A DNA stretch of 63,780 nucleotides, from contig NZ_FUYC01000013.1 in the NCBI RefSeq assembly GCF_900167125.1, positions 1 to 63,780 of the forward strand, written 5' to 3'. The stretch comes from Paucidesulfovibrio gracilis DSM 16080. GTDB lineage: Bacteria > Desulfobacterota > Desulfovibrionia > Desulfovibrionales > Desulfovibrionaceae. Numbering within the stretch: the stretch's first letter is position 1; every line of letters begins with the position of its first letter. Below the pieces are notes generated by a model, which saw nothing but the letters and a program-made list of their open reading frames with translations, ran no database searches and was not told the origin of the DNA. Positions 1-63,780 of the stretch are shown one piece after another. A program made the translations under genes and the position numbers.

Positions 1-2
1 TA

Positions 3-855
3 GACAGTGTAGTCACGAGATTGTCTAGAGTTTGATTTTGTGGCATACTTTGCTTGTCAAAACACAAGCGAGGATGCAATGCCGAAACCAGCGCATAGAC
101 GCCACGACATCTCCAACAAGGTTTGGAAAAAACTTGAACCACATCTCCCTGGGCGCAAGGGGAGTTGGGGCGGACTTGCCCGCGACAACCGCCAGTTTAT
201 CAACGCCGTATTTTGGGTAATGCGGACGGGTGCACCTTGGCGAGACCTGCCTCCTGACTTTGGTGGGTGGAGCAATACTCATCGGAGATTCATTCGTTGG
301 CGAGACAAAGGTGTCTGGGAGAAATTGTTAGAAATTCTGATAGATGAACCCGATTATGAATGGCTAATGATTGATGCAAGTCATTGCAAAGTTCACCCAC
401 ATGCCGCAGGAGCGAGAGGTGGAAACCAAGATATGAGCCGCACAAAAGGGGGCTCAACACAAAACTGCATTTGGCCGTGGATGCGCATGGTATGCCGCTC
501 AGGATCATTGCTACAAAAGGTACAGCAGCAGATTGTTCTCAGGCAATCGCTTTGATTGAGGGATTCTCCGCGCAAAAGCTGCTTGCTGATCGCGGCTATG
601 ACTCCGATAAGATCGTCACACAGTCCATGCTACAGGGCATGGAGCCCGTGATACCTCCTCGAAGGCATCGTAAAAAGCCTCGGCATTACGATGCCGAGGC
701 TTACAAAATAAGACATTTGGTTGAAAATGCTTTCCTTTATCTGAAGCAATGGCGCGGCGTTGCAACTCGCTACGCCAAGAATACAGCATCGTTTCTCGCC
801 GCAGTTCATATCAGGTGCATCTTTTTGTGGGCTTCAATCTCGTGACTACACTCTC
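3..855 (+). mobile_element. IS5-family (IS427-like) insertion sequence
   Basis: The element is bounded by a 21-bp imperfect inverted repeat (3-23 and 835-855, one mismatch) and flanked on both sides by the dinucleotide TA (1-2 and 856-857), which fits a TA target duplication. Its length of about 853 bp and its two-frame transposase fit the IS427 group of the IS5 family. The right end sits inside a histidine kinase gene on the opposite strand. Because the window starts exactly at the target duplication, the left flank cannot be seen. A multi-copy element at a window edge is a usual cause of assembly breaks. Confidence 0.9.
79..845 (+). CDS. IS5-family transposase, two frames joined by a -1 frameshift
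   Basis: The first frame runs from ATG 79 (GAGG five bases upstream) to a stop at 555. The second frame overlaps it and ends at 845, almost at the right inverted repeat. The frames would join by a -1 slip at the A4G5 run at 444-452, restoring a continuous DDE transposase of about 255 residues. The first catalytic Asp lies in MIDASHCKVH (frame 1), the second in LADRGYDS and the Glu in the VENAFLYLKQW block with R and RY after it (frame 2). Programmed frameshifting is common in this IS group, so the element may be active. A sequencing error or a disabled copy would look the same. Confidence 0.85.
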
Positions 856-2805
856 TAAGACCTTATCGGTCATGCCCACGCCGTTGTCGCCGACATGCAG
901 CAGCACCCGCAGGCGACCTTTTCGCAACGAGGGAAGCGCCTCGGCCCGGACCGCCACCCTGCCGCCCACGGGCGTAAACTTCACGGCGTTGCCCACCAGA
1001 TGCATCAACAATTGCCGCAGGCGGACTGCATCGCCCACCACGTTTTCGGCTATGTGTTCATCACAATGCACGTGAAAATGCAGCCTGCGATCCCGGGCCG
1101 TCGGCTCGTACAATTCCCGGATAGCCTCAAAAACTGTCCGAATTTGGAACGTCTTGTGCTCCACCGAAACCTTTCCGGCTTCAAGCAATGCCAAGTGCAG
1201 CACGTCCGCCAGCAGCTGCCCCAGTCGGCGCGTTGAACCGATCGCCTTTTCAACGTATTCTTCCTGATCCGCACTCATCCCCGTTGTTTGCAGCAATTGC
1301 AACATTCCTTGAATGCCGTTCAGCGGTGTACGGATTTCATGGCTCATATTGGCCAGAAACTCGCTTTTTGCTGCGCTGGCGGCTTCGGCCGCGTTTTTGG
1401 CGCGAATCAATTCTTTTTCTGACTTTTTCCCTTCCGTGATATTTTCCACCAACGAGAGCACGGACACCAACCGTCCCTGCGTATCGCGCAACGCCGAATT
1501 ATACCAGCGGCAATGCAGTACGCTGCCATCCTTGGCATAATTCCTGTTCTCACTCATGGTCTGGGAAACGCCTCCATGCAAGAGGGACTGAATTCCCTTG
1601 CGCACCTCGTCCATGTCCTGCTCATGCGTAAAGAGCCAGTCCTCATTGCGCTTGCCGATCACCTCGGATTCCGTCCATCCGAAAATCGCCTCGGCACGGG
1701 GGGACCACCCCTTGACGCGGCCTTCACTGTCCCATTCGATGACGCCCAGCGGCGTGTTGTGCACATGAAAGGTCAGACGCTCCAACGCGTTCCGCAGTTG
1801 GGATTCCTGTTCCCGAAGCGCTTGCTCGGCACTTTTGAGCCGTTCGTAATCCTGCCGAATGGTCACGGTCTGCCGACGGACCGTGGCCCGCAGGGATTGC
1901 AGCAGCACCCAGAATAAAACGCCGCTGGCCACCACCAGCACGAACGCCGCCCACAAAAAATTCACCGTCTGCTCAGTGAGATGCACATACCCTGGTCCGC
2001 GGTACACCCATTCCCGAAACAGCTCTCTGTGCCGATCCTCAGGAATGTGGTCTACTGCCTTGGAAACAATGGAAAAAAGCATGTCATCGGTGCGCGACGT
2101 GGCCGCGGACAGGTAATTTATATACCCGCTGTCCCCGGAAAGGCGCAGGTTGGTCAAGGCCTGCTCCTCGATCAGATAGGAAGCGTAGGCCTGATTCACG
2201 ATCATGGCTTCGTATTTCCCGGAAGCCACGGCCCGCAACCCGGCCAGATTGTCCTTCTCCCCTGCCACGGAGATTTCCGGATACCGCTGCTCCAGGTACT
2301 CGTTCACGGCATAGCCGCTTACTGTGCAGACGGTTTTGCCGCGAAGGTCGGCCATGGTCTGCACGTTTGAGGAATCTCTGACCACAATAATGTACGGAAC
2401 CTTGAGAAACGGCTTGGTAAACTTGAGATGCTTGCGTCGCTCCGCGGTTTCCGCAATGCCGACCACCAGGAATCCGCCGTTTTCCCTGGAATAGACCATC
2501 ATCTCTTCCCAGGTTTCAAACATGCGGAAACGGATGCTCACCCCGATATTGCTCTCAATCTCGCGGAAATAATCCACCAACAAACCGACATACCGGCCCT
2601 TGTCGTCCGTGTAGGCATTGGGCGGCGCCTGATATCCGGAGAGGATTTCCAGTTTATCCCCGTGCAGCCGCAGCCAGTCCCGCTCCTGCGCCGTGTAATC
2701 CGGGGCAGGATTTTGCACTCCCAGGAAGAGCACGTAAAGCAACCCCGCCAGCAACAGCGATAAGAGGAAAACGATGACCTTGATTCGCGGTACGATACGC
2801 GGCAC
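811..2805 (-). pseudogene. Periplasmic-sensor PAS histidine kinase truncated by the IS
   Basis: The start is GTG 2805 with GGGAGAGG just upstream. The protein has a membrane anchor (residues 9-29), a periplasmic SBP_bac_3 solute-binding domain (about 35-268), a second membrane segment (about 280-305), a PAS domain (about 335-455) and a HisKA domain with phospho-acceptor His489 in SHEIRTPLNG. The ATPase domain begins (N-box Asn606 in HLVGNAVKFT, G1 box DNGVGM at 640-645) but native sequence ends at residue 649. The last 15 residues are read from the IS, so the G2 box and any receiver domain are missing. Autophosphorylation should be lost. An intact relative would sense a small ligand, perhaps an amino acid, by analogy with BvgS/EvgS-type kinases. 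Confidence 0.88.
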
Positions 2806-3070
2806 GCGCCTCTCCCTTGCCGTTTCCTTTCATGTTCCCTTGGCGCAGAAAATTCCTGCTTTGGATATTCATAACATGAAAAGTAAACACTGTTCAACAA
2901 ATGGAGGGACTTCTCATTGAAATTCGACACCGGGAGTGCTTGCCCCCGGTGCCGGTCGGTTCGGCGGGTCTGGCTATGGCTGTATCCAACAAAAGGAGCG
3001 CGGCAGAGCGAAAAGGGACCGAGGCGTAGCGTCCCTTGTCTCGGGATACGCTGTCCGCGACCCTTTTTCC
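2806..3070. other. Intergenic region with a small hairpin
   Basis: No coding signal is visible. A 7-bp stem (CACCGGG at 2928-2934 with CCCGGTG at 2945-2951) lies in it without a following T-run, so it is not a clear terminator. The stretch probably holds the promoter of the interrupted kinase gene near 2820-2900, but no convincing -35/-10 pair was found. Confidence 0.4.
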
Positions 3071-3409
3071 TCACTCAAAAAGCAAGGCCTTTCCGGAGTG
3101 GATCTGTAGGTCGCGTACACACACTTCTCTGGCGGATTCACTTGATTCCGGCAGCACGAAACAGCTGTTCCACAACACGGCTTGATCATGGTCCAGAGGC
3201 ACTTGGCTTTCCAGCGCATGGCGCATGTCCTCGGCCTGAAGGATGGTCAGGGGATGGACCTGCCATCCGGCCAGATGTCCACGGGGATGGGTATAGGCCA
3301 GGATGAAGATACCCGGCCCGGACGGCAGGCCCGCACTTTTCGGGTAAATGGAAAACCGGTATTCCTTGCCTGACGCGCCGATAAACGGCCATTCTTGTTG
3401 CTTGAACAT
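3071..3409 (-). CDS. Small protein of unknown function
   Basis: ATG 3409 gives 112 residues beginning MFKQQEWPFIGASG. The frame stays open upstream to a TTG at 3484, but that extension has no better initiation signal. No signal peptide, membrane segment or known motif is recognised. The mixed aromatic and polar make-up and the FSIYP and IFILAYTHPRGH stretches suggest a small soluble globular domain. It lies about 160 bp downstream of the FecR-domain gene in the same orientation and might be co-transcribed with it. Function is unknown. Confidence 0.6.
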   Translation of the reverse strand: MFKQQEWPFIGASGKEYRFSIYPKSAGLPSGPGIFILAYTHPRGHLAGWQVHPLTILQAEDMRHALESQVPLDHDQAVLWNSCFVLPESSESAREVCVRDLQIHSGKALLFE

Positions 3410-3566
3410 CGGTGCCTGATAGCATTGCTCGTGCAAAACCCCAAGTGTCCCCCTCCCGAAGCCACGGCTCCACGCTGAAAACAAAACGTTCCAGGGGACG
3501 CGCTGATTTGCTGCGCATCACCTGGAACGTCCTGCATCACAGGGCTAATCGCCCATTCCGCCGGTT

Positions 3567-4445
3567 CTATGGGCCTGTTCCTCCGCCTTGCCCGCCGCCA
3601 TGTCCGCCGCCGTGACCGGAGCCAGAACCACCCGGGCCGTCGCCGCCGGATCCGCCCCCGGGTTTGTTGGACGCTCCGGGACCGGACCCGTACCCGTCAA
3701 ACGTGGCGCGAAACGCCTTGGGGGTCGTGGCCGAGGTATGAAAATCCGACCCGGAATACGTATCCCGGTCTCGCTGATTCATGCTCCGCGGCTGCCCGGC
3801 TCCCTGTTGTGCGTCCGCATCCAGGGACCGCCCTCTTTGCACCTCCTGCTGTTTGCCGAACAAATCCGTAAACTGCATGGGCCGGTTCACGGAGCCGTTG
3901 ATATGCGAAATCGTTTGTCTTTGCACGTCCGGGGAGGGTTGATCCCACCCGGTTCCTGCGCTGCCTATGTTTCTATCCAATTGTGGACCGTAGGCCGGAT
4001 TACCCGCGGGCGCGTGCACGCCCCCCTCGGTTCCGCGAATGCCGATGGTGCCGAGCGGCGTACCCAGCTTGAAGTTGTTCGGCTCAAACCGCGTTATCCT
4101 GCCGGTCAAAAACCGGCATGTTCCGGCCACCACATCCGCATCAAACCGTCCCTGATCCGCCTCGCCGGGTTCGTACACAACCTGGTTCACGGCCAGTTGG
4201 GTATGAGCGTCCATGGTGATTACCGTGCCGTCAAGGAACATCACCTGGAGAAAACTGTCCGCGCCCGTGGTCAGCAGGTCGGAACGATACAGCGCCTCTC
4301 CACGGTCCAGTGGATGAGCGGTTTCGCCACGAACAGCCACAGCGGTCCCCTTCAAACTCTGCACTTCCCCCACCGGTTCCTGCGCCGCTGAAGCCAGGCA
4401 GGGCATCAACAGAAACAAGAGGAGAACCAACCATCGGCACCACAT
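3567..4445 (-). CDS. Secreted FecR-domain protein with Gly/His-rich tail
   Basis: ATG 4445 is chosen because GGAGGTG lies seven bases upstream and a signal peptide follows at once (hydrophobic WLVLLLFLLMPCLASA, cleavage near residue 20). The 292-residue protein has a FecR-type domain (about 25-150) with the characteristic TPLGTIGIRGTE motif. The second half is polar and low in complexity and ends in about 30 residues made mostly of Gly with HGGGHGGG, which could bind metal or be disordered. FecR-domain proteins of this kind occur beside secreted or surface proteins and need not be sigma-factor regulators. The neighbouring 1162-residue exported protein is a likely partner. Confidence 0.8.
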   Translation of the reverse strand: MWCRWLVLLLFLLMPCLASAAQEPVGEVQSLKGTAVAVRGETAHPLDRGEALYRSDLLTTGADSFLQVMFLDGTVITMDAHTQLAVNQVVYEPGEADQGRFDADVVAGTCRFLTGRITRFEPNNFKLGTPLGTIGIRGTEGGVHAPAGNPAYGPQLDRNIGSAGTGWDQPSPDVQRQTISHINGSVNRPMQFTDLFGKQQEVQRGRSLDADAQQGAGQPRSMNQRDRDTYSGSDFHTSATTPKAFRATFDGYGSGPGASNKPGGGSGGDGPGGSGSGHGGGHGGGQGGGTGP

Positions 4446-4662
4446 GAACACCACCTCCGTAGGGAACAACCATTGTCCCGAGTCCATTGGATTATTCAGT
4501 ACAGTATCAAGCACACCCTATAGTAGAGACCAAGGCTTCCACGCAAGCCGAATCCCGACATGGACCGGCCGCAACTGCGGCAATTGACCTGTGGATTTGC
4601 CCCTGGGGGATGTTCCATGGCGAGAACACCCCACACTTTTCAATGCCCCCCGGAGCAAACAC

Positions 4663-7600
4663 CTACAACGGCTGGTCCAAGCCGCAAAGCGGGTCATTGG
4701 GATCGCAGGGCGCTCCCGCCCCCGGTTCCGGTGCATCCTGGCAACTGATGGCCGTGTACCCCCGGCAGTTGCTCTTGGTTCCGCCCGCATTCTTGGTTTG
4801 ACAAACCACCTGCCCCTGGGAATCCACCAGGGATCCCTGCCAGTTCTGCACATTCCCCTGCGGCTGGGAAGGTGCCGGAGCCTTGCCGAGATCCGCACAG
4901 AACCGCGCCGGAACCTTGCCGTCCAGTGCGGAAGTAACCTGTCCGTTCAGCTTGACATAGCGATAGGTACGGTACGGCCCGTCCCGGCCCGAGGAAGAAT
5001 AGGTCCATTCCAGCGGCCCGGGCGAGTCATCCTGCGAGTCCGCGTCTTCCGGTTCGCATCCGGGATCCCCGGGTTCGCAAGGCGGATCCTCCACCTCACA
5101 GGTGATGGACATATACACGTTGCAGGTTCCCCCGTCCGAGTCTCCCGGGCGACACATGACCTTGCCGCCCAGGTCGATGGTTTCTCCGTTGGTCCAGCCC
5201 ACAAAGGGCGCGTTCTGGCTCTTGGCGGGCCTGCCGCCCACGCTGGAGCAAAACCGGGTCACCACGCGCAGCTTGTTGGCCTGGGTGAAGCCGAACCCCA
5301 CAATGCCCTCTTCCGGATCCCGGATTCCCGGGGAATGGTATTGGTAGACATTGGGTTCAATCTGCACTTTTTCCGCGTACACGATTTCACCGCCCACCGT
5401 GGCCAGGGTCTGGCCCGATCCATCGGTGTCGTCCTGCGGCTCGGGCGGCGGCTCCTTGCGCAACGTCAGGATGATTTGCCGTGTGGCGCCGCCTTGGGCT
5501 GAAACAGTGACATTCTTAGATGCTGCAACATACTGATCCGCATCCGCTTCCACCGTATAGAAACCTTCCGTTACGTTATCGAACACTACGCTGCCGCCCT
5601 GCTGCATGCCAAAGGGCTTGGCATTGCGCGTGACCACGACCCTGGCACCGGAAATGGTGCCGCCCTCTTCATTGCGCACACGCACCTGGAGCGACGTGAA
5701 CGGCGCGGCCAGTTGCAACCGAAGCGTCTGCGTGGTTCCATCGGACAGCCGCACCTCGCGCTCCAGCCGACCAGAGCCTGCATCGGACTCCGCAGTGAAC
5801 ACATGCTTCCCGGGCCGGACGCCTTCAAACCGCGCCGCGCCGGTGGGAGCGGCCTGTTCGTTTTCTCCATCCAGCTTGACGCGGGCACCGGCCACGGGTG
5901 ACCCGTCCGGTCCCAGCACCATGACCCGCACATCCACACCACTCCGCGGCGACAGCCGCACCTTGTGCATTGGTTCCTCTATGGTGACGATAACTTCACG
6001 ATCTTCCCCGGCCGGAAAATCGCGTGCTTCCGCGTGGAGATAGTACGCACCCAGGGCAAGATCCTGGAGCCGCACGTACCCATTGGCATCCGCCGCATGG
6101 CGCCGGGTCTCCCCGTCCGGTCCCTGCACCACCACCACGGACCCGGCAGGAACACGGCTTTGCGCATCGCGCACCACGGCCAAAATCCCTCCGGAAACCA
6201 CAAACCGCAGAATATGCTCCAACGGCTCCGGGTCCGGTCCGCTCGGCCTGAGCTGGACATTGCCCGTGGCGGGCGGCAGTTCGGAATACACCGCGCTCAC
6301 GGTCCAGCCCTCCGGCGGAGACGGCGGCATCCCCTCAAACAACGCCACCCCGTCTTGCCCGCTCACGCGCCGCACATCAGCCATGCGCACCTCGGCTCCG
6401 GCCAGCGGAGCGCCGTCCAGCCCGAGCACGGTCACCGCCACATCGGTGCGCCACGGTTCCAGCCCAAGGGTCAGCGGAGCGTCGTCCCGCGGCTCCGGGT
6501 CCAGGGCCACGTCCCGGAAGTCCCCGGGTTCATGTCCCTCGGCCTGGGCCTCAATACGCACAATAGACCCGGCAGGCACCTGCCGGAATACGGCTCTGCC
6601 GTCGTCCCCTGTCAGGGCGGTGAGGGAGGTTCCGGGCAAACGCAGGGTCAACCTTGCTCCGGCCACTGGCGGACCGGCGCTACCGTCCGGGTCGCCCGAT
6701 CGGACCAGTACGGCATAATCCTTGGGCGGAAGCGGCTTGAGCACCACTTCATATTCCTCCGGCGAGGTGTCGCCCTTTGCCGGCGGCTGGGAAAAAATAC
6801 GGATGGTCTCCGGGGCGTATCCCGTGGCCCGGGCCTGCACATCATGCCCGCCGTCCGGCAGGTGCAGCCCAGCCAGACCATAGCGGTTCGTGCCGCAGGG
6901 CTTGTTGCCATTGGTCTCCATGGAGCAGAGTTTGCCGTCCACGTACAGCGCCGCCCCCTCCAGAGGAACACTGTCGCCCTGTGGCGTGATTCCCTTGACC
7001 GTGACGAGCCGCACCCGGGAAAAAGCCGCGAACTGCACGGCCTCACGCTCCAGCACGGCACGAGCCACAGCAGCCCGCTCCCGGAGCACCCGGTCCGCCA
7101 GCTCCTGCTGGTAGCGCATGCGGAAGGTGTGGCCGATGTGTTCCAAGGCCTCTTCCCGCAACTTTTTGCCCATGTCCATGCGCTTCATCCGCTCGAACAA
7201 AGCGCGAATTTCCTGCTCCACGGCCCGCTCGTCCGATGCGGTCAGCGGCGTGTATCCGGTGCTATCCTTGTACTTTCGCTGGCGCATATCCCTGGAGCTG
7301 ATCTCCGCCATGATGTCCACCATGTGCTTCTCATACCCCTGGACGAATCCGGCCTTGATTTCGATCCGGCTGGAAATATCTTTTTGCAGGGTAAAGGCGC
7401 GGCCATAATACTCCTTGCCGGGTTCGGCCTGGATGTGAATGACGCGCCCGGCAGCCTTGCCCGTGGCAGTACGGGAAGCCTTGGCAAAGTGCTCTGCGTC
7501 GAACTTCACGTCCTCGTACACGCCCGGGTCCACGCCATGGCGCTTCATGACCACGCGCAAGGCCACATCCGCTACCACGGGTTCGGGAATATGCGTCAGA

Positions 7601-8151
7601 TTCCAGGCTGCCTCGTGCTCGAAAGTTCCCGCGCCCAGGCGGTGACTCTTGTAGACGTCATAAAACGTATCCGCCAGACCGGGGATAAAAACCCGGTCCC
7701 GGAAAAACTTCAGGGATTCATTGTAAAGGGTGAACAGGGTGTTCACCGTGGCCAGGGGCATGTATCCGGCCTTTTCATACTCCGAGGCCAGATAGCCCAA
7801 GCCGAAATCCACGATGGTCTTGAGCGCCTTATGGTAGCGTAACGGGTCGGACGGCCCGCTTGTGAGCGTATCCACAAGCACCATCACCGTCAGCGCGTTT
7901 TTAAAATGATCCGCACTGTCCGGCAGACTCTTTTCAAACGAAGTCCAGAGTTTGTAGCTCTGATCCACGGCGTCCACCCCAAGCTGGGTGTATTTGGCCG
8001 CGTCCGCCAGGGTCACGTCCCGGCTAAAGACCGTATCCCCCTTGCGCAGAACAACCTGCTGCGCCTGGCACGGCGTGGCGGCACAGGCAATGCCCAAAAT
8101 AAACAAGGCCGTCAGCAGCCAACATCTTTTGCTTTTCGACCAATGATTCAC
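4663..8151 (-). CDS. Large exported multi-domain protein with repeated beta-sandwich modules
   Basis: The start is GTG 8151, supported by GGAGGG nine bases upstream. A signal peptide follows (cleavage near residue 30, after CQA). About 340 residues are mainly helical and charged, and not assigned to a family. Then come roughly six tandem modules (about 370-930) of the carboxypeptidase regulatory-like type, each with the pattern G-x-P-[LV]-x-G-A-x-V, a G-x-x-x-F turn and a closing strand. The C-terminal ~230 residues carry two copies of a Cys-containing unit (RFCSSVGGRPA and RFCADLGKAPA) and acidic, Cys-rich linkers such as CEPGDPGCEPED. The 1162-residue protein is probably periplasmic or surface-exposed and adhesive or structural. 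It lies directly upstream of the FecR-domain gene. Confidence 0.75.
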   Translation of the reverse strand: MNHWSKSKRCWLLTALFILGIACAATPCQAQQVVLRKGDTVFSRDVTLADAAKYTQLGVDAVDQSYKLWTSFEKSLPDSADHFKNALTVMVLVDTLTSGPSDPLRYHKALKTIVDFGLGYLASEYEKAGYMPLATVNTLFTLYNESLKFFRDRVFIPGLADTFYDVYKSHRLGAGTFEHEAAWNLTHIPEPVVADVALRVVMKRHGVDPGVYEDVKFDAEHFAKASRTATGKAAGRVIHIQAEPGKEYYGRAFTLQKDISSRIEIKAGFVQGYEKHMVDIMAEISSRDMRQRKYKDSTGYTPLTASDERAVEQEIRALFERMKRMDMGKKLREEALEHIGHTFRMRYQQELADRVLRERAAVARAVLEREAVQFAAFSRVRLVTVKGITPQGDSVPLEGAALYVDGKLCSMETNGNKPCGTNRYGLAGLHLPDGGHDVQARATGYAPETIRIFSQPPAKGDTSPEEYEVVLKPLPPKDYAVLVRSGDPDGSAGPPVAGARLTLRLPGTSLTALTGDDGRAVFRQVPAGSIVRIEAQAEGHEPGDFRDVALDPEPRDDAPLTLGLEPWRTDVAVTVLGLDGAPLAGAEVRMADVRRVSGQDGVALFEGMPPSPPEGWTVSAVYSELPPATGNVQLRPSGPDPEPLEHILRFVVSGGILAVVRDAQSRVPAGSVVVVQGPDGETRRHAADANGYVRLQDLALGAYYLHAEARDFPAGEDREVIVTIEEPMHKVRLSPRSGVDVRVMVLGPDGSPVAGARVKLDGENEQAAPTGAARFEGVRPGKHVFTAESDAGSGRLEREVRLSDGTTQTLRLQLAAPFTSLQVRVRNEEGGTISGARVVVTRNAKPFGMQQGGSVVFDNVTEGFYTVEADADQYVAASKNVTVSAQGGATRQIILTLRKEPPPEPQDDTDGSGQTLATVGGEIVYAEKVQIEPNVYQYHSPGIRDPEEGIVGFGFTQANKLRVVTRFCSSVGGRPAKSQNAPFVGWTNGETIDLGGKVMCRPGDSDGGTCNVYMSITCEVEDPPCEPGDPGCEPEDADSQDDSPGPLEWTYSSSGRDGPYRTYRYVKLNGQVTSALDGKVPARFCADLGKAPAPSQPQGNVQNWQGSLVDSQGQVVCQTKNAGGTKSNCRGYTAISCQDAPEPGAGAPCDPNDPLCGLDQPL

Positions 8152-8335
8152 GGCGTGTCCCTCCGGCTTGCGGGCGCGTACTCCCGGTGCAGAATACGTT
8201 CTCTTACCCGTCCTGTGGAACAGGGGTCAATGCCGGGGGAATCCGGGAGAATCCCCCATATCGCTCACATGGAACAATGCGGCTTTCTGCATTGCCGGGG
8301 TTGCAAAACCCCCTGTGCTCCGCTTGACCAACGAA

Positions 8336-8980
8336 TCATGGGGAAAAACCGGATGCGGACTCCTTTTCGGCCATGGATTCCAAAAGGGCCAGTCCGGAAG
8401 TGATGTCCAGCACAGCTCGCTCCAGGGCGGGCAAATGCTCACGGGGGAGGGTGAGTTGATACTCCGCGTCCGCGCCGTACTGCTCCGCCGTGATTTGCGC
8501 TTCAAACTCGGGCAAAAGCCGCTGCACCGCATCCGCGTGCTCATAGGCGAGGATCACGCGCAGGGTCACGGTGTCCACCTTTTCCCGGCAGGGCAGATCC
8601 TCAAGGACCATCCGGGTCAGATCCGAATAGGCCCGAACCAGTCCCCCGGTGCCGAGTTTGATTCCCCCGAAGTACCGGGTCACCACCACGACCACTTCGC
8701 CAACATCGCCATGCAGCAGCACGTTGAGCATGGGTCGTCCTGCCGTGCCGTGCGGCTCTCCATCGTCGCTCTGCCCGATATGCGCGCTGTCGCCGGGCGG
8801 TCCCGCGGCAAAGGCCCAGCAATTGTGTGTGGCGTCGGCATGGCGTTCCCGCACGGATGCGATAAACGCTTTGGCCTGTTCCTGGTCCGGGGCATGCGCG
8901 GCCGTGGCCAAAAACCGGCTTCGCCGGATGGTCAGCTCCACCTGATGGGGTTGGGAAGGAATGCGATATCGACCGTTCAT
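8336..8980 (-). CDS. YigZ/IMPACT family protein
   Basis: ATG 8980 is taken because MNGRYRIP is the usual beginning of this family; an in-frame GTG at 8989 is possible. The 214-residue protein has the N-terminal UPF0029/IMPACT domain with SRFLATAAHAPD, THNCWAF, DDGEPHGTAGRPML and TRYFGGIKLGTGGLVRAY, then a C-terminal ferredoxin-like DUF1949 domain. The family is widely conserved; E. coli YigZ binds nucleic acid and eukaryotic IMPACT inhibits the GCN2 kinase, but the bacterial role is unsettled. The gene lies 45 bp downstream of the CULT-domain gene in the same orientation. Confidence 0.9.
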   Translation of the reverse strand: MNGRYRIPSQPHQVELTIRRSRFLATAAHAPDQEQAKAFIASVRERHADATHNCWAFAAGPPGDSAHIGQSDDGEPHGTAGRPMLNVLLHGDVGEVVVVVTRYFGGIKLGTGGLVRAYSDLTRMVLEDLPCREKVDTVTLRVILAYEHADAVQRLLPEFEAQITAEQYGADAEYQLTLPREHLPALERAVLDITSGLALLESMAEKESASGFSP

Positions 8981-9025
8981 GCCCGGCACGTAGCCCCCGG
9001 GTGCGTTCCGGTCAACCGCGGGGAA

Positions 9026-9466
9026 TCACTCACCGTCCTGTTCCCGGAGCTTTCCGGGCAATAGACCGTAAAACCCGCCACCGGAACGGGCCGTGAACCG
9101 CCAGCCCAGATGCTCGCCGCATCGGGCGCAGAGCATGATCTGCCATTCATGCCCGGGAAACCAGCTGAATTCGGAATACCGTTCCCCTTCGGGCGTCAGG
9201 CCCGTGGCCAGGGAAAAACAGCCCACTTCAAAGACCACGCCATGCGGATTGCAGAACACATGCATATGCTTGCCATCCACACGGCAACGGGCTTCAGGGC
9301 GCGTCACGGCCTGATCACACAGGGCGCAGCACAGAACTCGCCCCGAAAACCCTTCCAGCTCCGCATCGGTCCCGGTTTCGGGGCATTCGGCCCGCTTTCC
9401 CCTGACCAAAGGCAGGCCCGGCCTCGGCTTGAGATCCGCCAATCCCGGCCTCTCCGTCGGCATCAT
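9026..9466 (-). CDS. Bacterial cereblon-type CULT-domain protein
   Basis: ATG 9466 (or GTG 9469) follows a strong AGGAGG. The 146-residue protein has a short N-terminal arm and a CULT domain (about 42-141). Zinc ligands are C47-x2-C50 and C113-x2-C116. Trp102, Trp108, Trp122 and Phe124 have the spacing of the thalidomide-binding cage of human cereblon (W380, W386, W400, F402) and of the Magnetospirillum protein MsCI4. Conserved segments include FNP-like FCNPHG, CFSLATGL, FSWFPG and HLGW. There is no Lon or DDB1-binding part. The natural ligand of bacterial CULT proteins is not known; cyclic imides and uracil-like compounds bind MsCI4. It may be co-transcribed with the YigZ-family gene downstream. 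Confidence 0.88.
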   Translation of the reverse strand: MMPTERPGLADLKPRPGLPLVRGKRAECPETGTDAELEGFSGRVLCCALCDQAVTRPEARCRVDGKHMHVFCNPHGVVFEVGCFSLATGLTPEGERYSEFSWFPGHEWQIMLCARCGEHLGWRFTARSGGGFYGLLPGKLREQDGE

Positions 9467-9630
9467 CACGGGCTGTCCTCCTCGCGCCAAGGGTCGTTCA
9501 TGCGGTCCATCAGGGACTAGGCATCCACTCCATTCCCGCCATACCCGATTTATTTCGCGCTGCATAGGCAACAACGTATATGCCGTTGCATGGTCTTGAC
9601 CCCGTGGAAGGAGCCGAGCACAATGTGATC

Positions 9631-9972
9631 ATGCCCGATACCAACCGCCACACCGCGCGTCTGCGCCTCTGCGACGCTTGTTGCGACAAGGCCGGCATCC
9701 TTAAGGAAATGGTCAAAACCGGGGGGTGCACCTGCGATGTCTGCGGTTTCGCGTGCAAATGCTGCGGCTCCGATCCCGAAGCCCGAGGCAAGCAATACAT
9801 CAACAATATTGCGGTTCACGTCATACCACAAAGCGCCTGGGCGGTGCTGCAGGAACGCAACCAGCGCAGTTTGCAGCCAATGGACTGGCAACGCCTCTTT
9901 GCTGAAGGGCGTTCCCATTCGCAGGAAGCCCACGAGCTGGATGGGACCAACAAGAAGAATAGCATGCGATAG
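9631..9972 (+). CDS. Small cysteine-rich protein of unknown function
   Basis: ATG 9631 gives 113 residues; an in-frame GTG at 9625 is nearer to the GGAG at 9610-9613, so the start is uncertain. Third codon positions are strongly G/C, as in neighbouring real genes. The N-terminal half holds eight Cys in LCDACC, CTCDVC and CKCCG, which could bind one or two zinc ions or an iron-sulphur cluster. The C-terminal half is polar, with WAVLQERNQRS and DWQRLFAEG. No family is recognised. It is transcribed away from the CULT gene. Confidence 0.55.
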   Translation: MPDTNRHTARLRLCDACCDKAGILKEMVKTGGCTCDVCGFACKCCGSDPEARGKQYINNIAVHVIPQSAWAVLQERNQRSLQPMDWQRLFAEGRSHSQEAHELDGTNKKNSMR

Positions 9973-10161
9973 AATATGCGGACAGGCCGAACAACGCGCT
10001 CTTTTTGCCTGGCACGCCCTGCAATGGGGGAACCGCACCCTTGCCCCCTCGCACCACGCAAAGCATCCCACGGGGAATGAACCGCGCTGATCCCCGCTGG
10101 CCATCCACAGGCGTTTGGCCCGCCGCGCCAGCCTCAGGGAGCCGGGAATAGTTCCAACAGG
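9973..10161. other. Intergenic region between convergent genes
   Basis: This 189-base stretch separates the Cys-rich gene from the end of nadE. It is GC-rich, with short runs such as GCAATGGGGGAACCGC and CTTGCCCCC, but no gene and no clear terminator are visible. Confidence 0.35.
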
Positions 10162-11826
10162 CTACAATGGATTCTTGCAGGCAACAGGCATGCGCCAGCC
10201 CGAGCCAAACGAACGGGCCTGGATCTTCACGCCGGGGACGGCCTGGTGCCGCTTGAATTCCGCCTTTTTGACCATGTCCAGCACTTGATTCACGATTTCT
10301 GCGTCAAAGCCCTGGCTGACGATCTCCTGCCGGGCGAGCCGTTCCTCAATGTGCAGATGCAGGATGGCATCCAGGGTGGTGTAATCCGGCAGGGAATCCT
10401 GATCGGACTGGTCCGGGCGCAGTTCCGCGGTGGGAGCCTTTTCCAGAATCGGCTGTGGAATGGGTTCGCTGAACTCGCGGTTCATCCAGGAAGCGAGGCG
10501 ATACACCGCGGTTTTCGGCAAATCCGCTATGGGGGCGAACCCTCCGGCCATGTCTCCGTACATGGTGCAGTATCCCACGGACAGCTCGCTCTTATTGCCC
10601 GTGGCCAGCACCATGGAGCCGGTTTTGTTGGAAATGGCCATCAACAGATTTCCCCGAAGCCGGGCCTGGATATTTTCCTCGGTCACGTCGGGTTCATACC
10701 CGGTGAACGGCTTTTCCAGCGTGGTCTGCATGCAGTCCATGAGGTTGTCGATGGGCAGGGTGTAGGTGCGGATGCCCAGCCGCTTGGCCAGCTCCAAGGA
10801 ATCGTCAATACTGCCCTGGCTGGAATGGGGGGAAGGCATGAGCACGCCCATGACATTGCCGCGTCCCAGGGCGTGTACCGCAAGGGCGGCGGTCAGGGCC
10901 GAGTCCACTCCGCCGGAAAGCCCGATCACGGCGCGGCTGAACCCGCTTTTGATCAGGTAATCGCGCAATCCCGCCACAAGGGCGCGATAGGTTTCGGATT
11001 CCGGGCAAAAATCGTCCGAGTCGAGACGGCCTTCCCGGTTGCCGAGATCCACAACCATGGTTTCCTCGTTGAATCCACTGGCCCGGGCAAACAGTTCCCC
11101 TTTCTTGTCCAGGGCCATGCTGCGGCCGTCAAAGACCAGATCGTCGTTGCCGCCGACCTGGTTCACGTAGACCATGGGGAAGTGGTGCTTCTTCGCCACC
11201 GCGCCGAGCATGGCCTCGCGCATCTGCTGCTTGCCCACGCTGAAAGGCGAAGCCGCCATGTTGATGACCACGTCGAGCGGTTCCTTGCTGATGCGTTCCA
11301 CCGGATCGTTGTGATAGGTGCGGATGGCGTGAAAGTCCTTGTCGTTCCAGGCGTCCTCGCAGATGGTCACGCCAATGCGCTTATCCATAAACCGGAAGGT
11401 GTTGCGCGGGTGCGCCCCGCCGCTACACGACTCCGCACTCTCAAAGTACCGCGCCTCGTCGAACACGTCGTAGGTGGGCAGCAGGGTCTTGCGGAACGTG
11501 CGCACGATCTCGCCTTCCATAAGCAGATAGGCGGAATTGAACATGGGCTTGCCCACGCCGGAAAGGTTGGCCTCGGGCGCGCCCACGATCACAGGCACGG
11601 CGTCTTCCAAGGCAATGGCAAGGTTGAGCATCACGCGCTGGGCGCGGCGGATGACCTCGGGATAGAGCAGCAGATCACGCGGGGGGTACCCCAGCAGGGC
11701 CATCTCCGGGGTCACGCACAATTGCGCGCCCGAGGACTGAGCCTGCTCCACGGCCAGCTGAATACGCTGGGCGTTGCCTTCCAGGTCGCCCACCACGGGG
11801 TTGAGCTGCAACAAACCTATTTTCAT
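10162..11826 (-). CDS. nadE: Glutamine-dependent NAD+ synthetase
   Basis: The 554-residue enzyme makes NAD+ from deamido-NAD+, ATP and glutamine in the cytosol. The N-terminal nitrilase-type glutaminase domain (about 1-260) shows the Glu in VTPEMALLGYPPRD and the Cys nucleophile in GVTICEDAW. The C-terminal synthetase domain has the ATP-pyrophosphatase P-loop GLSGGVDSALTAA, and further NAD-synthetase motifs such as GNKSELSVGYCTMYGDMAGG and PTAELRPDQSDQDSLPDY. ATG 11826 starts three bases after the stop of the upstream glycosyltransferase gene, so the two are translated from one message. The length is typical. Confidence 0.97.
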   Translation of the reverse strand: MKIGLLQLNPVVGDLEGNAQRIQLAVEQAQSSGAQLCVTPEMALLGYPPRDLLLYPEVIRRAQRVMLNLAIALEDAVPVIVGAPEANLSGVGKPMFNSAYLLMEGEIVRTFRKTLLPTYDVFDEARYFESAESCSGGAHPRNTFRFMDKRIGVTICEDAWNDKDFHAIRTYHNDPVERISKEPLDVVINMAASPFSVGKQQMREAMLGAVAKKHHFPMVYVNQVGGNDDLVFDGRSMALDKKGELFARASGFNEETMVVDLGNREGRLDSDDFCPESETYRALVAGLRDYLIKSGFSRAVIGLSGGVDSALTAALAVHALGRGNVMGVLMPSPHSSQGSIDDSLELAKRLGIRTYTLPIDNLMDCMQTTLEKPFTGYEPDVTEENIQARLRGNLLMAISNKTGSMVLATGNKSELSVGYCTMYGDMAGGFAPIADLPKTAVYRLASWMNREFSEPIPQPILEKAPTAELRPDQSDQDSLPDYTTLDAILHLHIEERLARQEIVSQGFDAEIVNQVLDMVKKAEFKRHQAVPGVKIQARSFGSGWRMPVACKNPL

Positions 11827-11829
11827 TGC

Positions 11830-12807
11830 TTAGTCGTCCTTTTGAGCGGGGTCGGATTCGTGCTGTACGATTTCGCGGATCACGTACGTTTTTCGGTTCA
11901 TGACCATGTCCAGGGTGTCGCCCAGGGCTTCGAGAATGAATCCCGTGGACATGGCCCCCATGGACGCGATGTAGAGCAGCACGGCACCGAGGAAAGGCGG
12001 CCGAGTGCCCATGTGAACGCCGTGGAAAAGTTTTTCATACAACAGCCAGAGCATGACCAGGGAAGCCACGGAAAACAGCAACAGGGCCACTCTGCCGAAC
12101 AAATACAGGGGACGTTGTTTGAAGGCGTTCTGAAACCAGAGCATGACGATGTCAAAGAGCACGTCCACGCTGCGGCCAATGCCGTAGTGACTCTTGCCAG
12201 CAAACCGGGGCGGGGCCGACGTGGGTACTTCCGTGACCGAACCGCCCATGCTGTGGATCAGCGCGGGAATGAGCCGGTGGTGTCCTTCCCGCAACTGCAG
12301 GGAACGGGCCAGTTCACCCTTGAGCACGGAAAGACCGCCCATGTCCCGCACGTCGCATCCGCTGCTGCGGCGCAAGAGCCAGTTGGCAATGCGGCTCGGC
12401 AAACGGCGGAGGATCAAATTTTCGCTGCGGTCCGTCCGCTGCCCGGAAACCAGATCCCACCCCTTGCGGATGGTCTCAATGAGCAGAGGAACTTCCTCTG
12501 GTTTGTGCTGCAGGTCGCCGTCCATGATGACGACGAACTCCCCCCGGCTCTGCTGGATGCCCGCATAGATGGCCGTGCACTGGCCCCTGTTGCGGGCCAG
12601 AAACACGCCCTTGAGGTTCGGGTCGGTCCGTGCCAGCTCCCGGATGATTGTTCCGGTCGCGTCCGTGGATCCGTCGTTAACCAGGATAATTTCATGACTT
12701 GCGCCCATTCCGGTAAGCGCGGCGCTGATGCGGGTATGGAATTCGCGGATGCACAGTTCCTCATTGTGCATGGGCGTGACGATGCTGACTTCGATATTCT
12801 TGCTCAT
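11830..12807 (-). CDS. FlmF/ArnC-like polyprenyl-phosphate glycosyltransferase (GT2)
   Basis: The 325-residue protein has a GT2 catalytic domain (about 5-235) with VSIVTPMHNEE, VNDGSTDATG and the DxD-type MDGDLQHKPEE, followed by two membrane helices (about 235-255 and 270-290) and a basic tail. This is the layout of ArnC, GtrB and FlmF, which load a sugar from a nucleotide donor onto undecaprenyl phosphate at the inner membrane. The gene upstream encodes a YdjC/NaxD-type deacetylase and an ArnT/FlmK-type transferase is 2 kb away, so the sugar may be N-acetylgalactosamine destined for lipid A. The exact sugar cannot be read from sequence. Confidence 0.88.
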   Translation of the reverse strand: MSKNIEVSIVTPMHNEELCIREFHTRISAALTGMGASHEIILVNDGSTDATGTIIRELARTDPNLKGVFLARNRGQCTAIYAGIQQSRGEFVVIMDGDLQHKPEEVPLLIETIRKGWDLVSGQRTDRSENLILRRLPSRIANWLLRRSSGCDVRDMGGLSVLKGELARSLQLREGHHRLIPALIHSMGGSVTEVPTSAPPRFAGKSHYGIGRSVDVLFDIVMLWFQNAFKQRPLYLFGRVALLLFSVASLVMLWLLYEKLFHGVHMGTRPPFLGAVLLYIASMGAMSTGFILEALGDTLDMVMNRKTYVIREIVQHESDPAQKDD

Positions 12808-12966
12808 GAATGGTCCGTGCCTGTTTTACTGAGGTTGTGATCCGGAAACCGCGGCAAAAAGGATTTTCGATCCGGCAGGAGCGTGCGCTCCCCGCGATGC
12901 CCCGGCCCATGCCCCGGCCGCCGGATCGGGGCGACACGCTGCAACAAGCCGATCATGGTCGGCGCG

Positions 12967-13803
12967 TCAGGTCTGGAGCTGTCCGTAGTGGACGAGCTGC
13001 GCCTGCATGGATTGCAGAACGTCGCTCCACCGCGGGTCGGCCAGACGGTCATATTCCACCCGCCATTGCTCGCCCACACGCAGGGCGCCGAAATCCGCCG
13101 GCAGAGGCGGATCGTTTTCCCGGGGCATCCCGGGGTGACAGACAATCTCCACCACACGGTCACTGCTGCCCGCCATATACGCTTTGAACGCTTCGGGCAA
13201 CAATTGATCCCCCTGGTCCGCGATTCCCCAGACGTGGTCGGGCCAGCGAACCTGCTCGGGACAACGTTGCCGCAGGGAGCAGACCTTGAGAAACTTGATA
13301 CGCAGCCCACCCTTGTCCATGCGCCATGCCCAGCCCCGCTCCCGCGGCCGCCGGACCCAGCCGATGCCGTGCCTGCGGGCCAGTCGCGTGGCCACGGTCA
13401 TCATGCCCGGCCAGGCGTGGATGTGCTTTTCGCTATCCAGGTGGGTCGGCCGCACGCCAAGATCCTGAATCCGGCTGATTTGCGCATCCCATTCCGCCTC
13501 CACCTCCCGGAGATCCACCTTCCTGGCCAGGTAGCGGGCAAGGAGCCTGCCATAGTCCCCCAGAAACAGCTTCTGGTCCGAAATGAGCGTGGAGACGCGC
13601 CCCGGCTCGGACACGGGCTTGCCGCGCAGCACATTGAGATGCACGCCAAGACCCACGCCGCCCAATTGGGATGCCGCTTCCAGATCCGGCCCATTGGCCA
13701 TGAGCGTGGAAGACGTAACTATCCCGCGTTCCGACAAATCCGCCACGGCCCGGCGTACCGCCGGGTGCAGCCCGAGATCGTCCACATTCACGATGACAAA
13801 CAT
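12967..13803 (-). CDS. YdjC/ChbG-family (NaxD-like) carbohydrate deacetylase
   Basis: ATG 13803 begins MFVIVNVDDLGLHP, the normal family start; AGGA lies about nine bases upstream and a second ATG is at 13812. The 278-residue protein has the metal and catalytic residues of the family: VNVDDLG near the N-terminus, GVHLN, HLDSEKHIHAWPG and EIVCHPG. Relatives remove N-acetyl groups: ChbG from chitooligosaccharides, HpnK in hopanoid loci and Francisella NaxD from undecaprenyl-phosphate GalNAc. The pairing with an FlmF-like gene (159 bp downstream) favours the NaxD-type role. It is transcribed divergently from the MarR-type regulator. Confidence 0.85.
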   Translation of the reverse strand: MFVIVNVDDLGLHPAVRRAVADLSERGIVTSSTLMANGPDLEAASQLGGVGLGVHLNVLRGKPVSEPGRVSTLISDQKLFLGDYGRLLARYLARKVDLREVEAEWDAQISRIQDLGVRPTHLDSEKHIHAWPGMMTVATRLARRHGIGWVRRPRERGWAWRMDKGGLRIKFLKVCSLRQRCPEQVRWPDHVWGIADQGDQLLPEAFKAYMAGSSDRVVEIVCHPGMPRENDPPLPADFGALRVGEQWRVEYDRLADPRWSDVLQSMQAQLVHYGQLQT

Positions 13804-13862
13804 GCGGCGCATCCTAGACGTTCCCCGACATGGCGTAAAGCGCCATATGCCCGGGGCGCTCA

Positions 13863-13892
13863 TTGACAGACATGCATGGACCCGGATATGAA
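13863..13892 (+). promoter_or_regulatory. Sigma-70-like promoter of the MarR-type gene
   Basis: A perfect -35 TTGACA (13863-13868) is followed after 18 bases by TATGAA (13887-13892). Transcription would begin near 13899, downstream of the ATGs at 13876 and 13888. This supports the later start at 13933 for the regulator. Confidence 0.55.
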
Positions 13893-13932
13893 TATTCTCG
13901 ACTATAGAAATCTCCAGCGAGCGAGGTTGCGC

Positions 13933-14835
13933 ATGTCGTCGAGCTACGAAGAGTCTCCCTGTGTCCTGGCTGGCACCCTGGCCCGGCTCTATACCCAGGC
14001 TCTGCAGGCACGACTCCTGCCCCACCGGGCAAGCGCCGCGCAATACCCCGTGCTGGAACGCCTCTGGCTGCGCGACGGCCAGACCCAAAGCGAGCTGTGC
14101 CGCAGTTTGAACGTGGAGCAGCCCACCCTGGCCAACACCCTGAACCGTATGGTTCGCGATCAACTTGTCCGCAAGGTCAAGGACAGCAACGACCGGCGCC
14201 AGATCATCATCCGGCTGACCAAACGCGGACGCGAATTGCGCGACGTACTCTCCGGCAGTGTGGCCGAAGTGGGCGACGCCGCCATCGTGGGACTGGATGC
14301 CTCACAGCTTCAGATCTTTCAGGATGTGACGCGACAGATCATCGCCAATCTGCGGTCCGATCTGGAGCAACCACCCATCATGCTGGACGATTCCCTGGTG
14401 CTGGACGGGTCCGGCTCCTCGGCTACGCAATCCCCCGGCACCCCGGACACGGCATCGGCTCCGGACTCCCCGGCCGGACTGGCCGCGGCCGGAAACGCCG
14501 CAGTGCAGGCGGCCCAGACCCTGGGCAAGGTCAATAAAACCCCGGTTCCGGAACCTGCCCCCGCGCCCTCCTCCTCTGCGCCATCCAATGCGGAGAACAG
14601 TGTTTCCGATCCGGCTCTGGAGGCTTCCTCCGCCCCCACCACGCCGGAGCAGGAGGCTCCTGCCGTGAAATCTGACGCCCCCCCTTGGGCATCCGACCCC
14701 GCAGCCTTGGAGAACGATGCGTCGGATCCGGAAAACGCGTCACACCAGGGCGTTGCAGAGGACGTGAAGGACGAGGGCGTGAAGGACGAGGACGATGTCC
14801 TGGTTCTGGACGATCAGTTCGCACTCAAGGATTGA
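13933..14835 (+). CDS. MarR-family regulator with long disordered acidic tail
   Basis: ATG 13933 is preferred because GAGG lies six bases upstream and the likely promoter overlaps the earlier ATGs at 13876 and 13888. Residues 1-140 form a MarR winged-helix domain (SELCRSLNVEQPTLANTLNRM recognition region, wing DSNDRRQIIIRLT). The remaining ~160 residues are rich in Pro, Ala, Ser, Asp and Glu with no fold visible, and are framed by similar motifs, DDSLVLD (152-158) and DDVLVLDD (287-294). Typical MarR proteins stop near residue 150. The gene sits between the deacetylase/glycosyltransferase operon (divergent) and the ArnT-like gene (downstream), so it may control lipid A modification. Confidence 0.85.
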   Translation: MSSSYEESPCVLAGTLARLYTQALQARLLPHRASAAQYPVLERLWLRDGQTQSELCRSLNVEQPTLANTLNRMVRDQLVRKVKDSNDRRQIIIRLTKRGRELRDVLSGSVAEVGDAAIVGLDASQLQIFQDVTRQIIANLRSDLEQPPIMLDDSLVLDGSGSSATQSPGTPDTASAPDSPAGLAAAGNAAVQAAQTLGKVNKTPVPEPAPAPSSSAPSNAENSVSDPALEASSAPTTPEQEAPAVKSDAPPWASDPAALENDASDPENASHQGVAEDVKDEGVKDEDDVLVLDDQFALKD

Positions 14836-15009
14836 CCCGTTTCTCCATAGCACGCATTCTTTTCATTTTTCCCCGCCCTCCCTGCCCGGCAACGCCCTCG
14901 CCCTTGCCCGGACTTGCTTTCCCCCGACGGAGAAGCTACTTGAGCACCAATCCGGGCCGCATGGTCCGAAACGTCCAGCTCCAATCCCAGGCACCGGGAG
15001 ATTATCCGT

Positions 15010-16608
15010 ATGCGCAGCATGTTTCCGGCTTTTGATAAGCGCCCGCATCTTTGGGCCGCCGCGATTATTCTCACTACCTTCTTGATTCGCGTGGTCTACG
15101 TGGCCACGGGCCAGATCACCCTTGTCCAGGACGAAGCCCAGTATTGGGACTGGACCCGGCACTTGCAGCTGACCTACTACAGCAAAGGTCCGCTCATCGC
15201 CTGGATCATCCACGTCTGGACCAGTGTGTTCGGCGATACGGAACTGGGTGTGCGCTTCGGTTCCATTTTCGGCTCCCTGCTCACGCAGACGGTGCTCTAT
15301 CTCGGTGTGGCAAAGCTCTGGAACAAACCGCGAGTCGCTTTGTGGTCACTGCTGATCTTTAATACCACCGCCATCTTCGCGGGTCTGAGCATCCTGATGA
15401 CCACGGACAACCCGTTCATGCTCACTTGGACCTGCTGCCTTTTTCTGCTGTATCTCGGCTCGCGGTCCCAAGCGGATGGGCGCGCCCCGGTCTGGCCCTT
15501 TGTCCTTCTGAGTCTTTGTTTCGGCATCGGCATTCTCGCCAAGTACACCATGCTCGGGTTCATCGGGCTTTCCGGCATGTTCTGGCTGGCCCTGCTGTAT
15601 CAACGGGCCTGCCCCAAAGGTTTTTTCACTCGACTGGCCGCTTCCCTGCTGGTGGGGCTGTTCCTCGGCTTTTTGCCCACGCTGATCTGGAACATTCAGC
15701 ATGACTTTGTGGGTTACAAGCACGTGCTGCACTTGATCGGCGCTTCCGGCAAAAAGGCCCAGGCTTTTTTCCATCTCAAGCGGGTTCCGGAGCACCTTTC
15801 CGCCCAGATCGGGCTGGCCTTGCCCTGGTGGCTGGTCTTTATGTTCCTTGGTGCCTGGCGCGCCGGCCGCACGGCCCTTGAACGCCGCCCCACCACGGAC
15901 ATGGACCGCATCGAAGAACGCCGCCGCAGCGCCCTGTTGTTTCTCTTTTTCGTCCCGGTCTGGCTGTTCTTTTTTCTCTGGAGCTTTCACGCCAAGATCA
16001 TGCCGAACTGGACCACGGTGAGCTATGTGGCCGGGTGCATTCTTGCCGCGCAGGCCATGGACCGGCTCTTCCAACGCGGCAGCGGCTTTGCCTGGAAAAT
16101 CCGCAAGCTCTGGCCCGCCCTTGCCGTGGCCATTTTTCTGCTCATGCACACGGCCCAGCTTTTGCCTCTGCCTTTTTCCATGGACCCGACCCGGCGCGTC
16201 AAAGGCTGGCGGGAACTCGGAGAGGTCATTGAGGAGCACCGCCTCCACGGGTTTGATGACCCGGAGCGCGTGTTCATCATGAGCAACCTCTACGACATGA
16301 CCGCGGCCCTCGCCTTTTATGTCCCCGGACAGCCCCGCACGTACTGTGCCTGGGTGGATTCCCGGCGCATGAATCAATACGACCTTTGGCCTGGGCCGGA
16401 TGCGGACAAAGTGGGCTGGGACGCGATTTACGTCAAAAAACGGCTGAAAAACGGCGTGGTCAAGGATCTTCAGGCCATGTTCGATTCGGTCAGTGAGCCG
16501 ATTCATGTGCAGACCATGTACAACGGCGTCCCCTCCCGCACGTTCACCTTGTTTCTTTGCAAGGGGTACAACGGCTTTTGGCCGAAACGCCACAACAATA
16601 AATTTTAA
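15010..16608 (+). CDS. ArnT/FlmK-like membrane glycosyltransferase (GT39/GT83 type)
   Basis: The 532-residue protein has about ten to twelve hydrophobic segments. After the first helix comes the periplasmic loop with QDEAQYWDW and YYSKGPLIAW, where acidic residues bind metal and the polyprenyl-phosphate sugar in ArnT and PMT enzymes. A soluble C-terminal region of about 150 residues follows the last helix. The enzyme is expected to move an aminosugar from undecaprenyl phosphate to lipid A or another acceptor on the periplasmic face. The start has GGGAG nine bases upstream. A strong terminator follows. The FlmF-like and NaxD-like genes nearby would supply its donor. Confidence 0.87.
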   Translation: MRSMFPAFDKRPHLWAAAIILTTFLIRVVYVATGQITLVQDEAQYWDWTRHLQLTYYSKGPLIAWIIHVWTSVFGDTELGVRFGSIFGSLLTQTVLYLGVAKLWNKPRVALWSLLIFNTTAIFAGLSILMTTDNPFMLTWTCCLFLLYLGSRSQADGRAPVWPFVLLSLCFGIGILAKYTMLGFIGLSGMFWLALLYQRACPKGFFTRLAASLLVGLFLGFLPTLIWNIQHDFVGYKHVLHLIGASGKKAQAFFHLKRVPEHLSAQIGLALPWWLVFMFLGAWRAGRTALERRPTTDMDRIEERRRSALLFLFFVPVWLFFFLWSFHAKIMPNWTTVSYVAGCILAAQAMDRLFQRGSGFAWKIRKLWPALAVAIFLLMHTAQLLPLPFSMDPTRRVKGWRELGEVIEEHRLHGFDDPERVFIMSNLYDMTAALAFYVPGQPRTYCAWVDSRRMNQYDLWPGPDADKVGWDAIYVKKRLKNGVVKDLQAMFDSVSEPIHVQTMYNGVPSRTFTLFLCKGYNGFWPKRHNNKF

Positions 16609-16632
16609 TTCAATCCCCAATATGCACGCATT

Positions 16633-16661
16633 GACCCCGCAACCCTGCGGGGTCTTTTTTT
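16633..16661 (+). terminator. Rho-independent terminator
   Basis: A 9-bp stem (GACCCCGCA with TGCGGGGTC) and a short loop are followed by seven T. It ends the ArnT-like transcript 24 bp after the stop codon. Confidence 0.92.
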
Positions 16662-16684
16662 ATCCGCCTTTCTAGACTTTTTTA

Positions 16685-16727
16685 TGACAACGTATGACAG
16701 CTTTGACATTCTATGACGAACTATGAC
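16685..16727 (+). repeat. Five helically phased TGAC direct repeats
   Basis: TGAC occurs at 16685, 16695, 16704, 16714 and 16724, four of them preceded by A or T in the form (T)ATGAC. Spacings of 10, 9, 10 and 10 place each copy on the same face of the helix. The array lies just upstream of the small HTH gene and includes a TTGACA that could serve as a -35 element. It is a candidate operator for an oligomeric regulator, perhaps the HTH protein itself. Confidence 0.65.
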
Positions 16728-16767
16728 AAATGAAGTACAACCATTGCCAGTATGGGATATGCGAGAC

Positions 16768-17019
16768 ATGAGCGACACGTCGAAACAACCGCGACTGCTT
16801 ACCGTGCGCGAAGTAGCGGATACGCTCCGCGTGCATCGACGCACGGCCTACCGGTTGATCACCCGTGGAGACATCAAAGCCATTAAAATCGGAACGCAAT
16901 GGCGTGTGTTGGAGGAGGCGCTGCTGGATTTCATTGCTTCGGGCTGGAAGGACGCCGCTCATCGGCCCAAGCCGGAAAAGGGACCGCGCCAGCTGCGGTT
17001 GCCTTTGGATGAGGAGTAA
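16768..17019 (+). CDS. Small HTH (excisionase-type) DNA-binding protein
   Basis: ATG 16768 is preferred over ATG 16723, which lies inside the TGAC repeat array and lacks a ribosome site. The 83-residue protein is a MerR-like HTH_17/excisionase domain: LTVREVADTLRVHRRTAYRLI followed by the wing IKAIKIGTQWRV (motif split here for clarity), then a basic tail ending in RLPLDEE. No integrase or attachment site is visible, so a regulatory role is more likely than excision. The next gene starts five bases after the stop. Confidence 0.75.
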   Translation: MSDTSKQPRLLTVREVADTLRVHRRTAYRLITRGDIKAIKIGTQWRVLEEALLDFIASGWKDAAHRPKPEKGPRQLRLPLDEE

Positions 17020-17024
17020 AGACC

Positions 17025-17426
17025 ATGACGGACAAACCCCAAGACTCGGTGCGTCGTTTTGTGGACGGCCTGCATCTGCGCAATGACTATGGCAAACCCA
17101 TACCCGTCAGCGGTGAGATTATTGCCGAAAACATGCACTTCAACGACATTTCCGGCAAGCTGACCGTGGAAAAGGTTTACCGTGTGAACGGGGAAACCAT
17201 CGCCTACAGCGCGATCTCCGCCAAAGAAGACCAAAAGGACCGTCGCGCCTACCTCATTGAACAGACCGATGACCACTACCGCGTTTCCAATGGGAGCGCC
17301 TCGCTGGACCTTGATCCCAACGACCTCATCCACCTGCTCTCCCTGGCATTGGCGGAAGACCAGGCCCACGCCTTCACCGATGCCGACATGGACCACATCC
17401 AACGCCGCCTGGCCGCCAACGCCTGA
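17025..17426 (+). CDS. Conserved-looking small protein of unknown function
   Basis: ATG 17025 has GAGGAG eight bases upstream, inside the end of the HTH gene, so the two form an operon. The 133-residue protein is soluble and acidic, with alternating strand-like segments (KLTVEKVYRVNGETIAYSA, YLIEQTDDHYRVSN) and a helical C-terminus (LIHLLSLALAED, MDHIQRRLA). No family or catalytic motif is recognised. It could be a partner of the HTH protein. A terminator follows 17 bp after the stop. Confidence 0.75.
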   Translation: MTDKPQDSVRRFVDGLHLRNDYGKPIPVSGEIIAENMHFNDISGKLTVEKVYRVNGETIAYSAISAKEDQKDRRAYLIEQTDDHYRVSNGSASLDLDPNDLIHLLSLALAEDQAHAFTDADMDHIQRRLAANA

Positions 17427-17442
17427 TCTTCACATTTTGCCA

Positions 17443-17490
17443 CGGAAAAAGGCCAAAGCAACCTGTTGCGGTTCCTTTGGCCTTTTCCGG
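17443..17490 (+). terminator. Rho-independent terminator
   Basis: A long stem (GGAAAAAGGCCAAAG with CTTTGGCCTTTTCC) surrounds a loop of about 15 bases. The A-run and T-run in the arms could let it act in both directions, ending the HTH operon and lying downstream of the hybrid kinase gene. Confidence 0.8.
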
Positions 17491-17613
17491 TTCAAGGCAC
17501 GGTTCTAGCCGGCGTCACACTCCGGTCAACACCGCTTGATGGCGTCCATTCGTCATCTTCCCGCACTTTCCCGATCCGTTCAAACGGCACTTCACGGGCC
17601 AAGTCCCAACACA

Positions 17614-20600
17614 TCATGCACTGAGCAGTTCGGAAATGACGGAATTCAGTTGGTCTACTTCGACAGGTTTCGCCAGGTACCCATCCATGCCCGCCTTGAG
17701 GAAGTGTTCCTTGTCCCCGGACATGGCATACGCCGTAACGGCCACTATGGGTATGGAGGTTTTATCCTGTCCTGCCTTCCCTGACCGAATGGCCCTGGCC
17801 GCCTCAACACCATCCATTATGGGCATTTGTATGTCCATCAGGACAAGGTCATAGGCGCATTCGCTCAATTCCCGAATCGTCTCCGCCCCGTTTTCAACGG
17901 ATTTCACTTTGTACCCGGCTTTTCGGAGAATCGTCTGCAGCGCTTTCCTGTTCACCGTCTCGTCCTCGGCGATGAGGATTGATTGTGGACAAGGCTTGCA
18001 ATATTCCTTGGGTGCCGACGAGTCGATCTCGTATGAGTCCTCAGCATCGACCTTGAACGTCAGACAGAACGTAAACTCCGTTCCCTTGCCTCGTTCACTT
18101 GCAACGGAAACGCTGCCCCCCATCAATTCCACCAATTGGCGCACGATGGAGAGTCCAAGCCCTGCGCCCTGGTAGGCTCGCTTGTATCCTTCATCAGCCT
18201 GGGTAAATGGCTCGAAAAGCTGATCAAGCTTTTCTTGCTCAATGCCGATGCCCGTGTCGGATACGGAAAACAGGACGCGTTGGGTCTTTTCCGTTTTCTG
18301 GGGCAGCGGGTATGCTTCACACCGGATGGAGCCTGCGTCAGTGAATTTTACCGCATTTCCGATCACATTGTTCAACACCTGCTGAAGCCTGATCTGATCG
18401 CCAAGGAACTTTTTGGAAAGCGCGGGGTGAATGGCAAAATGGATCTCCACGCCTTTTTGTCCACACGCAGGACCAAACAACTGCTCTGCCAACGCAAACG
18501 TTTCTTGCAAATCGACAGTCGTTTCCACGACATTGAGTTTTCCAGCCTCGATCTTTGTTAAATCCAGGATGTCCCCTAAAAGATTCGTCAGCCGTTTGGC
18601 TGAATCCATTGCCAAGGAAACATACCCTTCCTGTTCAGCGTTTAAATGGGTCGCTTTGAGAAGTTGCTGCATTCCCATAATGCCATTCAGCGGGGTTCGC
18701 AGTTCATGACTCATGTTGGCAAGGAACATGGACTTGGCATGATTCGCCTGTTCAGCCTTGTGTTTTTCTTCCACCAATCCATGCTCATGCCGCGCCCTTT
18801 GGATTGCAAGGCCAAAAAACACGGAAATGTTCTTCATAAACTCTTGATCCGCACTGTCATAGTTGCCGCGTGCGTTGGCAACAGCCACCTGGCCAACCAG
18901 TTTGTCATTCAACAGCACCGGGTAGCTTAAAAAATTCTCAATCTCTATGTGTCCCTCTGGGACGCCCGTGGACCGGGCATCCTCCTTCAGATCGTTGACC
19001 AGGATTGGTTGCTTGTTTTCCAACACCCAGCCCCATAATCCCCCAAACTTCTCAAACACGATGCTCTTATCTGGAACATTGCAGACGTCCCAAATATCCC
19101 TTGTCATTGTATGACACACCAGATTCCCCGTGTTTTCATCAATAACGCCGGCATAGCCGAATTTGCTTCCGGTAATTCTCTTTGAAGCATCGAGAATTGC
19201 GATGGAAATTGCTTCGATTGTTGTGGGATTGAGCAGCATTGTCCCCAGGTTGGCAAGCTCGGATTCTATTTCCTGTTTTCTCAACAGCTCTGCAGCCCGG
19301 CGCTCTGCTTCCTCCTTGGCTTTGACGAGACCTTCCTGATAGGCCCGCTCTGCTGTGATGTCCCGAAACACACAATGCGTCTGGCGAAACGATCCATCCG
19401 GTTCCTTGCCTACTTTTCCCGTGAAGGAGACAAGAACGTACGCACCGTTTTTCTTCTTCATCTGAAATTCTACACCAAGGATTTCACCCACGGCTTTGAA
19501 TTTCGGAAAGTTTTCCCGAAAATGCCCTGCCCAATCCGGGTGAAGAAACTCTGCGAAATTTCTGCCGATCAACTCTTCCGGGGTATACCCCAGCGTTTGG
19601 CAGAACATTTTATTCACCGTGATGAAACGACCTTCGGCGTCCAATGACTGGTAGGGCATCGGCGCATCGTCAAACAACATACGAAACAGTTGTTCGCTTT
19701 CTTCGAGCCGTTGTTCGGCTTCTTTTTTTTCAGTGATGTCCGTATGAGCGCCCACGATCTTAACAGGCTTTCCAGCGTCATCCCGTAGAACGATTTTTCC
19801 CCTGGTAAAAATCCATTTGTAGGATCCGTCTTTGGTTTTGATCCTCAATTCAACGGCATACGTATCACTGGCTCCGTTGAGGTACGAACGAAATGCGTCG
19901 TCGAATATTTTCCGATCTTCCGGATGAATATTCTCATCGCAATAGCAACCGAACGAGGGAACCTCGTCCCTGGTGTACCCCAGCATACCGGCCCACCGCT
20001 CGGAACAATGAAATTCGCCAGTAGCGAGATTGTATTCCCATATTCCGTCATTGGTGGCTTCCAGCGCTTGCTGGAGTTTTTCCCTATTTTGAACCGCTTC
20101 CTGATGGATTGAATTCGTGGCCTCAACATTGGCAAGCCACAAATCCAGCTCGTTGCCCCCATTGTTCTCTGAAAAAAACACCTCCGGGGGAACAAAATAC
20201 ATATTGTGTTTGAATATCTTTGTTCCATACACCATCATGGGATGGGACTGCACCGCCGCCCTGAGGACTTTTTCCGAATATCTGTTCTTGTCGTACACGC
20301 ACAAGGACATGAACGGGAAATTGGGGAACAGTTCTTCATTGATTATGTTTTCATAGTAAATGATCTTGTCCTCAAGACCATTTCCTCCAAGACAGAATGT
20401 TGCCTCGCCCACGGCCCGTACATTATCGAAGCCTTTTCCAACAGCAGCTTCGGTAAGCCCTTTCCAGCCGTTCATGGTTTCATCGGGATTAAATCCATCT
20501 CCATGGGAATAATGCTGGTTCACATCAATAAGCGTCAGACGGCCCTCAGCAATCTTTTCCTGAGGCGATACATCAAGTTTTTCCAAATCCTGGAGTACCA

Positions 20601-20787
20601 GCTTGTGCGAATACGCATCCGTGGCCATGACACAGCAATCATTGGAGGTAAGTCCATCTGCAATGAATCTTGAAGCAACAAACCTATAGTCTTCAATATC
20701 CTCATACATCATGAGAATATGCTTCTGTTCCTTCATATAGATAAGAAATTCTTGTTTAAAGACACTGATGTCGGTCAAGTCTTTCAT
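17614..20787 (-). CDS. MEDS-PAS-PAS-GAF hybrid histidine kinase with receiver domain
   Basis: ATG 20787 is chosen (GGGGGCG five bases upstream); the frame is open to a TTG at 20826. The 1057-residue cytosolic protein has an N-terminal MEDS/DcmR-type sensory domain (about 12-180), two PAS domains with PAC motifs (about 240-490), a GAF domain (about 520-665), HisKA with phospho-acceptor His694 (SHELRTPLNG), an HATPase domain with N, G1 (DTGIGI) and G2 (GAGLGLSIVRQL) boxes, and a receiver domain with Asp985 and Lys1040. MEDS domains are thought to bind small hydrocarbon-type ligands or cofactors. No dedicated response regulator adjoins it, so output probably passes through a separate phosphotransfer protein. 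Confidence 0.92.
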   Translation of the reverse strand: MKDLTDISVFKQEFLIYMKEQKHILMMYEDIEDYRFVASRFIADGLTSNDCCVMATDAYSHKLVLQDLEKLDVSPQEKIAEGRLTLIDVNQHYSHGDGFNPDETMNGWKGLTEAAVGKGFDNVRAVGEATFCLGGNGLEDKIIYYENIINEELFPNFPFMSLCVYDKNRYSEKVLRAAVQSHPMMVYGTKIFKHNMYFVPPEVFFSENNGGNELDLWLANVEATNSIHQEAVQNREKLQQALEATNDGIWEYNLATGEFHCSERWAGMLGYTRDEVPSFGCYCDENIHPEDRKIFDDAFRSYLNGASDTYAVELRIKTKDGSYKWIFTRGKIVLRDDAGKPVKIVGAHTDITEKKEAEQRLEESEQLFRMLFDDAPMPYQSLDAEGRFITVNKMFCQTLGYTPEELIGRNFAEFLHPDWAGHFRENFPKFKAVGEILGVEFQMKKKNGAYVLVSFTGKVGKEPDGSFRQTHCVFRDITAERAYQEGLVKAKEEAERRAAELLRKQEIESELANLGTMLLNPTTIEAISIAILDASKRITGSKFGYAGVIDENTGNLVCHTMTRDIWDVCNVPDKSIVFEKFGGLWGWVLENKQPILVNDLKEDARSTGVPEGHIEIENFLSYPVLLNDKLVGQVAVANARGNYDSADQEFMKNISVFFGLAIQRARHEHGLVEEKHKAEQANHAKSMFLANMSHELRTPLNGIMGMQQLLKATHLNAEQEGYVSLAMDSAKRLTNLLGDILDLTKIEAGKLNVVETTVDLQETFALAEQLFGPACGQKGVEIHFAIHPALSKKFLGDQIRLQQVLNNVIGNAVKFTDAGSIRCEAYPLPQKTEKTQRVLFSVSDTGIGIEQEKLDQLFEPFTQADEGYKRAYQGAGLGLSIVRQLVELMGGSVSVASERGKGTEFTFCLTFKVDAEDSYEIDSSAPKEYCKPCPQSILIAEDETVNRKALQTILRKAGYKVKSVENGAETIRELSECAYDLVLMDIQMPIMDGVEAARAIRSGKAGQDKTSIPIVAVTAYAMSGDKEHFLKAGMDGYLAKPVEVDQLNSVISELLSA

Positions 20788-21270
20788 TGCTTCGCCCCCG
20801 CGATTCTGACATTCGGTCTTTTTCAATAGCAGTATAACAGATTTATAGAGAAAAAAATACGTCTATTGCATGACTCATTATATCAAGAGATTGAAACTAT
20901 TTCGGGCGTCTCTGGGTCAGATTGGATTCGAGGGGATGGTCCAGGGGAGGAAATTCCGTCAAAACATCTTCGGCCGTTGCTCCCCTTTTCAGGCCCGGCT
21001 TGTTTTCGTGATCATGTATAGCAGGCTGTTGAAAAGCCCTACGATTGCTGCATCATGTCAAAAAGTATTCCATATATAGAGAGTACGTTTCGAGCCTCGC
21101 CCCCCCTCACAGCCTGCACACGCTTATTGTACACAGCCTGCAATATATTTCTTTTCTCCCGCGTGAAGAAAGAAACCACGCCCTCGGGTTGTCTCAGCCT
21201 ATCCAGCACTCCCTAACATTCCGAAGATCCATGCTCGCCCTCTGTGGGTATGTGAGCGACCGCAAACCCC
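20788..21270. other. Intergenic region with a dispersed-repeat fragment
   Basis: No gene was found in this 483-base, comparatively AT-rich stretch. At 21017-21054 is a sequence beginning TATAGCAGGCTGTTGAAAA that resembles the region after the MerR-like gene at 30570-30602 in inverted orientation. An AT-rich segment at 20827-20870 probably holds the promoter of the hybrid kinase. Confidence 0.45.
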
Positions 21271-22644
21271 TTAGGATTCGCCTTCCCCGGCACTGAAATG
21301 GGGGATCCCGTTCACGGTTCCGCTAGCGCAGGCATAAAGTTCCTGGCCCGTGCTTTCCAACACCGCATGCCAGAAATCAGACCGCACATTCACGGTCTTG
21401 CGCTTGCGCGTGACCAGGTGCAACGGGAGATGTACGTAGCGGGATTGCAGTTGCGAAACCACCATGGCGGTTTTCCCGGCCATGGCCGCGTGGACGGCAT
21501 GCTGACCCAAAAAGCCGCAATAGACCCGATCATTGGCATTGGCCGGAACCGACCGGATAATGTAGCTTGGGTCGATAAACTTCAACGGCACTTTTTTGCC
21601 CCGTTCGCCGAAATAGTCCTTGATGCGCTGCTTCAGCAATGCGCAGATATCGCAGAGCACCGGATTGCCGGAGGCATCGGTCTGATTGGAGGACCGGCAA
21701 TATTCCTGGCCTGCTCCCTCCGCGCAGACGATCACGGCATGCCGGCGCGATTCCAAACGCCGCTCCAGGTTGGCAAGCAGTCCGTCGGGACCGTCCAGGT
21801 CGAACGGGCATTCCGGAATGAGCACGTAATTCACTTCCTTGAGGGCAAGGGCCGCCTGCCCCGCGATGAACCCGGACTCGCGGCCCATGACCTTGACCAG
21901 CCCGACACCCAGGTCCACGCCCGTGGCCTCCACATGCGCGCATTGGATGGCCTCGGTCGCCTTTTCCACGGCCGTATCGAACCCGAACGAGCGGGTTACA
22001 AAGCTGATATCGTTATCAATGGTTTTGGGTACGCCAATGACTGCGATCTTCAGACGACGATCATTGATCTCGCTGACAATGCTCTGGGCCGCACGCATGG
22101 TGCCGTCGCCGCCGATGATGAACAGGCAGTTGATATTCCGGCGCTCAAGGGTATCTACTATTTTGGAGGGATCCTGCGGCCCGCGGGACGATCCAAGGAC
22201 GGTTCCGCCAAATTGGTGAATATTGGCGACGGATTCGGGCGTCAATTCACGGACTTCGTGTCCATACTCCGGGATAAACCCCTGCAGTCCAAAAGGAATG
22301 CCCACCACGGACTGGACGGTATAGTTGTGATGAGCCTCCAGGACAATGGCGCGGATCACGTCATTGATGCCAGGACACAGCCCGCCGCAGGTAACAATGG
22401 CACAGCGGGTCTTGGACGGGTCAAAGTACAATTTTTCCCGCGGCCCGGCCTTTTCCATGGTGATGGGTCGGCCCGGTTCCTGTTCGGGCAGCTCATCATC
22501 CAAATCCTCATCCGTGAGATTGATCCAATACTCTTCACAGGCTCCCACAAAACGGCAGTACCCCACGCGGTTCGTGACCTTTGCCGTACCAAGGGTTGGG
22601 ATGGCCGTATCCAGCTGCGGATTGTTGCTCGGCGTAGCACTCAT
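21271..22644 (-). CDS. ATP-dependent 6-phosphofructokinase (long, plant/trypanosome-like group)
   Basis: ATG 22644 has AAGGAG ten bases upstream. The 457-residue enzyme phosphorylates fructose 6-phosphate in glycolysis. The first ~80 residues precede the PFK core, which has TCGGLCPGINDVIR, GGDGT and PKTIDND, and GRESGFIAG. The Gly in GGDGT points to ATP as donor, whereas the Lys in PKTIDND is usual in pyrophosphate enzymes; this combination is known from group III ATP-PFKs of plants and trypanosomes. An in-frame extension upstream to 22749 lacks support. The heptose kinase gene upstream is separated by a terminator. Confidence 0.9.
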   Translation of the reverse strand: MSATPSNNPQLDTAIPTLGTAKVTNRVGYCRFVGACEEYWINLTDEDLDDELPEQEPGRPITMEKAGPREKLYFDPSKTRCAIVTCGGLCPGINDVIRAIVLEAHHNYTVQSVVGIPFGLQGFIPEYGHEVRELTPESVANIHQFGGTVLGSSRGPQDPSKIVDTLERRNINCLFIIGGDGTMRAAQSIVSEINDRRLKIAVIGVPKTIDNDISFVTRSFGFDTAVEKATEAIQCAHVEATGVDLGVGLVKVMGRESGFIAGQAALALKEVNYVLIPECPFDLDGPDGLLANLERRLESRRHAVIVCAEGAGQEYCRSSNQTDASGNPVLCDICALLKQRIKDYFGERGKKVPLKFIDPSYIIRSVPANANDRVYCGFLGQHAVHAAMAGKTAMVVSQLQSRYVHLPLHLVTRKRKTVNVRSDFWHAVLESTGQELYACASGTVNGIPHFSAGEGES

Positions 22645-22750
22645 ATGAATCAGACTCCTTGTGGCGCTGAATGCATGGTATGCCCGGTCCCTTGCGTTCG
22701 GGGTCCGGGATTCACTGTCCATGGTACGCCATGGCTGAACCAAGGGCAAA

Positions 22751-22774
22751 GAAAACCCCGGGAATTCCCGGGGT
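22751..22774 (-). terminator. Palindromic terminator downstream of the heptose kinase gene
   Basis: A perfect 20-bp palindrome (22755-22774, ACCCCGGGAATTCCCGGGGT) is followed on the minus strand by TTTC and further T-rich bases. It lies about 150 bp after the hldA-like stop and before the phosphofructokinase start, so it would separate the two transcripts. Confidence 0.65.
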
Positions 22775-22922
22775 GATCACGGTTCACTTTGGCGCGAAGG
22801 GATTTTGGGGCGTCCGAAGGTCGCCATACGGGAGCAGACTCACGGGATCATCATGAATCCGCAAATTTCCACAAATGGAACCGCAACCATCATCGACCTT
22901 TTTTGAATGTGAAATAATCCCA

Positions 22923-23924
22923 TTATTTCATCCAGGTGGTTACTTCAGGCTCCGGCAACGAACGCATGACGTCCACAATAGAATCCAGTGTCGCCACGGC
23001 AGCACCGACCTGCCCCACAACAATGCCGGCGGCATAGTTGGCCAGAATACTGGACGTGAGCAGGTCGTTACCGCTGGAAAGACTCAAAGCCAAGGTTGCG
23101 ATAACCGTGTCTCCGGCTCCTGTCACGTCGAAGACTTTCTGAGCGAATGTCGGAATGTGATACACTTCGTTACTTGATGTAAACAGCGCCATTCCCTTGC
23201 CGCCAAGGGTGATCAAAAGATGTTCGCAGTTCAGACGGCGGAAAAGCGCCTGACCAGCGGCGATGATCTCTTCCTGGCTTCCCACCGGCAAGTATGCACC
23301 TTCACTGGCTTCTTTGGCGTTGGGCGTGAGCAGATCAACCCCGTCATACAGATCATAGTTACGGGTCTTGGGATCAACCAAAACCAAGGGGCGCTCATCA
23401 CAGTCATTGAGCAGCTGATGCAAACTATCCATAAAGGCTCGGGACAACAACCCTTTCCCATAGTCAGAAAGGATGATCACCTTCTTGCCGGGCAATTCCC
23501 TGGCGATCATGGATAAAACGGCCTGATTGTCCGACTGGTCCAAGAAATCCGTACACTCGTGATCGACTCGGACGACCTGTTGATTATGTGCAATAATCCT
23601 GGTTTTTACCGTGGTCGGACGGTTGTTCATGCGGTGTACGCGCAGCTTGATGCCCGCTTGATCACAATGCCCGCAGACACAGGATGCGTGGTCATCATCG
23701 CCGGTCACGGCCACCAACGTAGGCATACCGCCGAGTGCCGCAATGTTTCGGGCCACATTGCCCGCCCCACCGAGAAGGTATTCCTCGCGGGAGACCGCCA
23801 CCACAGGCACGGGCGCTTCCGGAGAAATGCGCTCCACACTGCCCACAAGGTAATGATCCAGCATTAGATCACCGACGATGAGCACCTCGTGCCCGGCCAA
23901 ACGCTTCACTGCTTCGCTGTTCAC
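22923..23924 (-). CDS. hldA: D-glycero-beta-D-manno-heptose-7-phosphate kinase
   Basis: GTG 23924 is the start, with AAAGG about eleven bases upstream. The 333-residue protein is a PfkB/ribokinase-type kinase that makes heptose 1,7-bisphosphate for lipopolysaccharide inner core. Visible motifs are IVGDLMLDHYLVGSVERISPE (read in two parts), LGGAGNVARN, and the ATP-site DVTGAGDTV with its catalytic Asp. There is no C-terminal nucleotidyltransferase, so this is the separate HldA form and an HldC/HldB-type partner should be elsewhere. Its presence implies a heptose-containing LPS core. Confidence 0.92.
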   Translation of the reverse strand: MNSEAVKRLAGHEVLIVGDLMLDHYLVGSVERISPEAPVPVVAVSREEYLLGGAGNVARNIAALGGMPTLVAVTGDDDHASCVCGHCDQAGIKLRVHRMNNRPTTVKTRIIAHNQQVVRVDHECTDFLDQSDNQAVLSMIARELPGKKVIILSDYGKGLLSRAFMDSLHQLLNDCDERPLVLVDPKTRNYDLYDGVDLLTPNAKEASEGAYLPVGSQEEIIAAGQALFRRLNCEHLLITLGGKGMALFTSSNEVYHIPTFAQKVFDVTGAGDTVIATLALSLSSGNDLLTSSILANYAAGIVVGQVGAAVATLDSIVDVMRSLPEPEVTTWMK

Positions 23925-24075
23925 GCTTTTGCAACCTTTTTACGAATTGTATGCTGCTTCGTACAACCGCAGACACCACAATCCCCGCAAAAAATCATGA
24001 CCCCAAGGTGATAATTTCTTGGCGGCCATGATTCCTGATTTGATCAAACGGTGATTGGAGCCAAGATTTCCGACG

Positions 24076-24996
24076 TCATCCTTGTTCGCCACCAAGCATT
24101 TCCGCCAGGCGGCGTAAATCGTCCAATGAGGAGAACGGAAGCGTCAACTTGCCCTTTGAGGCCGTACCACTGACCGAGACTTTTCGACCCAAGGTTCGGC
24201 TGATCATGCTCTGCACCTCAGCCAGATCAGGGTCAACATCCTTTTTGCGCTTGCCCGCAGCACGTCGTGGAGCCTGATCCGCGGACTCTCCCTGGCCATG
24301 AGAAGGAAGCGTTCCGTGTTCCTTCCAGAATCCGGCTTCGGCTTCCGCCTGCCGCACCGACATACCCTGCTTAAGGATGCGAGCGTGCAATTCATTGGCT
24401 ACGGTTTCATCCGTCACCGACATGATTGCCCGGCCATGACCAGCCGTAATCCGACCCTGCCGGATGTCATTCTGCACTGGTTCGGGCAGGTTCAGCAACC
24501 GCATGGAGTTGGCCAGCGCGGACCGGCTCTTGCCCAGGCTCTTGGCCAACGCCTCCTGATTCACGCCAAACTGGTCCATGAGCTGACGATAGCCCAGCGC
24601 CTCTTCAATGGCGTTCAGGTCTTCTCGTTGCAAATTCTCGATCAAGGCGATGGCCAGGCTTTCCTGATCATCCATCTCCCGAACCAGGGCCGGAATCTCC
24701 CGCAAACCAGCCAGTTTGGAAGCTCGCAGGCGCCGTTCACCAGCCACAAGCTCGTACTGGTTATTCTCCAGGGGGCGCACCAAAATCGGCTGCAACACGC
24801 CCTGTGTTTTGATGCTGGCTGAGAGATCCGCCAACCCCTGTTCCGAAAATTCAATCCGGGGCTGATGCGGGTTGGGACAAATGGAAGCAATAGGCAATTG
24901 CCGCACTTCCGAAGGGTTCACGGGTTCATCTTTCTGCTGTGTACCGCCAAGCAAGGCGTCCAGGCCGCGCCCAAGTCCTCTGGAACCTGCAGACAT
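24076..24996 (-). CDS. parB: Chromosome partitioning protein ParB
   Basis: ATG 24996 is preferred over ATG 25002, which is too close to the GAGGAG site. The 306-residue CTP-dependent clamp has the N-terminal ParA-contact segment (SRGLGRGLDALLGG), the ParB/Srx domain (about 35-125) with GERRLRASKLAG and ENLQREDLN, the HTH parS-binding domain (NQEALAKSLGKSRSALANS) and a C-terminal dimer domain. It loads at parS and organises the origin region. Two parS sites lie 1.5 kb away, upstream of parA. Unlike in most chromosomes, an oppositely oriented gene separates it from parA. Confidence 0.96.
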   Translation of the reverse strand: MSAGSRGLGRGLDALLGGTQQKDEPVNPSEVRQLPIASICPNPHQPRIEFSEQGLADLSASIKTQGVLQPILVRPLENNQYELVAGERRLRASKLAGLREIPALVREMDDQESLAIALIENLQREDLNAIEEALGYRQLMDQFGVNQEALAKSLGKSRSALANSMRLLNLPEPVQNDIRQGRITAGHGRAIMSVTDETVANELHARILKQGMSVRQAEAEAGFWKEHGTLPSHGQGESADQAPRRAAGKRKKDVDPDLAEVQSMISRTLGRKVSVSGTASKGKLTLPFSSLDDLRRLAEMLGGEQG

Positions 24997-25092
24997 GGTC
25001 ATCTCCTCTTGATTCTATGCCACACCTAGCCCTTGCCGCCCATGGTGGAGCCGTATATATTGCCGCCACCAATCATCAAAGGAGCAAACTGC

Positions 25093-25521
25093 ATGAGCCA
25101 GGATCACGTTATTGAAATTTTCGACGCCGAGGGCAATAGTCTGGGCGCCATTATCGACGCCGAGGCATGGCCCGCCATTAAGCCGATACTTGCCCGCGAA
25201 TTCGGCTTGTTCTCCGACATCAAGCAGGAGCAGCGCCCCGAGCCGGTCGAAGATTGGGAGAACCTCCTGCAATATTGGGACTTCCCCTATCCGCCGGACT
25301 ACGATGTCCACTGCGAACAGTGCGGCGAGCGGACCGAAAATTGGTCCAAGGATGAGCCTCGCCGTTTTCGTCTCAGCGCCGCGAGTCTGTCCGGGCTTGT
25401 GACCTTCACTTGCGCCAATTGCCAGGCCCGCATCATTAAGAAACACTTCAAAGATGAAATCGTCAGCGAGACACACCCGTACAAGGACGATAAAGACCCC
25501 AACAAGGAAGCTCGCTACTAA
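25093..25521 (+). CDS. Zn-ribbon-like protein of unknown function between parA and parB
   Basis: ATG 25093 has AAAGGAG eight bases upstream. The 142-residue protein has an N-terminal acidic part (VIEIFDAEGN, DAEAWPAIKP), an aromatic middle (LLQYWDFPYPPDYDVH) and two CxxC pairs, CEQC and CANC, about 45 residues apart, which could form a zinc ribbon. It ends with a charged tail. No family is recognised. It lies on the opposite strand to parB and parA and so breaks the usual parAB operon. Its start region is about 95 bp from the parB start, divergently placed. Confidence 0.75.
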   Translation: MSQDHVIEIFDAEGNSLGAIIDAEAWPAIKPILAREFGLFSDIKQEQRPEPVEDWENLLQYWDFPYPPDYDVHCEQCGERTENWSKDEPRRFRLSAASLSGLVTFTCANCQARIIKKHFKDEIVSETHPYKDDKDPNKEARY

Positions 25522-25681
25522 CGTTTTTCACCCCTGCGCCCCGGGGCTTTTCTTCGGGGCGCGGTCTTATCCACGCCCCTTTCCTGCATCGCACCCTCTC
25601 ATGCCGCCAAGCCCCCGACGAACACGATCGGGGCCGTATCGACCCCGGGCCAGACAGCAGCGGCTCGACACAGCCGGAGCA

Positions 25682-26449
25682 TCACACGGTATGACTGTTT
25701 TCCACTTCTTGCGCCAACTGTAAATACGCCTCTGCGCCCTTGGACTTGATGTCATAGGTGATCACCGGTTTGCCAAAGCTCGGTGCTTCCGACAGGCGAA
25801 CGTTCCGGGGGACCACTGCTTCAAAAAGATGCTGCGGGAAAGCGCGTCGGACCTCGTTCTTCACCTGCCAGGAAAGGCGGTTGCGAGAGTCATACATGGT
25901 CAGCACCACGCCAAGCATGGCCAGATCCGGATTCAAACGCTTACGAACCAGCTCATACGTCATCAAGAGCTGGGCGATACCTTCCAGAGCATAGTACTCG
26001 CACTGGAGCGGCACTAGCAATTCCTTTGCCGCACAAAGCGCGTTCACAGTCAAGATTCCCAAGGAAGGCGGACAATCCAAAAGAATGTAGTCGTATTCCT
26101 CGTCCAGCGGCTGCACCAGATCCCGAACGTAATACTCACGTCCGATTTTATCGGCCAACTCCACTTCCGCACCAGCCATATCCGGGGTTCCGGGAAGCAA
26201 AGAGAGGTACGGCAACTCCGTTTTGCAGATGGCCTTGCGGACATTTTCCGGCGAAAAAAGACTTGTATAAATGTTGTCCCGCTGGTCGCTAGGATAAAAA
26301 CCCAAGCCGCTTGACGCGTTTCCCTGGGGGTCGCAATCCACCAACAGGACTTTCTTTTCCATGACAGACAAGCACGCCCCAAGGTTGACCGCTGTGGTCG
26401 TTTTTCCAACACCGCCCTTCTGGTTCGCCATGACAATAATCCTGGCCAC
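25682..26449 (-). CDS. parA: Chromosome partitioning ATPase ParA (Soj)
   Basis: GTG 26449 is selected: AGGGGGTG lies just upstream and the sequence then runs VARIIVMANQKGGVGKTTTA, the standard family start. The 255-residue protein has the deviant Walker A motif KGGVGKTT, switch I DCDPQGNASSG and Walker B-type ILLDCPPSLG. It binds DNA non-specifically and is released by ParB-parS to drive origin segregation. Two perfect parS sites lie 75-135 bp upstream. Confidence 0.96.
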   Translation of the reverse strand: MARIIVMANQKGGVGKTTTAVNLGACLSVMEKKVLLVDCDPQGNASSGLGFYPSDQRDNIYTSLFSPENVRKAICKTELPYLSLLPGTPDMAGAEVELADKIGREYYVRDLVQPLDEEYDYILLDCPPSLGILTVNALCAAKELLVPLQCEYYALEGIAQLLMTYELVRKRLNPDLAMLGVVLTMYDSRNRLSWQVKNEVRRAFPQHLFEAVVPRNVRLSEAPSFGKPVITYDIKSKGAEAYLQLAQEVENSHTV

Positions 26450-26522
26450 TTCAACACCCCCTGAAGATGAAATTTCAGCTGTTTCGCACGCCACCGACTG
26501 GAGCCAGACCCGCTTTTACACC

Positions 26523-26538
26523 TGTTTCACGTGAAACA
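26523..26538. promoter_or_regulatory. parS site 1
   Basis: This is a perfect match to the bacterial parS palindrome TGTTTCACGTGAAACA, where ParB loads on DNA. It lies upstream of parA. Confidence 0.97.
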
Positions 26539-26567
26539 AATCATGCAACAGATCGTCATACACGCTC

Positions 26568-26583
26568 TGTTTCACGTGAAACA
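26568..26583. promoter_or_regulatory. parS site 2
   Basis: This is a second perfect copy of the 16-bp parS palindrome, 45 bp from the first. A close pair beside parA marks the likely origin-proximal centromere. Confidence 0.97.
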
Positions 26584-26635
26584 GAGGCTTTCGCAGTGCA
26601 AAACAGGTAAAACGAATGGGAGAGGATTGCAATAG

Positions 26636-26661
26636 CGTGGAGGCGAAAAACCGCCTCCACG
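26636..26661. other. Strong hairpin downstream of the epimerase gene
   Basis: A 9-bp perfect stem (CGTGGAGGC with GCCTCCACG) surrounds an A-rich loop. No T-run follows on either strand, so it is probably a transcript-end or RNA-stabilising structure rather than a classical terminator. Confidence 0.5.
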
Positions 26662-26675
26662 ATCAAAAAAAGACG

Positions 26676-27683
26676 TCAAACGTTGTAGTATTCACGATAC
26701 CACGCCACAAATTTACGAATCCCTTCATCAATAGATGTGTTCGGCTGAAAATCAACATCGTTGACAAGGTCATCCACATCGGCCCAGGTGGCAGGGACAT
26801 CGCCCGGCTGCATGGGCAGGAGATTGCGCTCCGCCTTCATGCCGAGCTGTTCTTCCAGCGCTTCAATGTACCTGGTCAAACGGACCTTGTTGTTGTTGCC
26901 GATGTTGTAGACGCGATACGGCTTCGGGCTGGACGCCGGGTCAGGATTATTTCCGTCCCAGTCGGGGTTTCCTTCCGGAATGTTGAACATCACGCGGAAA
27001 ACGCCCTCAACAATGTCATCCACAAAGGTGAAGTCCCGCTCCATGTCCCCATAGTTGAAGACGTTGATCGGCTCACCAGCCAGGATCGCCTTGGTGAACA
27101 AAAAGAGCGCCATGTCCGGACGGCCCCAAGGACCATACACCGTAAAGAACCGAAGCCCTGTCGTGGGAAGATCAAAAAGATTGCTGTAGGAATGGGCCAT
27201 CATCTCATTGGATTTTTTGCTGGCCGCATACAGGCTCATGGGGTGATCCACCCCATCATGCGTGGAAAGCGGCATCTTCGTATTCATGCCGTACACCGAA
27301 CTGGACGACGCATAGCAAAGATGCTTGACCTTGGTGTGTCGACACCCTTCAAGGATGTTGAAAAACCCAACGATGTTCGAATCAATGTAGCTGCGAGGAT
27401 TTTCAATGCTGTAGCGCACGCCGGCCTGGGCCGCCAGGTTCACGACAATATCAAACCCTTCATCCGCAAACAGCTGCTGCATGGCCGGAGCGTCGGAAAG
27501 ATCAACCAGCGCATGCCGAAACGCTTCGCTCTCCTGAAGGATGGACAACCGATCCTTCTTCAGGTTCACGTCATAATAGTCGTTAAGAATGTCCAGGCCC
27601 ACAACCGTGTGGCCCGCGGCAAGCAGTTTCCGAGACAAATGAAAACCGATGAATCCAGCGGCTCCAGTAACAAGTACTTTCAT
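26676..27683 (-). CDS. UDP-glucuronate 4-epimerase-like SDR enzyme
   Basis: ATG 27683 has AAGGTG eight bases upstream and begins [18 protein letters not shown], the NAD-binding Rossmann motif. The 335-residue protein carries the SDR catalytic residues in SSSSVYG and YAASKKSNE, followed by [16 protein letters not shown] and the C-terminal [12 protein letters not shown] motif typical of UDP-glucuronate 4-epimerases. It would interconvert UDP-glucuronate and UDP-galacturonate for surface polysaccharide. Other extended-SDR epimerases are possible. It is the last gene of a minus-strand set with coaBC and an unknown protein. Confidence 0.88.
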
Positions 27684-27763
27684 GCGTACACCTTGATTGG
27701 GGTTGATCGATGGAGGTCTCATACGCCAGGCCACCCCGAAGGGCAAGCGCGGCGAACTGCGGG

Positions 27764-28519
27764 TTAAAATGGTAATTGCTTGAGGCTGTCCAGAGCGATC
27801 AAGCGCTCATGCGGCAGCATGGGTTCCAACTCCGCAAGGGTCGGAAGCAAATGGACCTGCGTGCCTCCGACCTTAACGACATCTGTGGCAAAGGTGCCAT
27901 CCGACACTAAATGCGAAACAGCATCCCGGCCAAACAAGGCCACGTGGCCACATCCCAGCAGGTCCACGCCACGCCAGAACATGTCCCTATTGGGCTGAAG
28001 CTGCTCATCCACAAGCTCGGTCATGGGCCAAAACGCAATGGTGCCTTTGGGCCAGCGGAAATAATAAATGATGGACTGGAGAAGCTGGGCAATGGCTTTG
28101 TCCGGCTGCCCGGCCATGTGCGCGCCCAGATCATAATACGTCCAAACGATTTTGGGATCATGTGGGGTGCGTAGCCAAAGCTTTTGCCACAATTCGGGCC
28201 AAGTGGTGTGGGAATCGTCGGCGACTTTGGATGCGCGCTGGGCGGTCTCCTGTGCGTCGTTCTGGGGCGTGGCGGCCTGTCCTGGGCTGGATGGAGAGGA
28301 ACTGGGTTGTTGATTGTTCGAACGGGCTGGGACCGAGCATGGGGGCATGGAACGCGCCGCGGTTTGCGTGGGAGCACTTCCAGCACGGATGGACGCGGCA
28401 TCAGGAGCAGCCTGCCCGGCTTCGCAGCTACGTCCAGGCAGGAAGAAATGATGCACTCCCGCTTCATACCAGCCACGCAGGTGCTCGGGTACGTTCAGAT
28501 TGCGGCCAGGTGATCCCAT
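27764..28519 (-). CDS. Protein of unknown function overlapping the end of coaBC
   Basis: ATG 28519 is used; GTG 28528 is also possible. Either start lies inside the end of coaBC, so translation is probably coupled. The 251-residue protein has an N-terminal [13 protein letters not shown] segment, a polar Pro/Ser/Gln-rich linker (about 45-100) and a conserved-looking C-terminal part with [32 protein letters not shown] and FGRDA. No catalytic motif or family is recognised. The unusual linker suggests a two-part protein. A link to coenzyme A metabolism is suggested only by position. Confidence 0.7.
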
Positions 28520-29712
28520 ATCCGCCACGCTACTTCGGTTTTATCGAGTTGCGGCCAGGACTCATCTCCGCCGCAACGATCAAAAACACGGACTTGATTC
28601 GTGCCGGAAGCAAACCCAGACCCAGGAACATTGACCAGATTGGCAACGATCATGTCCAAATGCTTGCGCTGCATCTTCCCTTGGGCGTTGGCGGCGAGAT
28701 CGTGGCTTTCAGCGGCAAAACCGATCAAGCGTTGATCAGGACGTTTGAGCGTACCAAGACCGGCCAGAATATCCGGATTCTCGTCAAAGGAAACCACAAG
28801 ACCGGATGCTCCCAAAGCGTCCTTTTTCATCTTGGCATCGCCAAAGGCAATGGGCCGAAAGTCCGCCACTGCGGCCGTGCAACACCCAACATCCATGCTT
28901 GGCCATAGATCACGACAGGCGGAATCCATTTCCAGCGCGGTTTGTACATCCACACGCCGCACGCCCGGGGGCAAGGCCACACTACAGGGTCCGGCCACGA
29001 CCGTCACTTCGGCGCCACGAAGCCAGGCTGCTGTGGCAAGCGCAGCGCCCATGCGACCAGTGGAAGGATTGGACCAAAAGCGAACAGGGTCGAAACGCTC
29101 ACGAGTTGGCCCAAGCGTCACAAGCACACGTTGTCCGGACAAATCGTCAGGGGATATGGCGCGACAGATATGTGCCAAAATGGCGCTCACAGGCGCGAGA
29201 CGGCCATTTCCCTCATCCCCGCAGGCCACCTTGCCAGACGCGGGCAAAACCACCTCTACGCCGCGACTACGGAGCCGGTCCACATTCTCTTTGGTGGCCG
29301 GGGCTTCCCACATGGCCGGGTTCATGGCAGGAGCCACCAGCACCGGCCCGGAATGCGAAAGCGCCTGGCAGGAGAGCATGTCATCGGCAATGCCATTGGC
29401 CATCTTGGCAAGAATGTTGGCCGTAGCCGGAACCACGGCCAAAACATGACTGGTTCGCCCGGGGGCAAGATGCGCATAGGGCGCATCGCCGGTTTGGAAC
29501 AATTCCCCAAAAACAGGGTCCGCCCCAAGAGAAGCAAAGGTCAAGGGTGTGATGAATTGTGCGGCCGAACGGGTCAACGTGGCAGAAACCGCAATATGAC
29601 ATTCCTGCAGACCGCGAAGCAACTCAACGGCCTTGTAGGCGGCCACACTGCCGCATACGCCCAGATGGGCGCGACGCCCGAGTAAGCCCTTGAACAGCAA
29701 TGCCGTATCCAT
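28495..29712 (-). CDS. coaBC: Bifunctional phosphopantothenoylcysteine decarboxylase/phosphopantothenate-cysteine ligase
   Basis: ATG 29712 has GGAG seven bases upstream. The 405-residue enzyme makes 4'-phosphopantetheine precursors for coenzyme A. The N-terminal CoaC flavodomain shows the active-site His in AHLAPGRTSH, APAMNPAMW and the Cys in VACGDEGNGRLAP. The C-terminal CoaB domain starts at VLVTLGPTRERFDPVR with NPSTGRMG and later AAVADFRP and IGFAAES. Length and order are normal. Confidence 0.96.
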   Translation of the reverse strand: MDTALLFKGLLGRRAHLGVCGSVAAYKAVELLRGLQECHIAVSATLTRSAAQFITPLTFASLGADPVFGELFQTGDAPYAHLAPGRTSHVLAVVPATANILAKMANGIADDMLSCQALSHSGPVLVAPAMNPAMWEAPATKENVDRLRSRGVEVVLPASGKVACGDEGNGRLAPVSAILAHICRAISPDDLSGQRVLVTLGPTRERFDPVRFWSNPSTGRMGAALATAAWLRGAEVTVVAGPCSVALPPGVRRVDVQTALEMDSACRDLWPSMDVGCCTAAVADFRPIAFGDAKMKKDALGASGLVVSFDENPDILAGLGTLKRPDQRLIGFAAESHDLAANAQGKMQRKHLDMIVANLVNVPGSGFASGTNQVRVFDRCGGDESWPQLDKTEVAWRIWDHLAAI

Positions 29713-29736
29713 CACATTTCTCCGAAAGGCAGCGCC

Positions 29737-30240
29737 TTATTGCGGCAGTTCCTGCTGCGAGAAACCCTGGGAATCGGACTCCCAGCTCCCTACGTCCTTA
29801 AATTCGATGGCAAAGACCGTAACGCGGGTTTTGAATCCGTCCTCAATCTGGATGGTGCAGCTTTTGTTCTGCTTCTCAAAGGCCAGCACGGATTTCTCTG
29901 CCTTAAGGGAAAATTTCTTGGTCCAGTTGTCTTTGGCCATATTGTTCACAAAGAAATTGAAGACATCCTCGGCAACAACCCGACCCGAAAAAATACGGAA
30001 TCCGGCAAGAAAGCGAGGATCGTCAAAGACGTACTTCTCATCATCCACCGGGTCCAACTCACGGGGAATCAAAATATCGTTGAAGTCATAGTAATAATTA
30101 GGATTTTCATACGTCTGTTCGTATGCGGTGGGCTGGGATTCGCTGGTGGACTGGGCCGGTTCCGTGCCCGTGGATTTGGTGGCGCATCCGGTGGCGGCAA
30201 GGGCCAAGACAAGCAATACAGCGGTAAGGCTACGACGCAT
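29737..30240 (-). CDS. Lipoprotein of unknown function
   Basis: ATG 30240 has AGGAGG six bases upstream and begins a lipoprotein signal (MRRSLTAVLLVLALAATGC) with Cys19 as the lipidated residue. The mature part, about 150 residues, starts with a Ser/Thr/Gln-rich linker and a Tyr-rich segment (YENPNYYYDF), then a compact domain with VNNMAKDNWTKKF and a conserved-looking KSCTIQIEDG. It is probably anchored in the outer membrane, facing the periplasm. It lies 24 bp upstream of coaBC. Confidence 0.85.
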   Translation of the reverse strand: MRRSLTAVLLVLALAATGCATKSTGTEPAQSTSESQPTAYEQTYENPNYYYDFNDILIPRELDPVDDEKYVFDDPRFLAGFRIFSGRVVAEDVFNFFVNNMAKDNWTKKFSLKAEKSVLAFEKQNKSCTIQIEDGFKTRVTVFAIEFKDVGSWESDSQGFSQQELPQ

Positions 30241-30596
30241 GGGAAACCTCCTGACGGAAAGATGTGTGACGGTCAACGCGGTCAAGGCGGCGCACCAGGG
30301 CCGCGACCCGACGTGTTGCCTTGGTACAACACCGGAGCACGGACCGCAAACATTACGAACAAGGGGACTTGGGAATCAACGCACAAAAACTTGCGCCCAC
30401 AGAGGGCAAAGCGCACGGCCAGCAGTGAAGCAAAAATGCCGGGAAGGTGTCTGGCCGATGGGAAAACCCTCTTCAGGCTGCTTCATAAGGCGCACGCGTA
30501 AGGCGCGCAGAACAACAAAGCCGACGGGTACTGCCTGTGCGGGAAAACCTGCCAATTCTACGGTAGGCAGCAACCTTGCGTTTTTTCGACAGCCTG
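30241..30596. other. Intergenic region, probable repeat-rich spacer
   Basis: This 356-base stretch lies between the lipoprotein start and the end of the MerR-like gene. A 65-residue open frame on the minus strand at 30376-30573 (RALCPLWAQVFVR) has no ribosome site and looks like translated repeat sequence. The end next to the MerR-like stop contains AATAGCAGGCTGTCGAAAAA on the minus strand, which is also found near 21017. Confidence 0.45.
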
Positions 30597-31313
30597 CTAT
30601 TCGTCGTCACGCAGACTGTTGATCTTGGAGGAAAAGAACTTCTCCATGTCGCGCCGATCCTTGCGCAACCGGACCAATTCGGATTCCAAAATTTGCAGCT
30701 TGGCCTTGATATCCGAGGTGTCAAAGGAAAGGTTCAGCGTCATTTCCTCAAGCTCGGCATCCTTGCGCAACAGCTGGGCCGTGCGTTGCTCCAACTCGGT
30801 CATATCTTGCTCGGGCGGAGCCTCGGCCACGGGCGCCGCGGGCAAACGGCGAAGCCGCTTCTGACTGCGGGAAAGCAGCACAAACGCGGTCTTGAGCTTT
30901 TGGATGTCCTCACGCTGCTGCTCAATGGTGGTTTTTTGATCCGCAATGATCTGCAGGCACTGACTGAATTTATCCATGACCTGTTGGAAAGACCGGGCAA
31001 ATTCATTATCCAGGGCCGGAGCCGCGTTTCCCGATGCAGCCAAGACCCCCTGGAGCACGGGAGAATCGTCGGCAGGCTCGGCCGAGCGGGAATATTCCTG
31101 CTTGAGCGCGTCTTCGATCTCCGTGGTGACGTGTCCGTCCTGATACAATTTGGAAATAGCCTGAAAGATCTGAACCGCGTCTTCAGAATATTTTGTGACA
31201 CGCCCGACTTTTTTGCTCGGCAAAAATTCACGGAACAGCGAGGCGTACCGCCTCGCCGTGGGCGCGGGTATCTGCGTGATCTTGGCGATTTCCGCCACGG
31301 ACAGCCAGTTCAT
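30597..31313 (-). CDS. MerR-like HTH regulator with coiled-coil tail
   Basis: ATG 31313 starts MNWLSVAEIAKITQIP; earlier in-frame starts would add an unlikely hydrophobic leader. No good ribosome site is seen, so a leaderless message is possible. The 238-residue protein has an N-terminal MerR-type winged helix (about 1-70, PAPTARRYASLFREFLP and RVTKYSEDAV), a Ser/Ala-rich linker and a long helical, heptad-like region (about 120-235) with EQQREDIQKLKTAF and SELVRLRKDRRDMEKFF. The coiled coil suggests oligomerisation. The target is unknown; it faces away from queA. Confidence 0.8.
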   Translation of the reverse strand: MNWLSVAEIAKITQIPAPTARRYASLFREFLPSKKVGRVTKYSEDAVQIFQAISKLYQDGHVTTEIEDALKQEYSRSAEPADDSPVLQGVLAASGNAAPALDNEFARSFQQVMDKFSQCLQIIADQKTTIEQQREDIQKLKTAFVLLSRSQKRLRRLPAAPVAEAPPEQDMTELEQRTAQLLRKDAELEEMTLNLSFDTSDIKAKLQILESELVRLRKDRRDMEKFFSSKINSLRDDE

Positions 31314-31476
31314 GACTGCACTATGTATCAGGATTGCCGTTGGAATCAAGTAAAGATACGCATTCGTCCATGGGCGACTTGCCAACAGGCGGCGCAAACC
31401 CTAGGATGCTGGTCCGAATTGACCCTGACCACGCGCCCTGCCCGACCCGGACACCCGCGCGACCAGACGAGGAATC

Positions 31477-32556
31477 ATGCATCCAGACCACGCCCTGGCG
31501 AGCTACACCTACGAGCTTCCCGAGGAAAATATCGCCCAGACCCCGGCGCAACGCCGCCAGGATTCAAAGCTCATGACCGTGAACCGGGAATCCGGTGCCA
31601 CCGGAATTCACGGCTTTTCCGCTCTGCCTGAATTGCTGCCCAAGGGCGCGCTCCTGGTGGCCAACAACTCCAAGGTGATTCCGGCGCGGCTCTTCGGCAC
31701 CAAGCCCACAGGCGGACGCGTGGAATTTTTGCTGCTCACCCCCCTGCCCCTGCTGGAACCGATTCAGGACGCGGACGGTCTGCACATGGCTGAGGCATGG
31801 GGACTTCTGCGCGCCAGCAAAGCGCCGAAACCCGGGCAGATCATCACGTTCGGCCCGGAATTTTTTGTACGCGTGCTGGAGCGTGGAGCGTTCGGCCGCA
31901 GCCGCGTGAGCCTGTTTTGGCGGGGTAACCTCAAGGAACGCATGGAAAGCCTGGGAAGCATGCCCCTGCCCCCGTACATCCGGCGCGAGGCTGATCAATC
32001 AGATATGGCCCGGTATCAAACGGTCTACGCAAAGGACGACAAAGCCGGGAGCGTGGCCGCCCCCACAGCCGGCCTGCACTTCACCCCGGCGGTGCGCACG
32101 GCGCTGCAGGAACGCGGCTGTGAATGGGCGGAGGTGACGCTCTACGTGGGCTACGGCACGTTCAGCCCAGTGCGTGAACCCGACATCCGCGACCACGTCA
32201 TGCACGAGGAATATATTGAAGTTCCACGTGAAACAGCCGAAGCCGTGCAGCGCGCCAAGGACCAGGGCCGCCCCGTGGTTGCCGTTGGCACCACCAGCGC
32301 CCGCAGTCTGGAAGGAATGCACCGCGCCCTGGGGCATATCGGACCCTACAAGGGCATGACCGACATCTTCATCAAGCCCGGATATACCTTTCAAGTGGTG
32401 GATAACCTGCTGACGAATTTCCATTTGCCAGAATCTTCGCTTCTGATTATGGTTTCAGCTCTCGTCGGTAGAGAAGCCATCCTCAACGCCTACAGTGAGG
32501 CGCTCCGTAACGATTTTCGCTTTTTTTCGTACGGCGACGCCATGCTCATCTCGTGA
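31477..32556 (+). CDS. queA: S-adenosylmethionine:tRNA ribosyltransferase-isomerase
   Basis: The 359-residue enzyme makes epoxyqueuosine in tRNA from preQ1-tRNA and SAM. Family motifs include YELPEENIAQTPAQRRQDSKL (read in parts), NNSKVIPARLFG, LPLPPYI-type MPLPPYIRREAD, SVAAPTAGLHFT, LYVGYGTFSPV and TNFHLPESSLLIMV. The start is ATG 31477, with GAGGAA upstream. The ferredoxin gene of the Kor complex begins 20 bp after its stop. A parS-like 14/16 match lies within codons at 32220-32235. Confidence 0.97.
   Translation: MHPDHALASYTYELPEENIAQTPAQRRQDSKLMTVNRESGATGIHGFSALPELLPKGALLVANNSKVIPARLFGTKPTGGRVEFLLLTPLPLLEPIQDADGLHMAEAWGLLRASKAPKPGQIITFGPEFFVRVLERGAFGRSRVSLFWRGNLKERMESLGSMPLPPYIRREADQSDMARYQTVYAKDDKAGSVAAPTAGLHFTPAVRTALQERGCEWAEVTLYVGYGTFSPVREPDIRDHVMHEEYIEVPRETAEAVQRAKDQGRPVVAVGTTSARSLEGMHRALGHIGPYKGMTDIFIKPGYTFQVVDNLLTNFHLPESSLLIMVSALVGREAILNAYSEALRNDFRFFSYGDAMLIS
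32220..32235. promoter_or_regulatory. Degenerate parS-like site inside queA
   Basis: AGTTCCACGTGAAACA matches the parS consensus at 14 of 16 positions, keeping the central CACGTG. It lies 5.6 kb from the perfect pair. It may be fortuitous, since it encodes V-P-R-E-T of QueA. Confidence 0.4.
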
Positions 32557-32576
32557 AGCCGCAACAGGAGGGCCAC

Positions 32577-32813
32577 ATGTCCCGAATCGAAGTGTTGGAA
32601 GACCGGTGCAAGGGCTGTCTGCTCTGTACGACGGTCTGCCCCGTGCAGATCATTGTGCAGTCGCAGCGGTTTAACCAAAACGGCTACAAAGTGGCCGAGG
32701 TGCCGGAAGAGAACAAGGAAAAATGTACCGGATGCGCCTCCTGCGCGCTGATCTGCCCGGACCTGGCCATTCGCGTATACAAAACCCCGAAGGCCAAAAA
32801 AGGGGGGAAATGA
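32577..32813 (+). CDS. korD: 2-oxoacid:ferredoxin oxidoreductase delta (ferredoxin) subunit
   Basis: ATG 32577 has AGGAGG six bases upstream. The 78-residue protein has two 4Fe-4S motifs, CKGCLLCTTVCP and CTGCASCALICP, which carry electrons from the TPP centre to external ferredoxin. The stop overlaps the start of the alpha gene in an ATGA junction. Gene order delta-alpha-beta-gamma matches 2-oxoglutarate:ferredoxin oxidoreductase (Kor/Oor) operons. Confidence 0.93.
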   Translation: MSRIEVLEDRCKGCLLCTTVCPVQIIVQSQRFNQNGYKVAEVPEENKEKCTGCASCALICPDLAIRVYKTPKAKKGGK

Positions 32814-33871
32814 TGGCGGACAAGATCTTCATTAAGGGCAACGAAGCCGTAGCCCGGGGCGCTCTTGCCGCGGGATGCAAATGCTTTTTCGGCTATCCCA
32901 TCACGCCCCAGAACGACATCCCCGAATTCATGAGCAAAGCCATCGTGGACGCGGGCGGCGAATTCGTGCAGGCCGAATCCGAAGTGGCGGCCGCCAACAT
33001 GCTGCTCGGCGCAGGAGCCACGGGCGTACGCGCCATGACGTCTTCTTCTTCTCCGGGCGTATCCCTGAAGCAGGAAGCCATTTCCTACATGGCGGGCAGC
33101 GACATCCCCGCCGTGGTGGTAAACATGAACCGCGGCGGCCCGGGTCTGGGCGACATCGGCCCGGCTCAGGGCGACTACTACCAGTCCACCCGCGGCGGCG
33201 GACACGGCGACTACCGCCTGCTGGTCTTTGCCCCGGCCACGGCCCAGGAAGCCTACGACCTGACCATCAAAGCCTTTGACATGGCCTTCAAATACCGCAA
33301 TCCGGTCATGATTCTGGGCGACGCTATTCTCGGCCAGATGAAAGAACCCATTGAACCATGGGCTCCGGAACTGCCGGGCGACACAGAAGGCGGCGACTGG
33401 CGGCTGGATGGGGCCAAGGGCCGGGAAAAGCGGCTCATTAAGTCCCTGTTCCTGGAAGAAGGCGCCCTGGCCGGACAAAACCAGCGCCTCCAGGCCAAAT
33501 ACGAAGCCATGCAGGGCGAAATCCAGTACGAGGCCTTTGAGACGGAAGACGCGGATCTCATCGTCTGCGCGTACGGCTCCATCGGCCGCATTGCCAAAAG
33601 CTCGGTGCGCAAGCTGCGTCAGGCCGGACACAAGGTCGGCCTGTTCCGGCCCATCACCCTCTACCCCTTCCCGGCGGCTCCGCTGCTGGAAATGGCCAAG
33701 CAGGGCAAGCGGTTTTTGACCATCGAACACAACCTTGGCCAGATGGTGGATGATGTGCGGCTCTCGGTGCGCACGGTGGCGGATTCCGACTTCTTCCCGG
33801 TCTATCCCGGCAACCTGCCCACCCCGGACGAATTCGAGGCACCGATCCTCAAGAGCCTGGAGGGTAAATAA
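32813..33871 (+). CDS. korA: 2-oxoacid (probably 2-oxoglutarate):ferredoxin oxidoreductase alpha subunit
   Basis: ATG 32813 is used, six bases after a GGGGGG run; ATG 32810 is equally possible. The 352-residue subunit has the pyrimidine-binding domain I start KGNEAVARGALAAGCKCFFG (shown to 20 residues), the YPITPQNDIPEFM motif, TSSSSPGVSLKQE and domain II with TLYPFP and the acyl-binding C-terminal part (LTIEHNLGQMVDDVR-type). The YPITP form with PQNDIPE is usual in 2-oxoglutarate enzymes; branched-chain 2-oxoacid specificity cannot be excluded. Confidence 0.93.
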   Translation: MADKIFIKGNEAVARGALAAGCKCFFGYPITPQNDIPEFMSKAIVDAGGEFVQAESEVAAANMLLGAGATGVRAMTSSSSPGVSLKQEAISYMAGSDIPAVVVNMNRGGPGLGDIGPAQGDYYQSTRGGGHGDYRLLVFAPATAQEAYDLTIKAFDMAFKYRNPVMILGDAILGQMKEPIEPWAPELPGDTEGGDWRLDGAKGREKRLIKSLFLEEGALAGQNQRLQAKYEAMQGEIQYEAFETEDADLIVCAYGSIGRIAKSSVRKLRQAGHKVGLFRPITLYPFPAAPLLEMAKQGKRFLTIEHNLGQMVDDVRLSVRTVADSDFFPVYPGNLPTPDEFEAPILKSLEGK

Positions 33872-34642
33872 ATGTCTGAAATGCAAGAAAAACTGGTCTT
33901 CGATAGGCCGGAATCGGTCATTGACCGGCCCACCCACTACTGCCCGGGTTGCCACCACGGCGTGGCCCACCGGCTCGTGGGCGAGCTGCTGGACGAAATG
34001 AAGCTGCGCGAAGAGTCCATCCTCATCGGCTCCATCGGCTGCTCCGTGTTTTTGTACAATTACCTGGACATCGACGCCGTGGAAGCGCCGCACGGCCGCG
34101 CCCCGGCCGTTGGCACCGGAGCCAAGCGCGCCCGGCCCGACAAGTTCGTACTCACCTACCAGGGCGACGGCGACCTGGCCTCCATCGGCATGGCGGAAAT
34201 CATGCATGCGGCCAACCGCGGCGAACGCATCTGCGTTGTGTTCGTGAACAACACCGTCTACGGCATGACCGGCGGACAAATGGCCCCCACCACCCTGGTG
34301 GGCCAGCGCACCACCACCTGCCCGGGCGGTCGCTGCCGCGACAAGGAAGGCCTGCCCATCAAAATGACGGAAATCATCTCCCAGCTCGGCGGAGTGGCCT
34401 TTGCGGGCCGTGCCTCCCTGGACAGCGTGAAGAACATCCGCACGGCCAAAAAGTACCTGCGCAAGGCCTTTGAGTGTCAGACCCAGGACCGTGGATTCGG
34501 ATTCGTGGAGCTGCTCTCTGCCTGCCCCACGAACTGGAAAATGCCGCCGGTCCAGGCCAACGAGCGCATCCGCGAGGAAATGATCCCCTACTTCCCGCTG
34601 GGGGTATACAAGGACGTGACCGAGGAAGGAGGTGCCTGCTGA
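33872..34642 (+). CDS. korB: 2-oxoacid:ferredoxin oxidoreductase beta (TPP) subunit
   Basis: The 256-residue subunit binds thiamine diphosphate and Mg through GDGDLASIGMAEIMHAANR (GDGD...N motif) and starts with HYCPGCHHGVAHRL. The region TGGQMAPTTLVGQRTTTCPG is typical of short beta subunits of Kor enzymes. The start lies directly after the alpha stop, and the stop overlaps the gamma ATG by one base, so the operon is translationally coupled. Confidence 0.94.
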   Translation: MSEMQEKLVFDRPESVIDRPTHYCPGCHHGVAHRLVGELLDEMKLREESILIGSIGCSVFLYNYLDIDAVEAPHGRAPAVGTGAKRARPDKFVLTYQGDGDLASIGMAEIMHAANRGERICVVFVNNTVYGMTGGQMAPTTLVGQRTTTCPGGRCRDKEGLPIKMTEIISQLGGVAFAGRASLDSVKNIRTAKKYLRKAFECQTQDRGFGFVELLSACPTNWKMPPVQANERIREEMIPYFPLGVYKDVTEEGGAC

Positions 34643-35187
34643 TGTCCACCTATCTCGACGCGATCATCGCCGGTTTCGGCGGCCAGGGCGTCATGCTCAT
34701 CGGTAACCTCCTGGCCTACTCCGGCATGAACCAGGGACTGAACGTGACCTACATCCCGGTGTACGGCCCGGAAATGCGCGGCGGCACAGCCAACTGCACC
34801 GTGGTGCTTTCCGACGAAGACATTGGTTCGCCCATCATTCACCGGCCCAAAAGCCTGATCATCATGAACCGCCCCTCCCTGGACAAATTCCAGCCCCGAC
34901 TTGAGGACGGCGGCGTGCAGATCATCAATTCCTCGCTGGTGGACGCGGAACTCGCCGAGACCGACAGGGTCAAAAGCGTGTTTGTTCCCGCCAACGACAT
35001 CGCCGATGAAATCGGCAACACCCGCATGGCCAACATGGTGGCCATCGGCGCATTCCTGCAGGCAACGGGCGTCATCCCGATCCAGGCCGCCATCGACAGC
35101 CTGGAAAACGTGATCTCCGCCCATTACAAAAAGCTCATTCCCATGAACGCCAAAGCCATCCAAGCGGGCGCAGCCCACGTGGGCTGA
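34642..35187 (+). CDS. korC: 2-oxoacid:ferredoxin oxidoreductase gamma subunit
   Basis: ATG 34642 has GGAGG upstream. The 181-residue subunit has the family pattern IIAGFGGQGVMLIGNLLAY, the VYGPEMRGGTANCTVV motif and a C-terminal helix-rich end. It completes the four-subunit enzyme that joins 2-oxoglutarate and succinyl-CoA with low-potential ferredoxin in anaerobes. A strong terminator follows. Confidence 0.94.
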   Translation: MSTYLDAIIAGFGGQGVMLIGNLLAYSGMNQGLNVTYIPVYGPEMRGGTANCTVVLSDEDIGSPIIHRPKSLIIMNRPSLDKFQPRLEDGGVQIINSSLVDAELAETDRVKSVFVPANDIADEIGNTRMANMVAIGAFLQATGVIPIQAAIDSLENVISAHYKKLIPMNAKAIQAGAAHVG

Positions 35188-35212
35188 CCGGGCTGAAAGC
35201 GTACCTTCCGAC

Positions 35213-35242
35213 AGGGCCGGGGCAGGCGTCCCGGCCCTTTTT
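35213..35242 (+). terminator. Rho-independent terminator after korC
   Basis: A 9-bp stem (AGGGCCGGG with CCCGGCCCT) and an 8-base loop are followed by TTTT. It ends the queA-kor transcript 25 bp after the korC stop. Confidence 0.9.
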
Positions 35243-35374
35243 CGTGTACAATCACAGCAGGCAATGGATACCACAGACTGTGCAACGAGCTGGTAAGGAA
35301 AAGGCACCCTGTGACCGCTCTCCCCGGCTTGGAACAAAGATAAGGCAACCGCGCCCACACCCTGCCAGCCAGTG

Positions 35375-35388
35375 GTGACGTACGTCAC
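35375..35388. promoter_or_regulatory. CRP/FNR-type palindrome upstream of aroE
   Basis: GTGACGTACGTCAC is a perfect 14-bp palindrome of the form GTGA-N6-TCAC, followed by A. This is the core used by CRP/FNR-family regulators, including HcpR-type proteins of sulphate reducers. It lies about 120 bp before the aroE start. Confidence 0.45.
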
Positions 35389-35505
35389 ATGCAGGTGACA
35401 AATGCAGTCCAGACTGGATAACCGCAAACAGGTCCGATAACGTCCCCCGGATCACTGTATCCGAAAACAACAAGCGGCCGCAACGCACGACGCCGGAGGA
35501 ATGTC

Positions 35506-36312
35506 ATGGAACAATACGGAATCATCGGTCATCCGCTGGGGCATAGCCTCAGCCCGGCACTGCACAACTGGGGATTCGCCCGTTGGAGCATGGACGCGGT
35601 GTACGACTTTTGGGACACCCCGCCGGATTCCCTGGCCGCGTTTGTGGACCGTGTGCGTGCCGAAAACATCCGCGGCGTGAGCGTGACCATCCCGCACAAA
35701 CGCACGATCATGCCCTTGCTGGACCGGGTATCCACCACGGCGCGCGCCATTGGTGCGGTGAACACCATCTGCTGGGATGAACACGGACGGCTGCGCGGCA
35801 CGAACACGGACGTGGCAGGCTGTCTTGAGCCGCTCCGCCGTGTGATCCCAAAACCAAAGACCGCTCTGGTACTCGGAGCCGGGGGCGCGGCCCGGGCCGC
35901 CATTGCCGCGCTGAACCAGCTCGGCGTGGAATGGGTGGGCGTGAGCAACCGCAATCCGGAAAAAGCCGATGCCCTGGCATTGGAATTCAGCATTCATGCG
36001 GTCCGCTGGGATGAACGGCACAAGAATCCCTGTGACGTGCTTGTGAACGCCACACCGCTAGGCATGAGTGGTCCGTACCAGGGGCAAAATCCCTGGCCCA
36101 TGAAAGCCCTGCCCCAGGACACCACGGTGTTTGATCTGGTCTACAATCCGCTGGAAACCCCGCTTCTGGCTCTGGCCAAAACCTGCGGATGCGGTCGCAT
36201 CTCAGGGCTTGAGATGTTCTTGCATCAAGGCTTGAAGCAGTTCCACATCTGGACCGGACAGGATCTTGACCCAGACGCGGCCAGAGAACGATTGCTGCAG
36301 GAACTGGGCTGA
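35506..36312 (+). CDS. aroE: Shikimate dehydrogenase
   Basis: The 268-residue NADP enzyme reduces 3-dehydroshikimate in aromatic amino acid synthesis. It shows the substrate motif YGIIGHPLGHSLSPALHN, the catalytic Lys and region VSVTIPHKRTIMPLLD, GAVNTI, TNTDVAG, the nucleotide-binding LGAGGAARAAIAAL with SNR and VNATPLGMSG. ATG 35506 has GGAGGAA upstream. The gene is monocistronic by its context. Confidence 0.96.
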   Translation: MEQYGIIGHPLGHSLSPALHNWGFARWSMDAVYDFWDTPPDSLAAFVDRVRAENIRGVSVTIPHKRTIMPLLDRVSTTARAIGAVNTICWDEHGRLRGTNTDVAGCLEPLRRVIPKPKTALVLGAGGAARAAIAALNQLGVEWVGVSNRNPEKADALALEFSIHAVRWDERHKNPCDVLVNATPLGMSGPYQGQNPWPMKALPQDTTVFDLVYNPLETPLLALAKTCGCGRISGLEMFLHQGLKQFHIWTGQDLDPDAARERLLQELG

Positions 36313-36903
36313 AGAGCCAAGAAAGCGCGCTTCAGCACCCTGGACAAAAATCGGAAAAGGTTTCCGTGGAGCATGTGCATAGCCTGCTATTCCAAGTCGA
36401 ACAGACAAAAAGGACTGGCTCGTGCTGTGGCTCATGCCATGTGATGTTCTCTCCCATCCATGCGCTGAACACTGATGACGCTGCGTCATACCGCTTGCTG
36501 AAAGTGGCGCGGGCAATCCGGACCACGAAGCAAGAAAGCCCCAACCCCTTGGGGTATCGGGACCGTGGGAGATATTGCATGGTTATGGATCAAGTCCCAC
36601 CAACCTGGTCCCAACGTTCATAGCCGGGAATAGACCGCTGTAGCGACAGTTACCCACGGCACCAACCAAGGCAAAACGCATAGCCCGCAATCCATTCTGA
36701 TAGTGATCCACGGAAATCAGGAGATGGCCTGTCCACCCTTCGTAGGACACAACGAAAACGGATGCATAGCAGCCAATAGAACGCGGACCACACGATTCCA
36801 ATGAACCCAAAAGCATGGGCTGGACCAGAAACAAAAAAAGCGCCCTTTCGCAAAAAGGCGCTTGTAGTTTTTGTCAGGGAATCGGCCCTGCCGGATGAAC
36901 GGG
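36313..36903. other. Gene-poor region
   Basis: No open frame in this ~590-base stretch has a ribosome site or the G/C-rich third positions seen in neighbouring genes. It contains CATAGCCTGCTATTCC near 36377-36392, related to the AATAGCAGGCT repeat, a small CCCCAA/TTGGGG hairpin at 36539-36554 and, at its right end, the terminator of the PocR-domain gene. It may be a decayed gene or repeat remnant. Confidence 0.5.
36832..36863 (-). terminator. Rho-independent terminator of the PocR-domain gene
   Basis: A 7-bp stem (AAGCGCC with GGCGCTT) is followed on the minus strand by a run of seven T. It lies about 40 bp after the stop at 36904. Confidence 0.85.
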
Positions 36904-37413
36904 TCAGGCCTGGGGAACGTCCGCACCCAGTTCCTGAAGCCGCTTCCACAGGTACGTCACGATTTCGTCCGCCTTTTCACGGCTGATCACAGGCACGGTT
37001 TCGGCCAGGCGCTGCACTTCTTTTTCATCCATATCCAAGGATTTGGCTACCATAAAGGTCTCCACTTCCTCGCCCTCCATGAGCACGCCGCAGCCTCCGG
37101 CACAGCCAAGATACTGGCCGTCCTTAAGTACGGGGACCGCAATCTTGGTCAGGCAAGCGTCGCATTCATCCACCAGGGGACTCTGTTCGCTGGTACAGTA
37201 TTGGGTGAAATGCTTCCCGGCTACAGCGCAAATAGCGCTCAACCCCTTGGGATCGCCCTTTACCCGGGGACACAGTTCATTGCCCCAGTTTGCATAGCTG
37301 GTGATGCGTACACCCTGCTCGTCGGCCACACTGGCATTGAGACCGAATTTCTCGTGCAGTTCCTTTTCCAGACCTTCCCAGGTCTCTGTGGATGCCAGAT
37401 CCGTGATTTTCAT
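36904..37413 (-). CDS. Stand-alone PocR-type sensory domain protein
   Basis: ATG 37413 has GGAG six bases upstream. The 169-residue cytosolic protein is almost entirely a PocR domain: WEGLEKELHEKFGLNASV, GVRITSYANWGNELCP, a Cys-rich middle (CAVAGKHF, YCTSEQSPLVDECDACL) and GQYLGCAGGCGVLM, followed by a helical end. The domain is known as a ligand sensor fused to AraC regulators or histidine kinases (propanediol in PocR). Here it has no output domain, so it must act through another protein, or its many Cys bind a metal or cluster. Confidence 0.85.
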   Translation of the reverse strand: MKITDLASTETWEGLEKELHEKFGLNASVADEQGVRITSYANWGNELCPRVKGDPKGLSAICAVAGKHFTQYCTSEQSPLVDECDACLTKIAVPVLKDGQYLGCAGGCGVLMEGEEVETFMVAKSLDMDEKEVQRLAETVPVISREKADEIVTYLWKRLQELGADVPQA

Positions 37414-37658
37414 GCTCGTCTCCTGAAAAAAAATTGTAGCAATGGTGGTCAGTTCACGTACGGATGCTCCCTTGGGTACGCCTGTTTCCAAACCCTTGCA
37501 AGGGGATCGGCACGCAGAAGCAGGAGCCGCAAAAACCGAAATTGAACGAAAAGCAGGAGAATGAGCAGAAAAAAACGCGCCGATCCGCCCACAGGGAGCA
37601 AACCGACGCGTCCGTCACAACCAACGCATCGTCGAAACGGCAAAAAACAGCAGTGCGC

Positions 37659-38345
37659 TCAGCTCTTGAAGCGGTAGCCCACGCCGCGAACCGTTTCAAT
37701 CCAATCCGCATACGCGCCGAGCTTCTGGCGAAGACGACGAATGTGCGTGTCCACGGTGCGGGAATAGCCTTCAAAATGCGTATCCCAGACCGTATCCAGA
37801 AGGTGGTCGCGGGTCTGGACCTTGCCCTTGCCCTTAATGAGTTCGGAAAGAAGCTTGAATTCCGTGGCCGTGAGCTGGGCACTTTCGCCGTCCACTTCAA
37901 TAGTGTGGGCCTCAAAGTCAACACGCAGGCCTTCCCGCTCCCAGGGCTGCCCGGACCCCTCGTCCACCTCGGGAGCACGGCGCAGCACCGCCTTGATGCG
38001 CAGCATGAGTTCCCGGGGAGAAAAGGGCTTGACCACATAGTCATCGGCTCCAAGCTCCAGACCAACAATACGGTCCACTTCCTCGCCTTTGGCCGTGAGC
38101 ATGATCACGGGCATGGACGAGGTTTCCGGACGCTTCTTCAGACGGCGGCAAATCTCCAGCCCGTCCATGCCCGGAAGCATCAAATCCAGCAGCACCAAAT
38201 CCGGCTGAAACGTGCGCACCAGATCCATGACCGAAGTGCCGTCCTGGGCGGTGCGAACCTCAAAGCCTGCCGCGGATAGGTTGTAGTCCAACAATTCTCG
38301 GGTATCCTGGTGGTCTTCCACGACCAAAATCTTGTTACCGGCCAC
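37659..38345 (-). CDS. OmpR/PhoB-type response regulator
   Basis: GTG 38345 has AAGGAG seven bases upstream. The 228-residue protein has a receiver domain (about 4-118) with ILVVEDHQDTRELL, phospho-acceptor Asp in LVLLDLMLPGMDG, the Thr in MLTAKGEE and Lys in VVKPFSPRELMLR, and a winged-helix DNA-binding domain (about 130-228) with LTATEFKLL, YSRTVDTHIRRLRQKL and TVRGVGYRF. It resembles PhoB, but no PhoR-type kinase or phosphate transport genes adjoin it, so the signal is not certain. Confidence 0.92.
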   Translation of the reverse strand: MAGNKILVVEDHQDTRELLDYNLSAAGFEVRTAQDGTSVMDLVRTFQPDLVLLDLMLPGMDGLEICRRLKKRPETSSMPVIMLTAKGEEVDRIVGLELGADDYVVKPFSPRELMLRIKAVLRRAPEVDEGSGQPWEREGLRVDFEAHTIEVDGESAQLTATEFKLLSELIKGKGKVQTRDHLLDTVWDTHFEGYSRTVDTHIRRLRQKLGAYADWIETVRGVGYRFKS

Positions 38346-38544
38346 GGCATCGCTCCTTATGGGCTATGATGACTGGGGGGGATATACCCGCTGGGACAAG
38401 AACCGTGAAGCTCTTGTTGTTACATTATTGTGAACAAATCAAGAGAACAAGAAAAAAAGGGTCAATGCTAAACGCATTATCACAAACCCAAGCACAAGGG
38501 TATCTGACCGGATATCGCCCACAAGGGCAACAACCTTGAGGAAT

Positions 38545-38575
38545 AAAAAAAAGGGGAACGGTTGGGCCGTTCCCC
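38545..38575 (-). terminator. Rho-independent terminator, minus strand
   Basis: A 9-bp stem (GGGGAACGG with CCGTTCCCC on the plus strand, 38553-38575) is followed on the minus strand by eight T. Its distance from the upstream stop codon is unusual. Confidence 0.88.
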
Positions 38576-38579
38576 CTGG

Positions 38580-38820
38580 GTAGATTCGCATTCACCCGGC
38601 AGTTTACGAACCGGGTCAGCAAGGCGGTACAGAGTCAGACAACGCGTTCACGCCGAATCCCGAAGGGTTTTGCAACACGCATCCTCGCTCCGGTAACACG
38701 GGACCGGTCACAAGCGCCTCGGCTCCCCCATTCCGGCACGTACAGGCGTGGCGAAACAAAGAATCGGCATCCAAGCTCGCATAACCGGAAAACTCTTTTC
38801 AGCAGGCCACTGGGAGCGTT
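38580..38820 (-). ncRNA. Candidate structured RNA downstream of the transglycosylase gene
   Basis: The region is bounded by the transglycosylase stop and the terminator at 38545-38575. On the minus strand it contains a hairpin ACCCGG-(11 bases)-CCGGGT next to the terminator stem and a CCC-TTC-GGG mini-hairpin. It does not match tmRNA, SRP RNA or RNase P RNA signatures I know. No promoter was identified, so it may be only a long 3' untranslated region. Confidence 0.25.
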
Positions 38821-40443
38821 TTACGGCACAAAGACCTTGAGATACTGATTCACGTAAATCGTGCTCCGACGCCCCATGTTGTTCCAGGCCCGAAGCTGGG
38901 TGATGCTCACACCGAAGCGCCGGGCAATGTCGGACAGGGTGTCCCCGCGGCGGACCTTGTAGCGAACCAGTTCCGCATGCACAGATTCGGCCTGGGCCTT
39001 GGCCACACGCTGGGTCTTACCCGAGGCGTCCGGGATGTAGAGCCTGTTTCCGACCCGGAGCGTACTGCGCCGGGACAATCCATTGGCCTGTTGCAGCGTG
39101 CTCACGCTCACGTTGTAGCGCTGGGAAATGTCCCAAAGCGTGTCACCGGGCTGGATCACGTAATTGCTGCGCGACTGGGCGACCTGCCGTGTTTTGGTAC
39201 GCGATCCCGGGCTGGCCTTTGCCGAAGCAACGGCGCGACCGCGACCATGGCCGGGTACCATGACCACCTGCCCGGGATGCAGGGTATTGGAACGACGATT
39301 ATTCACGCGCTTGAGCACGCTGATGGGCACGCCGAAGCGACGGGAAATGCGCCACCAGGAATCGCCGCTGCGGATGCGGTAGGCCTGATACCCGGCATAG
39401 GGCCGGGTTCCGGGGTCTTCCAGATAGGCGATCATCTTGGGCGCCTTGTCCTTGGGCAGGTGCGCCGTGGTGCTCAACTTGGGCGGGCTGACCTGCCGCC
39501 GGTACGCGGGGTTGAGGCGATGGAATTCCGCCCACTTCATGCCGCCCGCCTGAGCCAGGGCAAGCAGGTCCGTGCCGCCGGGAACATCCACGTGCTCCAG
39601 GTCCGGCTGTTTGTCCCAGCTTACAGGGTCAAATTCAAGGGCTTCCAAATTCTGGAAGATGCGCGAAATAGCGATGAACTTAGGAACGTATTGCAATGTT
39701 TCGCGGCGCAAACGGGCCTTGTACACAAGGCGGCGGTTGCGGGCCGCGAGATCAAAGAAATTGTCCACTTCCAGGGCGTCCACAGCGCGTTTGATCTTGC
39801 CCTCTCCGGCATTATACGCGGCCAGAGCGAGATACCAATCGCCGAGCAGCCCATGCAGATACTTAAGGTAGCGGGCGGCAGCGTCCGTGGCCAGATACGG
39901 GTCGCGCCGTTCATCAATCCACCAATCCACGTGCAGACCGTATTTGCGACCGGTATAGGGCATGAACTGCCAAAGCCCGCCAGCGCCGGCCCAGGAATAA
40001 GCCTTGACGTTGTAGCCGCTTTCGGCGAATGGCAGGAGCACCAAGTCCTGCGGCAGGCCGTATTTGGTGAAGACCTCGCGGACCATGGGCAGATGCTGCT
40101 CCGAACGCTTGAGCCACTTTTCAAAGGTGCCGCGCGCCCGATGCGTGAAGTAGGAGAAAAAGTGCTCCACTTCCTTGGTGCTGTGCAGGTCGAGGTCAAA
40201 GAAAATGCCGTTCTTGGAATACAGGATGGAGCGTTCGCGGGAGGTCAGTTCGGTCCCCTCGCCGGGCTGAGCCGTCAGCTCAGGGTCGAGGGGTTCGGCA
40301 TCCTCGGACATGATCAGGGTGTCAGGGTCGTTGACGCTGTCCACCACCGGGGACGTGTTCTTTTGGGCACATGAAACGAGTACCGTGGTGAGCACCACAA
40401 TCCACATGGCCCAGGCAAGGCATCGAGCAGCCAGATAGGACAA
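38821..40443 (-). CDS. Membrane-bound lytic transglycosylase with LysM repeats (MltD-like lipoprotein)
   Basis: TTG 40443 is chosen because GGAGG lies five bases upstream and the next ATG would delete part of the lipoprotein signal. The 540-residue protein has a lipobox ending LVSC (Cys25), an SLT/GH23 domain (about 110-250) with the catalytic Glu in LPFAESGYN and SWAGAGGLWQFMP, AAYNAGEGKI, and three C-terminal LysM modules (about 360-400, 425-470, 490-540; YRIRSGDSWW, YVIQPGDTLWDI, YKVRRGDTLSDI). It cleaves peptidoglycan from the inner face of the outer membrane. Confidence 0.93.
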   Translation of the reverse strand: MSYLAARCLAWAMWIVVLTTVLVSCAQKNTSPVVDSVNDPDTLIMSEDAEPLDPELTAQPGEGTELTSRERSILYSKNGIFFDLDLHSTKEVEHFFSYFTHRARGTFEKWLKRSEQHLPMVREVFTKYGLPQDLVLLPFAESGYNVKAYSWAGAGGLWQFMPYTGRKYGLHVDWWIDERRDPYLATDAAARYLKYLHGLLGDWYLALAAYNAGEGKIKRAVDALEVDNFFDLAARNRRLVYKARLRRETLQYVPKFIAISRIFQNLEALEFDPVSWDKQPDLEHVDVPGGTDLLALAQAGGMKWAEFHRLNPAYRRQVSPPKLSTTAHLPKDKAPKMIAYLEDPGTRPYAGYQAYRIRSGDSWWRISRRFGVPISVLKRVNNRRSNTLHPGQVVMVPGHGRGRAVASAKASPGSRTKTRQVAQSRSNYVIQPGDTLWDISQRYNVSVSTLQQANGLSRRSTLRVGNRLYIPDASGKTQRVAKAQAESVHAELVRYKVRRGDTLSDIARRFGVSITQLRAWNNMGRRSTIYVNQYLKVFVP

Positions 40444-40623
40444 GGAAACCTCCGCGATATGTTACCGTTCTTAGGTCTGAAGCATATTTTATGCCGCGTG
40501 GCAAGGGGTATCTAGACATTCTCTACGTTTGAATCGCCCCTGGACAGAGCGCGAATGCAGCGTAGAATGGTTTTGAAAAAATGGAAAGCGGCCAACCCGC
40601 CGGAATTCTTAGATGGAGAAAAA

Positions 40624-41622
40624 ATGCACAAATCAAAACCCGACAAAAGTGGGATGAAACGCCGTTTCGACCGTGAAAACCGGAACGCAGCAGGCCGAAA
40701 AGAGCAATCCCAACAACGTCCGCCCCGGGACCGGGATACCGAGCCGCAAGACCGATCCAAGCCGGAACAACGCCAAAAATTCGACGCTCGTGGCGACAGG
40801 CGCGCCAATGCAGACAAGGGAGCCGCACCGCGTGGACCCAATACCCGCCAGGCCAAACGTCCCAAAGGCGCGGATAAGAATTACGTGGCCGGACGCAAGC
40901 CCGTGGCCGAACTGCTGGAGTCCGCTCCCGGCCGGGTGGATATGGTCAACATCCGCAAAGGACGCGTGGACGCAAAGATCAGCGCCATCGTGGATCTGTG
41001 CGCGGACAACGGCATACGCTATAAATTCGTGGACGCGGCCAGTCTGGAGCGCCTGCACAAAGGCAACCACCAGGGCGTGGTGGCCCAGGTCGCGGGCTTG
41101 GAATACACGGACCTGGACACGCTGCTGCAACGCGGTTTGGAAGCCCCACTGCCCCTGATCATCGTGCTGGACCGGGTGCAGGACACGGGCAACGTGGGCG
41201 CGCTGGCGCGCACGCTCTACGCCCTGGGAGGCGCGGGCATTGTGGTGCCGCAGCATGAAGGCGCATACATCGGTTCCGGAGCCATCAAAGCCAGCGCCGG
41301 CGCCCTGACCATGCTGCCCGTCAGCAAGGTGGTCAATGTGGCGCGCACCGTGGAGCAACTGGCCCGGCAGGGCTGGACCACCTATTGCGCGGACCAGGGC
41401 GAGGCATCGGAAAACGTGTTCGCCCCGGACACGGACCTGACCCTGCCCGGCGTGCTGGTGTTGGGCAATGAGGAAAAAGGCGTGCGTCCGGGCGTGGCCA
41501 AGGCCTGCGATCGGAGCCTGCACATCCCGTTTGCCCGACGGTTCGACTCACTGAACGTGTCCTCGGCCGGCTCGTCGCTGATGACCCTTTTTGCGCTGCA
41601 AGCCACAAAAAACAACGGGTGA
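40624..41622 (+). CDS. rlmB: SpoU/TrmH-family 2'-O-methyltransferase (RlmB-like) with charged N-terminal extension
   Basis: ATG 40624 has GGAG five bases upstream; an earlier ATG at 40555 is not needed. The first ~85 residues are highly charged (Arg, Lys, Gln, Asp) and likely disordered. Then come the substrate-binding domain (YVAGRKPVAELLES to about 165) and the SPOUT knot domain with DRVQDTGNVGALARTLYALG, GNEEKGVRPGV and SLNVSSAGSSL. It probably methylates G2251 of 23S rRNA. The extension is longer than in E. coli RlmB and may add RNA binding. Confidence 0.9.
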   Translation: MHKSKPDKSGMKRRFDRENRNAAGRKEQSQQRPPRDRDTEPQDRSKPEQRQKFDARGDRRANADKGAAPRGPNTRQAKRPKGADKNYVAGRKPVAELLESAPGRVDMVNIRKGRVDAKISAIVDLCADNGIRYKFVDAASLERLHKGNHQGVVAQVAGLEYTDLDTLLQRGLEAPLPLIIVLDRVQDTGNVGALARTLYALGGAGIVVPQHEGAYIGSGAIKASAGALTMLPVSKVVNVARTVEQLARQGWTTYCADQGEASENVFAPDTDLTLPGVLVLGNEEKGVRPGVAKACDRSLHIPFARRFDSLNVSSAGSSLMTLFALQATKNNG

Positions 41623-41668
41623 CGATCTAACATCGTCGCCCGACGAAAGGACAACACGCCGAAATAAA

Positions 41669-41684
41669 GTCGTATTCAGACGAC
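41669..41684 (-). terminator. Weak terminator candidate after fliQ
   Basis: A short stem (GTCGT with ACGAC) is followed on the minus strand by TTTATTTC. It begins just after the fliQ stop codon. The stem is only 5 bp, so termination would be inefficient. Confidence 0.35.
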
Positions 41685-41688
41685 GATA

Positions 41689-41958
41689 TTATTTGATATA
41701 GTTGGGAAGGTTCAAAAAGATTTCCCGTGTATATGTGACCATTTTATCCATGATCCACGGGAAGGAGATAAGCAGGGCAAGGAAGATGGCAACGATTTTC
41801 GGGACCATGGTCAGGGTCATTTCCTGAATCTGCGTGGCGGCCTGGATCACGCTGACCACGATACCCACAATCATGCCGATGCCGAGCATGGGCAGGGCAA
41901 TGGTCAAGGTGGTTTCAATGGCCTGGCGCGCAAAACCCACGATAAATTCCGGGGTCAT
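41689..41958 (-). CDS. fliQ: Flagellar export apparatus protein FliQ
   Basis: The 89-residue inner-membrane protein has two hydrophobic helices (about 15-40 and 55-75) and the family start MTPEFIVGFARQAIETTL. FliQ packs with FliP and FliR to form the export gate. ATG 41958 has GAGGAGG upstream. It is the last gene of the flagellar block here; fliR and flhB do not follow. Confidence 0.95.
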   Translation of the reverse strand: MTPEFIVGFARQAIETTLTIALPMLGIGMIVGIVVSVIQAATQIQEMTLTMVPKIVAIFLALLISFPWIMDKMVTYTREIFLNLPNYIK

Positions 41959-42046
41959 CTCCGTAGCCTCCTCTTCTCCAGCAACTCAAAACCCTGCAAT
42001 GGCCCGGACAGCGGACGCACCACTCCGGGGCCGACCGCCAAGCGGG

Positions 42047-42883
42047 TCAGGCAAAGGTGTTCACCAACGATCCCACAAGCAGACTCCAGCCGTCCACCAA
42101 AATAAACAGCAGCACCTTGAACGGAAGGGAGATCATGACCGGGGGCAACATCATCATGCCCATGGAGAGCAGGATGGAGGCCACCACCATGTCCAGGATG
42201 AGAAACGGGATATAGATCATGAACCCGATGGTGAATCCGGTCTTCAGCTCACTGATGGTGTAGGCGGCCACCAGCATGATGGTGGGTACGTCTTCCTTGG
42301 TCTGGGGGCGCTCCATCTTGGTGATGGAGTAAAAAATGGAAAGATCCTTTTCCCGGGTGTGCTTGAATAAAAACTCCCGGATGGGTTGCTGGGCCACATC
42401 CAAGGCCTCGTCAAAGCCGATTTCCTCATTCAGATAGGGCTGCAAGGCCTGATCGTTCACAGCCTTGCCCACAGGCATCATGATCACGAAGGTCATGAAC
42501 ATGGCCAGACTCGCCAGCACCTGGTTCGGCGGAACCTGGGGCGTTCCCATGGCCTGACGCAAAAAGTGAAACACAATGATGATGCGGGTAAACGAGGTCA
42601 TGGTCAGGGCAATGGCCGGAGCCAGAGAGAGCACGGTGAGCAGGAAAAGGATTTCCAGCAAGACCGAAACCTTTTCCGGTTCCGCCTGGCCCGCGGCCAG
42701 CTCCATGGTCAGGCTGGGAACGGTCTGCGCTAGTGCGGGCAACACGGGCAACATTGCTCCAAACCCGAGAAAAAGCGCCACGCGCCACCACATGCCCCGG
42801 GGCAGCGCCCCTTGTTGCGGCACGGCCACAGGGTATTTCGGCAACGCGCCTCGGGAGCGCCGCACGCGCCGCCAGAACCGCAT
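42047..42883 (-). CDS. fliP: Flagellar export apparatus protein FliP
   Basis: The 278-residue protein has an N-terminal basic segment, a signal-like helix (about 31-50) and the FliP core with LAPAIALTMTSFTRIIIVFHF, MFMTFVIMMPV, a periplasmic loop (about 150-210) and two C-terminal helices ending in LVDGWSLLVGSL. ATG 42883 starts directly at the FliO stop; an internal ATG at 42793 would begin at the signal helix itself. FliP forms the export channel. Confidence 0.95.
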   Translation of the reverse strand: MRFWRRVRRSRGALPKYPVAVPQQGALPRGMWWRVALFLGFGAMLPVLPALAQTVPSLTMELAAGQAEPEKVSVLLEILFLLTVLSLAPAIALTMTSFTRIIIVFHFLRQAMGTPQVPPNQVLASLAMFMTFVIMMPVGKAVNDQALQPYLNEEIGFDEALDVAQQPIREFLFKHTREKDLSIFYSITKMERPQTKEDVPTIMLVAAYTISELKTGFTIGFMIYIPFLILDMVVASILLSMGMMMLPPVMISLPFKVLLFILVDGWSLLVGSLVNTFA

Positions 42884-43795
42884 CTACTTGGCCCCCCCGT
42901 CCGTATCGGGATCAACGGCGTCCAGCTCGGGGAGCAGGTAGGGTTCGTCCTCGGTGGACGACGCCTTGGCCGCGTCCGCAGGCCCGGATGCATCCGAAGC
43001 ACTGGATCGCGCCTGGGCGCGCTTTACGGCCAGTTCTTCCGCAAAACGGGTGAAATCATCCTCGTCCTCGTCATTGTCACAGCCTTGCGGCGCGGAACAT
43101 TCCGTGAGCAGGTTCACACGCTGTTCCGTAACACCGAGCACGAGATCGCGGCCTTTGACGCGGACCACGCAAACACTCTGCTTGGCACCGAGCATGAGCC
43201 GGCCAAGCAGTCGTGGATTTTCCGAGCCTTTGGGCTTGGCAATACCGGCCGGGCCAAAGCGGCGCAACAGCCAGACCGCCAGAAAGATGACTCCCAGGAT
43301 CAGGCAGAGGTACGCGGCCGTCACCAGGGTGGTGCTCAAAAGGGAATGCCCGGAATCCACCATGCCGGGATGCAGCAGGGAAGGATCCATGGCCGAGGCA
43401 TCAGGGGGTGTTGCATGCGCTACAGACGGATCCACGCCAGTGGATTGCATGACATGGGACGCAGCAGCGCCTGGATCGGTTCCGCCGGAAGCCAAAGACC
43501 CCGGATCAGGTGCGGAGGAAGCCCCGGCAGGATCCACAGCCGGAGCCTGAACCGCGGAAGGATCCATGGACCCCGGGTCGGTCGGCAAGCTATCGGCAAC
43601 CGCAGCAGAACCCTCCGGCATGGAAGGAGATGAACCGGCAGAAGCCGCAGACTGCGAAGCTCCCCCAGCATCCGATGGAGCAAGGTCCGAAACCGTGCGG
43701 ACCGCATCCCCGGTCAGGTCGGACGTGGCCTGCGCGGCTTGATCCGCAGCGAGTTGGGGATCAGCGGACAAAGGCTGCATGGTGGCGTCAGGCAA
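42884..43795 (-). CDS. fliO: FliO-like protein with long low-complexity N-terminus
   Basis: TTG 43795 is taken because GAGGGTG lies eight bases upstream; ATG 43780 is the alternative. The gene overlaps the end of fliN. The first ~150 residues are rich in Ala, Ser, Asp and Pro with many DPG/DPS turns. One membrane helix (about 152-172, LLSTTLVTAAYLCLILGVIF) precedes the cytosolic FliO domain (PRLLGRLMLGAKQSVCVVRV, VLGVTEQRVNLL) and an acidic tail. FliO assists FliP ring assembly. The usual protein is about half this length, so the extension is unusual. Confidence 0.85.
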   Translation of the reverse strand: MPDATMQPLSADPQLAADQAAQATSDLTGDAVRTVSDLAPSDAGGASQSAASAGSSPSMPEGSAAVADSLPTDPGSMDPSAVQAPAVDPAGASSAPDPGSLASGGTDPGAAASHVMQSTGVDPSVAHATPPDASAMDPSLLHPGMVDSGHSLLSTTLVTAAYLCLILGVIFLAVWLLRRFGPAGIAKPKGSENPRLLGRLMLGAKQSVCVVRVKGRDLVLGVTEQRVNLLTECSAPQGCDNDEDEDDFTRFAEELAVKRAQARSSASDASGPADAAKASSTEDEPYLLPELDAVDPDTDGGAK

Positions 43796-44354
43796 GTTGC
43801 TTCACCCTCTCAATGGGGCTGATGATGTCGGTCAGCCGGATTCCAAATTTCTCGTTGATGACCACGGCTTCGCCGCGCGCCACCAACTTGCCGTTGACGT
43901 AAATTTCCAAAGGTTCGCCCGCCAGCTTGTTCAGCTCCACCACGGAACCCTGGCCGAGCTGGAGCAGCTCGTTGATGAGCAGCTTGGTGCGCCCGAGTTC
44001 CGCGGAAACATCCAGCGGAATATCCAGGATAAAGTCCAGATCGCGTTTGGAGCCTTCAGGCTTCGGTCCTTTGGCCTGGGCCGTGAAATCCTGAAATTCC
44101 GCGTCCTTCATCTGGGTGGACAGGTATTCCTGTTCCTTTTCCTTTTTCAGGTCCACTTCCTCGGACTGGGCCAAGGCCGCAGCCCACTCATTGGCCAGCG
44201 CCTCATCCCCGGGGTCCATGTCGCCCGGGTCATCGGCGGGGGCAGCCGGAGCGGGATCCGGAGCCGAAGCCGGAGCCTCCTCCGGGCCGTCGCCTTCATC
44301 CTGCAGTGCCTGTTCCCATTCCTGGGCCAGCTTATCCTGATCGTCGGGACTCAT
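43788..44354 (-). CDS. fliN: Flagellar motor switch protein FliN
   Basis: ATG 44354 has AGAGG nine bases upstream. The 188-residue protein has an acidic, Pro/Ala-rich N-terminal half and a C-terminal SpoA/FliN domain (about 110-188) with LDIPLDVSAELGRTKLLINE and LAGEPLEIYVNGKLVARGE followed by GIRLTDIISP. It forms the C-ring with FliM and FliG. The extended acidic front half is longer than in E. coli FliN (137 residues). Confidence 0.94.
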   Translation of the reverse strand: MSPDDQDKLAQEWEQALQDEGDGPEEAPASAPDPAPAAPADDPGDMDPGDEALANEWAAALAQSEEVDLKKEKEQEYLSTQMKDAEFQDFTAQAKGPKPEGSKRDLDFILDIPLDVSAELGRTKLLINELLQLGQGSVVELNKLAGEPLEIYVNGKLVARGEAVVINEKFGIRLTDIISPIERVKQLA

Positions 44355-44464
44355 ACCATTGAACCTCTTGGATTGCGCTTGACGGAGTATTGACGCCGAT
44401 CCACCCGGGGACCGGCCCACCCGTCATGAAGCAAAAATCATGCTCAGGGGGGTGAAAATCCGTC

Positions 44465-44965
44465 CTATTGGAGAATATAAACGGAAAAATACACCTGCAA
44501 TACCTTGCCTTCCCCAATGATCTGATTGATACGATCCACGATTTCCTGCTGCAATTGCAACTGGTTCTTAGGGCCGAGCATCTCCTGGGGCTTTTTGCTG
44601 CCCAGGAGGATCAAAAGCATGTTTTTGATTTTGATCTGGGAGGAGTCGAATTCCGAAACAGCCTTTTCGTTGATCAGCTCCACTTCCAGCCCGAGCTTCA
44701 CATACCGTTTGCCCAGGGGATCGTTGAGGTTGGCGACAAATGGCTCCACAGAGGCCATTTCGCCCTTGAATCCGGGCGCGTCTGCCAGGGGCTGTTCCTC
44801 GACCTGCTCCTCGGTGGCGTCTCCGCCCATGCCGACCATATCCATGATCGTATCCTTGAAAAAGAACGCGGCGGCGCCGATGCCGAGCAGGAGAACAAGG
44901 ATGATGATCCACTTCAGAAGGCCTTTTTTCTTTTTCGGCTCTTCCTGTGTGATTTCGTCCGCCAC
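44465..44965 (-). CDS. fliL: Flagellar basal body-associated protein FliL
   Basis: GTG 44965 has GAGGTG five bases upstream. The 166-residue protein has a short cytosolic start with KKKKG, one membrane helix (about 16-37) and a periplasmic FliL domain with VANLNDPLGKRYVKLGLEVEL and a typical ending VYFSVYILQ. FliL surrounds and supports stator units. It lies between fliN and the second motB gene. Confidence 0.94.
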   Translation of the reverse strand: MADEITQEEPKKKKGLLKWIIILVLLLGIGAAAFFFKDTIMDMVGMGGDATEEQVEEQPLADAPGFKGEMASVEPFVANLNDPLGKRYVKLGLEVELINEKAVSEFDSSQIKIKNMLLILLGSKKPQEMLGPKNQLQLQQEIVDRINQIIGEGKVLQVYFSVYILQ

Positions 44966-45072
44966 GAAGCACCTCGTTTAGATAGTCGGTTGATAGCTCA
45001 TACAATGATACAACGAACCAGTCGGATTATCCAGGGCTAACAGATTGCGGCCCGGGAGCCAACACCCCGAAG

Positions 45073-45801
45073 TCAGGAATAACTGCCAATGGCCCGTGTG
45101 GTGCGGATGAGAATTTCAATACGCCGGTTCATGGCGCGGTCCTCGGGTTCATCTCCGGCGCGCAGGGGCTTGGTATCCCCGTAGGCAGCCAGGGAAAAAC
45201 GCTCGTCCGGCAGGCCGGAACGGACAAAATACGCCAGCACGGCTTCAGCCCGGGCCGCGGAAAGCGCAAAGCCCTCGGTCCCCTCTGCCTCCACCCCGTC
45301 GGTATGCCCGGAAATAAAAACAGGTTCATTGGCATATCCGAGCAGCGGAATGATCTGGTCGAGCAATTGCCGGGCTGTATCGTCCAGCTCGGATCCGCCT
45401 TCGGGGAAAAGCAGTTTGTCGGTCATGACCAGGGCCAGACCGTCCTGTCGCTCAAGCACACGCAGGTTTTCATTCAGGGTGGAGCGGGAAACATCGGGCG
45501 GAAGATCCTGATCCGGATAAAGCAAATCCTTGATGCGACGCGGCTTATCCACTGCCTCGGATGGTTCCTCGATCAATTCCAGCACAGCTTCCAGGGCAAT
45601 GGAGATGCGGCCCGCCCCCTTGAAGTTCAATTCGCCCGCATCCTGAGGCTGCACAGTGACTCGGGTGATGAAGCTCTGGTCCATGGAGGACATGGTCAGC
45701 AGCAGGACGAAAAACGTGAGCAACAGGGTCACCAGATCGGAAAACGTGACCAACCAGAGCGCCAGAGGGGGACAGGCTTTTTTCTTCTTGCGAGGACTCA
45801 T
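45073..45801 (-). CDS. motB: MotB-type stator protein, canonical copy
   Basis: The 242-residue protein has the plug/TM segment LVTFSDLVTLLLTFFVLLL with the ion-carrying Asp in FSD, and a C-terminal OmpA-like peptidoglycan domain (about 115-240) with GHTDGVEAEG, FALSAARAEAVLAY, AYGDTKPL and MNRRIEILI. The D of GHTD and the R of SAARA match the diaminopimelate-binding pair of OmpA domains. ATG 45801 overlaps the stop of the upstream paralogue by four bases. Confidence 0.93.
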   Translation of the reverse strand: MSPRKKKKACPPLALWLVTFSDLVTLLLTFFVLLLTMSSMDQSFITRVTVQPQDAGELNFKGAGRISIALEAVLELIEEPSEAVDKPRRIKDLLYPDQDLPPDVSRSTLNENLRVLERQDGLALVMTDKLLFPEGGSELDDTARQLLDQIIPLLGYANEPVFISGHTDGVEAEGTEGFALSAARAEAVLAYFVRSGLPDERFSLAAYGDTKPLRAGDEPEDRAMNRRIEILIRTTRAIGSYS

Positions 45802-46655
45802 GGCGCCTCCACAGGGGGCGGCACGGTCTCCTCCTCCAGAGGGTCAGGCAGGGAAAACTCGAATCCGTCCACGTCATACGTGTCGGGACGCACTTCGGGC
45901 TGGGCCTCCTGAATCGCCTGCTCCACCTGCATGGGCCGCTCCGGAGCGCTGCGCCGGTCCAGCACAAGGTCCACACGACGGTTCCAGGAACGCATATCCG
46001 GGTCGTTGCTATTGTAGAGCGGACGGAACCGGCCAAACGCCTCCAACCGGAGCATTTGCGAATCCATGCCCTGCTCCAGCAGGTAGGAATACACGGAAAG
46101 GGCGCGGTTCAGGGAAATGCGCCAGGAAAGATCGGGTATCTGTTTGCTGTCCTGTGGGCGGTACTCCACGCCCAATTCCTCACGCAGATTGCCGCTGTGC
46201 CCGGCAATAAGCAGCGGATACTCCAGGTCCAAGAGCACAGGCAGCATGCTGTCAAGCAGCGCCCGCCCCTGATTGGAAAGACCGGTTTGTCCGGGATTAA
46301 ACAACAGTTCGGCATTGATGGTCAAAATCTGCACGAACCGGTCAGACTGGAAATTGAGATCCTGTTCAATGTCCTCCCAGAGCATGGGCTTGAGCGCGGC
46401 CAGATCCTCTTCATCCTCAAAGACGCCTGGCTCCACGGTCTGCTTGGTCCGCTGGGTGGTCATAACATCGCTGCTCTGCCCCCAGCCGAACGCGCCCACA
46501 ATGGACCCGAGCACCACGAGCTTGCGGCGTTCGTCGATCTTGGACATGGAGACCAACAGCACGAAAAAGGTCAGCATCAGGGTCATCACGTCGGAGAACG
46601 TGATCATCCATGGCGCCATTTCCTCGCAGATCTGTTTTTTTTCGCGCTTGGCCAT
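45798..46655 (-). CDS. MotB-type stator protein, diverged paralogue
   Basis: The 285-residue protein has the same TM segment with the ion-carrying Asp (WMITFSDVMTLMLTFFVLLV) and an OmpA-like domain, but the binding motif reads AGHSGN instead of GHTD, followed by an extra loop of about 25 residues before SLNRALSVYSY. The Arg is kept, the Asp is lost, so peptidoglycan binding may be altered. A Pro/Glu-rich tail of about 50 residues follows. It lies 19 bp after motA and overlaps the canonical motB, so both could assemble in the same stator. Confidence 0.9.
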   Translation of the reverse strand: MAKREKKQICEEMAPWMITFSDVMTLMLTFFVLLVSMSKIDERRKLVVLGSIVGAFGWGQSSDVMTTQRTKQTVEPGVFEDEEDLAALKPMLWEDIEQDLNFQSDRFVQILTINAELLFNPGQTGLSNQGRALLDSMLPVLLDLEYPLLIAGHSGNLREELGVEYRPQDSKQIPDLSWRISLNRALSVYSYLLEQGMDSQMLRLEAFGRFRPLYNSNDPDMRSWNRRVDLVLDRRSAPERPMQVEQAIQEAQPEVRPDTYDVDGFEFSLPDPLEEETVPPPVEAP

Positions 46656-46674
46656 GTCCGCTCCGGTGCGGCGA

Positions 46675-47436
46675 TCACTCGCCCTGCTTGCGGTCCTTGG
46701 GTGCCAGGTAGCTGTTCAGCTTTTCTTCGATAATCCGGGGGTTCTCCCCTTTGCAGATGGAAAGGATGCCCTCAAGGACCATCTCGCGGATGAGCTGTTC
46801 CTGCTTGTGCCGGACCTTGAGCTTGCCGGAAATGGGGTTGAACACGAGGTTGGACAAAATCGCGCCGTACAGCGTGGTCAGGAGGGCCACGGCCATGGCC
46901 GGGCCGATGGTGGACGGGTCGGACATGGTCTGCAGCATCTGCACCAGACCGATGACCGTACCGATCATGCCCATGGCCGGAGCCAGGGTCCCCATGACCG
47001 CCACCACATCCGCGCCGGACTGGTGCCGCTCATCCAGGTAGGAAAGTTCAGTCTCCATGATTTCCTGAATGGTCTCGGGATCCAGACCATCCACTGTAAG
47101 CTGGAGTCCTTTGCGGAGAAACTCGTCGTCCACTTCCTTGACCACTGGTTCCAGGGAGAGGATGCCCTCACGACGGGCGCGGTTGGAAAAATCCAAAAAC
47201 TGGGCAATGACCTCGGCCGGAGGCTGGATGGAGGTGAAAAAGGCGTTTTTGATCACGCCCACCACGCCCACCACATAACTCATGGGGTAGTTTACCAGCG
47301 AAGCGCCGATGGTGCCGCCGATGACGATAAGAAACGACGGCACGGAGATGAAGATCGTAAGGCTGGATCCGGTTAAAATAGCCGAAACCACAAGCCCGAA
47401 GGAAAGCACAATGCCTATTACGCTTGCCAGATCCAT
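46675..47436 (-). CDS. motA: MotA/PomA-type stator protein
   Basis: The 253-residue protein has four membrane helices (about 5-25, 32-52, 148-170, 180-203) with a large cytosolic loop between the second and third. Family features include the conserved Pro in LAPAMGMIGTVIGLVQML and the loop residues RREGILSLE that contact FliG. The sequence style resembles PomA and other sodium-type stators, but ion type cannot be proved. The gene starts the motA-motB-motB-fliL-fliN-fliO-fliP-fliQ block. Confidence 0.94.
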   Translation of the reverse strand: MDLASVIGIVLSFGLVVSAILTGSSLTIFISVPSFLIVIGGTIGASLVNYPMSYVVGVVGVIKNAFFTSIQPPAEVIAQFLDFSNRARREGILSLEPVVKEVDDEFLRKGLQLTVDGLDPETIQEIMETELSYLDERHQSGADVVAVMGTLAPAMGMIGTVIGLVQMLQTMSDPSTIGPAMAVALLTTLYGAILSNLVFNPISGKLKVRHKQEQLIREMVLEGILSICKGENPRIIEEKLNSYLAPKDRKQGE

Positions 47437-47502
47437 AGCTGTTCCGTTCGCTAGTGTTGTATCCGTCTACGATGCATCACACGGGCCGCAGCCCCACAGC
47501 AC

Positions 47503-48231
47503 TCACAGACGCGGCCCAAAGATCCGCGTACCGATGCGTACCAGGGTCGCGCCTTCCTCCACGGCCTGAACAAAGTCCCCGGTCATGCCCATGGAAAGCT
47601 CGGGCAGGGACACGCCGAAACGCTGCTCCAGCCCGTCGCGCAAGCTGCGCAACCGCGCAAACACGGGACGCACGGCTTCGGGATCGTCCCCGGCAAAGGG
47701 CATGGTCATCAGCCCGCAAAGCCGAAGATGCTCCAATCCCAAGACCTCTTCAACCAAGGCGTCCAGAGCGTCCGGCTCCACGCCGCACTTCTGCTCCTCG
47801 CCGCATAAGCTGACCTGCAGCAACATGGACTGCGTACAGCCCAAGGACTGCGATTTATTATGCAATACACGGGCCAATTTCAAAGAATCCACACTGTGGA
47901 TCAACTCGAACCGCCCGGCCACGAATTTGGCCTTATTGCTCTGGAGTCCGCCGATAAAATGCCAATGCACAGGAAGATTCTGCAATTCCTCCTGCTTGGA
48001 GGCGACCTCCTGAACGTAGTTTTCCCCAAAGTCCACCTGCCCGGCGCGGGCAAGGGCCGCGATATCCGAAGCGGGATGCCGCTTGGAAACCGCCACAAGC
48101 CGCACCTCGGCAGGGTCGCGCCCGGCATTGCGGGCGGCAAGGGCAATATCTTCCCGCACGGCCCGCCAGTTCGCAGCGAGCCGTTCGGCTCGGGAATCCA
48201 CCGCCTCGTTCGTTTCGTCCGACTCGATCAT
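47503..48231 (-). CDS. Pyridoxal phosphate homeostasis protein (YggS family)
   Basis: The 242-residue protein has the single TIM-barrel domain of this family, with the PLP Lys in [52 protein letters not shown] (read in parts) and GTRIFG. It carries PLP in the cytosol and helps balance B6 vitamers and amino acids. It lies about 65 bp upstream of motA, in the same orientation. Confidence 0.95.
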
Positions 48232-48326
48232 GTCGCCTTATCCAGTGCTTGCGCCGCGGTTAACACATGTATCATCGGCATGCCGCAAAAACGCTTTATT
48301 GAAAAAAGAAAATCAACCGAAAAAAA

Positions 48327-49238
48327 TCACTCGCCAAGCCCCAGGGAACGAAGGAAGCCCGGATGCTCGGTCCAATCTTCCTTGACCTTGACCCACAGCT
48401 CCAGCATGACCTTGCGCTCCAAAAGCTCTTCCAATTCCTCGCGGGCCTGCTGGCCGATGAGCTTAAGGTTTTGCCCGCCCCGGCCGATGATCATGCCCTT
48501 GTGGTTCTTGCGCGAAGCATAGATGGCCGCGGCAATGCGCACGGACGGACCGCTCTCGTCAAACAATTCAATTTCCACGGCCGTGGAATAGGGCAGCTCC
48601 TGACGCAGGGACATGAACAACTTCTCACGGATGATCTCCGAGGCCAAAAAGCGCATAGGCACCGTGGAGATCTGGTCCTCCGGGAACATGGGCGGACCAT
48701 CGGGCAAATGCTCCAAAACGCGGTCCAACAGTTCGTCCAGCCCCTGGGAACGCAACGCGGAAAGGGGCATGACCTCGCACCCCGGGAATTGTTCGGCAAT
48801 GCGCTGCATGAACGGCAACAGCTGCGCCTTGTCCTTGACCTTGTCCACCTTGTTCAAGGCAACGATGACCGGACGTCGGCAACCGCGCACCGGCTCAATG
48901 AGCGGCTCGGCTTCCTTGTCGAACATCTGCGGCTTGGATGCGTACAGCGCGGCATCAAACAGCAGCACCACGGCGTCGCATGATGCGAGGGCGTTCCATG
49001 CCGAGTCCAACAAGAACCGATTCATGCGCCCGCGCAGCCGGTGCACGCCCGGGGTATCCAAAAAAACTACCTGGGCGTCGTCCCGGGTCAGGATACCGCT
49101 GATGCGGTTGCGCGTGGTCTGCGGTTTTGGGGTGACAATGGCCAGCTTCTGCCCGAGATAGGCGTTCATGAGCGTGGACTTGCCCGCGTTGGGCGGACCA
49201 AGAAGCGCCACCATGCCGAATTTGTGTTCCTGGGTCAT
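48327..49238 (-). CDS. era: GTPase Era
   Basis: ATG 49238 has GGAGG five bases upstream. The 303-residue protein has G1 GPPNAGKST, switch-containing [12 protein letters not shown]3 DTPGV, G4 NKVDKV and G5 SALRSQG, then a KH domain with [21 protein letters not shown]. Era binds the 3' end of 16S rRNA during 30S assembly. The length is normal. Confidence 0.97.
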
Positions 49239-49713
49239 CCAAGCCTCCAGACGCGGAGACACTCTTGCCCCACGACAATGTATCGAAAAGTTACCAACAC
49301 TATATCCCTATGAAAAACATGGGTTCTACAAAAATCCTTACAACCGATCCTGCACGGGATTCCCAAAGGAACCAAAGGCAACCGCCCCAAACAGTCCGCT
49401 GACTCCCGGACGCGTAAGGCGGAGTATAGCACGGCTTGGACCGAGCCGCCATGCATGGCCAAAAGTAATCAATGGTAAAGATTGATCAATAGTTCCGCAT
49501 GCGGGGTTTCACTCTCACCACGGATGAAAGAGCCTGCAACAGATTTCATTGTCCGGCCAATGCGGGCCATATTCGCGCCCATTGACCTGAATAACCCCAC
49601 GCCCCCGGCCGCGCGCAAGCGCGAGACCGGTAAACGGGGGTCCAGGGGGGGCAGGCCTCCTGGTTGCCGAAGGCATGCCTTTCAGCCCGACAGGGCCAGC
49701 AACCCTGACTCGC
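49239..49713. other. Intergenic region with short copy of the GGGGGTCCAGG repeat
   Basis: No gene was found in this 475-base region between topA and era. It contains, at 49635-49673, a shortened copy of the repeat at the right end of the window. AT-rich bases near 49280-49330 may form the era promoter. Confidence 0.5.
49635..49673 (-). repeat. Dispersed intergenic repeat, short copy
   Basis: GGGGGTCCAGGGGG and CCTGGTTGCCGAAGGC match, in inverted orientation and with one mismatch, the two ends of the repeat at 63716-63780. The central hairpin of the long copy is missing here. Confidence 0.6.
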
Positions 49714-52122
49714 CTAGGATTCTTCCTGCAAGAGCACGTATCCGCATCCTTTTTGCGGACACGCCACATGGTCGCCTTTGGCCTTGGTGCGCTTTTGCAC
49801 CAGCACAGGGTGGCCACATTCGGGACACGGTCCAGGCAGAGGATAATTCCAGAGTGCGTAATCGCATTTGGGGTAGCGTGAACAGGAATAAAAGATCTTT
49901 CCGCTGCGTGAGGAGCGTTCCACGAGTTCGCCGTCGCATCCTTCGTTGGGGCAGGGAACGCCGGTGGAATACGGCGCGGTGTGCTTGCACTTGGGATAGT
50001 TGGAACAGGCAATGAACCGGCTGCCGGTGCGCGCCCGTTTGATGATCAGATCATGTCCGCAATCCGGGCATTTGCCCACGACTTCGGGTTCCTCCTGGGC
50101 CAGGGGTACGATTTTTCCATCGTCATCGCGCTTAAAATTCAGAATATTACGGCAGTCCGGATACCCGGAGCAGCCAAGGAATTCACCGCGCCGACTGCTT
50201 TTGACAACCATGGGCTTGCCGCATTTATCGCAGGTCACGCCCGTGTCTTCATCTTCCAGGGAATCCACGACCTTGATCTCGCCGCGTTCATCACGCACGA
50301 AATTCTTGATGGTCTTACAGTCGGGATAGCCGGAACACCCCAGGAATTCGCCGGTGCGTCCAAACTTGACAACCATGGGCTTGCCGCAATTTTCACATTT
50401 GATGCCCGTATCCATGACCGCCTTGGCCATGCCGGTACGGGCTTTTTCCAGGGTGGGATAAAACCCTCCGGCAAACCCGTTGAGCAGGTCGGTCCAGTTC
50501 TGGTTGCCCAGGGCCACGTCATCAAGCTGGTTTTCCATGTTGGCCGTGAATTCCACGTCCATCAATTCGGTGAAATGCTGGGAAAGCTGATCGCTGACCA
50601 AAAAGCCCAATTCTGTGGGCGCAAAGCGCTTTTCCTCCATACGCACGTAGTCGCGGTCGCGCAGGGTGGAAATGATGCTGGCATAGGTGGACGGACGGCC
50701 AATGCCCTTTTCCTCCAATTCCTTGACGAGCGAGGCTTCGGAGTATCGGGCCGGAGGCTGGGTGAATTTTTGTTCCTTGGTCAGTTCCTGGACTGCAAGT
50801 TCCTCGCCCTGGGCCAATTTGGGCATTTCCACGGCCTGTTCCTGGCCGGTGCGCCCCATGGCCTGAAGGTGGCCGGGGAAAAGGAGCCGCTCGCCTTTGG
50901 CACGCCAGAGGGTGGAGCCGGCCTTGACCGTGACCACGGTATCCTTGAACACGGCCGGGGCCATCTGGGAGGACATGAACCGTTGCCAGATCAGGGTATA
51001 GAGCTTGTATTGCTCATCCGGCAGGAAGGGACGCACGGTTTCCGGGTCCAGGGAGGCGTCAACAGGGCGCACGGCTTCGTGGGCGTCCTGGGCCGAGCCT
51101 TTGGACTTGAAGGCGTTGGGCTTGGCCGGATAGTACTCCTTGCCCCAACGCTGGAGAATAATATCTTTGGCCTGGTCGCGGGCGTCCTTGGCGATGCGCA
51201 CAGAGTCGGTACGCATGTAGGTGATCAGCGCGGTAACGCCCTTGTCGCCCAGTTCCACGCCTTCATAGAGGCGCTGGGCCACGCCCATGGTGCGCCGGGC
51301 CGAGTACCCCAGGCGGCGGTTGGCGTCCTGCTGAAGGGTGGAGGTGATGTACGGCGGCAAAGCGCGCTTTTTGCGTTCTTTCTCCTCGACCTTGTCCACC
51401 AGAAACGGGCTTTGGCGCAGCTGCGCATCCAGTTTTTCAGCCTGCTCAGCATTTCGCACGGGATGGGATTTCACGGCTTTGCCGGAAATCTTCCACAGAT
51501 CGGCCTGGAAGGGAGGCGGATTGGCTCCGGCAAGCCGGGCCTTGAAGAGCCAGTACTCCTCAGGCTTAAAGGCACGGCGGGCCTTTTCGCGTTCCACGAT
51601 GATCTTCAGGGCAACGGACTGCACGCGTCCTGCGGAAATGCCCCGCTTCACGTTCTTCCAAAGAATGGGAGAAATCTTGTAGCCCACGAGCCGGTCCAGA
51701 ATGCGGCGGGCCTGCTGTGAATCAAACAGGTTGCCGTTCAGATCCTTGGGGTGCTCCAGGGCTTCCTTCACGGCCCGGGCCGTGATTTCGTTGAACTGGA
51801 TGCGGCTGACGTTGGGGTTTTGTTTACGGATCAACTCGGCCACGTGCCAGGCAATGGCTTCCCCTTCCCGGTCCGGGTCAGGTGCGAGGAAGACGTGCTT
51901 GGCCTTTTTTGCGGCCTTCTGCAACCGCTTGACCACATCTTCCTTGCCGTTGATGACCTGGTAGCGCGGTGCGAAGCCGTTGTCTTCGTCCACGCCCAAT
52001 TCCTTGGTGGGAAGGTCGCGGACATGGCCCACAGAGGCTTCCACAAGGTAATCCTTGCCCAGAAACTTGCTGATGGTCTTCACCTTGGCGGGAGACTCTA
52101 CGATGATGAGATCCTTTGTCAT
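49714..52122 (-). CDS. topA: DNA topoisomerase I
   Basis: ATG 52122 begins MTKDLIIVESPAKVKTI, the normal start of the TOPRIM domain; the open frame upstream to 52266 is not needed. The 802-residue enzyme relaxes negative supercoils. It has TOPRIM residues in APDPDREGEAIAWHV, the type IA core and the catalytic Tyr in ALITYMRTDS, then five C-terminal Cys4 zinc ribbons (CENC, CDKC, CPDC, CPNEGC and CPEC units; about 600-800), two more than in E. coli. The TPR gene upstream reads in the same direction and overlaps only the rejected extension. Confidence 0.96.
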   Translation of the reverse strand: MTKDLIIVESPAKVKTISKFLGKDYLVEASVGHVRDLPTKELGVDEDNGFAPRYQVINGKEDVVKRLQKAAKKAKHVFLAPDPDREGEAIAWHVAELIRKQNPNVSRIQFNEITARAVKEALEHPKDLNGNLFDSQQARRILDRLVGYKISPILWKNVKRGISAGRVQSVALKIIVEREKARRAFKPEEYWLFKARLAGANPPPFQADLWKISGKAVKSHPVRNAEQAEKLDAQLRQSPFLVDKVEEKERKKRALPPYITSTLQQDANRRLGYSARRTMGVAQRLYEGVELGDKGVTALITYMRTDSVRIAKDARDQAKDIILQRWGKEYYPAKPNAFKSKGSAQDAHEAVRPVDASLDPETVRPFLPDEQYKLYTLIWQRFMSSQMAPAVFKDTVVTVKAGSTLWRAKGERLLFPGHLQAMGRTGQEQAVEMPKLAQGEELAVQELTKEQKFTQPPARYSEASLVKELEEKGIGRPSTYASIISTLRDRDYVRMEEKRFAPTELGFLVSDQLSQHFTELMDVEFTANMENQLDDVALGNQNWTDLLNGFAGGFYPTLEKARTGMAKAVMDTGIKCENCGKPMVVKFGRTGEFLGCSGYPDCKTIKNFVRDERGEIKVVDSLEDEDTGVTCDKCGKPMVVKSSRRGEFLGCSGYPDCRNILNFKRDDDGKIVPLAQEEPEVVGKCPDCGHDLIIKRARTGSRFIACSNYPKCKHTAPYSTGVPCPNEGCDGELVERSSRSGKIFYSCSRYPKCDYALWNYPLPGPCPECGHPVLVQKRTKAKGDHVACPQKGCGYVLLQEES

Positions 52123-52240
52123 GACGGTTCGCCTATACCCATCCCCCGGCCGCATGGCAAGGCCGGGTCCGCAGTGGAACAAAGCGCCCGAAACGGTTCG
52201 GCAAAGGGAACCATCCGTCGGCATTGGAAAAAGAATCACG

Positions 52241-53308
52241 TCACGCCGAGGAATCGTCCTGAACATGATCGGAGGTTTTTTCTAGATCCCCCAGCTCGTC
52301 GCCCAACCGTTCCAGAAGGCGAACCACATACGTTTGCAGCTCCAGGGCCGCCTCGTGCCGGGGGTTCATCTCCAGGCAGAAAGTGAGATTCTGCAGGCAG
52401 CGGTCGGAATCCCCCTGCTCAAAATACGCGCGGGCGATGTTGTAGAACAAATTCTCATCAAGTGGCGCCATGCGCTGGGCGCGTTCATAATACTCCACGG
52501 ACTGTTCGATCAGACCGTTTTTCCGCAATTTGATGCCGAATTCGTTAAAGAGATGCTTATGTTCCTCATTGAAGGAGGCATCGAGCTGCACCAGACGCTG
52601 AAAAATATCGTCGGCCCGGGCCGTGTCGCCCCGATCCAGATACGTCAGCCCCAGCCCGAAGTTGGCCCGGACATTGTCCTCGTCAATGGTCAGCGCCTTG
52701 CCGTACTCGAATTCGGCGCTGTATACCTGCCCTTTTTTCCGGGCCGACTCGGCGCGGCTGATGGTCTGCTCCAACTCACGCATGCGGGGATAGACCTTTT
52801 CCAGATAAAATTCCGGTTCCGTGCTGAAATCACGCAGGAACACGTCCCGCTGGATTTCAGTAATGGTTCCGGAAGGAACCAGCGAAGCGTTGAGGCGTTG
52901 CAGTTGCACGGTGCCATGTGGTCCCTCCGCGGCAAACCAGTAAGACTTGGCAATGCTGCGGCGTTTGGTGGTGCCGGTACCCACGTTCTGGATTTCCTGG
53001 TTGGAAAAAACGCCCTGGATCACGCTCTTTGGATTCGTCTTGAGGGGCAGGGCCGGCTCCTCGCCAGCGGCGGGGCGGTTCGGCTGACCCGAATCGCCTG
53101 CATCGGATGGGGATGCGGGTGCGGCGTGGATGTCGGAACGCTCCTCCAACGCGTCACCAGTCCTGTCCGAGGCGGCGGATGGCGAATCAGCCGTGTGGGA
53201 TGCGGTATTGCCGGACGCCGGATCAGGATTGGCAGAGGAAGGCGGCTCCGACGCAGAGGCGACCCGCGGGGACCGGGAATCAGCAGCGGGATCGAAAGAA
53301 TCTTCCAT
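52241..53308 (-). CDS. Tetratricopeptide-repeat protein
   Basis: ATG 53308 has TGGAGCG upstream. The 355-residue protein begins with a polar low-complexity stretch (about 1-95, Ser/Ala/Pro/Asp), then the segment SVIQGVFSNQEIQNVGTGTTKRRS, then a C-terminal TPR array (about 190-330) with YGKALTIDEDNVRANFGLG, YLDRGDTARADDIFQRLV and YNIARAYFEQGDSDRCLQNL. No signal peptide or membrane helix is seen, so it is probably cytosolic. It likely mediates protein contacts; the partner is unknown. It lies about 120 bp upstream of topA. Confidence 0.85.
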   Translation of the reverse strand: MEDSFDPAADSRSPRVASASEPPSSANPDPASGNTASHTADSPSAASDRTGDALEERSDIHAAPASPSDAGDSGQPNRPAAGEEPALPLKTNPKSVIQGVFSNQEIQNVGTGTTKRRSIAKSYWFAAEGPHGTVQLQRLNASLVPSGTITEIQRDVFLRDFSTEPEFYLEKVYPRMRELEQTISRAESARKKGQVYSAEFEYGKALTIDEDNVRANFGLGLTYLDRGDTARADDIFQRLVQLDASFNEEHKHLFNEFGIKLRKNGLIEQSVEYYERAQRMAPLDENLFYNIARAYFEQGDSDRCLQNLTFCLEMNPRHEAALELQTYVVRLLERLGDELGDLEKTSDHVQDDSSA

Positions 53309-53647
53309 GGGAACGCTCCAGCGGCAAAACGAAAAGGACAAGAACAACAAGCACGTGCAAGACGGTACCCTCGGGCCGTACACAAGGCAACCATATCCTA
53401 TGCTGAATCAACGGGTTGTGAACAGCGATCACAAAAAAATCGGCAAGGAGGCCAAGGTTTTATGTGACAAGCAAGAGCATATCTGATAAGCGCGCATACT
53501 ATTGGGATACACTCCCGACCCGGTCAGTTTTCTTTGCCTGGAGGCCGCTGGTCCCTTTACAAGCAGACCGGGTTTGAGAAAAGGTGAGGCACGGCACGCC
53601 CCGACTCGGCGGAAAGGGCGGCCAACAACACGCGAAAGGAGGATTTC
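53309..53647. other. Divergent promoter region with a CRP/FNR-like inverted repeat
   Basis: This 339-base region separates the TPR/topA genes from the cupin-HTH/ligase genes. It holds an inverted repeat TTGTGA-N7-TCACAA (53416-53434). No gene was found. Confidence 0.55.
53416..53434. promoter_or_regulatory. CRP/FNR-like inverted repeat
   Basis: TTGTGA and TCACAA are perfect arms separated by seven bases; the usual spacing is six. It lies between divergent gene sets and could be bound by a CRP/FNR-family protein such as HcpR. Confidence 0.4.
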
Positions 53648-54217
53648 ATGCAAAACGGGAAAGTCGGGGGCAGAGTCCGCTCCTACCGGGAAAAAGCGGA
53701 ACTGACGCGCGCGGATCTCGCAGAGCGCACCGGACTGGACGAGTCCTTTATCAGGGCCATTGAAGAAGAAGACCTCTACCCCTCGCTGCAACCGCTCGTG
53801 AAGATCGCCCGCGCCCTGGATGTGCGGCTCGGCACCTTCATGGACGACCAAGTCTCACGCGACCCCCTGGTGGTGCGGGCTGCGGAGCGACGCGAGGAAC
53901 TGACCATGCACCACACCGGCGAGGACAAGGCCGCCCTGCGCTTCCATTCGCTGGGACGCGGCAAGTCCGATCGCCATATGGAACCGTTTTTTATTGAAAT
54001 CCTACCCGAATCCGCCGAAAACGTAAAACTATCCTCCCACGAGGGAGAAGAATTCATTGTGGTTGTCTCCGGCCAGGTGGAAATCCGCTACGGCCAGGAA
54101 ACCACCATTCTGACCGAGGGCGACTCCGTCTATTACAACTCCGTGGTGCCGCACCACGTGAGCGCGGCCGGAGGAGAACCCGCCCAAATTTACGCCGTGA
54201 TCTACTTCCCGGAATAG
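53648..54217 (+). CDS. HTH-cupin regulator, first copy
   Basis: ATG 53648 follows AAGGAGG. The 189-residue protein has an N-terminal XRE-type helix-turn-helix (about 5-65, LTRADLAERTGLDESFIRAIE) and a C-terminal cupin barrel (about 110-185) with HEGEEFIVVVSGQVEIRYG and GDSVYYNSVVPHHV, which supplies His/Glu metal or ligand residues. Such proteins often sense a metabolite of the adjacent gene. An acyl-CoA ligase gene follows 12 bp later and is its likely target. Confidence 0.93.
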   Translation: MQNGKVGGRVRSYREKAELTRADLAERTGLDESFIRAIEEEDLYPSLQPLVKIARALDVRLGTFMDDQVSRDPLVVRAAERREELTMHHTGEDKAALRFHSLGRGKSDRHMEPFFIEILPESAENVKLSSHEGEEFIVVVSGQVEIRYGQETTILTEGDSVYYNSVVPHHVSAAGGEPAQIYAVIYFPE

Positions 54218-54229
54218 GAGGACGCGATC

Positions 54230-55876
54230 ATGAGCCAACTCAAAGAACGAACGCTCGGCCAGCTGCTGGACGAGGCCGTGGAAAACTACCCGGACAACGA
54301 AGCCGTGGTCTACGTGGACCGCGACTACCGCCAAACCTACCGGGAGTTTGCCGAAAAAGTGGACACCCTGGCCAAGGGGCTGATGGCCCTGGGCGTGAAA
54401 CGGGGCGAGAAAGTAGCCATCTGGGCCACCAACGTACCGTATTGGGTGGCCTTTCAATTCGCCACCGCCAAGATCGGCGCTGTGCTGCTCACGGTGAACA
54501 CCTACTACCGCAACCATGAGCTGGACTATCTGCTCAAGCAGTCCGAAACAGAGAACCTGATTATTATCGACGGGTTCCGGGACGTTGACTACGTCAGCAC
54601 CATCTATGAGCTGGTGCCGGAACTGCGGACCATGGAACGCGGACGACTCAAAAACAAGACCTATCCGCATCTCAAGCGGGTGCTCTTCCTGGGACAGGAG
54701 AAACACCGCGGCATGTACTCCATGCCCGAGCTGGAAGCCATGTCCGTGATGATCTCGGACGAGGAATACCAGGCCCGGCAGGACGAACTGGACCCGCACG
54801 ACGTGGTCAACATGCAGTACACCTCGGGGACCACGGGCTTTCCCAAAGGAGTGCAGCTCACGCACTACAACATCGGCAACAACGGGTTCTGGATCGGTGA
54901 GAACCAACACTTCACTGAAAAGGATCGCGTCTGCCTGCCCGTGCCTCTGTTCCACTGTTTCGGCTGTGTGCTCGGGGTGCTTGCCTGCGTGAGCCACGCC
55001 TCCACCATGGTCATCCTGGAAGGGTTTGACCCGTTCCTGATCATGGCCAGCGTGGATTCCGAACGCTGTACCGCACTCTACGGCGTACCCACCATGTTCA
55101 TCGCCGTGCTCGAACACCGCAGTTTCAGCCGGTTCGACTACTCCAGCCTGCGCACCGGCATCATGGCGGGTTCGCCCTGTCCCGTGCCGGTGATGCGGCG
55201 GGTCATGGACGTGATGAACATGAAGGACATCACCATCTGCTACGGCCTGACCGAGTCCAGCCCGGTGATGACCCAGACGCGCATCGGCGACCCCATCGAA
55301 AAAATGACCGAAACCGTGGGCAAACCCATGCCCGAGGTGGAGGTTTCAGTGGTGGACCCGGAAACCGGAGAGCCTTGTGCGCCGGGCGTGCAGGGCGAGG
55401 TCTGCTGTCGGGGCTATCTGGTTATGAAAGGGTACTACAACAACCCGGAAGCCACGGCCAAAACCATCGACAAGGACGGCTGGCTCCACTCCGGCGACCT
55501 GGGTACCTTTGATGAAGACGGCTACCTCGTGATCACGGGCCGACTCAAGGACATGATCATCCGCGGCGGGGAAAACATCTACCCCCGCGAGATCGAGGAA
55601 TTCCTCTACACCATGGAAGGCGTTCAGGACGTGCAGGTCGCGGCCGTACCCAGCCGAAAATACGGCGAGGAAATCGGCGCGTTCATCATCCTCAAGGACG
55701 GGGTGGACATGATCCCCGAGGATGTGCGCGACTTCTGCCGAGGCAAGATATCACGTTACAAGATACCAAAATACATTGCTTTTGTGGAAGAATACCCCAT
55801 GACCGCCAGTGGTAAGATCCAAAAATACAAACTGCGCGAAATGGCGGAGGAACTCTTCCCCCAAGCCATGCAATAG
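54230..55876 (+). CDS. Acyl-CoA ligase (AMP-binding enzyme), first copy
   Basis: The 548-residue enzyme has the P-loop [60 protein letters not shown] and the catalytic Lys in [13 protein letters not shown]. It probably activates a fatty or related carboxylic acid with ATP and CoA, resembling FadD-type long- or medium-chain acyl-CoA synthetases. A ribosome site (AGGAGG) is 10 bases upstream. The HTH-cupin genes on both sides suggest that its expression responds to a substrate or product. Confidence 0.93.
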
Positions 55877-55970
55877 ACGGTCCGCGGGCGGCTCCAGACG
55901 GGCCGCCCGCGACAATCATATCCGGACCCCGGGCCGAAACCGCCCGAGAGACCCCGGCACAGGAGGAACA

Positions 55971-56522
55971 ATGCAAGACGCCTTCAAGGAAATCGCACCG
56001 CGACTCGCGGGCCTGCGCGACGCCCTCGACCTCTCCGTGGAAGCCTTCGCGGACGTGGTGGGTACTGACGCGCAAACCGTGCAGCAACACGAAGCGGGGC
56101 AATCCGAAATCCCGGTGGGCTACCTGATGCAAGTGGCCAAAGCCACGGGCGTGGAACTCAATACGCTCATCGCGGGATCGGAATCCCACCTGCTCTCCTA
56201 CAGCGTGGTGCGCAACGGCAAGGGGCTTACCGTGGAACGGCGCAAGGACTACGATTACAAGAATCTGGCCTACCGTTTCAAAGGCCGCGCCATGGAACCC
56301 TTCAAGATCATGGTCCCGCCCAAGGAGCAAAAAGACGTCACCTTTACCAGCCACTCCGGTCAGGAATTCATCTACATGCTGGAAGGCCGCCTGGAAGTGA
56401 GCCTCGGCGACAAGGTGGAAGTGCTTGAACCGGGTGACAGCCTCTACTTCGACTCCCGCACCCCCCACGGACTCCGCGGACTGGACGAAAAGCCCGCCCA
56501 CTTCCTCGACGTGATTCTCTAG
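55971..56522 (+). CDS. HTH-cupin regulator, second copy
   Basis: ATG 55971 follows AGGAGG. The 183-residue protein has the same build as the first copy: XRE-type HTH (about 8-65, SVEAFADVVGTDAQTVQQHE) and a cupin barrel (about 105-180) with HSGQEFIYMLEGRLEVSLG and GDSLYFDSRTPHGLRG. The two share layout but not close sequence. An acyl-CoA ligase gene follows about 120 bp later. Confidence 0.93.
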   Translation: MQDAFKEIAPRLAGLRDALDLSVEAFADVVGTDAQTVQQHEAGQSEIPVGYLMQVAKATGVELNTLIAGSESHLLSYSVVRNGKGLTVERRKDYDYKNLAYRFKGRAMEPFKIMVPPKEQKDVTFTSHSGQEFIYMLEGRLEVSLGDKVEVLEPGDSLYFDSRTPHGLRGLDEKPAHFLDVIL

Positions 56523-56643
56523 GGTTGGTCAGGAGACTTGACCAGCCCCGGCGTTGCCGCCCGGAACGGTACGATCACCCCGTGCGCCCCTCCCGCGCCC
56601 GGTGCCAACCCGACACATCACAACGCTCCACGGAGTATCCGTC

Positions 56644-58311
56644 ATGGAAAAACAAACATTCACCGATTACGACCAATTTGTACAAGATTTCAAGCTCAAC
56701 GTCCCGGAGAACTACAACTTTGCCTTTGACTTCGTGGACGCCGTAGCCCAGGAAGATCCGCACCGCCCCGCCCTGGTGCACCTGGACCCGGAAAAAAAAC
56801 GCCGCGACCTGGACTTTGCCTGGCTCAGTGAACGGTCCAGCCGACTGGCCAACTCCCTGGCCGAGCAAGGCATCAAAAAGGGCGACCGCGTCATGCTCAT
56901 CCTGTTCCGGCGCGTGGAGTTCTGGGAAACCATGCTGGCCCTGCACAAACTCGGCGCACTGCCCATTCCCTCCCCCTCCCTGCTCACGGCCAAGGACATT
57001 GCCGAGCGGACCGAATACGCCAACATCAAAGGCCTGATCTGTGAAAACAGCATCACCGCCCGTGTGGAAGAAGCCCGCACACGGGGCGCGGATTTCCGCG
57101 TGCTCGTGGAAGTGGAAGGCGATACCCCGCCCCAGGGCTGGAGCGACTACGAAGAGCTGATGCAACGCGGTGCGCCGGAATTACCGCGCCCGGCGGACGC
57201 GGCCGGTGGAAACGATCCCATGATCATCTTTTTCACCTCCGGCACCACAGGCATGCCCAAAATGGTGACCCATTCGCACACCTACCCTCTGGGACACTAC
57301 ACCACCGCCGCCTACTGGCATGACCTCAACCCCGGCGGACTGCACCTGACCCTCTCGGACACGGGCTGGGGCAAGGCGCTTTGGGGCAAGTTTTACGGTC
57401 AGTTCCTGGCGGGAGCCACGGTCTTTGTCTGGGACTTCCGGGGCAAGTTCGATCCCGCGGAATTGCTGGACGTGATCAGCGAACACAAGGTCACCTCCTT
57501 TTGTGCGCCGCCCACGGTGTACCGCTTTCTGATCCGTGAAGACCTCTCCCAATGGGATCTTTCCAAACTCCGGCACTGCAACACCGCCGGGGAGCTGCTC
57601 AACGAATCCGTGTTCACCACCTGGAAACAGGCCACCGGGCTGCCCATTTATGAAGGATACGGCCAGACCGAAACCTGCCTGCAAATGGCCACCTTCCCCT
57701 TCATGGAGCCGAAGCCGGGATCCATCGGCAAACCCACTCCAGGCTGGGATATCGCCCTGTTGGACGAGTCGGGCGCTGCCTGCCCCCCGGGCGAGGAAGG
57801 GGAAATTTGCATCCGCCTCAAGCAAGGCAACGACCCCAGCGACGTGCTCGGGCTGTTCCAGGGCTACATGGACGAACCGGAAAAAACAGCGTCCGTCATG
57901 TTCGACGGATACTACCACACCGGAGACAAGGCCTGGATGGATGAAGACGGATACTACTGGTTCCTGGGCCGCACCGACGACCTCATCAAGGCCTCGGGCT
58001 ACCGCGTGGGACCGTTTGAGGTGGAGAGCGCGCTCATCACCCACGACGCCGTGGTGGAAGCCGCGGTCACCGGTGTTCCGGATCCGGTCCGCGGTCAGGC
58101 CGTGAAAGCCACCGTGGTACTCGGGGAAGACTACGAGCCGTCCGAAGGGCTGACCAAGTCCATCCAAAACCACGTCAAAAAAGTCACGGCGCCCTATAAA
58201 TACCCACGCATCGTGGAATACGTGGACGAGCTGCCCAAGACCATTTCCGGGAAGATCAAACGCAAGGAAATCCGCCTGCGCGACCTGGAAAAATACGGTG
58301 CCAAATCCTGA
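56644..58311 (+). CDS. Acyl-CoA ligase (AMP-binding enzyme), second copy
   Basis: ATG 56644 has GGAG nine bases upstream. The 555-residue enzyme has FFTSGTTGMPKMVTH, YEGYGQTETCLQM, GDKAWMDEDGYYWFLGR and KASGYRVGPFEVE and the catalytic Lys in TISGKIKRKEIR. The YGQTET and DLIKASGYR forms resemble medium-chain (ACSM-like) acyl-CoA or benzoate/acetyl-type ligases and differ from the first copy. The two ligases therefore probably act on different acids. A terminator follows. Confidence 0.93.
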   Translation: MEKQTFTDYDQFVQDFKLNVPENYNFAFDFVDAVAQEDPHRPALVHLDPEKKRRDLDFAWLSERSSRLANSLAEQGIKKGDRVMLILFRRVEFWETMLALHKLGALPIPSPSLLTAKDIAERTEYANIKGLICENSITARVEEARTRGADFRVLVEVEGDTPPQGWSDYEELMQRGAPELPRPADAAGGNDPMIIFFTSGTTGMPKMVTHSHTYPLGHYTTAAYWHDLNPGGLHLTLSDTGWGKALWGKFYGQFLAGATVFVWDFRGKFDPAELLDVISEHKVTSFCAPPTVYRFLIREDLSQWDLSKLRHCNTAGELLNESVFTTWKQATGLPIYEGYGQTETCLQMATFPFMEPKPGSIGKPTPGWDIALLDESGAACPPGEEGEICIRLKQGNDPSDVLGLFQGYMDEPEKTASVMFDGYYHTGDKAWMDEDGYYWFLGRTDDLIKASGYRVGPFEVESALITHDAVVEAAVTGVPDPVRGQAVKATVVLGEDYEPSEGLTKSIQNHVKKVTAPYKYPRIVEYVDELPKTISGKIKRKEIRLRDLEKYGAKS

Positions 58312-58601
58312 CAAAAAGATTAACACTTTTTCTTGAAAACCACCTTTTTCATGCGGTTTTTCAAGGGATTCAACAGTACAAAAAAGGGTGCCATTTACGG
58401 CGCCCTTTTCTCTGTTTCAGGAGCATGCACCCTACGTTACGATCCCCCGGCCACCCCCCAGGGGCATGCCGCCACGGCTCCCCTATTCGCCCCCCGGTTC
58501 CAAGCCCGGTACGCCTGACCCAACGTGTTCAGCCCCAGGCAAGCCAGAAAACCGAACTGCGGAACAAAACAACGCAGGGAGCTGCAAAGCGGTTTCCAGT
58601 A
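58312..58601. other. Intergenic region between convergent genes
   Basis: This 290-base stretch contains the terminator of the second ligase gene; otherwise nothing was recognised. It is C-rich from 58440 to 58510. Confidence 0.5.
58379..58411 (+). terminator. Rho-independent terminator after the second ligase gene
   Basis: AAAAGGGTGCC pairs with GGCGCCCTTTT (one G-T pair) around the loop ATTTAC, and T-rich bases follow. Confidence 0.85.
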
Positions 58602-60143
58602 TCAGGTTTCCCGGTCCAACGTCCGGTAGTTGATGGCCTCGGCCAATTGGGGGGTGCTGATGTCCGGCCGACCATCCAGGTCCGCGATGGTGCGGGCAAT
58701 GCGTAGAATACGCGTGTAGGCCCGGGCCGAGAGTCCCAGCCGCTTGACGGCCTGGCCCAAAAATTCCTGGCCGGTTGCGTCCAGGGCGCAATGGTGCTCC
58801 AGGGCCGATCCGCTCAGTTGGGCATTGGTGTGGATGCGGCGATGCGCGGGAAGATCCGCGAACCGCTGGGCCTGGATGTCCCTGGCGCACAGCACCCGCT
58901 CCCGCATACCAGCGGAATCCGAACCGCCCCCGGCCTGGCGCAGATCCTTCCAGGGTACGGCTGGCACTTCCACCTGAAGATCAATGCGGTCCAACAACGG
59001 GCCGGAAAGCCGCGCCCGGTAATTGTCCACGCTTCGGCGCGAACAGGTGCACTCATGGCGTTCATCCCCGAGGTAGCCGCACGGACAGGGATTCATGGCC
59101 GCCACAAGCATGAAGTCCGCAGGATAGCTAAGCGTCACAAGGGAACGTGAAATGGAAACCGTGCCGTCCTCCAGGGGTTGGCGCAAAACTTCCAGGGCGT
59201 GCTTCTTGAATTCCGGCAATTCATCCAGAAAAAGCACACCCCGATGGGCCATGGAAACTTCTCCGGGCCGGGGATAATGCCCGCCGCCCACAAGCCCCAC
59301 ATCGGAAATGGTGTGATGCGGGCTGCGGAAGGGCCGGGCCACCATCAGGGAGCGGTTGCGCGGCAACTCTCCGGCAACGGAATATATCTTGGTCACCTCC
59401 AGCGCCTCATCAAAGACCAAAGGCGGCAGGACCGTGGGAATGCGCTGGGCCAGCATGGTTTTGCCTGATCCGGGCGGACCGATGAATAGGAGGTTGTGTC
59501 CTCCGGCCGCAGCGATCTCCACGGCGCGCTTGGCATGTTCCTGTCCCTTGACCTCGCTGAAGTCCACAAGAAATTCGCGTCGTTCCTGCCAGAGCGCATC
59601 CACATCCACCCGCGCCGGTTCCACGGATTCCTCACCGGTCACAAATCGCACGACCTGCCCTAAATCGCGCAGGCCGTAGACGCGCAACCCCTGGACAACG
59701 GCTGCTTCGGCCGCGTTTTCCTCGGGCAGTATCAAGCCCTCGGCACCGGCCTCCCGCGCCCGCACCGCCATGGGCAACACCCCGGGAACAGGCCGGAGTT
59801 CGCCCGTGAGGGACAATTCACCGGCCATGTACCATCCGCTGAGCAAGGCCGGATCCAGCCAACCGGCCGCCGCGCCAAGGCTCAGGGCCAGGGGCAGATC
59901 ATAGCCGCTGCCCTCCTTGCGCACGTCCGCGGGAGCCAGGTTCACGGTGATGCGGGCGGGGGGGAGCTTGAATCCACGGTTACGCAGGGCCGTGAACACA
60001 CGTTCCTTTGCCTCGCGCACCACGCCGTCGGGCAGGCCCACCAGGGTGAAGGCGGGCAGGCCGGAGCGGGTCAGGTCCGTTTCCAGAGTCACTTCAAAGG
60101 CGTCGATACCGAGCAGCGCAGCGCAGGAGACTTTGGCTATCAT
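58602..60143 (-). CDS. comM: ComM/YifB-type AAA+ ATPase (Mg-chelatase-like)
   Basis: ATG 60143 starts MIAKVSCAALLGIDAFEV, the standard family start. The 513-residue protein has an N-terminal Lon-protease-like fold domain (about 1-170), an AAA+ Mg-chelatase domain with Walker A IGPPGSGKTMLAQ, Walker B LFLDELPEF and NPCPCGYLGD, and a C-terminal domain with RLGLSARAYTRILRIART. ComM is a hexameric helicase that extends branch migration during natural transformation. Its presence does not prove competence. Confidence 0.95.
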   Translation of the reverse strand: MIAKVSCAALLGIDAFEVTLETDLTRSGLPAFTLVGLPDGVVREAKERVFTALRNRGFKLPPARITVNLAPADVRKEGSGYDLPLALSLGAAAGWLDPALLSGWYMAGELSLTGELRPVPGVLPMAVRAREAGAEGLILPEENAAEAAVVQGLRVYGLRDLGQVVRFVTGEESVEPARVDVDALWQERREFLVDFSEVKGQEHAKRAVEIAAAGGHNLLFIGPPGSGKTMLAQRIPTVLPPLVFDEALEVTKIYSVAGELPRNRSLMVARPFRSPHHTISDVGLVGGGHYPRPGEVSMAHRGVLFLDELPEFKKHALEVLRQPLEDGTVSISRSLVTLSYPADFMLVAAMNPCPCGYLGDERHECTCSRRSVDNYRARLSGPLLDRIDLQVEVPAVPWKDLRQAGGGSDSAGMRERVLCARDIQAQRFADLPAHRRIHTNAQLSGSALEHHCALDATGQEFLGQAVKRLGLSARAYTRILRIARTIADLDGRPDISTPQLAEAINYRTLDRET

Positions 60144-60369
60144 GAGAATCTCTATCGTTTTGTGGTGTTTGCGGTACGATATAGGGGTTGAGCAAACTGC
60201 ACAAGGGCAACCGCGGAAGCTGATGGGGATTTCCGCCCGGAACCCACCGAGATTCTGTCCGCCATGCTGCTCCGCGTCCGCAAATTTCTCCAAAAAACAG
60301 GCAACACTTCCTCTCCATTGATTTTTTGATTGGTATATGCCAATCATACAATGAGGAGAAAAACAAGCA
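60144..60369. other. Divergent promoter region with an inverted repeat
   Basis: TGATTGG (60327-60333) and CCAATCA (60340-60346) form a 7-bp inverted repeat with six bases between, about 25 bp before the start of the diguanylate cyclase gene. It could be an operator. No promoter was assigned. Confidence 0.4.
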
Positions 60370-62250
60370 ATGTCGCTCATCGGGCTTGATGTACGCACCC
60401 TTGCCTTCATAACCGTTCTGTCTTCGTTTTGTTTCGGAGCCGGGCTTATTCTTTTTGGAATGTCCCATAGATCATTTCAAAGCCTGAAGGTTGTTGGTCT
60501 CGGATTCGTGGCAATGGGGTTCGGCTTTCTGCTGATCGGATTCCGGGGGGCGATTTCTGACGCTCTGTCGATCGTTGCGGCAAATTCCCTCCTGCTAGCG
60601 GGATTTGCCACGGTAAACGAAGGTATCCAACGATTCCGATCTCTTCCAATAAAGGACCGGGGACTCGCCACGGTGGTGGTGGCTCTCGGCAGCATTGCTT
60701 TTTTCATATACACCTACCTCTCCCCTTCGATCACGGCACGCGTTTTCGGAATCAGCTGTTGTCTGGCGCTTCTCTCGGGATTGTGCATCAAGAGCATGCT
60801 CCGGAAAAACAGCCGGCGAACGCAGTTGCCGCAACAACTCATCGCAGGCGTGTTCTTTCTTTTTGTAGCGTTTGCGCTGCTGCGGGGATGGTGGGTTCTC
60901 GACGAGACAACCATGCGGAATTTCATGTCCGCAGGAGTCATTCACGCTCTGGCCTTTCTCATAACGATCCTGCTCCAGATCCTTGTTTCCTTTGGCCTGG
61001 TCTGGATGGCCAACGAACACCTGATCCAGGAACTCAAACTGCATGAACGCATCATCTCCAGCACCCCGGACGCCATCACGCTGGTGGATGGAAAAGGCCG
61101 GTACCGCATGGTCAACGCGGCCATGCAGAAGATGTTCGGCATGTCGGAACGGGAAATGTTCGGAAAACGCTCCGTGGAACTGCTGGGAAAGGAATTTTAT
61201 GACTCCGTGACCTGGCCAAATCTGCAAAAGGTTTTCAAAGGTCAGATCGGCAAAACAGCCACCTGGACCAACCTCCCCAATGGAGAAAGACGGTATGTGG
61301 ACATAACCTATCATCCCGTTTCCGACGAAACAGGTAAAATCCGCTTTGCCGCCATTAATGTGAAGGATTTGACCGAACTGTATTTGGCCCAAAAGGACAG
61401 GGAGCGGATTTACGAACTTTCGCTCGATTTGCTGTGCGTCGCCGGAATGGACGGATATCTCAAGGAAATCAACCCGGCCTGGACCAAGGTGCTCGGCTGG
61501 AGTGAGCAGGAATTGCTGCACACGAAGTGGCTGGATTTTGTGCATCCCGATGACGTGCAGGAAACCCTGGCCGCGGCAAGCCTGCTCGACCAAGGCAAAA
61601 AACTGGTGGATTTCGTGAACCGTTATCGCACCAAGCAAGGAACCTACAAATATTTTTCCTGGATGTCCTACCCGGACAACGCGGCCGGGCGCATCTACGC
61701 GGTGGTGCGGGACGTGTCCGACAGAGTCAAAATGGAGGAAAAACTCCGGGAAATGGCGTCAACGGATCCGCTTACCGGCGCAGACAACAGAAGAAGCTTC
61801 ATGCAACGGCTTGAAGAGGAAACCGCACGGAGCGGGCGATATCAGACGCCCCTCTGCCTGCTCATGCTCGATATCGACCGATTCAAGTCGATCAACGACA
61901 CGCACGGTCATACCGTCGGGGATGCGGTGCTTCAGCTATGCGTGGAGGTCTGCAAGAACTCCCTGCGGTCCTCAGATATCTTTGGCCGGTTCGGGGGCGA
62001 GGAATTTTCCGCAGTGCTTCCCCATACGGCGCTCAACACAGGAACCGAGACAGCCGAACGGTTGCGGCAAAACCTGGAACGCTGCATCCTTGAAAAGGAC
62101 AACGGCAAGGTGCAGTTCACCGTCAGCATCGGAGTTGCCGGGCTGCGAAGCGGGGAAACAGTGCAAAGCCTGCTGAAAAGGGCCGACGATGCCTTGTACC
62201 GGGCCAAAAAAGCTGGGCGAAACAAAGTCGAAACCGACCAGGACCAATGA
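60370..62250 (+). CDS. Membrane PAS-PAS diguanylate cyclase
   Basis: ATG 60370 has GAGGAG ten bases upstream. The 626-residue protein has about seven hydrophobic segments (residues 10-225), two PAS domains (about 230-345 and 350-455) and a GGDEF domain (about 460-620) with intact GGEEF active site, so it should make cyclic di-GMP. An RxxD inhibitory site is not obvious. The integral-membrane front end suggests sensing at the membrane; cyclic di-GMP may affect motility, whose genes lie 13 kb away. Confidence 0.92.
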   Translation: MSLIGLDVRTLAFITVLSSFCFGAGLILFGMSHRSFQSLKVVGLGFVAMGFGFLLIGFRGAISDALSIVAANSLLLAGFATVNEGIQRFRSLPIKDRGLATVVVALGSIAFFIYTYLSPSITARVFGISCCLALLSGLCIKSMLRKNSRRTQLPQQLIAGVFFLFVAFALLRGWWVLDETTMRNFMSAGVIHALAFLITILLQILVSFGLVWMANEHLIQELKLHERIISSTPDAITLVDGKGRYRMVNAAMQKMFGMSEREMFGKRSVELLGKEFYDSVTWPNLQKVFKGQIGKTATWTNLPNGERRYVDITYHPVSDETGKIRFAAINVKDLTELYLAQKDRERIYELSLDLLCVAGMDGYLKEINPAWTKVLGWSEQELLHTKWLDFVHPDDVQETLAAASLLDQGKKLVDFVNRYRTKQGTYKYFSWMSYPDNAAGRIYAVVRDVSDRVKMEEKLREMASTDPLTGADNRRSFMQRLEEETARSGRYQTPLCLLMLDIDRFKSINDTHGHTVGDAVLQLCVEVCKNSLRSSDIFGRFGGEEFSAVLPHTALNTGTETAERLRQNLERCILEKDNGKVQFTVSIGVAGLRSGETVQSLLKRADDALYRAKKAGRNKVETDQDQ

Positions 62251-62332
62251 TCGGGCAACGCTCGCCCCTGGCTAACGCGCCCGGCTCCCCGGGCATCATG
62301 CCCTTGGGCAAAACAGCCGCATCACGAGCCGA

Positions 62333-62659
62333 TCATGCTCCGGTTTTGGAAAACAGCCGGATCACGGCTACGCCTGCAACAATCAGGGACATGCCCAGAA
62401 TGGCCGGAACATCCAGGCGCTGTCCGTACACGATGCGCGCCACCAAGGCGATAAGCACCACACCCATGCCGCTCCAAATGGCATAGGCCACGCCCACCGG
62501 GACCACCCGCAACGTCAGGGAAAGGAAATAAAACGCGGCCGCGTATCCACCTACCACCAACAACGAGGGACCAAGCCGCGTGAATTGCCGGGAGGCTTCC
62601 AGGGCGGATGTTCCCGCCACTTCGCAAAGAATCGCGATAAGCAGATAGAGGTAGTGCAT
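62333..62659 (-). CDS. Small multidrug resistance (EmrE/SMR-type) transporter
   Basis: ATG 62659 gives 108 residues with four membrane helices and the conserved Glu in the first helix (MHYLYLLIAILCEVAGT), plus AYAIWSGMGVV in the third. This is the length and pattern of EmrE-like proton-coupled exporters; guanidinium or quaternary ammonium compounds are possible substrates. It is convergent with the diguanylate cyclase gene. Confidence 0.92.
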   Translation of the reverse strand: MHYLYLLIAILCEVAGTSALEASRQFTRLGPSLLVVGGYAAAFYFLSLTLRVVPVGVAYAIWSGMGVVLIALVARIVYGQRLDVPAILGMSLIVAGVAVIRLFSKTGA

Positions 62660-62781
62660 GACCCGAGTATGCTGGAAATTCTTCCCAGCGGCAAATCCGC
62701 CGTATTCCTGGCCATGCAGGGAAGCGTTCTTGCGGCAGAGCAGCGTTTGAACGCAGCGCAGCAAGGGCGCGGCTCAACGGT

Positions 62782-63660
62782 TCAGGAAGCAGCCTGCGAA
62801 CAGGGATCCGGCAATCCAAAGAAACGACAGGCGTTCTTCCCGGCCTGAACCCACACTGTAGCGGGATCAAGCCCTTTGATCTCCGCAATCTTTGCTGCCG
62901 TGAACGCGCAGAGCGCGGGATGGTTGCGTTTGCCGCGCCAAGGCTCGGGAGCCAGGTAGGGGCTGTCCGTTTCCACGAGCAGCCGATCCATGGGGATCAT
63001 GGCCACAGCCCGTTGCAGGGCTTCATTCTTACGATACGTGACCGGACCTGGAATGCTCAGATGCCAGCCACGGGAAAGCACGGCCTCGGCAAATTCCGGA
63101 CCGCGTCCAAAACAATGCCAGAGCAGAGGACGCCCGGAAAAGTCTTCCTCATCCAAAATGCGCAATGTCTGGTCTTCTGCGTCGCGGCTGTGGATGACCA
63201 CGGGCAGTTCCAGATCACGGGCCAGACCGAGCTGGGCGCGCAACGCGGTTTCCTGGGCCTCGGGCGGGGCATCGTCCCAATAAAAATCCAGACCGATCTC
63301 ACCCACGGCACGCAGCCGCACATCCTGCCGGAACTGTTCGCGCATCCGCTCCAGGCGGGCAAAGGTGTAGTCCAAAGCACTGGTGGGATGAATGCCGAGA
63401 ATGAAAAACACTTCCGGCCGGTCGGCAAAAAGCGCCTTGCCCCGCTCATAGGCCTCAGGGCCAAGAAACACATTGCCCACACAGGAAACACCCGCCCGAC
63501 GCGCTGCTCCCAAAATCTCGTCCAGATCATCGGGCAGCTCGTGACCATCCTGGTCCATGCCGCTTTCCCGCATGTCCAAATGCGCGTGGGAGTCCACACC
63601 CCCAAGGGGCAGTTCCAACGTCTCCGGTTCAGGGCGGCTTTTTTTCTTCTTTCGACTCAT
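62782..63660 (-). CDS. tatD: TatD-family metal-dependent nuclease
   Basis: ATG 63660 starts MSRKKKKSRPEPETLELPLGG, a slightly longer, basic front end than in E. coli. The 292-residue TIM-barrel enzyme has the metal ligands in VDSHAHLD, EIGLDFYWD, VVIHSRDAE, LWHCFGRG and VETDSPYLAPEP. It is a cytosolic 3'-5' exonuclease or deoxyribonuclease in DNA repair. The gene lies about 120 bp upstream of the SMR transporter gene, same strand. Confidence 0.94.
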   Translation of the reverse strand: MSRKKKKSRPEPETLELPLGGVDSHAHLDMRESGMDQDGHELPDDLDEILGAARRAGVSCVGNVFLGPEAYERGKALFADRPEVFFILGIHPTSALDYTFARLERMREQFRQDVRLRAVGEIGLDFYWDDAPPEAQETALRAQLGLARDLELPVVIHSRDAEDQTLRILDEEDFSGRPLLWHCFGRGPEFAEAVLSRGWHLSIPGPVTYRKNEALQRAVAMIPMDRLLVETDSPYLAPEPWRGKRNHPALCAFTAAKIAEIKGLDPATVWVQAGKNACRFFGLPDPCSQAAS

Positions 63661-63715
63661 GGCGTGCCAGGGGTAGCGCGATCTCACGGCAAGCGCAAGC
63701 GCAGGGACAACAAGA

Positions 63716-63780
63716 CGGCCTTCGGCGACCAGGGGGAAAACCTTTCTGAAGAAAGGTTCTTCCCCCTGGACCCCCTTTCC
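63716..63780 (+). repeat. Dispersed intergenic hairpin repeat at the window end
   Basis: The sequence GCCTTCGGCGACCAGG leads into a near-perfect 16-bp hairpin (63731-63767, loop TGAA, one bulged C), then GGACCCCCTTTCC. A shortened inverted copy lies at 49635-49673. The window ends inside it, as expected where an assembly breaks at a repeat. Confidence 0.75.

Follow-up and report, generated by a model that had tools for sequence, protein, structure and literature searches.

A single-domain cereblon-type (CULT) protein of Paucidesulfovibrio gracilis, and cage, tail and gene neighborhood variation among its bacterial relatives

Background

The CULT family, to which the thalidomide-binding domain of human cereblon belongs, was described in 2015 with a bacterial group drawn mainly from the delta-proteobacteria, a member from Desulfonatronospira already among those listed, and that description speaks of the bacterial proteins as a CULT domain only (PMC4287342). 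Its bacterial members include MsCI4 (cereblon isoform 4, MGR_0879) of Magnetospirillum gryphiswaldense, which responds to thalidomide and uridine and whose pocket unfolds on ligand release; this pocket is not exclusive to imides, accommodating uridine and, in one crystal form, a DMSO molecule (PMC4449219). For cereblon itself the natural mark is reported to be a cyclized C-terminal imide (PMC11821526, PMC11974815), and PDB entry 9nr3 carries the title CRBN with GLUL-cN. Bacterial CULT proteins have been known for a decade, many crystal structures of the family already exist, and the protein described below adds one more sequence. We know of no bacterial ligand or phenotype of CULT, and our literature search found no paper on its bacterial function, ligand or phenotype.

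An ordinary bacterial CULT protein

The window analyzed here, a 63,780-nucleotide stretch of Paucidesulfovibrio gracilis DSM 16080, encodes on its minus strand (9026..9466) a cereblon-type protein of 146 residues, counted from an ATG that is preceded by the Shine-Dalgarno-like GAGGAGG with 10 nt between; an alternative TTG start would give 182 residues. An N-terminal tail (approximately residues 1-42; 9341..9466, minus strand), modeled with low confidence and holding at most a weak version of the peptide discussed below, is followed by the CULT domain proper (approximately residues 43-145; 9032..9340, minus strand). As read from the sequence, the domain has the two cysteine pairs of a putative zinc site, C47xxC50 and C113xxC116, the aromatic cage W102-x5-W108-x13-W122-x-F124, and the NPxG hairpin motif N73-P74-x-G76, which we take to be the same as the tip motif of PMC4287342. 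N73, P74, G76 and the three cage tryptophans are kept in 59/59 rows of alignment A3, whose rows were taken mostly from 71 candidates and chosen to contain the first cage Trp.

Homology searches place the protein firmly. Against solved structures, phmmer returned MsCI4 at E-values of 1.7e-24 to 1e-22 (8 distinct sequences, 4v32 at 1.7e-24) and cereblon chains at 7e-14 to 3e-12, and with such values neither match can be put down to chance. The Pfam profile Yippee-Mis18 (PF03226) matched over 22 residues at 19.4 bits, below its curated cut-off of 26.6, and NCBIfam gave nothing credible, so that a better match to some other zinc-binding family, which we considered, was not found in either collection. 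Nor did the Pfam scan match an SspB domain (PF04386) or a LON domain, which sets the protein apart from cereblon proper (LON-CULT). The nearest titled record, from a Desulfovibrio sp. metagenome-assembled genome (JAQVYA010000011.1), is 73% identical over the CULT domain, and the source genome (3.18 Mb in 53 contigs) has this single CULT match.

An AlphaFold2 model built from 59 aligned rows has pLDDT block means of 89-98 from residue 41 on and 49-69 over residues 1-40, and its predicted fold is the beta-tent. Foldseek and VIA-align both place the model with MsCI4 and human cereblon: VIA-align superposes it on MsCI4 with Z 19.3 (1.1 A over 103 residues) and on human cereblon (9ngt) with Z 17.5 (1.2 A over 104 residues, 33% identity). 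The sequence-only reading, which had called this a stand-alone bacterial CULT protein, is therefore borne out by phmmer, Pfam, the residues themselves, the model and its superposition. The cage spacing and both cysteine pairs are exactly as it gave them; between CULT and the Yippee-like family, phmmer favors MsCI4 and cereblon; and the loss of the fold, which might have spoken against the family assignment, is not seen in the model, where the fold is kept and superposes on MsCI4. We conclude that the window protein is an ordinary chromosomal single-domain member of the known CULT family, presumably located in the cytosol.

CULT genes are carried by a minority of genomes: 49 of 149, and later 86 of 288, genomes of the bacterial family, and 39 of 395 in a draw from the phylum. 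Absences in the whole-genome searches (A1, A4) are not certain, since only the first 12 to 17 candidates per genome were scored. A scan of named genomes confirmed 283 stretches, and titles among the best 80 that were kept include Acanthopleuribacter and Sulfidibacter, both of which we take to be Acidobacteriota, as well as Gammaproteobacteria, Spirochaetes and Nitrospirae. No CULT gene was found in phage or plasmid collections, and none of 7 pattern matches in viral contigs was confirmed. Because the pattern used for the named-genome scan, [ED]F[TS]WF.., demands the first cage Trp, cage-loss forms elsewhere would be missed. Together with row selection (A1 left out copies with a degenerate cage), this pattern makes the invariance of the first Trp in alignments A1, A3 and A5 partly a matter of choice; A5 has 57 rows, adds rows outside the 71 candidates, and holds L106 twice with two starts.

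The base of the cage, and paralogs with a degenerate cage

Merging identical domains reduced 171 CULT matches to 159 unique bacterial domains, of which 90 have the cage WWWF, 54 WWWY, 2 WWWW, and 13 have lost the first Trp. On a tree of 122 domains at most 75% alike, in which 65 of the 119 inner branches are unresolved, the Phe/Tyr state would require at least 24 changes. Moreover, the substitution Y101F has already been made and crystallized in MsCI4 (4v32), where the Tyr hydroxyl is reported to raise affinity and leave the binding mode unchanged (PMC8900816). These counts, the tree and the MsCI4 precedent lead us to reject Phe124 as the distinguishing human-type feature for which it had been taken, Phe being the commonest state in the bacterial set collected here. 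The all-Trp cage (GWIWSG, with Trp at the Phe/Tyr site) is found at L041:5569-6123 and L074:5585-6319, both on the plus strand.

In one genus (g25), CULT genes form tandem arrays of up to three, usually one canonical copy with one or two degenerate ones (L031:5277-7086, L050:5403-7076, L105:5746-7717, and loci L057, L068, L069, L075, L092 and L156); named records that contain degenerate copies bear the titles Solidesulfovibrio or Desulfovibrio sp. In this genus the additional copies lack both the first Trp of the cage and the NP of the hairpin motif; of the 13 domains without the first cage Trp, 10 have His at the Phe/Tyr position. Lone degenerate copies were also seen (genomes G096 and G079; loci L048 and L049). 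The 6 degenerate rows on the tree form one group with support 99, implying one change. Such natural cage-loss paralogs offer a way to test the bacterial function of the thalidomide pocket.

A recurrent peptide in the N-terminal tail

Across relatives, the tail tends to carry two hydrophobic residues followed by Arg or Lys, often with Pro after 1-3 further residues. Among 104 tails (taken from domains no more than 70% alike, at least 92 residues long, with the first cage Trp present), [LFCIVM][LFC][RK] occurs in 56, whereas 500 shuffles gave 8.3 on average and never more than 17; the form with Pro occurs in 36, compared with a shuffle maximum of 8; in all, the three patterns match 52, 56 and 36 of the 104 tails against shuffle maxima of 14, 17 and 8, figures to be read knowing that the patterns were written after viewing the tails and that every shuffle control ignores shared ancestry. 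Position is also shared, 32 of 61 matches ending 24-27 residues before the profile start, or about 25 before the CULT domain, and in several short CULT proteins the motif begins at the initiator Met. In EM motif searches the first motif reached a log-likelihood ratio of 257.6 (119-140 in 8 shuffled sets) and, once it was masked, a weaker acidic and Pro-rich second signal reached 157.5 (111-130 in 6 shuffled sets); a search 10 residues wide scored 296 (156-179 in 12 shuffled sets) and assigned a site in 104/104 rows, many of them unconvincing, so that we rely on the stricter pattern counts.

Strong motifs are found, for example, at L115:161-190 and in the tails of L063, L066, L136 and L180. The window protein has at most a weak version, LPLVRGKRA, which the strict pattern does not match, and no clear motif was seen in two relatives from the same genus. 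Of 8 tails from other phyla, 5 lack a match, including 3 of 4 gammaproteobacterial and 2 of 2 acidobacterial tails; of the 3 that do match, L147 owes its match to the start MFK alone. In human cereblon the N-terminal extension lies folded along the pocket (PMC4449219), and we considered whether the bacterial tail might dock on its own domain in the same style. AlphaFold2 monomer predictions for the window protein and L115 (pLDDT in the latter 53 over residues 1-10, 41 over 11-20) leave the tail undocked, and on this weak evidence we set intramolecular docking aside.

Neighboring genes

The gene next downstream of CULT, on the same strand after a gap of 37, encodes a YigZ/IMPACT-family protein (8336..8989, minus strand), and from the short gap we infer that the two are co-transcribed. 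The neighbor pointed out by the sequence-only reading is therefore real in the window; as a conserved link it does not hold beyond one clade. Of 148 loci, 13 have YigZ after CULT in the same orientation; every one of them comes from a Desulfovibrionaceae-type genome or record, and at 7 of the 13 another ORF intervenes (HD-domain-like or periplasmic-binding-like by eye), which together make the arrangement a clade trait. Further downstream, and as an observation apart, a 1162-aa protein (4663-8151, minus strand) has five CarboxypepD_reg repeat matches and, by eye, a signal-like start. No broadly conserved CULT neighbor was found: the largest cluster, a PAS/sensor-like ORF by eye, covers 17 of the 148 loci, in a comparison where neighbor ORFs were called mechanically, antisense ORFs count among the clusters, contig ends truncate several loci, and loci from the phylum draw extend only about 1.5 kb to each side.

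Divergent from CULT lies a gene for a small Cys-rich protein (9631..9972, plus strand) that has no credible match in Pfam or NCBIfam and is undescribed. Its relatives (L054:6497-6784, L189, L190, L191, L192 and L193, among others) are proteins of about 80-115 residues with an invariant core, LCDxCCD...KTGGCTCDxCGxxCxC, in the 15 rows of alignment A4. The gene occurs in 30 of 288 genomes of the bacterial family, all 30 of them among the 86 CULT carriers; by our reading of the coordinates the two genes are head-to-head within 1 kb in 25 of these genomes, and in the other 5 (G031, G027, G024, G015 and G055) they are both present and unlinked, lying elsewhere or on another contig. The genome-level figure for this association, 2.7e-18, is inflated by kinship; counted by genus it is 6/6 vs 20/44 (hypergeometric 0.0055), in a test made after the link had been noticed. 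In the phylum draw (395 genomes, few of the bacterial family), the only match was in the window's own genome. Absent from 56 of 86 CULT genomes and present in 1 of 395, the Cys-rich gene cannot explain the general role of CULT.

What the pocket may do in bacteria

By analogy with cereblon, bacterial CULT may be a reader of cyclic-imide protein ends, a proposal that we make tentatively, putting its chances a little below even. The tryptophan cage would bind glutarimide-type cyclic imides and uracil-like rings, and the pocket would fold partly on binding, both as extrapolated from MsCI4; the ends read would be those left on damaged or cleaved proteins, if human cereblon is a guide; and the bound end might then be handed to a partner, candidates being the small Cys-rich protein that co-occurs with CULT or a binder of the tail peptide found in the family at large. 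Common descent of the pocket makes a reader of cyclic imides, or of rings like them, the best-supported reading. Counting against it are the non-exclusive pocket of MsCI4, the lack of a broad neighbor and the at best weak tail peptide of the window protein; moreover, in passing from a class of ligand to a function the argument borrows from a eukaryotic ubiquitin system. The same pocket could instead serve as a small-molecule sensor, in which the cage binds a free metabolite (uracil, uridine, dihydrouracil or hydantoin) and pocket folding switches the interaction with a partner; MsCI4 binds both uracil and uridine (PMC4287342, PMC4449219), and the authors of PMC4287342 expect a widespread ligand. 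The binders reported so far were found by screening, however, and no pyrimidine gene was recognized among recurrent CULT neighbors, a weak objection because annotation of these was unsystematic; we rate the sensor as a possibility of perhaps one chance in a few.

Of the remaining proposals, two overlap with a reader of protein ends. SspB uses its XB peptide to bind the N-domain of ClpX (PMC3983244); by analogy, the CULT cage might capture cyclic-imide ends while the tail peptide docks on the ClpX N-domain for delivery to ClpXP. The excess of the peptide over shuffled tails (56 of 104 against at most 17), its distance of 24-27 residues from the domain in 32 of 61 matches, and the low-confidence, undocked tail of both monomer predictions would suit such an adaptor, as would a source genome that encodes the ClpX N-domain and gave no match to SspB. 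SspB's XB tail has a Leu-Arg core, which the CULT tail peptide may resemble. The shared ancestry of the tails is uncontrolled, however, and the peptide fails the strict pattern in the window protein, is unclear in two relatives of its own genus and goes unmatched in 5 of 8 tails from other phyla, with the MFK start of L147 among the rest; we consider an adaptor unlikely. Equally unlikely is a lineage-specific two-gene unit, metal or redox related, in which the cage recognizes a substrate of CULT and the Cys-rich protein together: that CULT is present in every one of the 30 genomes in which the Cys-rich gene occurs, against 86 of 288 overall, that the genes stay together in the 5 genomes where they are unlinked as well as in the 25 where they are head-to-head within 1 kb, and that the association persists by genus all speak for it, and the 56 CULT genomes in which the Cys-rich gene is missing, the inflation of the genome-level count by shared ancestry and the post hoc test speak against it. 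A functional tie to YigZ/IMPACT, and so to translation control, we regard as very improbable; the same-strand adjacency in the window and the 13 loci favor it, but YigZ was not found near CULT at 135 of 148 loci (some cut by contig ends), and another ORF lies between the two in 7 of the 13.

To return to CULT as a reader of cyclic-imide ends, its strongest form would make the bacterial protein equivalent to cereblon both in its fold and in what it does, tethering cargo through its N-terminal peptide to an AAA+ protease such as ClpXP. We hold this combination to be doubtful indeed, a shade more so than the adaptor itself; if true, damage-end quality control by the cereblon pocket would exist without ubiquitin. 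Whichever reading is preferred, the peptide in the tail, the co-occurring Cys-rich gene and the paralogs without an intact cage are new handles on the bacterial role of the thalidomide pocket.

Comparison with known systems

Among described proteins, Yippee/Mis18 (PF03226) are beta-tent relatives (PMC4287342) to which the window protein has a weak 22-residue match, but it falls below the cut-off of that family, and its cage and sequence assign it to CULT. SspB-type ClpXP adaptors are comparable only in how they might work, since the wider CULT family likewise combines a folded binding domain for a putative substrate with a disordered linker and a terminal peptide; the domains are unrelated, the peptide is N-terminal in CULT and C-terminal in SspB, and any protease link for CULT is conjectural. 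With the thalidomide-binding domain of human cereblon the window protein shares all four cage residues, Phe included, and a closely similar predicted fold (Z 17.5), although it has no LON domain, DDB1-binding region or ubiquitin system. The closest likeness is to MsCI4, from which it differs in having Phe rather than Tyr at the base of the cage and, by alignment, a longer tail (the domain starting near residue 43, vs about 20 in MsCI4), and with which it shares a single CULT domain, two CxxC pairs, the three-Trp cage, about 40% identity and a predicted fold that deviates by 1.1 A across 103 residues.
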